Source: an uncultured Oscillospiraceae bacterium
GTDB taxonomy: Bacteria; Bacillota; Clostridia; Oscillospirales; Oscillospiraceae
Direction: 5' to 3'
Length of the DNA: 37,108 nucleotides
Assembly (NCBI GenBank): GCA_947629795.1
Contig: CANRFC010000029.1
Location: forward strand, 1-37,108
The notes beneath the pieces were generated by a model, which saw nothing but the letters and a program-made list of their open reading frames with translations, did no database searches and was not told the DNA's origin. Each line of letters starts with the position of its first letter. Positions within the stretch are counted from its first letter, which is position 1. This document shows positions 1-37,108 of the stretch, in pieces. The translations under genes and the position numbers were made by a program.

Positions 1-1
1 C

Positions 2-1573
2 CCTGTCTATCCGCTGTCCGCAAAACCATTGATTTTATTAGCTTTTTGCCGCTATCGCTATCACACCTCATTATTCACAAGACCGGCTTTCATGGAAATT
101 ATGGAGCTGGCGGAACAGGGCCTTGTCGCCAATCTGGTGGTCAAGGATCATTCCAGGTTAGGCCGAAACCGTCTTGTAGTGGGTCAGCTTCTGGAAGAAG
201 ATTTTGTCCGTATGAATGTTCGGTACATCGCCATCATGGATAACATCGACACCGCCAACGGCGTCAGCGACATTGTGCCCATGCAGGACCTTTTCAATGA
301 GTGGCACGCCAAGAATACCAGTGATAAGGTTCGGAAGGTCATGCAGAGCCGTGGCAACGCCGGGATACCCCTCACCACCAATCCGCCCTTTGGGTACAAG
401 AAGCCCCCGGAGGATAAGAACAAGTGGGTGGTAGATGAGCCGGCGGCAGAAGTTGTGCGGCAGATTTTCAAGATGAGCGTGTCCGGCCTCGGCCCTACCC
501 AGATCGCCAAGAAACTGCGCTCTGACGGCGTGATGACGCCAAGCGAGTATCTGCACAGTATCGGCGTGAACTGTCCCACCAAGCCCCCAACGTTCCCTCA
601 CAACTGGTGCTCCGCTACCGTAGCCGCTATTTTGGACAGGCAGGAGTACACCGGGGATACCGTGAACTTTCGTTCCTTCAGCCAGTCCTTTAAGCAGAAG
701 AAACGGCTGGACAAGCCCCAGGACGAGTGGAAGGTGTTTCCCAACACCCACCCCGCCATCATTGACCGGGAGACTTTCGAACTGGTCTGCCAACTGCGTC
801 AGCACCGCCGCAGGCCCACCAAGAGCGGCATTGTGAGTATGTTCTCTGGGCTGCTCTACTGTGCCGACTGCGGTGAAAAACTGTATTACAGTTGCACCAA
901 CAACTACAAGCGGGGACAAGCCTACTTCTTTTGTTCCAGCTACCGCAAAAATTCCAGCGTATGCTCCGCCCACTATATCCGGGAGCGCATCGTGGAGCAG
1001 TTGGTGTTGGAAAGTCTGCAACGGCTGATGTGGTACATCCAGGTCTATGAAAAGAGGTTTGCCCAAGAGCAAATGGAGCGGTTCGGCCTGCAAGAGAAGA
1101 AGGCGCTGGCTGAAAAGAGGCGGGAGTTAGACCGAGCCAAACATCGGGTGGTAGAAATTGACCAGCTTATCCAGAAAAGCTACGAGGACATGAGCAAAGG
1201 GCTACTCTCCGAAGAACGCTTTGCCACGCTGACGGTATCCTTGGAAAACGAGCAGAGGCAGTTAAAGGCCGCGATCCCGGAGCTGGAATCCAGCCTGGAG
1301 TTCACAACGGACAAGACAATCGACCTGCAACGGTTCATTGAGCGGGCCAGACAGTTCACCCGGCTGACGAAGCTGACGCCTGATATCGTCCACGAGTTCA
1401 TTGAAAAGATCGTGGTTTCCCGGCCTGACAAGCTAAAGGGCAAGCGCCATCAGCAGATGGACATCTACTACAACACCATTGGCCTGTGGTCCATCCCGGA
1501 GCCAGATGTGATGGAACAGCAGTATCTCCACCACTACCGGCGCATGACAGCCAAAGAGCAAAAGACGGCGTAG
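2..1573 (+). CDS. Large serine recombinase, 5'-truncated
   Basis: Site-specific recombinase of the large serine (resolvase/invertase) family, which integrates and excises mobile elements. The reading frame is open to the window edge. Recognisable family sequence starts only near nt 75 (RPAFMEIMEL) and continues through the KDHSRLGRN block of the catalytic domain, a Recombinase domain (FGYKKPP onward), a zinc ribbon (CADCGEK ... CSSYRKNSSVC) and a C-terminal coiled coil around nt 1080-1300. The N-terminal ~60 residues with the catalytic serine are missing. The first ~75 nt do not encode the expected YVDDGxSGT-like segment, so the gene is either cut by the contig end with unrelated sequence joined on, or is a real 5'-truncated pseudogene. 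Such genes usually lie at one end of their element, so the element probably extends left and ends just after this gene. The family call is firm; integrity is doubtful. Confidence 0.85.
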   Translation, partial: PVYPLSAKPLILLAFCRYRYHTSLFTRPAFMEIMELAEQGLVANLVVKDHSRLGRNRLVVGQLLEEDFVRMNVRYIAIMDNIDTANGVSDIVPMQDLFNEWHAKNTSDKVRKVMQSRGNAGIPLTTNPPFGYKKPPEDKNKWVVDEPAAEVVRQIFKMSVSGLGPTQIAKKLRSDGVMTPSEYLHSIGVNCPTKPPTFPHNWCSATVAAILDRQEYTGDTVNFRSFSQSFKQKKRLDKPQDEWKVFPNTHPAIIDRETFELVCQLRQHRRRPTKSGIVSMFSGLLYCADCGEKLYYSCTNNYKRGQAYFFCSSYRKNSSVCSAHYIRERIVEQLVLESLQRLMWYIQVYEKRFAQEQMERFGLQEKKALAEKRRELDRAKHRVVEIDQLIQKSYEDMSKGLLSEERFATLTVSLENEQRQLKAAIPELESSLEFTTDKTIDLQRFIERARQFTRLTKLTPDIVHEFIEKIVVSRPDKLKGKRHQQMDIYYNTIGLWSIPEPDVMEQQYLHHYRRMTAKEQKTA

Positions 1574-1627
1574 CCCTTGCGCCACACCGTCTTTGCAGAT
1601 CCGGATTTCATTTGGGACCACCCCGAG

Positions 1628-1662
1628 GGGCGCACTTCCTTACGAAGTGTGCCCTTCTTGCG
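1628..1662 (+). terminator. Hairpin terminator after the recombinase
   Basis: GGGCGCACTTC and GAAGTGTGCCC form an 11-bp stem with one G-U pair around loop CTTAC (1628-1654), followed by the moderately T-rich TTCTTG. It probably ends recombinase transcription. The T-tract is weak. Confidence 0.5.
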
Positions 1663-1686
1663 CGGTCCCTCATTTTATGCTATCCT
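1658..1686 (+). promoter_or_regulatory. Possible promoter of the sirtuin gene
   Basis: TTGCGC (1658-1663), a 17-bp spacer and TATCCT (1681-1686) preceded by an extended -10 TGC. The -35 box is poor (3 of 6) and overlaps the tail of the preceding hairpin. This would give the sirtuin gene its own transcript, separate from the mobile element. Confidence 0.35.
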
Positions 1687-1718
1687 GTAAGGAGAAAAGG
1701 GAAGGGGAGGGCTTTATC

Positions 1719-2441
1719 ATGAAGGAACTGGAGACCCTGCAGACCTGGCTGGACGAGAGCAGCTCCGCCGTCTTTTTCGGCGGCGCCGGCGTGTCCACCG
1801 AGAGCGGTATCCCGGACTTCCGCAGCGTGGACGGTCTGTACAATCAGAGCTACAAATATCCTCCGGAGACCATCATCAGCCACAGCTTTTTTGTGCAGGA
1901 CCCGGAGGAATTCTACCGCTTTTACAAGGAAAAGATGCTCTGGCTGGACGCCCGGCCCAACGCCGCCCACAAGAAGCTGGCCGAACTGGAGACGGCGGGA
2001 AAGCTCGCCGCCGTCATCACCCAGAACATCGACGGCCTCCACCAGGCTGCCGGCAGCAAGGTGGTCCTGGAGCTCCACGGCAGCGTCCACCGCAACTACT
2101 GCCAGCGCTGCGGCAAGGGTTTTGACGCCGCCTATATGAAGGCGGCGGCGGGGGTTCCCCGGTGCGACGCCTGCGGGGGCGTGGTGAAGCCCGACGTGGT
2201 CCTCTATGAGGAGGGCCTGGACCAGCACACCCTGGAGCTGGCGGTGGACTACATCCGCCGCGCCGACATGCTCATCGTGGGAGGCACCTCTTTGGCGGTC
2301 TATCCGGCGGCAGGGCTCATCAACTACTACCGGGGCCATCGGCTGGTACTGGTGAACAAGACTCCCACCCCTTACGACGCCCGGGCCGACCTCATCATCA
2401 CCGGCAAGATCGGGGAGGTCTTCTCCCGTCTCAGGGCTTGA
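1719..2441 (+). CDS. NAD-dependent protein deacylase, SIR2 family
   Basis: Cytoplasmic sirtuin of 240 residues that removes acyl groups from protein lysines using NAD+, releasing nicotinamide and O-acyl-ADP-ribose. Visible motifs are the NAD-binding [14 protein letters not shown] (23-35), TQNIDGLH (101-108), catalytic His120 in the LHGS block, and a four-cysteine zinc site (Cys128, Cys131, Cys149, Cys152). [12 protein letters not shown] and the terminal nucleotide-contact segments are also present, so the enzyme looks complete. The ATG at 1719 is chosen because AAGGGGAGG lies just upstream; a longer frame from 1593 has no such site and would run through the terminator hairpin. The 3' end overlaps the convergent thioesterase gene by 11 bp. 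This is probably the first chromosomal gene beyond the recombinase-bearing element. Confidence 0.95.
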
Positions 2442-2853
2442 GGGGCTCCGCCTCCTCGATACAGTAGAAGGTGTAGGTGCCGGTGGCCAGCAGCTCGCCG
2501 TCCTGGTTGGTGATGGACACCTCCGACAGGCAGGTGGTCATGCCCCGGCGGCGGACAGTGCCCTTGGCCTGAAGGGTATCTCCCGCCTTGCCTGAGCGCA
2601 GGAAATGAAAATCGCTGGACATGGTCACATACCGCCGACCGTCGGAGTGGGTGGCAAAGCCGGCGGCGCAGTCCCCCATGGTGAACAGGGCCCCGCCATG
2701 GACCCATCCCAGCGGGTTGAGGCTGTCCTTCTCCACCTTCAGTTCCATCACTGCCCAGTCGGGGCCGTAGCCTGTTACACGGATGTGGTTATATGCGGCA
2801 AAGGCGTTCAGGGGCCACCGTTCCAGCGCCCCCTGCATCATCTCTTGTTCCAA
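2431..2853 (-). CDS. PaaI-family hotdog thioesterase
   Basis: Protein of 140 residues with the hotdog fold of the PaaI/YbgC-like acyl-CoA thioesterases, which hydrolyse acyl-CoA (often aryl-CoA) to the free acid. The signature NPLGWVHGGALFTMGDCAAGFA holds the conserved HGG and the following acidic residue; the later SSDFHFLR and GDTLQAKG segments are typical beta strands of the fold. The substrate cannot be told from the sequence. The start is the TTG at 2853, preceded by GGAG about 7 nt upstream; the in-frame ATGs a few codons later lack a comparable site. The gene has its own promoter (TTGCCT, 17 bp, TATAAT) placed back to back with that of tRNA-Ser, and converges on the sirtuin gene. Confidence 0.85.
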   Translation of the reverse strand: MEQEMMQGALERWPLNAFAAYNHIRVTGYGPDWAVMELKVEKDSLNPLGWVHGGALFTMGDCAAGFATHSDGRRYVTMSSDFHFLRSGKAGDTLQAKGTVRRRGMTTCLSEVSITNQDGELLATGTYTFYCIEEAEPLKP

Positions 2854-2889
2854 GGTGTTCTCCGTCCTTTCAGAAATTCACATAGAATA

Positions 2890-2918
2890 ATTATAGCGAG
2901 GAAAACCTGGGAAGGCAA
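2890..2918 (-). promoter_or_regulatory. Promoter of the thioesterase gene
   Basis: On the minus strand, -35 TTGCCT (2918-2913), a 17-bp spacer and a perfect -10 TATAAT (2895-2890). The predicted transcript starts near 2883, about 30 nt before the TTG start codon. Confidence 0.7.
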
Positions 2919-2920
2919 TA

Positions 2921-2949
2921 TTGACAAGAGAGAAAAAATGAGGTATTCT
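2921..2949 (+). promoter_or_regulatory. Promoter of tRNA-Ser
   Basis: Consensus -35 TTGACA (2921-2926), a 17-bp spacer and -10 TATTCT (2944-2949). The predicted start is near 2956, giving a leader of about 20 nt. Its -35 box lies only 2 bp from that of the divergent thioesterase promoter. Confidence 0.8.
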
Positions 2950-2975
2950 AAAGACCGTGTCCGGCAATTTGCCAT

Positions 2976-3064
2976 GGAGCGGTATCGAAGTGGTCATAAC
3001 GGCCCTGACTCGAAATCAGGTAGCCCGCAAGGGCTCGTGGGTTCGAATCCCACCCGCTCCGCCA
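2976..3064 (+). tRNA. tRNA-Ser (anticodon CGA)
   Basis: Complete serine tRNA with encoded CCA. Acceptor stem GGAGCGG pairs with CCGCTCC, discriminator base G. The anticodon arm is CCTGA-CTCGAAA-TCAGG, so the anticodon is CGA and reads UCG. The long variable arm TAGCCCGCAAGGGCT marks it as a class II tRNA, and the T arm is GTGGG-TTCGAAT-CCCAC. A consensus promoter precedes it and a strong terminator follows directly, so it is a single-gene unit. The 3' end is intact, with no sign of an inserted element. Confidence 0.97.
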
Positions 3065-3065
3065 G

Positions 3066-3106
3066 AGAGTCTGCACTGGTTCTTCCAGTGCAGGCTCTTC
3101 TATTTT
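3066..3106 (+). terminator. Terminator of tRNA-Ser
   Basis: A 14-bp stem AGAGTCTGCACTGG / CCAGTGCAGGCTCT (one G-U pair) around TTCTT, followed by TCTATTTT. It starts two bases after the CCA end. Confidence 0.9.
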
Positions 3107-3194
3107 GACGGGGCAGACCTCCGCCTATCTGAGGCCCGGAAGCGCCGGCTCCCAGAGGGGCAAAGCCTCTGTGCCGGCCGCCGGCAAAGCAAAC

Positions 3195-3234
3195 CTGCCC
3201 GCCGAAGGCCTATCTCTTCGGCGGGCAGTCTTTG
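3195..3234 (-). terminator. Terminator at the end of the surface-protein operon
   Basis: A perfect 13-bp inverted repeat CTGCCCGCCGAAG / CTTCGGCGGGCAG (3195-3207 and 3216-3228) with an 8-nt loop. It lies 35 bp beyond the sortase stop codon. On the minus strand it is followed by GTTTGCTTTG and on the plus strand by TCTTTG, so it may act both ways. A second imperfect GCCGGC-flanked hairpin lies around 3150-3180; nothing else is recognised between 3107 and 3263. Confidence 0.65.
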
Positions 3235-3263
3235 CGGAGATATGTTTGATTTGTCAGTCCTTA

Positions 3264-4106
3264 TTAAGTCCCGCCCAACTCCCGGAGAACGCCCAGCAGC
3301 ACATACCGGGCATTGGAAAACTCATAGGAACAGGTGGACAGGGTGACGGTCCGCTCCCCCTCCACAGGCTGCGGGCCGCCCCGGAAATCAGAATCCTCCC
3401 AGGCCTTGTCCATGATGGGCCTGCCGTCCTCCGCCGTCTCCCAGGCGGTGGAGTAGAGCAGGGAGTCGGTGGAGGTGACGAACCCCGCGAACAGCTCCGC
3501 CTTGTAATTGGCCGCGGGCGTCAGAAGATACCAGACCGGGTGGGCTTCGTAGAACTCCTGCTGGGCGTAGTGGGGCAGGATGCCGAACATGGTCCCGTTC
3601 TTCATGTTGTGTCCGTAGAGGATCAGGTTCTCGTCGGAGAGGTCGGCGGCGTTGCGGCAGTCCGCGAAAATGCTCCCGGCGATGTGGTGGCTGCCGTCGC
3701 TGCGCCTGCGGAGGTAATAATCGTTGTCCTCACTTTGCAGGACCGGGTAGTTCACCTCCGTGTCCGGGCAGTAGACCCAGGCGATGATATCCGGGTTTTC
3801 CTCCCGGAGCAGGGCAAAATCCACCGTGATGGGCGGCAGCTCCGGCGCGGCAGACGGCTCCTCCCGGGAGGGAGAGGCGGGAGCCGGAGCGGCCTCCGAC
3901 ACCGTGACCGCCTTGTCCCGCAGTTCGCCCATGAAGCGCGCCTCCTGCCGGTTCTCCAGCAGATAGGCGGCAAGGCGCCAGACCGAGAGACCCAGCAGCA
4001 GGGCGAACAAAACGAGCAGGACCCGGCAGGGCCAACCCGCGCCGGGGCTGACCCGCTTTCCGGCATATCCAAACCGTGACCGGACCCGTTTTCCTTCAGT
4101 TCTCAT
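3264..4106 (-). CDS. srtB: Class B sortase
   Basis: Membrane-bound cysteine transpeptidase of 280 residues that cleaves a sorting signal in a surface protein and joins it to an amine in the wall or in another subunit. A cytoplasmic N-terminus and one membrane segment (about 29-49) precede a disordered stalk rich in Ala, Pro and Ser (70-92) and the catalytic barrel. The triad is His166 (LYGHNM), Cys259 (TLSTCSYEF) and Arg267 (ARYVLLG). The [13 protein letters not shown] and TMFGIL stretches are typical of class B. The ATG at 4106 overlaps the stop of the upstream CnaB-type gene (ATGA), so translation is probably coupled. It is the last gene of the minus-strand surface operon, and its likely substrate is the adjacent VPKTDD-bearing protein. 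Confidence 0.93.
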
Positions 4107-6589
4107 CTCTTGACCCGCTTTCCGTGGTAACTGCGGGAACTGGCATACCAGACGCAGTTGGCGATCCCCAGAACGCTCACGACACACAGCGCCAGCCAGA
4201 GCCCGGGCCTGCGCCCGTCATCGGTCTTGGGCACGTCGGGGCCGGGCGGCGGCGAAGGCGTGGGGACGTGCTCCAGAGTGGGAGACGGCGTGGGCGATGG
4301 CTCCGGAGCCGGCGTGGGCGTCTCACTGGGCGTTGGAACGGGCTCCTCGCTGGGCGGCGGCGTTTCGGCAGGGGAGGGGGTCGGCGTCCTGGTGGGCGTG
4401 GGAGCAGGCGTCGGGTCGGGACGGTGGGGCGGAGGTGTCGGCTCCGCCGGCGGGATGTAGTGGTTGATGATATCCCAGCTTTCCGGAGGGTACTCCGGGC
4501 TGAAATGCGCCACCGGCTCCTCCTCCACCCGGTAGACGATCTCGTTCCCGTTGGCGTCATATTTGGGGACATGGAAGGAATACGTCCAGTCCCCGGCGGC
4601 GTCCGGCCTCACCGGGACCCGGTCGATCAGCGTGGTCCCCTGGTAGAGCCTGACCCAGATGAACGAGGGCAGGGGGACGTCGGTGTGCCCGCCCAAGTCC
4701 CAGGTCTTTACCCCCTTGATGAGCGCCAGATGCCAGGCGTTGACCGCCTCCGCCGTAAGGTCCCCGCCCGTCACCGTTCCGGTCCCGTCGGACATGGTCA
4801 GGGTATAGCCGTCGGCGGAGTAGTCCCGCTCCGTGATGACGTAGGTCACCCCCTTGGGAAGGTCGGGGAAGACCGCCCGCCAGCCGTGCCGGAGGGCAAG
4901 GTCGCCGCTGCCGGTGACAGCGCCGGAGCCCTGGATGGCGCCGGCAGCGTCATAGATGGTGTAGCTGTGGCTGGCCGTGTCGGAGAAGGTGACGGTAAAG
5001 ACGAATTCCTTGTCCCCTTCGCCGCCGCCCTCCACCCTCTTGGTCAGAGTCAGCGTCCCCGTCTCCGGCTCCGGGGGGACGTTCCGGAACAGCAGCTCCG
5101 CGGTCACCCCGCCCCGGACCGTGCCGTCCGCGGACTGGAGGAGGGCGCGGCAGCCGTTCGTCCCTGTCTCGGTGACGGTGTAGCCCAGCCCCCGGGGCAG
5201 ATCGGGAAACGCCAGCCGCCAGCCGTGGCGCAGCTTCACCGTGCCGCCGCTGGGGAGCGTCCCGGAGGCCAGCAGGCCGCCCGCGGCGTCCGTGACGGTG
5301 TAGGGATAGGCCCCGCCGTCGGCAAAGGTGACGGTGAATTCGAATTCCAGCGCCTTCTGCTCCTCGGTGAGCTCGGTGCCGCCGGGATTTTCCAGGGCCT
5401 TTTCCACCACCAGCCCTCCCGGCTCGTCAGGCTCCTCGCCCCAGCGGTTTTCAAAGTCCGCCCGGACGGTAAAGCCCCCCGCCGACGTCCCGGAGAAGGC
5501 GGTGTGGAGGGGTCGGTACCCCGCCGGGACCGGCGTTTCGGTGACGGTATAGGTCACCCCGTCAGGGAGCCCGGCAAACACCGCCCGCTGGCCGTGTTTC
5601 AGGGTGACGGTCCCGCCGCTGGGAAGGGAAGTGCTCCCCAGATCGGTCCCGTCCCTGTCAAACAGGGTATAGGGATAGGTCCCGCCGTCCGAGAAAGTCA
5701 CCGTAAAGGGGAAGTCCTGGGCGAGCTGTTCCGCCGTGGGCTCGGAGCCGTCCTCGTTGACGATGACCTTGGTGACCACCAGGCTCCCTTTCCTGTAGAG
5801 GTTGCGGAACGCCGCCGTGGCCCCCTCCGGGGTGATGTGCCCCGTGTGGCCCCTGGAGCGGATGCCGTACCCCTCTTCCGGCGTCTCCGTGACGATATAC
5901 TGCACCCCGGCGGGGAGCCCGGCGAACACCGCCCGCTGGCCGTGCCTGAGCTTCAGGGTCCCGCCGCTGGGGAGGGAAGTGCTCCCCAGGTCGGTCCCGT
6001 CCACGTCGAACAGGGTATAGCTGTACGTCCCGCCGTCGGAGAAGGTCACCGTAAAGGTGAACTCCTGGGCAAGCTGCGCCGCCGTCAGGGGCGAGCCGTC
6101 CGGGTTCTCCACCTCCTTGGTGACGGTGAGGTCCCCCGTGAGCCGGGGGTCGTAGACCGTGACCACCACCGGCTCGCCGCGCTCCACATCCTCCCGGGTG
6201 ACGGTGAAGGGATACTTCGTGATGGGGGCGCCGGCGGCGTCAAGGTCGAAGCCGTGCCACGGGGCGGGGGCCCACTCCTCGAACCAGTAGTCCCCTGCCG
6301 GCAGCGCCAGGAGGATCTGCCCCAGAGCGTCGGTGGTGTAGGCCCCGCCCACCTGGGTGCCGTCCCCCCGGAAGAGGAGGAAGCACGCGCCGGGGAGGGG
6401 AGTGGTGGTGGGCGAGCCGTCCGGGGCCCGCTCCAGCTTGTCCAGCTCCACCGGGGCCTTGGGCGTGTTCCACGCCTCGTTCCGGGCCGACTGGCTCACG
6501 CTGCTCCAGCAGAACGTCCCCCCCAGGGACAGGGCCAGCGTCGTCAGCAGAACGCACAGCAGCAGCCCCTTCCGCCAGGGCAGCTTCAT
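4103..6589 (-). CDS. Wall-anchored repeat protein with CnaB/DUF7601-like domains and a SipW-type signal
   Basis: Secreted protein of 828 residues. Order: signal peptide whose [17 protein letters not shown] (23-39) matches the SipW-type signals of the two matrix proteins upstream; SpaA-like prealbumin-fold domain (about 45-150); four tandem DUF7601-like repeats (about 153-265, 268-382, 391-503, 511-617), each with [12 protein letters not shown]-like, LPSGGT-like and HGxRxxFxxLP motifs; a CnaB domain (620-712); a Pro/Thr/Ser stalk of TP repeats (713-785); sorting signal VPKTDD (786-791); a membrane helix (797-815) and basic tail. The sorting motif has Asp where LPXTG-type signals have Gly. RBS GGGGGGAAGG precedes the ATG at 6589. 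It is translationally coupled to the class B sortase, its presumed partner. Likely role: wall-linked stalk, adaptor or pilin-like subunit of the fibre system; adhesion is inferred. Confidence 0.88.
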
Positions 6590-6634
6590 TTCCTTCTCCC
6601 CCCTCTCTGTCGTGGCCCTCTCCCCCCGGACCGG

Positions 6635-6663
6635 CCCCGCCCCCGGTCAGCCCGGGGGCGGGG
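6635..6663 (-). other. Strong GC hairpin between operon genes
   Basis: A perfect 12-bp stem CCCCGCCCCCGG / CCGGGGGCGGGG with a 5-nt loop lies between copy A and the CnaB-type gene. On the minus strand no T-tract follows, so it is not a normal intrinsic terminator. It could protect or partly separate segments of the message. Confidence 0.5.
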
Positions 6664-6740
6664 GGTGTTCCTGTGGGTTTGGGAGAGACCGAAAAGATGA
6701 CCGCCGCGGCAGGCGCCCGTCCGGCCCGGGACCGGCCCAT

Positions 6741-9485
6741 TTAAGGATCCATATTGTACCAAAAAGCGGGGCGGAGACCGCGAGTACTGCCGACGTTAGT
6801 ATCTTGAGGTATCCCACCGTCGTCAGAAACACAGGCCACTCTGGCTGTCTTGCCGCAGGGCGACCGTAACCACCATAGGTACGGGGTTCCCCCATCATAA
6901 ACATAGGCCAGTCGGCTGGAAGCATTCGTAAAGTACGGTATCTTGGCACCGTTGTAAGTGTATTCCCAAAGCTGAGGCGACGTATCGTTCGATGCGTTAG
7001 ACGTGCCGAACATGTCCGCCTCAGACAGCAGGAAGACCTTGTCATTGGTGGCCTGCCTGTTTGCGATTGTAGCATCACTACCGAGACCCCGGGTATAGAG
7101 CTCCACCTCCAGGGCCTTGGCCGCCACGGTGGGATTTGCGGTCAGGTAGGTCCCGTTGAGGTCGCTCCTGATTGTACTGTTCGCCCACTGGTGGTCGCTG
7201 CCAAATTGAAATTTGTATACACCACTATCATCAGTATATACATACTTGCGCAGCAGCAGGGCGGACTCATGGACGGCCGCGGTGGTCTCTCCGTCCGCCT
7301 TGCCGACCACATGCGCCCCCTTCACCAGCACGATATATTCCACGCCGTCCAGCTTCACCGTTTCCCCCACATTCACATCCGCCGGGGTGCGCACCTTCGC
7401 CCGGACGGTGAACGTGGCTTTGAGGCTGCTGTCGTCGCTGTTGATGGCGGTGATGGTGGCCGTGGCCCCGTCGGCCACGCCGTAGGGGATGCTCACAATG
7501 ACATCCACTCCGTTGGCGCCGGCGCTGACCGAGGCGACGCTTGGATCGGTGCTGAGCCAGGTCCAGCGGTTTGTGGGACGCGCTCCCGGCGGCGTGGAGG
7601 TCGCGGCCACGGTGAAGGTGGCCGAGGTCTCGGTGAAGATGTCCACAGGGGTGGTGGCCGGGACCGGATTCCCCCCGGCGTCCTGGATGAACACGGAGTA
7701 GGTCACAGGGGTGACGGGGATGGAGGCCGTGCCGCTCAGGTTGGGGTAGGTGGCAGTGTCGGTGGGCGTGGCCGTCACCCGGACGGTCCCGGTCTCGTTC
7801 CCGGCGATGGTGAGGGTGGCCTTGCTGGAGTCGGCAGGGTCGGCGGTGATGGCCGTGTCGGTGGCATAACTCGCGCCGTTGCTGGTGTCCAGGGCCCAGG
7901 TGAAGGTCTGGGGCAGGCCGGTCTGGAAGTCGTTGGTGCTGAGGACGGCGGTGAAGTTCTGGCTGCCGCCGGGCATCGCGCTGGCACCGCCGCCCTCCGG
8001 GGTGACCGTGACGATGTAGGCCCGGGCCTGCACCGGCAGGTAGATCGTGCCCTTGAGCCGGCTGTATGTGTTGGACTCGGCCACCACCTTGAGGGTCCCG
8101 GCCTCGGTGTTGGTCACCCGGAGCACAGGCGTGCCGCCGGAGGTGTCGATCCTGGTGTTCGCGTCGGTGTTGCCGCTCAGCCTCCAGGTGACGGACTGGT
8201 CGGGGCTGGCCATCCCGGCCACCGTCACCTCTGCGGACAGGTCGATGTTCATGCCCTGTACGGCGTAGTTCAGGTGCTTCACGTCTCCGCCCACCGTGAC
8301 GGTGGCGGCGGGCGTGACCGAGCCCTTCACGCTGGCGGTGTTCACGCCGATGCCGTCCAGCAGGTCCAGGGCGTCGCCCGAGGGATCATCGCCGTCGGTG
8401 TAGAAGCCGGTCTTGGGGTCGTCGGTCTGGCCCAGGTCGTCGGCGGTGATGAACTGTCCCACGGCGTTGATGCCGTAATACCACGCCTCAGAGGGCTTGT
8501 TCTTCAGCACGATCCGGTCCAGGAGCACGCCGGTGGCGTTGGTGATGAACGCATCCGTCTCGGTGGGGGTCCCCGGCTCGATGGGCTGAGACCAGTAGGC
8601 CCAGCCGTCCACGTCGTAGACCCAGCCCACAAAGACGGCCTTTTCCTCGTCGCTCATCTCCTTGTACTCGGCCATGGTGATGACCGAGGCGTTCAGGGTC
8701 TCCCTGGCCTTGTGTTCCTCGTCCGCCATGGTGTAGTTCGTGCCCGCCACGCCGGTGCCGCCCGCGCCGCCGTAGGGGCCGCACTCGTCGGTGGTGTCCG
8801 CGTCGGCGTCATAGGACGCGCCGTTCGGATAGGTGGTGGTGTCCGTGTCCCGGACGCGGTCGGCGGTGTCGCCCACCGCGTAAGGGTGGTAGTCGTCGTA
8901 GGGCGTGCCCGAGCCGGTGCCCGCCAGGGTGCCGTTGATGTCCGCCTTCAGGCTGTCCTTGTTCTTGTTGAAGGTGGGCATATAGATGGTCTTGCCGTCG
9001 GGGTTGTCCTCCGCCTGCCCGCCCATGGTCCAGGTCCAGTAGGAGTGGAAGGTCTTGCTGGGGTCCGCGAAGCCGCTCTCCGTTCCCTCGCCGATCAGGG
9101 CGGAGGAGTGGCCGGGGAGGTGGGTTGTCCAGGTGGTCACGTCGTCGATCTCGGCGCCGGGCACCAGGGACGCGGCGCGGTTGGCCGGGTTGGGGTTGCC
9201 GGGAGTGCCCTTGAGCCCGGCCCCCGTGCCGATCTCCATGTACTCGTCCAGCCGGACCCGGGCGTAGATGGGCTGGCTGCCGAAGTTCTCCACATAGATG
9301 TCCTTGGTGTCGGTCTCTCTGTAGCCGCTGAAGTCGTCGTGGAGCCGCCCGCCCGGATTGATGACCTCAGTCGCCTCGTTGAGGGCGGTCTGGCTGATGC
9401 TCTGCCAGGCGAAGGTGCCTGCCAGGGCGATGGCCGCCGCGGACAGAACGGCAAGGACCGAGGTTTTGACTTTCGTAGCGCTCAC
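6741..9485 (-). CDS. SipW-dependent (BsaA/TasA-like) surface protein with Ig-like and DUF6273-like domains, copy A
   Basis: Secreted protein of 914 residues. The signal peptide has the SipW-type AGTFAWQSISQTALNEA block (22-38). A conserved domain follows (about 45-395), beginning GGRLHDDFSGYRETDTKDIY, like the N-terminus of BsaA-family biofilm matrix proteins. Several Ig-like beta domains come next (about 400-695), each with a CTFTVxA-like or TATIPV-like end strand. The C-terminal DUF6273-like domain (about 700-914) has WANSTIRSDLNGTYL, NDKVFLLSEADMFG, WWLRSP and GLRPAFWYN. There is no sorting signal or C-terminal membrane helix. The start is GTG with GGAGAG 8 nt upstream. Its paralogue is copy B at 10411-13134; the two differ most near the C-terminus. 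The last ~500 bp are clearly poorer in GC than the rest. Probable role: major extracellular matrix or fibre subunit, with the C-terminal domain as a possible ligand-binding head (inference). Confidence 0.85.
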   Translation of the reverse strand: MSATKVKTSVLAVLSAAAIALAGTFAWQSISQTALNEATEVINPGGRLHDDFSGYRETDTKDIYVENFGSQPIYARVRLDEYMEIGTGAGLKGTPGNPNPANRAASLVPGAEIDDVTTWTTHLPGHSSALIGEGTESGFADPSKTFHSYWTWTMGGQAEDNPDGKTIYMPTFNKNKDSLKADINGTLAGTGSGTPYDDYHPYAVGDTADRVRDTDTTTYPNGASYDADADTTDECGPYGGAGGTGVAGTNYTMADEEHKARETLNASVITMAEYKEMSDEEKAVFVGWVYDVDGWAYWSQPIEPGTPTETDAFITNATGVLLDRIVLKNKPSEAWYYGINAVGQFITADDLGQTDDPKTGFYTDGDDPSGDALDLLDGIGVNTASVKGSVTPAATVTVGGDVKHLNYAVQGMNIDLSAEVTVAGMASPDQSVTWRLSGNTDANTRIDTSGGTPVLRVTNTEAGTLKVVAESNTYSRLKGTIYLPVQARAYIVTVTPEGGGASAMPGGSQNFTAVLSTNDFQTGLPQTFTWALDTSNGASYATDTAITADPADSSKATLTIAGNETGTVRVTATPTDTATYPNLSGTASIPVTPVTYSVFIQDAGGNPVPATTPVDIFTETSATFTVAATSTPPGARPTNRWTWLSTDPSVASVSAGANGVDVIVSIPYGVADGATATITAINSDDSSLKATFTVRAKVRTPADVNVGETVKLDGVEYIVLVKGAHVVGKADGETTAAVHESALLLRKYVYTDDSGVYKFQFGSDHQWANSTIRSDLNGTYLTANPTVAAKALEVELYTRGLGSDATIANRQATNDKVFLLSEADMFGTSNASNDTSPQLWEYTYNGAKIPYFTNASSRLAYVYDGGTPYLWWLRSPCGKTARVACVSDDGGIPQDTNVGSTRGLRPAFWYNMDP

Positions 9486-9533
9486 GCTTCGTTCTCTCCT
9501 TTATCTTTGAAATCGTATGCCTTGCGCGGGACT

Positions 9534-10343
9534 TTATTGTTTCAGCCGCCGCCCCTCATTCCGGGAAGTGATGGTATAGGCCAGGAACTTCCCCAGAGCG
9601 CCCCAGAGGACCAGCAGAAACAGCAGCAGCGGCCAGTTGTCGCTGACGCCCTTGGCCAGCAGGCCCAGGAGCAGACTGTGATAGACGACCTTGCCCACGA
9701 TGTTCTCATTTGCCACTGGCGTGTCCGGGGCGGGGTTGTTCACGCCCTGGGTCCGGATGATGGGCCTGCCGTCCGCCTGGAGGTGGATGTCCACGATTCG
9801 GTGGGTCACCGAGGTGGTGGGGTTCACCATGAAGGTGATGTCGTCCCCGACCTGCAGCTCCTCCGGCTCCACAGCCCTTGTGAGGATGAAGGAGCCCTTG
9901 GGGATGGCGTCCTGCATGGATTCCGACAGCACCAGCATCCCGGAGTAACCGGCGACGCGCATCGGCGCGCCGGCCTGGGCGGACCGGAACAGCACCGCGC
10001 CGGCCAGCAGGAGCGCGATGGCCAGGTAGAACCCGATGTTGCCCACGAGGTAAGCAATTCCGTGGGGCCCGGCCGGCAGCGCCCGCCCCCGCCTTCCGGG
10101 CCCGGACGCCTCTTCCTTCTCCGCCGCCGGGGGCGGGAGCCGGGCCTCGGACAGCTCCGGCGCGAACTCCAGCAGGATGGCGTCCACTTTGTGCTCGCTG
10201 CGTTCCTCCTCCAGCGCCTTCTCCACGTCCTCCAGCCTGAGCCGCAGGTCCGTATTCTCCCTCCGCAGCTCCCGCAGCCGCTGGACGCCGGCGGGCCGCA
10301 GCCCTGCTGTCTGTTCCTCCCGCTTCCCCTTCGTAAGGATCAC
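9534..10343 (-). CDS. sipW: SipW-like signal peptidase I with coiled-coil extension
   Basis: Membrane serine peptidase of 269 residues, S26B (ER/SipW type), which removes the special signal peptides of TasA/BsaA-type matrix proteins. An unusual N-terminal charged coiled coil (about 20-52, RLRELRRENTDLRLRLEDVE) and a Pro/Ala linker precede membrane helix 1 (98-120), the catalytic domain and a second helix (234-256). The nucleophile is Ser142 in LSESMQDAIPKG; the partner is His181 in VTHRIVDIH, where ordinary bacterial SPase I has lysine. RTQGVNNPAPD and the NIVGKVVY strand complete the fold. It is longer than Bacillus SipW (about 190 residues) because of the coiled coil. The GTG start at 10343 has only a weak AGAG upstream, so the exact start is uncertain. 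It sits between the two matrix genes; all three secreted proteins of the operon carry matching signals. Confidence 0.9.
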   Translation of the reverse strand: MILTKGKREEQTAGLRPAGVQRLRELRRENTDLRLRLEDVEKALEEERSEHKVDAILLEFAPELSEARLPPPAAEKEEASGPGRRGRALPAGPHGIAYLVGNIGFYLAIALLLAGAVLFRSAQAGAPMRVAGYSGMLVLSESMQDAIPKGSFILTRAVEPEELQVGDDITFMVNPTTSVTHRIVDIHLQADGRPIIRTQGVNNPAPDTPVANENIVGKVVYHSLLLGLLAKGVSDNWPLLLFLLVLWGALGKFLAYTITSRNEGRRLKQ

Positions 10344-10410
10344 CTCTGATCATGCGGGATTTTTGGGTCACCGAGCTTGGAAGTCCGCTGCCACCCCCGC
10401 CCCGCGCGGC

Positions 10411-13134
10411 TCAGGGGTCCAGGTTGTACCAAAAAGCAGGCCGGACGCCGCCCAAACCGGTAGGGCCGCTGCTCGCGACTGTGCCAGTTGGATTAACTTT
10501 AGAAATACCGACATTACTGTAGGCGGGTGACCGTAGCCACCATTCGGATCCAGTAGCGATAGAGGAAAAGTGCGGTATTTGGGTGTTGTTATAGGTGTAT
10601 TCCCAGAGCTGAGGTGATGTGTCTACGCCTCTGTTCGATGTTCCGAATACGTCTGCCTCGGAGAGCAGGAACACTTTGTCGTTGGTGGTCTGCTTGTTCG
10701 ATGCCGCATTGTCGTTAAATTCTCCGCGGGTATCGAGCGTGACCTCGATGGCCTTAGCCGCTACAGTGGGGTATGCAGTCAGATAAGTTCCATTAAGTGT
10801 TGTTCTGATTGCACTGGTATTCCACTTATTACTGCTGCTGTCAAAATTGGCTTGGCTTCCATACATATTTTTGCTCAACAAGAGGGCGGCCTTGTGGTTA
10901 GACGTGGTCGACTCCCCGTTCGCCTTGCCGTTCACGGTTGCGTCTTTTACCAGCACGATATATTCCACATTGTCCACCTTCACAGTCCCGCCGACAGCCA
11001 CATCCGCTGGGGTGGGCTCTTTTGCCCTAACAGTGAAAGATGCGGTGAGGGTAGAGTCATCGGTATTGGTGGCGTTGATGGTGGCCGTCTGTCCAACGGT
11101 GGCGGCGGCAGGGATGCTGACGGTGGCAGAGCTCCCGCTGCCGGAGACGGTTGCGACCGCCGTATTGTCGCTGGTCCAGGCCCAGTTGTTTGAGGGATGC
11201 GCTCCCGGCGGGGTGGAGGTCACAGCTGTGGTGAAGTTGGCCGAGTATCCGATGGCGGTATCCACAGTCGTGCCTGTCACTGTGTTCGCGGAGGAAGTGC
11301 CGTCCTTGATGTTCACGGTATAGGTCACGGTGGTCATCGGGATGGTGGCCGTGCCGCTCACGCCGGGATAGGTACTGGCGCTGGTGGGCGTGGCCTTCAC
11401 GGTGATGGGCCCGGCCTCGTTCCAGGCGGCGGTGAGGGTGGCCTTGCTGGGATCGGTGCCGTTGACGTTGACGGAAGTGCCGGATTGATAGGTCACGCCG
11501 GTGGTGTTGTCCAGGGTCCAGGTGAAGTCCTGGGGCAGGCCGGTCTGGAAGTCGTTGCTGCTGAGGACGGCGGTGAAGTCCTGGGTGCCGCTGGGAAGGA
11601 TGCCGGTGGCGCCGCCGTCCGCGGTGACGGTGACGGTATAGGTCACGGGCTGCACCGGCAGGGTGAGCGTCCCCTTGAGCCGGTTGTATGCGCCCGATTC
11701 GGCCACCACCTTGAGAGTCCCCCCCTCGCTGGGGCCTACCTTGAGGACGGGAGTGGCCCCGCTGGTGTCGATTTTGGTATTCGTGTCGGTGTTGCCGGTC
11801 AGCTTCCAGGTGACGCTCTGGTCGGTGGGGGTGGCGCTGGGCACAGTGACCGTTGCGGCCAGGTCGATGTCCATGCCCTGCACGGCGTAGTTCATGGGCT
11901 TGACGTCTGTGCCGACGGTGACGGAGGCCGAAACGGCAATGGAGCCCCTCACGCTGGAGGTGTTCACGCCGATGCCGTCCAGCAGGTCCAGGGCGTCGTC
12001 GGTGGGGGCCTTGCCGCCGGTGTAGAAGCCGGTCTGGGGGCTGTCGAGCTGGCCCAGGTCGTCGGCGGTGATGAACTGCCCCACGGCGTTGATGCTGTAA
12101 TACCAGCTCTCGGTGGGCTCGTTCTTCAGCACGATCCGGTCCAGGAGCACGCCGGTGGCGTTGGTCACGAATGCGTTGGTCGCGGTGGGGGTCCCCGGCG
12201 CGATGGGCTGGGACCAGTAGGCCCAGCCGTCCTTGTCGTAGACCCAGCCCACGAAGGCGGCCTTATCCGCGTCGCTCTTGGCCTTGTATTCGGCCATGGT
12301 GATGACCGAGGCGTTCATGGTCTTCTGGGCAGTGTGGGTCTCGCTCTTCATCTCGTAGTTCGTGCCCACCACGCCGGTGCCGCCCGCGCCGCCGTAGGGG
12401 CCGCACTCGTCGGTGGAGTCCGAGTCGGCGTCATAGGCCGCGCCGTCCGGATAGGTGGTGGTGTCGTTGTCCCGGACGCGGATGGCGGTGTCAGTACTTG
12501 TGTACTGCACGTAGTCGTCGTAAGGGATACCGGTGGCGACCACCTTGTCAAGGCCCGCCAGGGTGCCGTTGATGTCGGCGTACAGGCTGTCCTTGTTCTT
12601 GTTGAAGGTGGGCATGTAGACGGTCTTGCCGTCGGGGTTGTCGGCGGCCTGCCCGCCCATGGTCCAGGTCCAGTAGGTATGGAAGGTCTTGTTCGGGTCC
12701 ATAAAGCCGGTCTCCGTCCCCTTGCCGATATCGGCAGAGGTGGCGCCGGGGAGGTGGGTGGTCCAGGTGGTCACGTCGTCGATCGTGGCGCCGGGCACCA
12801 GGGACACGGCGTGATTGTTCGGGTTGGGGGTAATGGCGCCGCCGGCGCCGACGGTGCCTTCGAGCCCGGCGCCCTCGCCCAGCTCCATGTACTCATCCAG
12901 CCGGACCCGGGCGTAGATGGGCTGGCTGCCGAAGTTCTCCACGTAGATGTCCTTGGTGTCGGTCTCTCCGTAGCCGCTGAAGTCGTCGTGGAGCCGGCCG
13001 CCGGGATTGGCCGGCTTGGTCGCCTCATTCCGCGCCGTCTGGCTGATGCTCTGCCAGGCAAAAGTGCCTGTCAGGGCGATGGCCGCCGCGATGGCCGCGG
13101 CGATGACCGCGGTTTTTGTCTTTTGGGTCTCCAT
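10411..13134 (-). CDS. SipW-dependent (BsaA/TasA-like) surface protein with Ig-like and DUF6273-like domains, copy B
   Basis: Paralogue of the 6741-9485 protein, 907 residues. SipW-type signal TGTFAWQSISQTARNEA (22-38), conserved BsaA-like N-terminal domain (about 44-400), Ig-like domains (about 405-705) and a C-terminal DUF6273-like domain (about 708-907) with KVFLLSEADVFG, EWWLRSP and GVRPAFWYN. No sorting motif. The ATG at 13134 is preferred: GAGGAAGG lies 6 nt upstream. An upstream in-frame start at 13170 lacks a site. The upstream region shares a CAAGGCATA-centred leader element with copy A, as expected if the duplication included its 5' flank. By hand count, GC is 47% in 10741-10860 against 68% in 12001-12120 of the same gene. 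It is the first large gene of the operon and probably another matrix or fibre subunit. Confidence 0.85.
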   Translation of the reverse strand: METQKTKTAVIAAAIAAAIALTGTFAWQSISQTARNEATKPANPGGRLHDDFSGYGETDTKDIYVENFGSQPIYARVRLDEYMELGEGAGLEGTVGAGGAITPNPNNHAVSLVPGATIDDVTTWTTHLPGATSADIGKGTETGFMDPNKTFHTYWTWTMGGQAADNPDGKTVYMPTFNKNKDSLYADINGTLAGLDKVVATGIPYDDYVQYTSTDTAIRVRDNDTTTYPDGAAYDADSDSTDECGPYGGAGGTGVVGTNYEMKSETHTAQKTMNASVITMAEYKAKSDADKAAFVGWVYDKDGWAYWSQPIAPGTPTATNAFVTNATGVLLDRIVLKNEPTESWYYSINAVGQFITADDLGQLDSPQTGFYTGGKAPTDDALDLLDGIGVNTSSVRGSIAVSASVTVGTDVKPMNYAVQGMDIDLAATVTVPSATPTDQSVTWKLTGNTDTNTKIDTSGATPVLKVGPSEGGTLKVVAESGAYNRLKGTLTLPVQPVTYTVTVTADGGATGILPSGTQDFTAVLSSNDFQTGLPQDFTWTLDNTTGVTYQSGTSVNVNGTDPSKATLTAAWNEAGPITVKATPTSASTYPGVSGTATIPMTTVTYTVNIKDGTSSANTVTGTTVDTAIGYSANFTTAVTSTPPGAHPSNNWAWTSDNTAVATVSGSGSSATVSIPAAATVGQTATINATNTDDSTLTASFTVRAKEPTPADVAVGGTVKVDNVEYIVLVKDATVNGKANGESTTSNHKAALLLSKNMYGSQANFDSSSNKWNTSAIRTTLNGTYLTAYPTVAAKAIEVTLDTRGEFNDNAASNKQTTNDKVFLLSEADVFGTSNRGVDTSPQLWEYTYNNTQIPHFSSIATGSEWWLRSPAYSNVGISKVNPTGTVASSGPTGLGGVRPAFWYNLDP

Positions 13135-13391
13135 TCTGATCCTTCCTCTCAGTTTTAAGTTTCTGATCACTGTGCCTCAGCACGATATGCCTTGTTGCGG
13201 ATCGTCCTGCGCACCTGCTGCCCCGGTGCGGGCCGCCCTCCCGGATTGGCCGTGCCGGCGCGCTGCCCGCTGCCGCCGGCAGGAAGGGCGGCAGGGCCCG
13301 GTCGTCGCCGGTGCCCTTTCCCGGCAGGCCGGGGAACAGGCTGACAGACGACCTTCGTATGTACGACCTCTGTTTGTGCGGCAAGGTTGCC

Positions 13392-13640
13392 TCAGCCTTG
13401 GGAGAGCAGGTTGACCAACCGCTCCTTTGCGGCCTGAGCCGTCCGTTCCGGGGGAGCCTTCGTCAGATACGCCAAAGCGTCGTTCCACTCCCGCAGATCC
13501 TCCTCCCTTGCGGGGAAGCGCCCCACCCTTTGGGCAAGGTCTTTTCTCCGGGGACCGTCCAGCTCACGCAGGTCGGAGAGGTAAGTACAGCCCATCTGCA
13601 TATAGAGCAGGTCCAGGAGGGAAAGGTCTGTGACCGACAT
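13392..13640 (-). CDS. Small protein of unknown function, 82 residues
   Basis: A short, soluble-looking protein with no signal peptide or membrane segment: a hydrophobic N-terminal helix (LSLLDLLYMQMG) followed by charged, probably helical sequence. I do not recognise the family. It is accepted as real because the ATG has a well-placed GAGGTG 8 nt upstream, its reading frame is not a shadow of a neighbour, and it lies on the operon strand between an AT-rich candidate promoter region and copy B, 257 bp ahead of copy B. A regulatory or chaperone role for the surface operon would be a guess from position only. Confidence 0.6.
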   Translation of the reverse strand: MSVTDLSLLDLLYMQMGCTYLSDLRELDGPRRKDLAQRVGRFPAREEDLREWNDALAYLTKAPPERTAQAAKERLVNLLSQG

Positions 13641-13658
13641 GTTTTATTCACCTCACAA

Positions 13659-13674
13659 CAGAATCAATATTCTG
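13659..13674. promoter_or_regulatory. Short inverted repeat upstream of the 82-residue gene
   Basis: CAGAAT-CAAT-ATTCTG, a perfect 6-bp dyad, lies 19 bp upstream of the ATG. It could be an operator or a leader hairpin. A dyad this short can occur by chance. Confidence 0.3.
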
Positions 13675-13775
13675 TCTGCCCAAGTGCGAAGATGGACCGG
13701 CTGCCGCCGCCGGACCCAGGCCAAAAAGCGGAGTTTTTGACCATATCTTGCGTTTTTTGCGTAGACAAACCACAA

Positions 13776-13801
13776 GCCGAGAAAAAATTTCTTTTCTCGG
13801 C
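13776..13801. repeat. 26-bp palindrome between recombinase and surface operon
   Basis: GCCGAGAAAA-AATTTC-TTTTCTCGGC: perfect 10-bp arms around 6 bp. No T-tract follows on either strand, so it is not a classical terminator. Arms of about 10-11 bp around a 6-8 bp centre are the usual plan of tyrosine recombinase core sites, and the nearest gene upstream encodes such an enzyme. Alternatives are a regulator site or a leader hairpin. Confidence 0.55.
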
Positions 13802-13861
13802 CGGAGGAACATGCCCAAAATTGAAAAAACCACTTGAAATTTCAGCTATTGTGGTGTATTT

Positions 13862-13889
13862 TTAATATCAGGCACACTATGTATATGAA
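13862..13889 (-). promoter_or_regulatory. Possible promoter for the surface operon
   Basis: On the minus strand, TTCATA (13889-13884), a 16-bp spacer and TATTAA (13867-13862), in an AT-rich stretch (13641-13933) that contrasts with the GC-rich genes. If used, it gives a leader of about 215 nt that includes the 26-bp palindrome. Match to consensus is only moderate. Confidence 0.3.
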
Positions 13890-13933
13890 GTCTGTCGTGA
13901 TTTCACAGGGCGTAATATTGATTTTGTCCTGTT

Positions 13934-14776
13934 TCAGGTCACCAGCCGCAGGTGCTCAAGCTGCCTCCGGTGCTCCTCTCCGCTGGTAAGCAGGTAGATG
14001 CGGGTGGTCTCGATGGACGAGTGGCCCAGCACATCGGCCAGTCTGGCGATGTCCTTGCACGCCTTGTAAAACAGGGTGGCGAACAGATGACGCAGGTTGT
14101 GAGGAAAGACTTTGGAGGGTTCCACCCCCGCTTTTCCGCACAGGGCCTTCATCTCCGCCCAGATCTGCCGTCGGGAAAGGCTTTTGCCGCTTCGGGTGAG
14201 AAAGATCTCGCCCGAGGCGGTTTTTTGCTTCTTGGCGTACTTTTCCAGCTTCCGGCACAGCTTGCCGGGAATGAGGATGGTGCGGATCTTCCCCTTCAGA
14301 GCGATCTCCGCCCGCCCTGCCCTGGCAGCCTCCAGGGTGATATACTTCACCTCGCCCACCCGGATCCCTGTGGCGCAGATGGTCTCCATGAGGAGGGCCA
14401 GCCGGGTCCGGCCCTCCCGCTGGGCCTGGGCGATGAGGGCTTCGTAGTCCCGCCGGGTCAGCTCCCGTTCAGCGGGGCGGAACAGGCGGTGCTGGACCTT
14501 CAGGAACCTGGCCCGGCAGTCCTCCCAGCCCAGAAAGCGGAACAGGCTGTTGAGGGCGGCCAGGGCTGTGTTGACGGTGGTCGGGGCGTAGCGGAGCTCC
14601 AGCAAATGGCCTTTCCATTCCGCCACCGCGTCCCGGGTGACGGGTCTGCCCTCCAGCCATCGGGCGAAAGAACCTGCGTCACGCAGATACTTTTCCCTTG
14701 TGGCCGCGCTCTTTTCCTCCCGCCGCAGATAGGCGCCGTATGCCTGGAGCGTCTTCTGGGTGATTTGCTTGTCCAT
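13934..14776 (-). CDS. Tyrosine recombinase (XerC/D-like integrase)
   Basis: Site-specific DNA recombinase of 280 residues. An N-terminal SAM-like core-binding domain (about 1-95) is followed by the catalytic domain (about 105-275). All active-site residues are present: Arg139 (ATGIRVGE), Lys163, His226 and Arg229 (HNLRHLFA), His252 (LGHSSIETT) and nucleophile Tyr261 (RIYLL). The ATG at 14776 is chosen because GGGAGG lies upstream (about 12 nt, somewhat long); longer starts have no site. It is alone: no excisionase, relaxase or phage genes are nearby, and the neighbours are a two-component system and the surface operon on the same strand. Chromosomal Xer is possible, but a role as a local inversion or integration enzyme is equally open. 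Confidence 0.85.
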   Translation of the reverse strand: MDKQITQKTLQAYGAYLRREEKSAATREKYLRDAGSFARWLEGRPVTRDAVAEWKGHLLELRYAPTTVNTALAALNSLFRFLGWEDCRARFLKVQHRLFRPAERELTRRDYEALIAQAQREGRTRLALLMETICATGIRVGEVKYITLEAARAGRAEIALKGKIRTILIPGKLCRKLEKYAKKQKTASGEIFLTRSGKSLSRRQIWAEMKALCGKAGVEPSKVFPHNLRHLFATLFYKACKDIARLADVLGHSSIETTRIYLLTSGEEHRRQLEHLRLVT

Positions 14777-15028
14777 AAAAAAACAGAGCCTCCCTTTTTT
14801 GATGGATGGCTCTATTGTATCCATATTTGGCGTATGGTGAGAAAATTCTTTTTCAGGAGCAGGGGACAGGGATGCCCCGCTCCGGCTCCCCGCCCCCGGC
14901 ACAGCGCACCCCGCGGCCCGCCCGTTCCGGCGCCGTGCAGGCGCCCTCGAAGGCAATGCTCCGGCCTGGGAACAGCCAGCCGCACCCGGGTCCTCCTGGG
15001 GCGGCTGCCGGTCGATCCGTGTTCCGTT

Positions 15029-16300
15029 TCACAGCGCGATCTTCAGGTGGAACCAGCCGTCCCTGGTCTCGTAGACACAGCAGGCGTCGTGCTTTTCGCA
15101 GAAGGCGGCGATGCTGCGGGTGCCGATGCCGTGGCCGGGCGTCTGGGCCAGGGGCAGCCCGTGCTCGTCAAAGCGGAGCGGCCCCCGATAGGGGTTGGCG
15201 ATCTCAAACATGAGGGAGGGGTGGCTGATGCAGGTGCACACCAGCTCCCGCTGTCCCTCCGGGAGGGAAGCGCAGGCGTGGATGGCGTTTTCCAGGGCAT
15301 TGGCGAACACGGTGGAGAGCTCCGCGGCGTCCACAGGCAGCTCCTCCGGGAGGGAGAGCCTGGCCCTGACGCGGATCTTCCGGGCCTCGGCCTGGGCGAA
15401 GTAGGCGGAAAAGACCGCGTCCAGCAGGGGATTTTCGCACCACTTTTCCGGCCTTGTATACTCGACCTCCCCCTGAAGGGTGTGGATATAGGCCAGGGTG
15501 GACTCCATCTCGCCGCGCCGGAGCATATCCTCCACGGTGAGGAGCTTATGCCGCAGGTCGTGGCGTTCGATGCGGACGGACTCCTCGGCGGCCCGGGCGG
15601 CGCCGATCCGGCTCTCCAGACCGGAGACCTGGGCAGAGAGCAGATCCTGCCGGTTCCGGGCCTCATAGTAGAGCATCTGGCGGTGGAGGGAGCCCAGGAT
15701 GGCGAGATAGGTGATGGGCATAAGGAGGAGCATCAGCAGGGCCCGCACCAGCTCCTGCCTGTCCTCAAAGGGCACGTCCACGGGGAGAGAGGTGGTCAGC
15801 AGGAGCAGATAGAACAGGGCGGCGATGACGGTGATGGTCCACCACCCGCCGGGAAGACTGTCCTGGAGCTCCAGATAGGGCCGGCGGAGCTTTTTCCACA
15901 GCAGGAGCCCGAACAGGGGCAGCAGGATCAGCCGGGAGAGGAAGAGCACCACATAGGTCCCGCCGCACAGCCGGTCCAGCAGGTTGGTCACCTGCATCAG
16001 CCAGATGCACACGGTGTCGCTGAGGCAGAAGGTGAAGAAGAACCGCCCGTCCCGGTATTTGGAGAGCAGATAAAACAGCACCAGGGAGGGGAGGGTGCAG
16101 GTAAAGAGGGTCACCGGCATCAGATAGGGCTCCCCCAGAAGGGCGAACAGAGTCAGCCCGATGGGCAGCAGCACCGCCGCGATGGCAAAAATGGTGAGCC
16201 AGGTCCGCCGGGGCGGATACTTAGAGCGGAAGAGCAGGGCGAAGACCACCGCCGAGAAGAACAGGGAGAGAAACGCCGAAATATCCCGCAGAAGCGTCAT
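15029..16300 (-). CDS. GHKL-domain sensor histidine kinase
   Basis: Membrane histidine kinase of 423 residues of the AgrC-like type. About six membrane segments in residues 8-205 form the sensor. A dimerisation coiled coil follows, with the phospho-acceptor box RHDLRHKL (His247), and then a GHKL ATPase domain with N-box NALENAI (334-340) and G-box GHGIGTRSI (389-397). The ATG overlaps the stop of the response regulator gene (ATGA), so the pair is translated together, and GGAGGGG sits upstream. Its signal is unknown; there is no AgrD-type peptide or AgrB protease gene nearby. The downstream neighbours on the same strand are the recombinase and the surface operon. Confidence 0.93.
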   Translation of the reverse strand: MTLLRDISAFLSLFFSAVVFALLFRSKYPPRRTWLTIFAIAAVLLPIGLTLFALLGEPYLMPVTLFTCTLPSLVLFYLLSKYRDGRFFFTFCLSDTVCIWLMQVTNLLDRLCGGTYVVLFLSRLILLPLFGLLLWKKLRRPYLELQDSLPGGWWTITVIAALFYLLLLTTSLPVDVPFEDRQELVRALLMLLLMPITYLAILGSLHRQMLYYEARNRQDLLSAQVSGLESRIGAARAAEESVRIERHDLRHKLLTVEDMLRRGEMESTLAYIHTLQGEVEYTRPEKWCENPLLDAVFSAYFAQAEARKIRVRARLSLPEELPVDAAELSTVFANALENAIHACASLPEGQRELVCTCISHPSLMFEIANPYRGPLRFDEHGLPLAQTPGHGIGTRSIAAFCEKHDACCVYETRDGWFHLKIAL

Positions 16301-17037
16301 AGCTCCCCTCCTCCCAGCCAGTAGTCCATCCAGGCGCGCTTCAGTTCAACAAAGGCCGACCGGGACACCGGCACCCAAGTGCCGGAATCCAGCAGGACGC
16401 CGCCCTTTTCCACGCTCCTCACATGATGGAGCCCCAGAACAAAGCTGGCCCCGCAGGGGGCAAACCGTCCGTCCGCGAGCAGTCCCGCCAGCTCCTCCCG
16501 GAAAGAGCCCCGGATGGTGCGGCTGTCCACAGCCTCCCCGCCGGTGAGGTAATACCGCATGGACCGGTCCACCCGCTCCACGTACAGAATGTCGCTGAGG
16601 GGCACCGAGCGCAGACCGGCGGGGGTGTTGACGATGGTGGCCTGGCTCCTGCGCTTTTGCAGGACTTTTACCGCCCGCTCCAGCACCGGGAAGAGCTGCT
16701 CCTCCCTTACCGGCTTCAGAAGATAGAAAAAGGCCTGGGTGAGGTAGCTGTCCACAGCGTAGTCGGGGGAGGAGGTGAGGTAGATGATCTCGCCGTCCCG
16801 CCCCAGCCGGCGGATGGCCTTGCCCGTCTCGATGCCGTTGAGCCCCGGCATAAGCACATCAAGAAGGTAGAGGTCGAAGTCCGCTCCCTGCTCCAGGGCG
16901 CTCACCAGCTCCTCTCCGCCGGAAAAGGAGGTCAGGCCGGCGGTGACCTCCGGCCTCTGGGCAAAAAACGCCTTCAAAAGCTCTGCCGCCCGGGCCAGCT
17001 CGGCGGCGTCATCATCGCAGACCGCGACCTTGAGCAT
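16297..17037 (-). CDS. LytTR-family response regulator
   Basis: Cytoplasmic transcription factor of 246 residues. The receiver domain (1-120) has the acidic pocket CDDD (7-10), phospho-acceptor Asp60 (LLDVLMPGLNG), Thr/Ser at 88-90 and Lys108. A LytTR DNA-binding domain follows (about 133-236), with YVERVDRSMRYYL and the ASFVLGLHHV segment. Such regulators usually bind paired ~9-bp direct repeats about two helical turns apart. The start at 17037 has AGGAGATGGAG upstream; a longer frame from 17151 would read through the promoter. It is the first gene of a two-gene unit with the kinase. Targets may include the surface operon downstream, but I found no convincing paired sites there. Confidence 0.93.
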   Translation of the reverse strand: MLKVAVCDDDAAELARAAELLKAFFAQRPEVTAGLTSFSGGEELVSALEQGADFDLYLLDVLMPGLNGIETGKAIRRLGRDGEIIYLTSSPDYAVDSYLTQAFFYLLKPVREEQLFPVLERAVKVLQKRRSQATIVNTPAGLRSVPLSDILYVERVDRSMRYYLTGGEAVDSRTIRGSFREELAGLLADGRFAPCGASFVLGLHHVRSVEKGGVLLDSGTWVPVSRSAFVELKRAWMDYWLGGGEL

Positions 17038-17121
17038 CTCTCCATCTCCTCTGTTTCCGGCCTTGGGGTCCTGACGCAAAACGTCCTGCACAGGATCCGA
17101 GATCGCCTCTGTTCTGTCAAA

Positions 17122-17151
17122 ATGGTAGCATATGACCGCCCGCGCTGTCAA
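17122..17151 (-). promoter_or_regulatory. Promoter of the two-component operon
   Basis: On the minus strand, TTGACA (17151-17146), an 18-bp spacer and TACCAT (17127-17122) with an extended -10 TGC. A second TTGACA at 17120-17115 has no good -10 partner. The predicted start lies about 80 nt before the regulator ATG. Confidence 0.45.
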
Positions 17152-17268
17152 GGCCGCTCCATGGTCCGGAGGTGCGATCCACGCAGGATCCGTGACATTT
17201 CACGCAGCACCTCCCCGAAGGAGGGGCCGTCCCAAAGGGCGGCGGAGGAACAAAATCCCCCGCTGCTC

Positions 17269-17297
17269 TTCAATTTTACCCTCCATTATGCTATAAT
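17269..17297 (+). promoter_or_regulatory. Promoter of addB
   Basis: Perfect -10 TATAAT (17292-17297) with extended TGC before it. The -35 (TTCAAT, 17269-17274, 17-bp spacer) is weak, as is common with extended -10 promoters. It lies 37 bp upstream of the addB ATG. Confidence 0.6.
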
Positions 17298-17334
17298 CTC
17301 CCTGAACAGAGTTCCAGGAAAGGGGGGACCGGGC

Positions 17335-20300
17335 ATGTTGAAGCTGATCCTGGGCCGGGCCGGTGTCGGCAAGACCCAGGCTCTTCTGCGCGCCATCACC
17401 CAGAGCGGGGGAGCGCGCCCCGCCTTGCTCATCGTCCCCGAGCAGCACTCCCACGATGCCGAGCGGGCCCTGTGCGCCGCCGGTGGCCCCCAGGTGAGCC
17501 TGTACGCCGAGGTCCTCTCCTTCACCCGTCTGGCCAGCCGGGTCTTCTCCATGACCGGCGGCCTGGCCGAGCCCACCCTGGACGCCGGGGGCCGGCTCCT
17601 GCTCATGGACCTGGCCCTCAAGCAGGTCCAGGACCGGCTGAAGCTCTACGCCCGCCCCTCCCGGAAGCCCCAGTTTTTGAGCCGCCTGGCCGCCACGGTG
17701 GACGAGTGCAAGTCCGCCGGCATCACCCCGGACAAGCTGCTCCGGGTCTCGGAGGAGACCCAGGGGGAGACCGCCGACAAGCTCTGGGACCTCTCCCTTA
17801 TCTGCGGCGCCTACGACGCCCTCACCGCCGCCCGGGGTGCCGACCCCAGGGACCGGCTGACCAAGCTGGCCGCGGCCCTGGGGTCCAGCGGCTGGGCCCG
17901 GGGCCGGGATGTGTACCTGGACTGCTTCACCGACCTGACCCACCAGGAGCGGCTGGTGCTGGAGCAGCTCCTGACCCAGGCCCACTCGGTCACCGTGGCC
18001 CTGACCTGCGACAGCCTCCAAGGTGAGGAGGAGGTCTTTGCCCCGGCCAGAAGGACCGCCGCCCAGCTCCTGGACCTGGCCCGGCGGGCCGGGGTGGAGG
18101 CCGAGGTGGAGGTCCGCCTGCCCCCGGCGTCCGCCGCCGGCGGACAGGCCGCCACCACGTCCAAAACGGGGGTGTCGGAGCCCTGGTGGGGACCTTTTTC
18201 GGGGGGAAGCGTGGAAATTTTCCGGGCCAGGACCCCCTTTTCCGAGGTGGAGCGGGCCGCCGGAGAAATTGTACGCCTGGTGCGGACAAACCCGGGAACC
18301 CTTCGCTGGCGGGACATCCAGGTCACTGCCCGGAGCCTGGAGGGGACCTACGGCCCCCTCATCTCCCTGATCTTCCCCCGGTACGGTATCCCGGTCTTTC
18401 TCTCCAAAATGGACGATATTCTGCAAAAACCGGTGCTTTTGCTGGTGGTTTCCGCCCTGGATGTTGTGGCAAACGGCTACCGCTACGAGGACGTCTTCCG
18501 CCTGCTCAAGACCGGCCTGGCCGGCCTATCCCTCGAAGAAGTTGACGAATTGGAGAATTATGCCCTGAAATGGGACATTAAGGGCTCAAAATGGACACAA
18601 AAGTCTCCCTGGACCATGCACCCCGAGGGCTTCGGCCTGCCCTGGACCGACGACCACCGCGCCTGGGTGGAGCGGCTGGATGCCTTGCGGCGCAAGGTCT
18701 CCCAGCCCCTGGAGCTCCTGCGGAAGACCGGGGACAAGACCGCCGCCGGCCTGTGCCTGGCCCTCTACAACTACCTGGAGGCCATCGGCCTGCCCCGGCG
18801 GCTCAAGGAGCGCTCCGGGGAGCTCCAGGCCCTGGGGGAGGGGGCCCTGGCCCAGGAGTACGGCCAGCTCTGGGATATCCTCTGCGCCGCCCTGGAGCAG
18901 TGCGCCGACCTGCTGGGAGACACCCCCATGGACTGGGAGGAGTTCCCCCGGCTGATGAAGCTCATCCTGTCCCAGTACAGCGTGGGGGCCATCCCCGCCT
19001 CCCTGGACCAGGTCACCGCCGGGGACATGCCCCGCCTGGCCCACAAGCACTGTAAAGTCCTTTTCCTTCTCGGCGCTGACGACGGACAGCTTCCCGCCGC
19101 CGCCCCCTCGCCGGGGCTGCTGGCCGACGCCGACCGGGAGATCCTGGCCCGGTTCGGCCTGGAGAGCGCCCCTCAGCTCACCGACAAGCTCTGGCGGGAG
19201 CAGACCATCGCCTACGAGACCTGCTCTCTGCCCACCCTACGGCTGGTGGTCAGCTACCCCGCCGTGGACGCGGAGGGCGGGGAGTGCCGGCCCTCCTTCC
19301 TCATCCGGCAGCTCCGGGTTGCCTGCCCCGGGGTGGGGATCACCGACGAGGCCGGGGCGGGGGAGGACTACCGCCTCATGGCCCCCCGGCCCGCCCTGGC
19401 CCTGGCCGGACGGGAGAGGGCGGCGGGGGAGGCTCTGCGCTCCCTGCCCGACTATGCCCCCCTTATGGAGCGCCTGGACCGGGCCGCCGGGATGGAGCGG
19501 GGGAGCCTGACCCGCCCGGCGGTGGAGGCCCTCTACGGCCGGCGGGTGCCCATGTCTGCCTCCCGGATGGACAAGTACCGCTCCTGCCACTTCTCCTACT
19601 TCATGGAGTTCGGCCTGAAGGCCAGGCCCCGGAAGAGCGCGGGGTTCCGGGCCCCGGAGTACGGCACCTTCGTCCACTACGTCCTGGAGCACATCCTTCA
19701 GGAGCGCCGGCGGGGGGATGTGCCCACCCGGGCCCAGGTCGCCGCAGTCATCCGCCGCTATGTGGAGGAGGAATTGGGGGGCCTGGAAAACGAGACCCCC
19801 CGCTTCCGCTACCTTTTCGACCGCCTGCAGAAGTCGGTCTACGCCGTGGTGGAGAACGTCTGCCAGGAGCTGGACAGCTCGGAATTTGAGCCCATGGCCT
19901 TCGAGCTGGGCTTTGGCAAGGGGAAGGCCCTTCCCCCGGTGGAGTTCACCGCAGACGGTCTCACCGTGTCGGTCTCGGGCTTCGTGGACCGGGTGGACGG
20001 CTGGGTCCGGGGGGACAAGCTCTACCTCCGGGTGGTGGACTACAAGACCGGCCGGAAGTCCTTTGACCTCACCGACGTGTGGAACGGCCTGGGCCTTCAG
20101 ATGCTCCTCTACCTCTTCACCCTGAAGGAAGAGGGGAAGGCCCTCTTCGGCGGAAAGGAGATCGTCCCCGCGGGGGTCCTCTACCTCCCCGCCCGGGACG
20201 CGGTGATCTCAGGCAGCCGCACCATGACCGAGGAGGCCCGCCGGGCCAAGGTGGACGACGAGCTGCGCCGGAAGGGCCTGGTGCTGGACGACCCCGCCGT

Positions 20301-20658
20301 TCTGGAGGCCATGGAGGGCGGGGAGGGCGCCCCCCGGTTCCTCCCGGTGAAGCTGACCAAGGCCGGGACCTTTACCGGCGACGCCCTGGTGTCCGCCGAG
20401 CGGCTGGGCCGGCTGGAAAAGCACACCCTCCGCATCCTCCGGGACGTGGCCGCCGAGCTCTCGGCGGGGAACATCGCCGCCGACCCCTTCTGGAAGGGCC
20501 CCCGGGAGAACGCCTGCCGCTTCTGCGATTACGCCGCCGCCTGCCAGTTCCGGGAGGGCCAGGGGGGCGACCGCCGCCGGTGGTTCCCCAGTGTGAAGGC
20601 CCCCGAGTTCTGGGCGGGGCTGGAGGGGAGAGAGTCCCCGGAGGAGAGCGGAGAGTAA
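17335..20658 (+). CDS. addB: ATP-dependent helicase/deoxyribonuclease subunit B
   Basis: Subunit B of the AddAB helicase-nuclease, which resects double-strand breaks up to a Chi-like site for RecA-dependent repair. It has 1107 residues, close to the usual length. The N-terminal Walker A is GRAGVGKT (7-14), followed by an inactivated-helicase core. The C-terminal RecB-like nuclease has VVDYKTG (about residue 900), and an iron-sulphur cluster staple is made by one cysteine in YRSCHFSYF (about 750) and three in CRFCDYAAAC (about 1060). The ATG at 17335 follows AGGAAAGGGGGG and an extended -10 promoter; a much longer in-frame start would overlap the divergent regulator gene. addA follows after 33 bp in the same operon. 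Confidence 0.96.
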   Translation: MLKLILGRAGVGKTQALLRAITQSGGARPALLIVPEQHSHDAERALCAAGGPQVSLYAEVLSFTRLASRVFSMTGGLAEPTLDAGGRLLLMDLALKQVQDRLKLYARPSRKPQFLSRLAATVDECKSAGITPDKLLRVSEETQGETADKLWDLSLICGAYDALTAARGADPRDRLTKLAAALGSSGWARGRDVYLDCFTDLTHQERLVLEQLLTQAHSVTVALTCDSLQGEEEVFAPARRTAAQLLDLARRAGVEAEVEVRLPPASAAGGQAATTSKTGVSEPWWGPFSGGSVEIFRARTPFSEVERAAGEIVRLVRTNPGTLRWRDIQVTARSLEGTYGPLISLIFPRYGIPVFLSKMDDILQKPVLLLVVSALDVVANGYRYEDVFRLLKTGLAGLSLEEVDELENYALKWDIKGSKWTQKSPWTMHPEGFGLPWTDDHRAWVERLDALRRKVSQPLELLRKTGDKTAAGLCLALYNYLEAIGLPRRLKERSGELQALGEGALAQEYGQLWDILCAALEQCADLLGDTPMDWEEFPRLMKLILSQYSVGAIPASLDQVTAGDMPRLAHKHCKVLFLLGADDGQLPAAAPSPGLLADADREILARFGLESAPQLTDKLWREQTIAYETCSLPTLRLVVSYPAVDAEGGECRPSFLIRQLRVACPGVGITDEAGAGEDYRLMAPRPALALAGRERAAGEALRSLPDYAPLMERLDRAAGMERGSLTRPAVEALYGRRVPMSASRMDKYRSCHFSYFMEFGLKARPRKSAGFRAPEYGTFVHYVLEHILQERRRGDVPTRAQVAAVIRRYVEEELGGLENETPRFRYLFDRLQKSVYAVVENVCQELDSSEFEPMAFELGFGKGKALPPVEFTADGLTVSVSGFVDRVDGWVRGDKLYLRVVDYKTGRKSFDLTDVWNGLGLQMLLYLFTLKEEGKALFGGKEIVPAGVLYLPARDAVISGSRTMTEEARRAKVDDELRRKGLVLDDPAVLEAMEGGEGAPRFLPVKLTKAGTFTGDALVSAERLGRLEKHTLRILRDVAAELSAGNIAADPFWKGPRENACRFCDYAAACQFREGQGGDRRRWFPSVKAPEFWAGLEGRESPEESGE

Positions 20659-20691
20659 CGAAACAAAAACCAAGGGAAAGGGGGCCTTTCC

Positions 20692-23600
20692 ATGGCCTTC
20701 CGGCTCACAGAGGAACAATACGCCGCCGTCCACGACAGGGAGGGCGCCCTTCTGGTGTCCGCCGCCGCCGGCTCGGGAAAGACCCGGGTGCTGGTGGAGC
20801 GGCTGCTGGACCGGGTGGAGGAGGGGGCGGACATCGACCGCTTCCTGGTCATCACCTTCACCAAGGCCGCCGCCGCCGAGCTGCGGAGCCGCATCGTGGA
20901 GGAGCTCTCCCGCCGCATGGCCGACGCCCCGGGGGACGCCTTCCTCCGCCGCCAGGCCACCCTGGTCTACAAGGCCCAGATCTCCACCATCGACGCCTTC
21001 TGCACCCAATTCCTCCGGGAGGAGGGCCACCGGCTGGACCTGGACCACGACTTCCGCCTGTGCGACGAGGCCGAGAGCCAGATCCTCCAGAACGAGGCCC
21101 TTGCCGCCGTGCTGGACGGGCGGTATGAGCACGTGGCCGAAAACCCGGACTTTGCCTTCCTGGTGGACACCATGTCGGCGGGGCGGGACGACTCCCGGCT
21201 GGAGCAGATCGCCCTGGACATCCGGGGCCGCATCCAGAGCTACCCCGACCCCGGCCGCTGGCTGGACGCCCAGGAGGAGACCTTTGCCCTGACGGGAGTG
21301 ACCGACGCCGGGGCGACCCCCTGGGGGGCGCTCCTCCTCTCTGACGCCGCCCGTCTGGCGGACTACTGGGCCCGCCGCCTGGGGGAGGCCGCCGAGCTGT
21401 GTACCGGGGACGACAAGCTGGTCAAAGCCTATGTCCCCGCCCTGGAGACGGCTCAGGCCACCCTCCGGAGCCTGGAGGCTGCCTGTTCCCGGGGTTGGGA
21501 CGCCGCCCGGGCCGCCCTGGAAGAGGTGGCCTTTCCCCGGTTCGGAACGGTCCGCGGCGCCGAGGACCCCCAGGCCCAGGAGCGGGTGAAGGCCCTGTGG
21601 GACCGGTGCAAAAAGCGGGTCAAAAAGCTGGAGGACCTCCTGGCCGACGACAGCGCCGGCCTTCTGGAGGACATGCGCGCCGTCTACCCCGCCATCCGGG
21701 CCCTCTTCGCCCTGGTGCGGGACTTTGAGGGGGAGTACGCCAAGGAGAAGGCCCGCCGTGGGGTGCTGGACTTCTCCGACCTGGAGCACATGACCGCCCG
21801 GCTTTTGTGGGAGGGGGAGGAGCCCTCGTCGGTGGCCAAGCGCTGGGCGGAGCGGTTCGACGAGGTGATGGTGGACGAGTACCAGGACACCAACGCCGTG
21901 CAGAACGCCATCTTCGACGCCCTGACCCTGGGGGGACAAAACCTCTTCATGGTGGGGGATGTGAAGCAATCCATCTACCGCTTCCGCCTGGCCGACCCCA
22001 CCATCTTCCTGGAGAAATACCGCGCCTTCCCGCCCCGGGAGGAGGCGGCGGAGGGGGAGCCCCGGCGGGTGCTCCTGTCCCGGAACTTCCGCTCCCGGCC
22101 CCAGGTGCTGGAGGGGGTCAACGACACCTTCCGGGCCCTGATGAGCCGGGATTTCGGGGAGATGGACTACACCGACGACGAGGCCCTCATCCCCGGCGCC
22201 GCCTTCCCGGACAGTCCCCAGGGGGACTACCGGGTGGAGCTGGACCTGCTGGACGCCTCCCCCCGGGGAGCGGAGCCGGAGGGGGCCGGACCTGAGCGGG
22301 CCGAGCTGGAGGCCCGGTTCGTGGCCCGGCGGGTGGAGGAGCTGCTGCGGGAGGGCTTTCCCGTCTCTGACGGAGCGGGGGGGACCCGCCCCGCCCAGCC
22401 CGGGGACATCGTGCTCCTCATGCGCTCGCCGGGGCCGGTGCTCCACTGGTACGCCGGAGCCCTGGGAGAGCTGGACATCCCCTGGGAGGCCGAGGGAGGG
22501 GAGGACTTCTTCGCCCAGACCGAGATCCAGGTGGCCCTGTCCCTCCTCCAGATCGTGGACAACCCCCGGCAGGACGTGGCCCTCATCGCCGTGCTGCGCT
22601 CGGCGGTGTACGGCTTCTCCGCCGACCGGCTCTCCCAGATCCGCGCCGGAGCCCCCCAGGCCGACTTCTACACCGCCCTCACCCAGGACGGGGGGGAGGA
22701 CGTAAAGGCCTTCCTGGCCGAACTGGCCGGGCTGCGGGAGCGGGCCGGGGAGGAGGGCTGCGAGGCCCTTCTCTGGCGGCTCTTCGACCGCACCAACCTC
22801 CTGGGGGTCTACGGCGCCCTGGACGAGGGGGAGAAGCGCCGGGGCAACCTGCTCACCCTCTCCCAGCTTGCCCGGGACTTTGAGAAGGCGGGGCACAAGG
22901 GGCTCTTCGGCTTCCTCACCTACCTGCGCCGGTTGGAGGAGAGCGGCGGCAGGCTCCAGGCCGCCGCCCACGCCGGGGGCCGGGGGGTGCGCATCCTCTC
23001 CATCCACAAGTCCAAGGGGCTGGAGTTCCCCATCGTCATCCTGGCGGACCTGGCCCACCAGTTCAACCGCGAGGACCAGAAGGCCCCCATGCTCTTCCAG
23101 CCCCGGCTGGGGGTGGGTCCCAAGCGGCTGGACCTGGCGCGGATGGTGGAGTATCCCACCCTGGCCCGGCTGGCCATCGCCCGGCAGATGGACGCCGATA
23201 TGGGGGCGGAGGAGCTGCGGCTGCTGTATGTGGCCATGACCCGGGCCCAGGAAAAGCTCATCCTCTCGGTGGCCCTCACCCGGGGGACGCGGGAGGTGGA
23301 AATGCTTCTATCCGAGGCGGGCCTTCCCGTGGAGCCCCAAGCCCTCATGGGCCGGCAGAGCCCCGGCCAGTGGCTGCTCCTGGCCGCCCTGGCCCGGCCC
23401 GAGGCCGCCTTTTTGTGGAACGGGGCGCTGCCCCCTTACCGGGATGTTACGCTGGACCTCGGCCCCGCCTGGGACATCCGCTGGGAGGACTGTGCAGGCT
23501 GCCTGGAGCCCTCCCGGAGGACCCCGCAGGCGGTCTCTGCCGACGGGGCGGGGGAGGGGATAACGGCGGCGGAGCTGCTGGAGCGGTTCCGCTGGACCTA

Positions 23601-24264
23601 TCCCCACCCGGGGGATGTGGAGGCCCCCTCCAAGCTCACCGCCACCCAGCTCAAGGGCCGGGAGCTGGACATGGAGGCCGCCCAGGACTCCCCCCAGCCC
23701 CCCCGGGAGATGGAGTTCCCCCGGCCCCGGTTCGCCGCCGAGCAGCTGGGCCTCACCCCCACCGAAAAGGGCACCGCCCTCCATCTGGTGATGCAGTACA
23801 TTGACTTCCGAAAATGTACCGGACCGGAGGCCATCCAGGGGGAGATCCACCGCCTGGTGGCGGAAAAGTTCATCACCCCCCAGCAGGGGGAGGCGGTGGA
23901 CGCGGAGAAGATCTACGGCTTCTTTGCCTCCCCTTTGGGGCAGGAGGTCCTGGCCTCTCCCACCCTGCGGCGGGAGTTCAAGTTCTCCATCCTGGCCCCG
24001 GCGGCGGAGTATTTCCCCCAGGCCGGGGCGGGGGAGCAGGTGCTCCTCCAGGGGGTGGTGGACTGCTTCTTCCGGGACGAGAGGGGGATCACGGTCATCG
24101 ACTTCAAGACCGACCGGGTCTATGGCGACAAGCTCCCGGAGCGGGCCGGGGAGTACGCCCCCCAGCTGGGGGCCTACGCCCGGGCCCTGGAGCAGATCAC
24201 CGGCGCTCCCGTGGCGCGGAAGATCCTCTGGTTCTTCTCCGAGGGCCGGGCGGTGGAGCTGTGA
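20692..24264 (+). CDS. addA: ATP-dependent helicase/nuclease subunit A
   Basis: Motor subunit of AddAB, 1190 residues, a UvrD-like superfamily 1A helicase with a C-terminal RecB-family nuclease. In order: Q-motif LTEEQYAAV (5-13), Walker A AAGSGKT (about 25-31), Walker B VDEYQDTN (about 397), GDVKQSIYRFR (about 423), motif V/VI segments SIHKSKGLEFP (about 770) and LLYVAMTRA (about 844), and nuclease motif VIDFKTDRV (about 1135). All hallmark residues are present. The RBS AAGGGGG lies about 9 nt before the ATG. It is co-transcribed with addB. Homologous recombination and break repair are the expected role. Confidence 0.97.
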   Translation: MAFRLTEEQYAAVHDREGALLVSAAAGSGKTRVLVERLLDRVEEGADIDRFLVITFTKAAAAELRSRIVEELSRRMADAPGDAFLRRQATLVYKAQISTIDAFCTQFLREEGHRLDLDHDFRLCDEAESQILQNEALAAVLDGRYEHVAENPDFAFLVDTMSAGRDDSRLEQIALDIRGRIQSYPDPGRWLDAQEETFALTGVTDAGATPWGALLLSDAARLADYWARRLGEAAELCTGDDKLVKAYVPALETAQATLRSLEAACSRGWDAARAALEEVAFPRFGTVRGAEDPQAQERVKALWDRCKKRVKKLEDLLADDSAGLLEDMRAVYPAIRALFALVRDFEGEYAKEKARRGVLDFSDLEHMTARLLWEGEEPSSVAKRWAERFDEVMVDEYQDTNAVQNAIFDALTLGGQNLFMVGDVKQSIYRFRLADPTIFLEKYRAFPPREEAAEGEPRRVLLSRNFRSRPQVLEGVNDTFRALMSRDFGEMDYTDDEALIPGAAFPDSPQGDYRVELDLLDASPRGAEPEGAGPERAELEARFVARRVEELLREGFPVSDGAGGTRPAQPGDIVLLMRSPGPVLHWYAGALGELDIPWEAEGGEDFFAQTEIQVALSLLQIVDNPRQDVALIAVLRSAVYGFSADRLSQIRAGAPQADFYTALTQDGGEDVKAFLAELAGLRERAGEEGCEALLWRLFDRTNLLGVYGALDEGEKRRGNLLTLSQLARDFEKAGHKGLFGFLTYLRRLEESGGRLQAAAHAGGRGVRILSIHKSKGLEFPIVILADLAHQFNREDQKAPMLFQPRLGVGPKRLDLARMVEYPTLARLAIARQMDADMGAEELRLLYVAMTRAQEKLILSVALTRGTREVEMLLSEAGLPVEPQALMGRQSPGQWLLLAALARPEAAFLWNGALPPYRDVTLDLGPAWDIRWEDCAGCLEPSRRTPQAVSADGAGEGITAAELLERFRWTYPHPGDVEAPSKLTATQLKGRELDMEAAQDSPQPPREMEFPRPRFAAEQLGLTPTEKGTALHLVMQYIDFRKCTGPEAIQGEIHRLVAEKFITPQQGEAVDAEKIYGFFASPLGQEVLASPTLRREFKFSILAPAAEYFPQAGAGEQVLLQGVVDCFFRDERGITVIDFKTDRVYGDKLPERAGEYAPQLGAYARALEQITGAPVARKILWFFSEGRAVEL

Positions 24265-24281
24265 GAGCCTGAAAATATCCC

Positions 24282-24331
24282 TTGACATACCTCGGATATC
24301 TATGTATAGTATACATAGATATCCGAGGTAT
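24282..24331 (+). promoter_or_regulatory. Promoter within a 45-bp perfect palindrome (probable PadR operator)
   Basis: Positions 24287-24308 and 24310-24331 are perfect 22-bp inverted repeats around a single G. A promoter is embedded in it: TTGACA (24282-24287), exactly 17 bp, then TATAGT (24305-24310) at the centre of symmetry. The core ATGT-7-ACAT resembles PadR family sites (ATGT, about 8, ACAT). Repressor bound here would cover the -10 and start site. The gene for a PadR regulator is the last of the operon that this promoter serves. Confidence 0.8.
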
Positions 24332-24369
24332 TATTTTTGCGCCCCGGAGGGGCGGCGGAGGTGACAGCC

Positions 24370-24783
24370 ATGGTGCGGACAGGGGCCCGGGGGCCGGAGA
24401 AAGTCCAGGGGACCGGGCAGACCCCAAAGTTCCGGGGGCCGGCGGCGGAGCGGTTCTTTGCCGACCTGCGCGCCCACATCCCCCGGGCCACCGGGCGGGA
24501 GCTGGCGGCCATCGAGGCCGAGCTGCGCTGCCACCTGGAGGACGCCGCCGAGGCCCTTGGCCGGACCCTTCCCGACCCCGCCCAGGCGGAGGAACAGGCC
24601 CTCCGGGCCCTGGGGGACCCGGCGGCCATCGGCGCCGCCCTCAACGCCCAGTTCTCCCCCTTCTGGCTGTGGCTGGCCCGGCTGGCCAGGCTGGTGTGCG
24701 CCGTCGCCGCCCTGGGGCTGATCTATGCCCTCCTGGACCGCTTCTGCCCTCCCTTCCACCTCTGGGCTTTGAAATGGATGTGA
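24370..24783 (+). CDS. HAAS-domain membrane protein
   Basis: Protein of 137 residues. After a basic, disordered start comes a helical HAAS/permease-prefix-like domain (about 27-95), with RFFADLRAHIP, the conserved IEAELRCHLED and EEQALRALGDPAAIGAALNAQ, and then one membrane segment (about 100-120). HAAS domains are typically found beside PadR regulators in Firmicutes. Function is unknown; a signalling or membrane-protein partner role is inferred. The start at 24370 follows GGAGGTG by 7 nt. It is the first gene after the palindromic promoter. The phrase QFSPFWLW recurs nearly unchanged in the third gene of the operon (QLSPFWLW), so the two share this region. Confidence 0.75.
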   Translation: MVRTGARGPEKVQGTGQTPKFRGPAAERFFADLRAHIPRATGRELAAIEAELRCHLEDAAEALGRTLPDPAQAEEQALRALGDPAAIGAALNAQFSPFWLWLARLARLVCAVAALGLIYALLDRFCPPFHLWALKWM

Positions 24784-24890
24784 GGAAGGCCCCGGGAGAC
24801 GGAACAAAAAACAGGGGGGTCGGGACCCAAAAACGGGGGGCAGAGACCCGGAACAGGGCGGATGAGCACCCGCAACAGGAGGGGTTTTTC

Positions 24891-25613
24891 ATGAAAAAGG
24901 CCATGACGAGACGGCGGAAGGCCATCCTCTGGACCGTCCTGGCGGCAGTCCTGGTGCTCCTGTGGGGAGTGGCCAAGGGCTACGTCTTCACCCCCGGCCA
25001 GGCAAGGCGGGAATGCTGGCAGGCCGCGGGTTTGGAGGGGATGGAGGAGATCATCGCCCTGCCCCGGGAGAGCGACCGGGGGGTACGGGTCTACGGCGGG
25101 CCGGACTATCGCCGATATGTGCTCTTTTCCGATGAAAACACCATGTTTTTGGCCGATGAGTACCTCTATTTGTTCCAAAACGGCTGGACCACGGCGCCCC
25201 TGAACTCGGTCCGGTGCGCCCCGGAGACCGCCGTGGACCTCCCAGAGGCCACCATTTGGACCGGATCCGCCCAATATTTCCACTCCAGCGGCTGTTTTTA
25301 CTTCCGGGCGGACGAGATCAGCGCCGATGTGGCCCGGTTTTCGGTGGTGGAGGAGATCACGGGAGCGGACGGCCAGGTGGGCTATTCGGTCCCCGAGGCC
25401 GACGATGTGGACATCGCCGGAGCCTTAGAGCCCCAAGGGCTGACGTACAGCGAAAAGAACCACGGCTACGGGGTGTTCCACTTCTTTTCCTACAAGCTGT
25501 TTGACGACCCGCAGGCGGTCGCGCAGCGCGCCTGGGTCCTGAAGGTGGAGCGGAAGGACGGCTCGGCCCGGTACGTGCCATTCCCCGGCCCCGACGGGAA
25601 GGAAGGACGGTAA
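24891..25613 (+). CDS. Membrane-anchored protein of unknown function
   Basis: Protein of 240 residues: basic N-terminus (MKKAMTRRRK), one membrane segment (about 11-28, ILWTVLAAVLVLLWGVA), then an extracytoplasmic domain of about 210 residues rich in aromatic and acidic residues. I do not recognise the domain. The ATG follows AGGAGGGG by 6 nt, 107 bp after the first HAAS gene, on the same strand and probably the same transcript. It is likely part of the PadR-controlled membrane group. It could be a lipoprotein-like or secreted domain, but no lipobox cysteine is visible. Confidence 0.7.
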   Translation: MKKAMTRRRKAILWTVLAAVLVLLWGVAKGYVFTPGQARRECWQAAGLEGMEEIIALPRESDRGVRVYGGPDYRRYVLFSDENTMFLADEYLYLFQNGWTTAPLNSVRCAPETAVDLPEATIWTGSAQYFHSSGCFYFRADEISADVARFSVVEEITGADGQVGYSVPEADDVDIAGALEPQGLTYSEKNHGYGVFHFFSYKLFDDPQAVAQRAWVLKVERKDGSARYVPFPGPDGKEGR

Positions 25614-25694
25614 TCAGGGCCGGAAAAACGCGGGAAAGAGACGAAAAACAGGAGCTTTGATGGGGAAAAGTTGCGTGGGAAGGAGGGGAGAGAA

Positions 25695-26444
25695 ATGGGC
25701 TATTCCTCCAAGTTTGTCTGGCGGGTGACCGCCCTGATGCGCCGGGCCACCCGGGAGGAGAAGGAGATCATCGCCGCCGAGTTGGAGGCCCACGTGGCCG
25801 ACCACATCCAGGCCCTGGTGGAGGGCGGAATGGACCTTCAGGAGGCCCAAAACCACGCCGAGGCGGCCATGGGAGACCCCCACGAGACCGCCCAAGCCCT
25901 GGACGCGCAGCTCTCCCCCTTCTGGCTGTGGGCGGGGCGGGTGCTGAAGGGTTGCGCCATCGCCCTGGGGGTGCTGTTGGCGGTGTTCTGCCTGGGGAGC
26001 CTGGGCGAGGTGCGGACCAATCTGGAGGCCCGGTGGGGGTCGGGGCTCTATGACTACCATACCCGGTATTATGAGACCAAGGAGGGCTATGCCGCCTGGG
26101 ATACCGACTTCCGGCTGGACCTGGGCTCAGGGGATGTGCTGCGGATCACCAGGGTGTACCTGTCCCCGGCGGGGGACCTGGCCGACGTGCAAGGGTGCCT
26201 GTACGACAAAAACCCCTTTGGCCGGGTGACCTGGGGGTGGACCGGCCAGTTCTGGGCCAAGAATGACCGGGGGGAGTGGCAGACCTGGGGGGTGTCCGGG
26301 GATCTGTTCTATGACAGCGTCTTTTATATGACCTTGCCCTCCCTCCCGGTGGAGCCGGGGCAGGAGCGCATCGACCTGGAATACCGCCGCTTTGGGAAGG
26401 CCATCCCCTTCCAGGTGCCCTTGAAGGGGGAGGTGGAGGAATGA
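25695..26444 (+). CDS. HAAS-domain membrane protein with extracellular domain
   Basis: Protein of 249 residues. The N-terminal HAAS-like domain (about 1-85) has EEKEIIAAELEAHVADHIQAL and EAAMGDPHETAQALDAQLSPFWLW. One membrane segment (about 92-112) is followed by an extracytoplasmic domain of about 130 residues (YDYHTRYYETKEGYAAWDTD onward) that I do not recognise. The ATG at 25695 follows AGGAGGGG by 6 nt; the in-frame upstream TTG has no site. Its end overlaps the next gene by 4 bp (ATGA). It combines in one chain the HAAS module of the first gene and an outside domain like those of genes two and four. Confidence 0.75.
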   Translation: MGYSSKFVWRVTALMRRATREEKEIIAAELEAHVADHIQALVEGGMDLQEAQNHAEAAMGDPHETAQALDAQLSPFWLWAGRVLKGCAIALGVLLAVFCLGSLGEVRTNLEARWGSGLYDYHTRYYETKEGYAAWDTDFRLDLGSGDVLRITRVYLSPAGDLADVQGCLYDKNPFGRVTWGWTGQFWAKNDRGEWQTWGVSGDLFYDSVFYMTLPSLPVEPGQERIDLEYRRFGKAIPFQVPLKGEVEE

Positions 26445-27121
26445 ACCGAGGAAAGAGGCCCCTGACCCGGAAGGGGCGGGCTCTGCGCCGACTGGCTTTG
26501 GCGGTGGGGCTGGTGATGTTGGTCCATCTGGCGGCGGAGAGCCGGCTGCTGCCAAGCTGGGTGCGGACCATGGCCGAGGACGAGTACGCCACGGGGCCCA
26601 CCCGGCAGGTGGCCTCCCTGGGGGCCTGGGAGGGCCAACAGGTCTATCTCTCCGCCGGGGAGGAGGCGATGCTCCTCTACCGGGCCCACTTTGCCCCCTG
26701 GCGGCTGGGCTGGACCCTGGCGGAGTCCCAGGTGCTGGACCTGACCGGGGACAAGGCGCTCCACGTCCAGTTCTACTCCATCGTGACCGATGTGGAGCTG
26801 CTCCATGAGCCGCCCCACACCGTCACATACCGGCGGTGCTGCTTCGGCCGGGTGGAGGCCCCCGCGGCCGGGACCTTTGTGCTGAAAAGCTATGTGGTGC
26901 AGTTCCTGGGGCAGGAGATGGAGCCCCACGCCGTGGAGGGTACGGGCGAGGAGATGGCCCGGTTCGGCCGGGAGAGCTGCTACTACCGGGAGGGCCGCAC
27001 CTACTTCGCCTATTCCTTTGAGGAGGTCAGGGACCACGAGGGACCGGGCCGGGGGATCTGGCTGGAGGTCTATGATACAGCGGGAAAGCTGCTCTGCCGG
27101 GAGTGGGCGGGGCTTGCGTGA
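26441..27121 (+). CDS. Membrane-anchored protein of unknown function
   Basis: Protein of 226 residues: basic start (MNRGKRPLTRKGRALRR), a membrane segment (about 18-32) and an extracytoplasmic domain of about 190 residues with two adjacent cysteines (RRCCFG). No family is recognised. It starts inside the stop of the preceding gene (ATGA), so expression is coupled. It is the fourth member of the PadR-linked operon, followed after 16 bp by the regulator. Confidence 0.7.
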   Translation: MNRGKRPLTRKGRALRRLALAVGLVMLVHLAAESRLLPSWVRTMAEDEYATGPTRQVASLGAWEGQQVYLSAGEEAMLLYRAHFAPWRLGWTLAESQVLDLTGDKALHVQFYSIVTDVELLHEPPHTVTYRRCCFGRVEAPAAGTFVLKSYVVQFLGQEMEPHAVEGTGEEMARFGRESCYYREGRTYFAYSFEEVRDHEGPGRGIWLEVYDTAGKLLCREWAGLA

Positions 27122-27137
27122 GGAAAGGAGAATGACC

Positions 27138-27476
27138 ATGAAAAAGAAGACCATGGGACACACTGAGCTGCTGGTGCTCTCTCTGCTGGCCGGGGAGGAT
27201 ATGTACGGCTATCAGATCATCACCGAGCTGACCCGGCGCAGCGAGAACGTGTTCGAGATGAAGGAGGGCACCCTCTATCCCGTGCTCCACGGACTGTGGA
27301 AGGAGGGGCAGGTGGAGTGCTATGAGAGGGAGGCCGCCAGCGGGCGGGTGCGGAAGTACTACCGCCTGACCGGGAAGGGCCGCCGGGAGCTGAGACGGGA
27401 GCAGGAGGAGTGGGAGCGCTATGCCCGGGGGATGTCGGCGGTGCTCAGCGCCTGCCCCCTTCCGGCGGAGGGCTGA
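27138..27476 (+). CDS. PadR-family transcriptional regulator
   Basis: DNA-binding protein of 112 residues: winged helix-turn-helix (about 1-80) with the typical LLVLSLLAGEDMYGYQI start, EGTLYPVLHGLWKEG recognition region and GRVRKYYRLTGKGR wing, then a short C-terminal dimerisation helix. It is probably a repressor acting as a dimer. The start is taken as ATG 27138 because GGAG lies 7 nt upstream; ATG 27132 is only 1 nt from it. It closes the operon whose promoter is the 45-bp palindrome at 24282-24331, so it is likely an autoregulator binding there. Confidence 0.93.
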   Translation: MKKKTMGHTELLVLSLLAGEDMYGYQIITELTRRSENVFEMKEGTLYPVLHGLWKEGQVECYEREAASGRVRKYYRLTGKGRRELRREQEEWERYARGMSAVLSACPLPAEG

Positions 27477-27512
27477 GGCAAGGAAAAAGGGGAGAAAATG
27501 CGCAAAAAGCCC

Positions 27513-27541
27513 TTGCATTTTCCAGTTTCTTGTGGTATCAT
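27513..27541 (+). promoter_or_regulatory. Promoter of rpmE
   Basis: TTGCAT (27513-27518), a 17-bp spacer and TATCAT (27536-27541). It lies between padR and rpmE; the leader is about 65 nt. Confidence 0.6.
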
Positions 27542-27614
27542 GCTACTTGCGTTTATCAGGCGTGGAGGTATGCTGCGCCGTTTCAGCCCGGAACGTGAAA
27601 GAGGTGAACCCAGC

Positions 27615-27818
27615 ATGAAAGAGGGCATCCATCCCAAGTATTATCACACCACCATTACCTGCGCCTGCGGGAATGTGATCTCTACCGGCTCCACCAAGGA
27701 GAACATCCGCGTGGAAGTTTGCTCCAAGTGCCACCCCTTCTTCACCGGCAAGCAGAAGATGGTGGACACCGGCGGCCGCGTGGCCCGGTTCAACAAGAAG
27801 TTCGGCCTGGAAAAGTGA
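27615..27818 (+). CDS. rpmE: 50S ribosomal protein L31
   Basis: Large-subunit ribosomal protein of 67 residues. It has [10 protein letters not shown] at the start, CACGN and [13 protein letters not shown], and the [10 protein letters not shown] end. The cysteines at CAC and CSKC mark the zinc-binding (C+) form of L31. The ATG follows GAGGTG by 9 nt. It has its own promoter in the 138-bp gap after padR. A leader-based autoregulation is possible in Firmicutes L31 genes, but I could not confirm a structure in the short leader. Confidence 0.97.
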
Positions 27819-27902
27819 TAACAGCAAAACATGGCTCGTGCCGGGAACGGTACGGGCCTTTTTGCATACCATATAGAAGCGGAAATAAAGGAGGAAAACG
27901 CC

Positions 27903-28403
27903 ATGCTGCATCAAGTGGAGATCAAGGGCCTGAAGGAGGACTTCAACACCCTGTTGGGAGAGCGGTGGGGGCTGCTCACTGCCGCCGGGAAGCCGGTGAA
28001 TCCCATGACCGTGGGTTGGGGCCAGGTGGGCCGGCTGTGGGGGCTGCCCGTGTGCACCGTGTACGTCCGGCCCCAGCGGTTCACCCGGGGGCTCATTGAC
28101 AGTGCAAAGCATTTTTCCTTGTCATTCCTCCCCGAGGATAAGCACCAGGTGGTGGCCCTATGCGGCTCCAAAAGCGGCCGGGATACGGACAAGGTAAAGG
28201 AATGTGGCTTGACAGTGATGAGCGACCTGGCGGCGCCCTACTATGCCGAGGCCGAGCTGGTGCTGGTGTGCCGGAAGCTCTATGAGCAGGACATGGACGC
28301 CGGCTGCTTTACCGACAAGGAGCTGGACGGGAAGGTCTATCCCCAGAAGGACTACCACCGGATGTACGTGGGACAGATCGAGGCCGTTCTGAAACAGGAC
28401 TAA
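27903..28403 (+). CDS. Flavin reductase-like protein
   Basis: Protein of 166 residues of the FMN-binding split-barrel (flavin reductase-like) family. It is recognised by NPMTVGWGQVGRLWGLPVCTVYVRPQRFT, the SLSFLP segment and the GSKSGRDTDKVKECGL turn. Family members bind FMN and reduce or carry flavin; the substrate is unknown. The start ATG follows GGAGG by 8 nt; earlier in-frame starts overlap the L31 stop region without a site. It stands between rpmE and hflX and is probably an independent housekeeping enzyme. Confidence 0.85.
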   Translation: MLHQVEIKGLKEDFNTLLGERWGLLTAAGKPVNPMTVGWGQVGRLWGLPVCTVYVRPQRFTRGLIDSAKHFSLSFLPEDKHQVVALCGSKSGRDTDKVKECGLTVMSDLAAPYYAEAELVLVCRKLYEQDMDAGCFTDKELDGKVYPQKDYHRMYVGQIEAVLKQD

Positions 28404-28439
28404 GGAAAAGCCGCCGCCGGCGGCTGGATGGAGAGGTCT

Positions 28440-29741
28440 ATGTTCGAAAAAACCTTTGACGAGAAGAAGATCAACCGGGCCATTCTGGCGGGGCTCAACG
28501 CCCCGTGCCTGTCCAAGGAGGACAACGCCACCGACGAGTCACTGGAGGAGCTGGAGGCCCTTCTGGAGACCGCCGGGGGAGTGTGCGTGGGCACCGTCCT
28601 CCAGAATAAGGACAAGCCCGACCCCCGGACCTTCCTGGGGGAGGGGAAGGTCCAGGAGGTGAAGGCCCTGGCCCAGGCCCAGGAGGCCGACCTGGTCATC
28701 TTTGACAACGAGCTCTCCCCCTCCCAGCAGCGCTCCCTCACCGAGGATCTGGGGGTGCAGGTGCTGGACCGGTCCGCCCTCATCCTGGACATCTTTGCCC
28801 AGCGGGCCAGGACCCGGGAGGGGCGGCTCCAGGTGGAGCTGGCTCAGTACAAGTATCTGCTGCCCCGGCTGACCAGCATGTGGAGCCATCTGGAGCGGCA
28901 GGAGGGCGCCATCGGCACCCGGGGCCCCGGCGAGACCCAGTTGGAGACCGACCGGCGGCTCATCCGCAAGAAGATCACCAAGCTGGAGGACGAGCTCCGG
29001 GAGGTCCGGCGGGTACGCTCCACCCAGCGGCAGCGCCGGGAGAAGAACGAGGTGCCGGTGGTGGCCATCGTGGGGTACACCAACGCGGGGAAGTCCACCC
29101 TCCTCAACGCCCTCACCGGGGCGGATATCCCGGCCAATGACCGGCTCTTCGACACCCTGGACACCACCACCAGGACCCTGGAGCTCTCGGACACCTGCAC
29201 GGTGCTCCTCTCCGACACGGTGGGGTTCATCTCCAAGCTGCCCCACCAGCTGGTGGAGGCCTTCAAGGCCACTCTGGAGGAGCTGGAGTACGCCGACCTG
29301 CTGCTCCACGTCATCGACGCCTCCAATCCCCGGTGGCGGGAGCAGGCCGAGGTGGTGGAGAGCCTCATTACCGAGCTCCACGCCTGGGAGACTCCCCGGG
29401 TGGACGTGTTCAACAAGGCCGACCTGCTGGAGGGGGACATCCTGCCCCACGGGGCGGACATCGTCACCATCTCGGCCAGGACCGGGGAGGGGCTTCCGGA
29501 GCTGTTGGAGGCCTTGCGCCAGCGGCTGGACGCCGGAAAGCTCCGGGTGACGCTGGCCCTGCCCTACGACCGGGGCGGTCTGGTGGACATGCTCTACCGG
29601 GAGGCCGCGGTGGAGAGGGTGGAGTACGGCGAGACCATCAACGTGGTGGTGACCTGCACCCCCAAGGTCCTGGGGCAGGTGAAGGAGTACGTGGTGGACG
29701 GCTGGAGCGAGGAAAAGGAGCCTTGGGAGGACGGAGTATGA
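28440..29741 (+). CDS. hflX: Ribosome-associated GTPase HflX
   Basis: GTPase of 433 residues that binds the 50S subunit and splits or rescues stalled ribosomes. The N-terminal HflX domain (GTVLQNKDKPDPRTFLGEGKVQE) and the GTRGPGETQLETDRR motif with helical linker are followed by the G domain: G1 GYTNAGKST (about 212), G2 DTTTRT, G3 DTVGF (about 259) and G4 NKAD (about 325). The ATG at 28440 is preferred because GGAG sits 6 nt upstream; ATG 28428 is an alternative. Its stop overlaps the next gene's start (ATGA), pointing to coupled translation with the YigZ protein. Confidence 0.96.
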   Translation: MFEKTFDEKKINRAILAGLNAPCLSKEDNATDESLEELEALLETAGGVCVGTVLQNKDKPDPRTFLGEGKVQEVKALAQAQEADLVIFDNELSPSQQRSLTEDLGVQVLDRSALILDIFAQRARTREGRLQVELAQYKYLLPRLTSMWSHLERQEGAIGTRGPGETQLETDRRLIRKKITKLEDELREVRRVRSTQRQRREKNEVPVVAIVGYTNAGKSTLLNALTGADIPANDRLFDTLDTTTRTLELSDTCTVLLSDTVGFISKLPHQLVEAFKATLEELEYADLLLHVIDASNPRWREQAEVVESLITELHAWETPRVDVFNKADLLEGDILPHGADIVTISARTGEGLPELLEALRQRLDAGKLRVTLALPYDRGGLVDMLYREAAVERVEYGETINVVVTCTPKVLGQVKEYVVDGWSEEKEPWEDGV

Positions 29742-30367
29742 CTGAGTATCTGATCCCCACCGCTCCGGCGGAGACCGAGTTTACCGAGAAGCGCTCCCGG
29801 TTCATCGGGCACGTGTGGCCGGTGCACTCCGAGGAGGAGGCCAGGGGGCGCATCGAGGAGATGAGGAAGCGCTATCACGACGCCCGGCACAACTGCTGGT
29901 GCTATATGCTCCGGCAGGGCGGCGTGGTGCGCTACTCCGACGACGGGGAGCCCCAGGGCACCGCCGGACAGCCCATGCTGGGGGTCTTCCAGAAGGAGGG
30001 CATCACCGACTTCGTGTGTGTGGTCACCCGGTACTTCGGCGGGGTGCTGCTGGGGGCTGGGGGGCTCACCCGGGCCTACGGCAAGAGCGCCAAGGACGCC
30101 CTGGACGCCGCCGGGGTGTCGGTGGTCCGGCCCTGGACCCTGGCCGAGGCGGCGTGCCCCTATGCCCTCTTTGAACGGGTAAAGCTGGAGCTCTCGGCTG
30201 CCGGGGGCGTGGAGGGAGAGCACGAGTTCGGCGGGGAGATCACCTTCCGGGCCCTGCTCCCCGAGGGAGGGCTGGAGCCCTTCGCCCAGCGGCTCCGGGA
30301 GCTCTCCGCCGGGGCCATGGAGGTCAGGGCCGTGGGCGAGGCGTGGAAGGCCGTGCCCAGAGGATAG
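29738..30367 (+). CDS. YigZ/IMPACT family protein
   Basis: Protein of 209 residues. The N-terminal IMPACT domain has KRSRFIGHVWPV, the conserved HNCWCYML and SDDGEPQGTAGQPML, and TRYFGGVLLGAGGLTRAYG. A C-terminal ferredoxin-like DUF1949-type domain follows. Family members are linked to translation and stress but lack a settled biochemical role. It starts in the stop of hflX (ATGA). The Nudix gene follows 9 bp later, so these three genes look like one operon. Confidence 0.92.
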   Translation: MTEYLIPTAPAETEFTEKRSRFIGHVWPVHSEEEARGRIEEMRKRYHDARHNCWCYMLRQGGVVRYSDDGEPQGTAGQPMLGVFQKEGITDFVCVVTRYFGGVLLGAGGLTRAYGKSAKDALDAAGVSVVRPWTLAEAACPYALFERVKLELSAAGGVEGEHEFGGEITFRALLPEGGLEPFAQRLRELSAGAMEVRAVGEAWKAVPRG

Positions 30368-30376
30368 GAGGGACTT

Positions 30377-30877
30377 ATGCGATTTCAATACTGCCCCGAC
30401 TGCGGCAGCAAGCTCATCCTGAAGCCCATCGGGGACGAGGGGGACACCCCCTGGTGTGAGAGGTGCCAGAAGCCCCTCTTCGACATGTTTTCCACCTGCA
30501 TCATCGCCCTGGTGGTCAACGAGCGGGGAGAGGCGGCCCTGCTGCGGCAGAACTATATCTCCCAGCAGTACCACAACCTGGTCTCGGGCTACATGAAGCC
30601 GGGGGAGACCGCCGAGGAGTGCGCCCGCCGGGAAATTCAGGAGGAGCTGGGGCTGACGGTGACCTCCCTGGAGTTCGCCGGAAGCTGGTGGTTCGGCAAG
30701 AAGGATATGCTGATGCTGGGCTTCTTCGCCGCCGCCCACAGCGGGGAGATGAAGCTCTCTTGTGAGGTGGATGGGGCGGAATGGGTGCCGGTGGAGGCCG
30801 CCCTGGGCCTGGTCCACCCCCGGGGGAGCGTCTCCTACGCCATGGTGGAAGCCTACTTAGATCGGAAAAATATTTGA
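30377..30877 (+). CDS. Nudix hydrolase with zinc ribbon
   Basis: Protein of 166 residues. A zinc ribbon (CPDC at 6-9, CERC at 27-30) precedes a Nudix domain with a complete Nudix box: GYMKPGETAEECARREIQEELGL, matching GX5EX7REUXEEXGU. The zinc ribbon plus Nudix layout resembles NudC-type NAD+ diphosphatases, but the NudC N-terminal domain is absent and the SQPWPFPxS motif is not seen. The substrate, a nucleoside diphosphate linked to another group, is therefore open. GGAGG precedes the ATG. Confidence 0.9.
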   Translation: MRFQYCPDCGSKLILKPIGDEGDTPWCERCQKPLFDMFSTCIIALVVNERGEAALLRQNYISQQYHNLVSGYMKPGETAEECARREIQEELGLTVTSLEFAGSWWFGKKDMLMLGFFAAAHSGEMKLSCEVDGAEWVPVEAALGLVHPRGSVSYAMVEAYLDRKNI

Positions 30878-30943
30878 AAAAAAGAGGATTTTACCCGCCG
30901 GCGGCGTATAAGTAAGTAAAGAGCGAAAAAGGAGGCATGGCGC

Positions 30944-31948
30944 ATGACCATTCGGGAACAGCTGGAGGAGCGGGAACGCAAGGACCTGTCCCCCTTTGCC
31001 TGCCAGTCCGTCAACTCTCAGGGCCGACAGCGGCCGGTGGAGCCCTGTCCGGTGCGGACCTGCTTTCAGCGGGATGTGGACCGCATCGTCCACTGCAAGG
31101 CCTTCCGGAGGCTGAAGCGCAAGACCCAGGTGTTTCTGCAGCCCGAGGGGGACCACTACCGCACCCGGATGACCCACACTCTGGAGGTGGCCCGGGTGGC
31201 CCGGACCATCGCCCGGGGCCTGGGCCTCAACGAGGACCTCACCGAGGCCGCTGCTCTGGGCCACGATCTGGGGCACACCCCCTTCGGTCACGCCGGGGAA
31301 CGGCTGCTCAACGAGATCATGCCCGGCGGCTTCCGCCACAACGAGCAATCCCTTCGGGTGGTGGACAAGCTGGAAAACGACGGGGCGGGGCTCAACCTGA
31401 CCTATGAGGTGCGCCGGGGCATCCTGTGCCACTCCGGGGGCCAGATGGCCGAGACCCTGGAGGGCCGGGCGGTGCGCATCGCGGACAAAATCGCCTATCT
31501 CTCCGCCGATATCGACGACGCCCTTCGGGGGGGCATCATCTACCCCCTGGATATCCCGGCCTGCGTGGCCCAGGAGCTGGGGGACACCCACTCTGAGCGC
31601 ATCAACTCCCTGGTCATGGACATCATCCACACCAGCCAGGGGAAGAACGACATCCTCCAGTCCCCGGAGAAGAAAAAGGCCATGGGCCAGCTCTCCGAGT
31701 TCATGTTCGAGTCGGTCTACCTCAACCCCCGGGCCAAGGGGGAGGAGGGGAAGGCCCAGGAGATGATCCGGCGGCTGTTCGACTATTACATGGACCACCG
31801 GGACAAGCTCCCCCCGGAGTTCCAGGAGATCCTCCTCACCGAGGGGCCCCAGCGGGCGGTGTGTGACTACATCGCCGGCATGACCGACGCCTACGCGGTG
31901 GAGACCTACGAGGATCTGTTCATCCCCAAGTCCTGGACGGTGAAGTGA
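30944..31948 (+). CDS. dGTPase-like HD phosphohydrolase
   Basis: Deoxyguanosinetriphosphate triphosphohydrolase-like protein of 334 residues, which splits dNTPs to nucleoside and triphosphate. The RDVDRIVHCKAFRRLKRKTQVF signature is followed by the HD residues: His78 (RMTHTLEV), His107-Asp108 (GHDLGHTPFGHAGE) and a later Asp in the ADKIAYLSADIDD segment. It lacks the N-terminal extension of E. coli Dgt and fits the shorter Firmicutes class. AAGGAGG lies 9 nt before the ATG. The order dgt-dnaG-rpoD is common in Clostridia. Confidence 0.95.
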   Translation: MTIREQLEERERKDLSPFACQSVNSQGRQRPVEPCPVRTCFQRDVDRIVHCKAFRRLKRKTQVFLQPEGDHYRTRMTHTLEVARVARTIARGLGLNEDLTEAAALGHDLGHTPFGHAGERLLNEIMPGGFRHNEQSLRVVDKLENDGAGLNLTYEVRRGILCHSGGQMAETLEGRAVRIADKIAYLSADIDDALRGGIIYPLDIPACVAQELGDTHSERINSLVMDIIHTSQGKNDILQSPEKKKAMGQLSEFMFESVYLNPRAKGEEGKAQEMIRRLFDYYMDHRDKLPPEFQEILLTEGPQRAVCDYIAGMTDAYAVETYEDLFIPKSWTVK

Positions 31949-31970
31949 GGCCTTCCCGGATAGAAAATGA

Positions 31971-32000
31971 ATGACCCTGTCATATTTTGGGAAATATAGC
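31971..32000 (+). promoter_or_regulatory. Possible promoter of dnaG-rpoD
   Basis: ATGACC (31971-31976), an 18-bp spacer and TATAGC (31995-32000), 36 bp upstream of dnaG. The -10 overlaps a small dyad ATATTT-TGGG-AAATAT (31982-31997), which could be an operator. The match to consensus is moderate. Confidence 0.35.
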
Positions 32001-32035
32001 TTCGCCTGTCCCGCGGGGAAGGAGGTGGGAGGGAG

Positions 32036-33823
32036 ATGGCGATCCCGGCGCAATTCATCGACGAGCTCGTCGCTCGGTGCGATGTAGTCGATGTGGTGGG
32101 CGAGTACGTCCACCTGGCCCCCAAGGGGGCCAACTACTGGGGCCTGTGCCCCTTCCACAATGAGAAGACTCCCTCCTTCGCGGTGTCCAAGGACAAGCAG
32201 ATCTTCCACTGCTTCGGCTGCGGCAAGGGGGGCGGGGTCATCTCCTTCGTCATGGAGATGGAGCACCTGAGCTATCCCGACGCCATCCGCCACCTGGCCA
32301 AGCGGGTGGGGATGGAGGTCCCTGAGACCCACGGGGACGACGGGGGGCGGAAGAAGTACAAGCGCTGCGTGGAGGCCAATACCGCCGCCGCCCGGTTCTA
32401 CCACGACCGGCTCAATTCCCCCCAGGGGGAGAAGGTCCGGGAATATATCGACCAGCGGCGCATCTCCAAAAAATTCGTCACCCGCTTCGGCCTGGGGGCC
32501 GCCCCCGACGAGTGGGATACCCTGACCAGGGCCCTGATGGACCAGGGCTTCTCCAAGCGGGAGCTGCTGGACGCCGGCCTGGCGGTGGCAGGGAAGAACG
32601 GGGGCGTCTACGACAAGTTCCGCTCCCGGCTGATGCTCCCCGTCATCGACGTGCGGGGGGACGTGGTAGGTTTTACCAGCCGCATCCTGCCGGGGCTGGA
32701 GGGGGCCAAGTACCTCAACAGCCCGGACACGGTGTGTTTCAAGAAGGGCCGGCTCATCTACGGCCTCAACTACGCCAAGAGCACCAAGCGGCCCAACATC
32801 ATCCTGGTGGAGGGCAACATCGACGTCATCACCCTCCACCAGGCGGGCTTTGACAACGTGGTGGCCACCATGGGCACCGCCCTCACCGAGGAACACGCCC
32901 GGGTCCTGAGCCGCTACACCAAGGAACTGGTGCTCTGCTACGACAATGACGAGGCGGGGAAAAAGTCCACCGACCGGGTGTTGGGCATCCTGAAGAACGC
33001 CGACATGACGGTGCGGGTCCTCCAGCTCCCCAACGCCCTGGGGGAGGACGGCAAGCCCCTGAAGCAGGACCCCGACGACTTTGTGAAGAAGTTCGGTGCC
33101 GCCGCCTTTGAAAAGTGCCTCAACGGCTCGGCGGGGCAGAACGACTATCGCCTGGACGTGCTCCTGCAGAAGGCCGACCTGACCACCGACGGGGGGAAGA
33201 TGGACTTCCTCAAAAGTGCCGTGGAGGTCATCGGCCTGATGCCAAGCCCCATCGAGCGGGAGATCTACGGCAACAAGGCGGCCGCCGCCGCGGGGATCAC
33301 CGGAACGGCCTTCGCCCAGGAGGTGGAGCGCTGGCGCAAGCAAAAGGGCCGGCAGGAGCGGAAGAAGGAGATTCGCCGTGAGCTCACTCCCACCACCAAT
33401 CTCCAGCCCAAGGCCCGGGAGCTGCGCTACACCGATATGCGCTCGGCCCGGGCGGAGGAGGGGGTCCTGCGGCTGATCCTGCTGGACCCTGCCCTACTGG
33501 ACCGGGTGGAGCTGGCCCCCGAGGAGTTCTCCTCCCCGGCTCTGGGCAAGATCTTCGGCCTGCTCCGGCAGCGGCATCAGGAGGGCTTCAGCGTCCAGAT
33601 CTCCGCTCTGGCGGGGGACCTGACGGGGGAGGAGATGAGCCTTCTCGTGGCCATCGCCACCCAGCCCCAGTCCATGGCCAACGCCCAGCGGGCCATGGAG
33701 GATTACATCAGGACCATCAAGGCCGAGGCTGGGCAGCGCACCGCCCCCAAGGGGAGCGCCGACGCCCTGCTGGAGCTTCGGGCCCGAAAGAGAGAAACAA
33801 AAGCAATGGAGGATGGACAATGA
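32036..33823 (+). CDS. dnaG: DNA primase
   Basis: Primase of 595 residues that makes RNA primers for replication. An N-terminal CHC2 zinc finger (Cys38, His41, Cys59, Cys62 in [11 protein letters not shown] ... [10 protein letters not shown]) is followed by the catalytic core and the Toprim domain ([27 protein letters not shown]), and then a helicase-interacting C-terminal domain. It is complete. The ATG follows GGGAGGGAG closely. The stop overlaps the rpoD start (ATGA at 33820), the classic macromolecular-synthesis arrangement. Confidence 0.97.
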
Positions 33824-35163
33824 ACGAGAAAAAGACGAGCAAGGCCCCGGACAAGCATTCCAAGGCCCCTCAGGGGGAGGGCGTCACCCTCTCTCCCGAG
33901 CAGATGGAGGCCGGCAAGGCCGAGCTGATGAAGTGCCTGGAGGGCGTCCCCGGCGCCGAGAAGGTGGCCGAGCTGCTGGACAAGGGCAAGAAGAAGGGGA
34001 AGTTGTCCGCCTCCGAGATGATGGAGGTCCTGGACGAGCTGAACCTGGAGAGCGAGCAGATGGACAAGCTCTACGACGTGATGGAGAGCCTGGGCATCGA
34101 CGCCGCCGGGGATGAGGAGGAGCTGCCCGACCTGTCCGAGCTGGACAACCTCTCCGAGACCGACCTGGTGCCGCCCCCCGAGGAGCTGGAGGAGATCGAG
34201 GAGGTCCCCGAGGAAGAGGTGGTGGACCCCAACGCCCTGGCCGACTCCTTCGGCATCGACGACCCGGTGCGGATGTACCTGAAGGAGATCGGCAAGGTGG
34301 ACCTGCTCACCGGCGACGAGGAGATCCAGCTGGCCCAGGACATGGGCCTGGGCAACGAGGCCGCCCAACAGCTCAAAGACGCCGGGCCCGATCTGGACGA
34401 GGCCACCCGCAAGGAGCTCCAGGCCGCCGTGAAGAAGGGGGAGCGGGCCAAGCAGCGCCTGGCCGAGGCCAACCTGCGCCTGGTGGTCTCCATCGCCAAG
34501 CGGTACGTGGGCCGGGGAATGCTCTTCCTGGACCTCATCCAGGAGGGCAACCTGGGCCTCATCAAGGCGGTGGAGAAGTTCGACTATGTCAAGGGCTTCA
34601 AGTTCTCCACCTACGCCACCTGGTGGATCCGCCAGGCCATCACCCGGGCCATCGCCGACCAGGCCCGGACCATCCGCATCCCGGTCCACATGGTGGAGAC
34701 CATCAACAAGGTCATCCGGGTCTCCCGCCAGCTCCTCCAGGAGCTGGGCCATGATCCCTCCCCCGAGGAGATCGCCGCCGAGATGGGCATGTCGGTGGAC
34801 AAGGTCCGGGAGATTTTGAAGATCGCCCAGGAGCCGGTGTCCCTGGAGACCCCCATCGGCGAGGAGGAGGATTCCCACCTGGGGGACTTCATCCCCGACG
34901 AGGATGCCTCCGAGCCCGCTGAGGCCGCCAGCTACACCCTGCTCAAGGAGCAGCTCATCGACGTGCTGGACACCCTCACCCCCCGGGAGGAGAAGGTCCT
35001 GAAGCTCCGCTTCGGCCTGGAGGACGGCCGGACCCGGACCCTGGAAGAGGTGGGCAAGGAGTTCAACGTCACCCGGGAGCGCATCCGCCAGATCGAGGCC
35101 AAGGCCCTGCGGAAGCTCCGCCACCCCAGCCGCTCCAAGAAGCTCAAGGACTTCCTCAACTGA
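33820..35163 (+). CDS. rpoD: RNA polymerase primary sigma factor (sigma-70/SigA)
   Basis: Housekeeping sigma factor of 447 residues. An acidic, helical region 1.1-like N-terminus and linker are followed by region 1.2 ([12 protein letters not shown]), region 2 ([38 protein letters not shown], about 235-280), region 3 ([23 protein letters not shown]) and region 4 with the helix-turn-helix [29 protein letters not shown]. The promoters noted in this window fit its TTGACA/TATAAT specificity. Translation is coupled to dnaG, and a strong terminator lies just after the stop. Confidence 0.97.
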
Positions 35164-35173
35164 GAAACAGCAG

Positions 35174-35207
35174 CCGCCCGGCATCCCAGGGATGCCGGGC
35201 GGTTTTT
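35174..35207 (+). terminator. Terminator after rpoD
   Basis: Two 14-nt arms, CCGCCCGGCATCCC and GGGATGCCGGGCGG, are perfect complements separated by one base (the innermost pairs must open to form the loop), followed by TTTTTA. It ends the dnaG-rpoD transcript. Confidence 0.92.
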
Positions 35208-35211
35208 ACCC

Positions 35212-36783
35212 TCAAAAACGGGAGAAGACGAATTTGCCCGATTCGCTGAGCTGTTCCTCGCTCCAGGGCCCCGAGGACGGGGCGCCGGGGCGCAGAGCCG
35301 CCGAGGTCTCTCCCTTGTCGCACAGGGACCAGTTGCACCAGCTGATGCCCCGGCTGTCCAGGAAGTCCAGCCACTGAGCGGACTCGGTGAGGAACACGCC
35401 CCCGGAGCCGTCGGCCCGGCTGGTGCCCCACTCGGAGACGAAGACCGGCAGCCCGGCCTTCAGGGCGGCGTCCACCCGGTCCCGGAGCCACTGTCCGTGG
35501 GTCCCGGCGTAGAAGTGGAGGGTGTACATCACGTTGCCGAAGTCCAGGGGGGACTTCTGGACCTGGTGGAGGTCCTGGCTCCAGGTGGGGGAGCCCACCA
35601 GGATCACCGACTGGGGGCTGTTGGCCCGGATGACCGGGATCACCGCCTGGGCATAGGGCTTCACATTCCCCGTCCAGGTCACGCCGCCGTTGGGCTCGTT
35701 GCAGATCTCGTAGAGCACGTTGGGGACCTGGGCGTACCGTTTGGAGGCCCGGTCAAAGAACTCCACCGCCTGCTCCTGATTGCTCTGGGGGTTGCCGTCA
35801 GAGAGAATATGCCAGTCCAGGATGACATACAGGTCGTTTTCGATGGCGGCATCCACGGCGGCAAAGGCTTTGTCGGCCAGGCTCTTGTCGGAGAGATAGC
35901 CTCCCTCGGCGGTGTACATGGCCACCCGGTAGACGTTGGCGCCGTAGGCGGCGGTGGCGGCCATGGCTTCCTTGGAGGCATACTGCCCATACCACTGAAG
36001 GCCGTGGGAGCTCATGCCGTGGAGAGCCACCGCCTCGCCCTTCTCTCCGGTGAGCTGAGTGCCCTCCACATGGAGCCACCCGTGCTTCGAAACGCCTCCG
36101 GTGACAGTGGCGGCAGGGGAGGGGACCGGGCTTTCAACCGGCGCCGTGGGAACGGGGACAGGATCGCTGCCGCCGGCGGCGTTGGCCTTTTGGGCCGCCC
36201 GGTGGATGAGGGCGCAGGCCTCGGCCCGGGTGAGGGAAGCGGCGGGACGGAACTGGCCCCGGTCATCCCCCTGGGCCACCCCGGCGGCGTAGGCGGCAAA
36301 GGTCACGTCGTAATAACGGCCGTTGAGGGCGGAAAAGTCGGAAATGCGGGGCTGCCAGTCGCTGTAATTCCCCCGCGCGTCCGGCAGAAGGGCCTTCATG
36401 ACCACCTTCACCGCCAACTGCCGGGAGATGGGCGCGTCCCAGCCGCTCACATTGTCCGGGGGTAGCTCGTCCCAGTCATACCAGCCGGCGTTCAAAGCGG
36501 CCTGGAGATACCCGGCGGCCCAGTGGGAGGTGGAGGTGGGGACGGTCGTCAGCCCCGCCTGGCGGGCGATGATGGTCACGTACTCCGCCCAGGAGATGGT
36601 GGCCCCCGGGCGGAAGGTGCCGTCAGGGAAGCCGGTGAGGGCGCCCGCGTCCGCCAGGGCAGTCACCGGAGCTTCATACCAGCTCCCCGGAGTTACGTCG
36701 GGAAAGTCCACAGCCCGGCCGGGGAGGACCAGCGTGGACAGCAGCAGGAACACGGCGAGAAAAAGCGCCCCGGTACGTTTCAA
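35212..36783 (-). CDS. SLH-domain GH5 glycoside hydrolase
   Basis: Secreted enzyme of 523 residues. Signal peptide (1-24); about three SLH modules (about 26-70, 85-130, 150-198), which bind wall polymers non-covalently; a Pro/Val/Ala linker (205-228); and a GH5 TIM-barrel (about 232-510) like endoglucanases. The catalytic acid/base is Glu363 (YEICNEPNG) and the nucleophile Glu451 (VFVSEWGTS); HGMSSHGLQWYG and ILDWH are typical. It probably cleaves beta-1,4-glucan or mannan at the cell surface; the exact substrate is not readable. The start is the TTG at 36783 with AAGGGGG about 8 nt upstream. It has its own promoter (TTGCTT, 17 bp, TATAAT), divergent from the RNA promoter at 36893. Confidence 0.92.
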   Translation of the reverse strand: MKRTGALFLAVFLLLSTLVLPGRAVDFPDVTPGSWYEAPVTALADAGALTGFPDGTFRPGATISWAEYVTIIARQAGLTTVPTSTSHWAAGYLQAALNAGWYDWDELPPDNVSGWDAPISRQLAVKVVMKALLPDARGNYSDWQPRISDFSALNGRYYDVTFAAYAAGVAQGDDRGQFRPAASLTRAEACALIHRAAQKANAAGGSDPVPVPTAPVESPVPSPAATVTGGVSKHGWLHVEGTQLTGEKGEAVALHGMSSHGLQWYGQYASKEAMAATAAYGANVYRVAMYTAEGGYLSDKSLADKAFAAVDAAIENDLYVILDWHILSDGNPQSNQEQAVEFFDRASKRYAQVPNVLYEICNEPNGGVTWTGNVKPYAQAVIPVIRANSPQSVILVGSPTWSQDLHQVQKSPLDFGNVMYTLHFYAGTHGQWLRDRVDAALKAGLPVFVSEWGTSRADGSGGVFLTESAQWLDFLDSRGISWCNWSLCDKGETSAALRPGAPSSGPWSEEQLSESGKFVFSRF

Positions 36784-36845
36784 AAGAATGCCCCCTTGCG
36801 CCGGAAAGCCGGCGGTCTGCGCCCTGAAGCGGGCCTGATGGGGCC

Positions 36846-36874
36846 ATTATACTACAAGAAGAAAAAAGAAGCAA
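36846..36874 (-). promoter_or_regulatory. Promoter of the GH5 gene
   Basis: On the minus strand, TTGCTT (36874-36869), a 17-bp spacer and perfect TATAAT (36851-36846). The transcript should start near 36839, about 55 nt before the TTG start. Confidence 0.7.
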
Positions 36875-36892
36875 AAAATTTTAAATTAACCG

Positions 36893-36921
36893 TTGACAAC
36901 GGGGAGCATATCTGCTAAAAT
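36893..36921 (+). promoter_or_regulatory. Strong stable-RNA-type promoter
   Basis: TTGACA (36893-36898), a 17-bp spacer and TAAAAT (36916-36921), preceded by an A/T-rich stretch (36873-36889) that could act as an UP element. It drives the candidate small RNA or leader and the tRNA beyond it. Confidence 0.8.
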
Positions 36922-36927
36922 ACCATT

Positions 36928-37031
36928 CGTTCGGTCGGTTCGATGCCTCGCGGAAACCATGCTCCGCCTCCACTTTGACGGCGTCCCGACCGTGAAAAGT
37001 GAAGACAAGATTCCCGCTTTTCGGGAGTTTT
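36928..37031 (+). ncRNA. Candidate structured RNA or tRNA-operon leader
   Basis: About 100 nt between the promoter and the tRNA. Long-range stem CGGTCGG/CCGACCG (36932-36938 with 36986-36992) stacks on GATGCC/GGCGTC (36942-36947 with 36980-36985). Inside is a hairpin GCGGA/TCCGC (36950-36954 with 36963-36967). It ends with TCCCG-CTTTT-CGGGA followed by TTTT (37012-37031), like an intrinsic terminator. I do not recognise an RNA family. It may instead be the 5' leader of a tRNA or rRNA operon. Confidence 0.35.
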
Positions 37032-37033
37032 AT

Positions 37034-37055
37034 GGGGGTATAGCTCAGCTGGGAG
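37034..37055 (+). tRNA. tRNA gene, 5' part only
   Basis: GGGGGTATAGCTCAGCTGGGAG is the acceptor and D-arm start shared by many Ala/Ile-type and other tRNAs. After about 37055 the sequence no longer fits: there is no T33-anticodon loop and no T arm before the window ends. The remaining bases (37056-37108) are unrecognised, although ACCCCC at 37075-37080 could pair with the acceptor by chance. Isotype cannot be assigned. Confidence 0.55.
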
Positions 37056-37108
37056 CCCGCTTCATAGCAAATGCACCCCCCGATTAAAAAGTTAATATGA
37101 AACCTCTC

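Follow-up and report, generated by a model that had tools for sequence, protein, structure and literature searches.

Fibres of the TasA/BsaA type are tied to their cells either weakly or via the assembly proteins TapA and CapP, as far as the available parts of the papers describe (PMC7395162, PMC13082335, PMC9674648, PMC10151520). In Bacillus subtilis, the tapA-sipW-tasA genes follow a substrate-peptidase-substrate order, and TapA is a minor protein that combines the mature N-terminus of the fibre subunit with a complete fold of its own; no sortase tail is mentioned for it in the text available (PMC9674648, PMC10151520). The TasA-CalY-CapP system of Bacillus cereus, a heteropolymer of two related subunits with a wall-bound assembly protein, is described in the accessible part of its source as sortase-independent (PMC13082335). 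In Clostridium perfringens, the sipW-bsaABCRSD system comprises a SipW peptidase, a fibre protein (BsaA, ~23 kDa), further secreted proteins and a two-component system, and is flanked by a putative sortase gene, srtB, whose deletion altered neither the BsaA protein profile nor the pellicle. A sortase gene beside sipW is thus already known. Expression of that system is bimodal and requires the two-component system, and every cell is ON when pilA2 is lost; the excerpt available mentions no inversion (PMC7395162). DNA inversion is documented for clostridial invertons of group 139, which are tied to tyrosine-type recombinases and switch orientation in culture. There, a tyrosine recombinase of group 35 adjoins short inverted repeats, lying ~200-230 nt apart in two cases (PMC11892184). 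The main text of that paper, in the part available, mentions neither SipW nor sortase, and no paper joining SipW fibres with a phase switch was found; papers containing both 'phase variation' and 'SipW' do exist.

The locus described here has features of each of these systems. It shares the gene content outlined above with C. perfringens and the gene order with B. subtilis, and its two related large proteins and predicted wall-bound partner recall B. cereus. A Cna_B fold and a class B sortase are held in common with sortase-dependent pili such as that built from the Streptococcus pyogenes major pilin, and a recombinase adjoining short inverted repeats with the invertons. Unlike these pili, it carries SipW-type signals, and its main fibre candidates lack a sorting tail (0/56 BsaA ORFs). 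Our main reading, to which we assign a probability of roughly one half, is that the locus encodes a fibre under invertible control which is started by the CnaB protein, itself anchored by sortase; the contact between starter and fibre is one that we infer.

The gene run and its recurrence

The window, a stretch of 37,108 nucleotides from an uncultured Oscillospiraceae bacterium, carries on its minus strand an operon-like run of six genes in the order orf82, bsaA1, sipW, bsaA2, cnaB and srtB, with its probable end at a terminator-like hairpin after srtB (3195..3228, minus strand). An earlier note on this DNA had placed the last five of these genes correctly, and its view that one run joins a fibre-type cassette with SipW to a sortase cassette is supported.

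The sipW gene (9534..10343, minus strand) encodes an ER-type signal peptidase that exceeds the cut-off of TIGR02228 (78.2 bits against 51.85). Ser142 and His181 are invariant in 10/10 aligned sequences, and we take them to be the catalytic serine and a histidine that replaces lysine. With 56.5 bits, the protein stays far below the cut-off of 190 of the Bacillus SipW equivalog NF046067; judged by sequence, it is a related protein and not the Bacillus equivalog. On either side lie the predicted large fibre subunits of SipW type, bsaA1 (10411..13134, minus strand; 907 aa from an inner ATG) and bsaA2 (6741..9485, minus strand; 914 aa), in agreement with the ~910 residues given for the two substrates in the earlier note. 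The DUF6273-like modules that it had reported are likewise found by Pfam, at the C-terminal end of bsaA2 and bsaA1 (E 1e-18 and 1e-17, respectively); its proposed Ig-like modules gave no Pfam match at E <= 0.05. The two proteins share 79% identity in the N-domain and 54% in DUF6273.

"BsaA" is a name of convenience here, given that the likeness to C. perfringens BsaA is one of description and not of compared sequences, and the proteins of ~900 residues differ widely in size from their namesake (PMC7395162, from the part available). No Pfam or NCBIfam model matched their N-terminal part, and the first 60 residues of bsaA1, bsaA2 and cnaB found no NCBIfam match at E <= 10. Searched as a profile against the PDB, the BsaA alignment gave no credible match (best E 0.14). 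Residues 27-400 of BsaA2 were modelled by AlphaFold2 with a pLDDT of 84.6; the structure search, which yielded no match list, detected no TasA-like fold for the N-domain. The locus differs from the B. subtilis system in its Cna_B-type domains and may differ in this fold. The SipW-type motif is present in 51/56 BsaA ORFs, with Q at W+5 and N at W+9 in 50 of these 51, a count that refers to the motif only.

Hypermutation of the DUF6273 tips by a diversity-generating retroelement located elsewhere in this genome is very improbable and was rejected. The genome does hold two prophage-type retroelement loci, one of them with a DUF6273 target, and phage DUF6273 proteins are retroelement targets (PMC10743442, from the part available), but the tails in the window matched neither locus or its template, and the two copies differ over their whole length.

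The pilin-like cnaB (4103..6589, minus strand; 828 aa) contains DUF7601, SpaA and Cna_B domains. Its stop overlaps the likeliest start of srtB in an ATGA. From that start (ATG at 4106), srtB (3264..4106, minus strand) encodes a class B sortase of 280 aa; an alternative, longer frame opens with GTG at 4187. SrtB exceeds the cut-off of TIGR03064 (166.3 bits against 153.75), and its alignment with solved SrtB matched the His and TLSTC stretches. CnaB ends in VPKTDD, a hydrophobic stretch and KRVKR, the layout of a predicted sortase substrate, which is consistent with the pairing of a class B sortase with a VPKTDD substrate proposed before.

Two earlier expectations fared less well. The two machineries had been called usually seen apart, whereas srtB flanks the sipW-bsaA genes of C. 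perfringens (PMC7395162, from the part available) and SipW and SrtB genes also stand together at two further loci (L095 and L079). Conserved co-occurrence of all five genes in relatives proved not to be general. Among 14 CnaB loci elsewhere, bsaA is present in all by construction, because it was used to find them; sipW is present in 13/14, and a sortase in only one within the locus DNA examined. The sortase was consequently rejected as a conserved cassette member. The unit that recurs consists of sipW, bsaA and cnaB, the CnaB protein carrying both signals, and examples of this design occur in Clostridia, Erysipelotrichaceae, Coriobacteriia and Lactococcus.

Two signals on one chain

It is the CnaB protein that appears to link the two machineries, since its sequence combines a SipW-type signal, a fibre-like mature N-terminus and a sortase tail. 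The SipW-type signal on this protein had been overlooked in the earlier note. In a set of 15 CnaB ORFs (that of the window and 14 from loci elsewhere), the N-terminal motif is present in 14 (13/14 outside the window, the remaining frame being without its start and N-terminus), compared with 1/756 other mechanical ORFs. The sorting-tail rule is passed by 14/15 CnaB ORFs (13/14 outside) and by 7/756 others. In the N-terminal arm, W, Q and N are invariant in 14/14 aligned CnaB proteins, with a spacing of W+5/W+9 in ten and W+4/W+8 in four, and the same residues are invariant or nearly so across the CnaB and BsaA families. The cut is presumably made after GTFA/GTFC, a placement by analogy with TasA.

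The common arm could be a recognition signal for SipW and nothing else, in which case CnaB would act as an adhesin anchored in the wall and never in contact with the BsaA fibre. We regard this as rather unlikely. In CnaB and BsaA proteins alike, the motif spans the point of presumed cleavage, but the conserved W, Q and N fall within what is presumed to be the mature part, and the arms are closer to the BsaA of their own locus than expected from permutation (reached in 7/5000, with phylogeny not controlled).

The preferred reading, in which CnaB starts the fibre, draws on the predicted structure. Residues 28-265 of CnaB were modelled by AlphaFold2 with a pLDDT of 93.6; model residues 1-13 fall below 50, and the remainder lies mostly at 96-98. 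The model thus suggests a free arm attached to a complete domain, which is the TapA-like arrangement. With an unstructured arm followed by complete pilin-type domains, CnaB could, like TapA, supply a strand for the first BsaA while accepting none. Pilin and Cna_B folds are among the PDB matches listed for the model; the V-set Ig fold of TapA is not among the matches listed.

In another reading, CnaB is a sortase-polymerised pilin: SrtB would build a covalent CnaB pilus and BsaA would form a separate fibre or a decoration. This is improbable in our estimation: the annotated loci have a single CnaB gene per cassette, located after the bsaA genes, 13/14 outside loci are without a sortase in the DNA examined, and CnaB has kept an arm of BsaA type, for which a pilin built by sortase would presumably have no need. 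A wall-tethered surface structure, as already suggested in the earlier note, remains the best reading of the locus.

The putative switch upstream of the run

The putative switch lies just outside the region covered by the earlier note, in which orf82 and the recombinase with its sites (13655-14824) were overlooked. The small orf82 (13392..13640, minus strand), the first gene directly after the switch, matches no family in Pfam or NCBIfam (the latter including E <= 10). It has homologues at two other loci (L196, E 7e-18; L247, E 3e-14), each being the first gene after another switch.

The proposed DNA invertase is a XerA-type tyrosine recombinase (13934..14824, minus strand; start uncertain, 14776-14824), which matches Pfam Phage_integrase (8.4e-24) and has XerA as its best NCBIfam model, at 134.5 bits and below the cut-off of 220. 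It is likened to the invertase group of PMC11892184 by description, from the part available, and not by sequence. The site of its close homologues has exactly two matches in the window, which are inverted, with three mismatches each (expected 0.00): a right, operon-side site (13658..13674, plus strand) and a left, recombinase-side site (13911..13927, minus strand). Their offsets from the recombinase stop are +6 and +262, compared with +0/+1 and +248 to +253 in the close homologues. Of 60 distinct recombinase loci with enough sequence, 53 have inverted repeats that exceed all 20 shuffles. The sites enclose a segment of 270 nt. Inside it, a terminator-like hairpin (13775..13802, minus strand; segment shuffles mean 0.3) faces the operon as assembled, and a promoter-like TTGAAA-17-TATTTT (13834..13862, plus strand; 9/12) points away from it; this promoter-like site is a consensus match only, because one was found against a mean of 0.5 in shuffles.

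A decayed switch, with a degenerate left-site arm and an operon locked here in the OFF state, is an explanation that we hold to be unlikely. The left site, ACAAAATCAATATTACG, differs in its segment-side arm from the ACAAAATCAACATTTTG of the homologues, and the inverted repeat of this locus, taken alone, does not exceed shuffles, which places it among the remaining 7/60 recombinase loci. Against decay, both sites have the same 6-nt core, TCAATA, the reading frame of the recombinase is open, and the repeats of three other recombinase loci (L192, L209 and L218) are also short (12-15 nt), though perfect.

This locus is represented by one assembly in one orientation, and both orientations are known only for paralogous segments elsewhere. 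In one genome (G014), such segments occur in opposite orientations in 8/8 cross pairs, two of its six segments being identical, and both orientations are also found in G061 and G134. The segment of the window has no similarity to its own-genome paralogues (C34 and C46). Among the seven homologues compared, it is weakly similar in the same orientation to L196 (26 against a null of 18) and L203 (21 against 18) and weakly similar in the inverted orientation to L191 (20 against 17) and L199 (28 against 18); the near homologues L190, L197 and L208 did not pass the null. Judging from these sequence features, the locus is probably phase-variable and probably assembled in the OFF state.

Proposed assembly and control of the fibre

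As assembled, the promoter-like site directed away from the six-gene run and the terminator-like hairpin directed toward it would keep the run OFF. The recombinase, by its family, would flip the 270-nt segment, and by simple arithmetic the promoter would then be aimed at orf82 from ~80 nt upstream, turning the operon ON. SipW is predicted from the sequences to cleave the signals of BsaA1, BsaA2 and CnaB. BsaA1 and BsaA2 would build the fibre, each displaying a DUF6273 (C-type-lectin-like) tip different from that of the other, while the CnaB arm would donate its strand to the first BsaA, as TapA does, with CnaB accepting none. SrtB would finally join the C-terminal tail of CnaB to the wall, so that the base of the fibre would be covalently fixed.

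Whether such loci represent a general hybrid of two Gram-positive fibre principles, in which strand-donation SipW fibres are started and fixed to the wall by a "sortase-anchored TapA", is a more tentative proposal, which we consider somewhat less likely to be right than wrong. A protein with both SipW and sortase signals makes the covalent tether directly testable. The source genome has three SipW-BsaA loci, each beside its own recombinase and inverted repeats, and with this arrangement the cell could vary the fibre that it displays. A switch in the OFF state could be the reason that fibres of this kind escape notice in bulk cultures or single assemblies, and it would put a SipW fibre among the phase-variable surface structures.

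Operon layout

The earlier note had described a compact fibre system of five genes on the minus strand, pairing SipW with a class B sortase, and this observation is correct: srtB, cnaB, bsaA2, sipW and bsaA1 are all present. The window is the entire contig C29 (37,108 bases) of a 2.86 Mb genome in 83 contigs. In transcription order, a XerA-type tyrosine recombinase gene (ending at 13934) is followed by a segment of 270 nt, orf82 (13640-13392), bsaA1 (13134-10411), sipW (10343-9534), bsaA2 (9485-6741), cnaB (6589-4103) and finally srtB (4106-3264), all on the minus strand; the stop codon of cnaB overlaps the start codon of srtB in an ATGA. A pattern scan placed terminator-like sites on this strand after srtB (3228-3195) and inside the segment (13802-13775), with weak ones inside bsaA1, at its end (10455-10437), and inside srtB, at its start (4025-4013). 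Over the whole region and both strands, it returned 16 sites versus a shuffle mean of 9.0. A tRNA-Ser lies on the plus strand just past srtB.

Two genes lie directly upstream of the recombinase on the same strand, one for a response regulator (16297-17151) and one for a GHKL histidine kinase (15029-16300). The sipW operon of Clostridium perfringens requires a two-component system, according to the available text of PMC7395162. Near the contig end, a large serine recombinase (29-1573, plus strand; Recombinase, zinc ribbon and DUF4368 domains) suggests that a mobile element is close by.

CnaB as the recurring bridge

A search with the alignment of BsaA, the large SipW-type fibre-like proteins ending in DUF6273, against 84,980 species genomes yielded 30 loci. 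At phmmer E ≤ 1e-4, a relative of CnaB, the pilin-like protein with sorting tail VPKTDD, was found in 14 of them; contig ends truncate many of the remaining 16, which are hence uninformative on CnaB. Outside the window, sipW accompanies cnaB in 13 of 14 loci and bsaA in all 14, the latter by construction since BsaA was the query. A sortase gene lies within the retrieved DNA of just one (L095), the downstream DNA being shorter than 1.5 kb in three (L087, L089, L094); the sortase profile made for this check found 60 of 62 seed loci. Co-occurrence of all five genes in relatives, a check proposed in the earlier note, is not the rule in these loci. Neither is a sortase gene beside sipW new: in C. 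perfringens, a putative one flanks the sipW operon and is dispensable, as far as the available text of PMC7395162 goes. Since each of the 12 genomes searched from the 14 loci encodes at least one sortase, anchoring of CnaB by a distant sortase is possible.

The protein itself carries two signals. Of 15 CnaB open reading frames (ORFs; window included), 14 passed the sorting-tail rule, and the exception (L104) has LPQMGD and a longer tail; none of 56 BsaA ORFs passed it, and 7 did among 756 other mechanically called ORFs. The N-terminal motif occurs in 14 of 15 CnaB ORFs versus 1 of 756 others, and the remaining frame (L111) lacks its N-terminus. In the arm, i.e., the mature N-terminal stretch, the same W, Q and N residues are invariant or nearly so in both families. 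Their spacing is W+5/W+9 in 50 of 51 BsaA and 10 of 14 CnaB proteins, and W+4/W+8 in the other four CnaB. Arms of CnaB and BsaA resemble each other more within their own locus than when permuted (observed mean reached by 7 of 5000 permutations; 14 loci, phylogeny uncontrolled), with a best identity per locus of 0.14-0.79.

In the CnaB model, the arm (first 13 residues) has pLDDT below 50 and the domains behind it are complete. A structure search gave no fold match for the BsaA N-domain. By analogy, CnaB may follow the logic of TapA from Bacillus subtilis, a fibre-type N-terminus on a complete fold of its own: in the portions of PMC10151520 and PMC9674648 available, TapA's first residues copy those of TasA, its domain is complete by itself, and its site of action is the start of the filament. 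We infer a fibre, its contact with the CnaB arm and a link to the wall. The proposal of a wall-tethered complex joining SipW and sortase keeps its direction and changes its link: the bridge that recurs between loci is CnaB rather than the sortase gene.

A probably invertible segment beside the recombinase

At +6 and +262 past the recombinase stop are two sites, inverted to each other, whose 6-nt cores are identical. On its own, the inverted repeat of the window is weak (reached by 20 of 200 shuffles). When the window is scanned for the site found in close homologues, ACAAAATCAACATTTTG, allowing at most 3 mismatches, exactly two places match (13911-13927 and 13658-13674), again inverted, where 0.00 were expected.

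The recombinase was searched in 200 family genomes (49 matched, E ≤ 1e-60) and 19 BsaA-bearing genomes (5 matched, E ≤ 1e-40). Sixty regions, mostly top-ranking, were taken, and 66 loci with 67 hits were scored, corresponding to 66 of the 97 places found. Six loci end at most 100 nt past the stop codon, and the remaining 61 hits are 60 distinct ones (L091 = L233). The inverted repeat exceeds all 20 shuffles at 53 of these 60; the others are the window, L150 (another gene close downstream), L192 (partial copy), L198, L229 (232 nt only), L237 and L248. Contigs stop less than 100 nt past the recombinase's stop codon in L194, L215, L216, L225, L236 and L249, the pattern to expect had a mixture of orientations interrupted the assembly.

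Comparison of segments within genomes gives evidence of flipping. For 35 such pairs, the inverted alignment scored higher in 11 and the same-orientation alignment in 16 (including one tie at the null); the other 8 showed no similarity. All 8 cross pairs of genome G014 are inverted, two of its six segments being identical; single pairs score 132 inverted versus 22 forward in G061 and 134 versus 32 in G134, and a weak inverted pair occurs in G047. Among 54 segments, 11 have their best promoter-like site directed toward the operon and 26 away from it; 5 are ties and 12 have none. Because the site faces away in the window, C34, C46 and L084, these look as if assembled OFF, and L091 has no such site; single matches are near shuffle level (means 0.4-0.5), so promoter orientation is suggestive only. 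G014 has 11 recombinase matches and six scored switches (within L220-L226). A perfect TTGACA-16-TATAAT points toward the genes in L220 and L221 and away in L223, L224 and L226; type-IV-pilin-like genes follow L220-L223. By description, not by recombinase sequence, the switch resembles clostridial inverton group 139, which in the available text of PMC11892184 is tied to tyrosine-type recombinases, changes orientation in culture and, in one Intestinimonas case, differs in orientation on mucin carriers.

Distribution and cargo of the probable switch

Two more BsaA-sipW loci occur in the genome of the window: one on C34, the other probably split between C46 and C65, which share a 22-nt overlap at their ends. 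Each comes with a recombinase and a strong inverted repeat; cnaB is unseen there because contigs C34 and C65 break off within the following bsaA. Further SipW-type peptidases are on C6. Across 120 family genomes, SrtB matched in 64 and SipW exceeded the cut-off in 23, the two lying within 15 kb only in the window's genome and G015. In the latter, locus L079 groups SipW and SrtB with a QPPKTGD protein and two further proteins bearing SipW-type N-termini. The locus looks accessory, since SipW was above cut-off in neither same-genus genome of this sample (G012, G089) and the recombinase was found (E ≤ 1e-60) in none of three same-genus genomes. The window's genome also has two prophage-type diversity-generating retroelements, L014 (C2) and L013/L015 (C24/C40), each combining an avd-like gene with a reverse transcriptase and a pair of repeats. 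The repeats match at 88% over 101 nt in the first and 89% over 139 nt in the second, which has a DUF6273 target.

In two other operons (L196, L247), the first gene behind the switch is a homologue of orf82, which may be a leader gene with a regulatory role in phase-variable operons. A second family with zinc-ribbon-like 'WW.C..GH.W' stretches takes this place in L190, L193, L199, L202, L210 and L217. In L091 (10034-24019), five consecutive BsaA-type genes and one sipW lie behind one switch.

Regulation by DNA inversion is likely, and of the new results it is the stronger. SipW or BsaA genes are carried by 5 of the 55 recombinase loci read (window, L011, L084, L091, L230); inspection by eye of those listed showed other cargo too, such as large secreted proteins and polysaccharide, pilin-like or flagellar genes. 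The switch is therefore a general device, which the SipW-BsaA cassette has joined.
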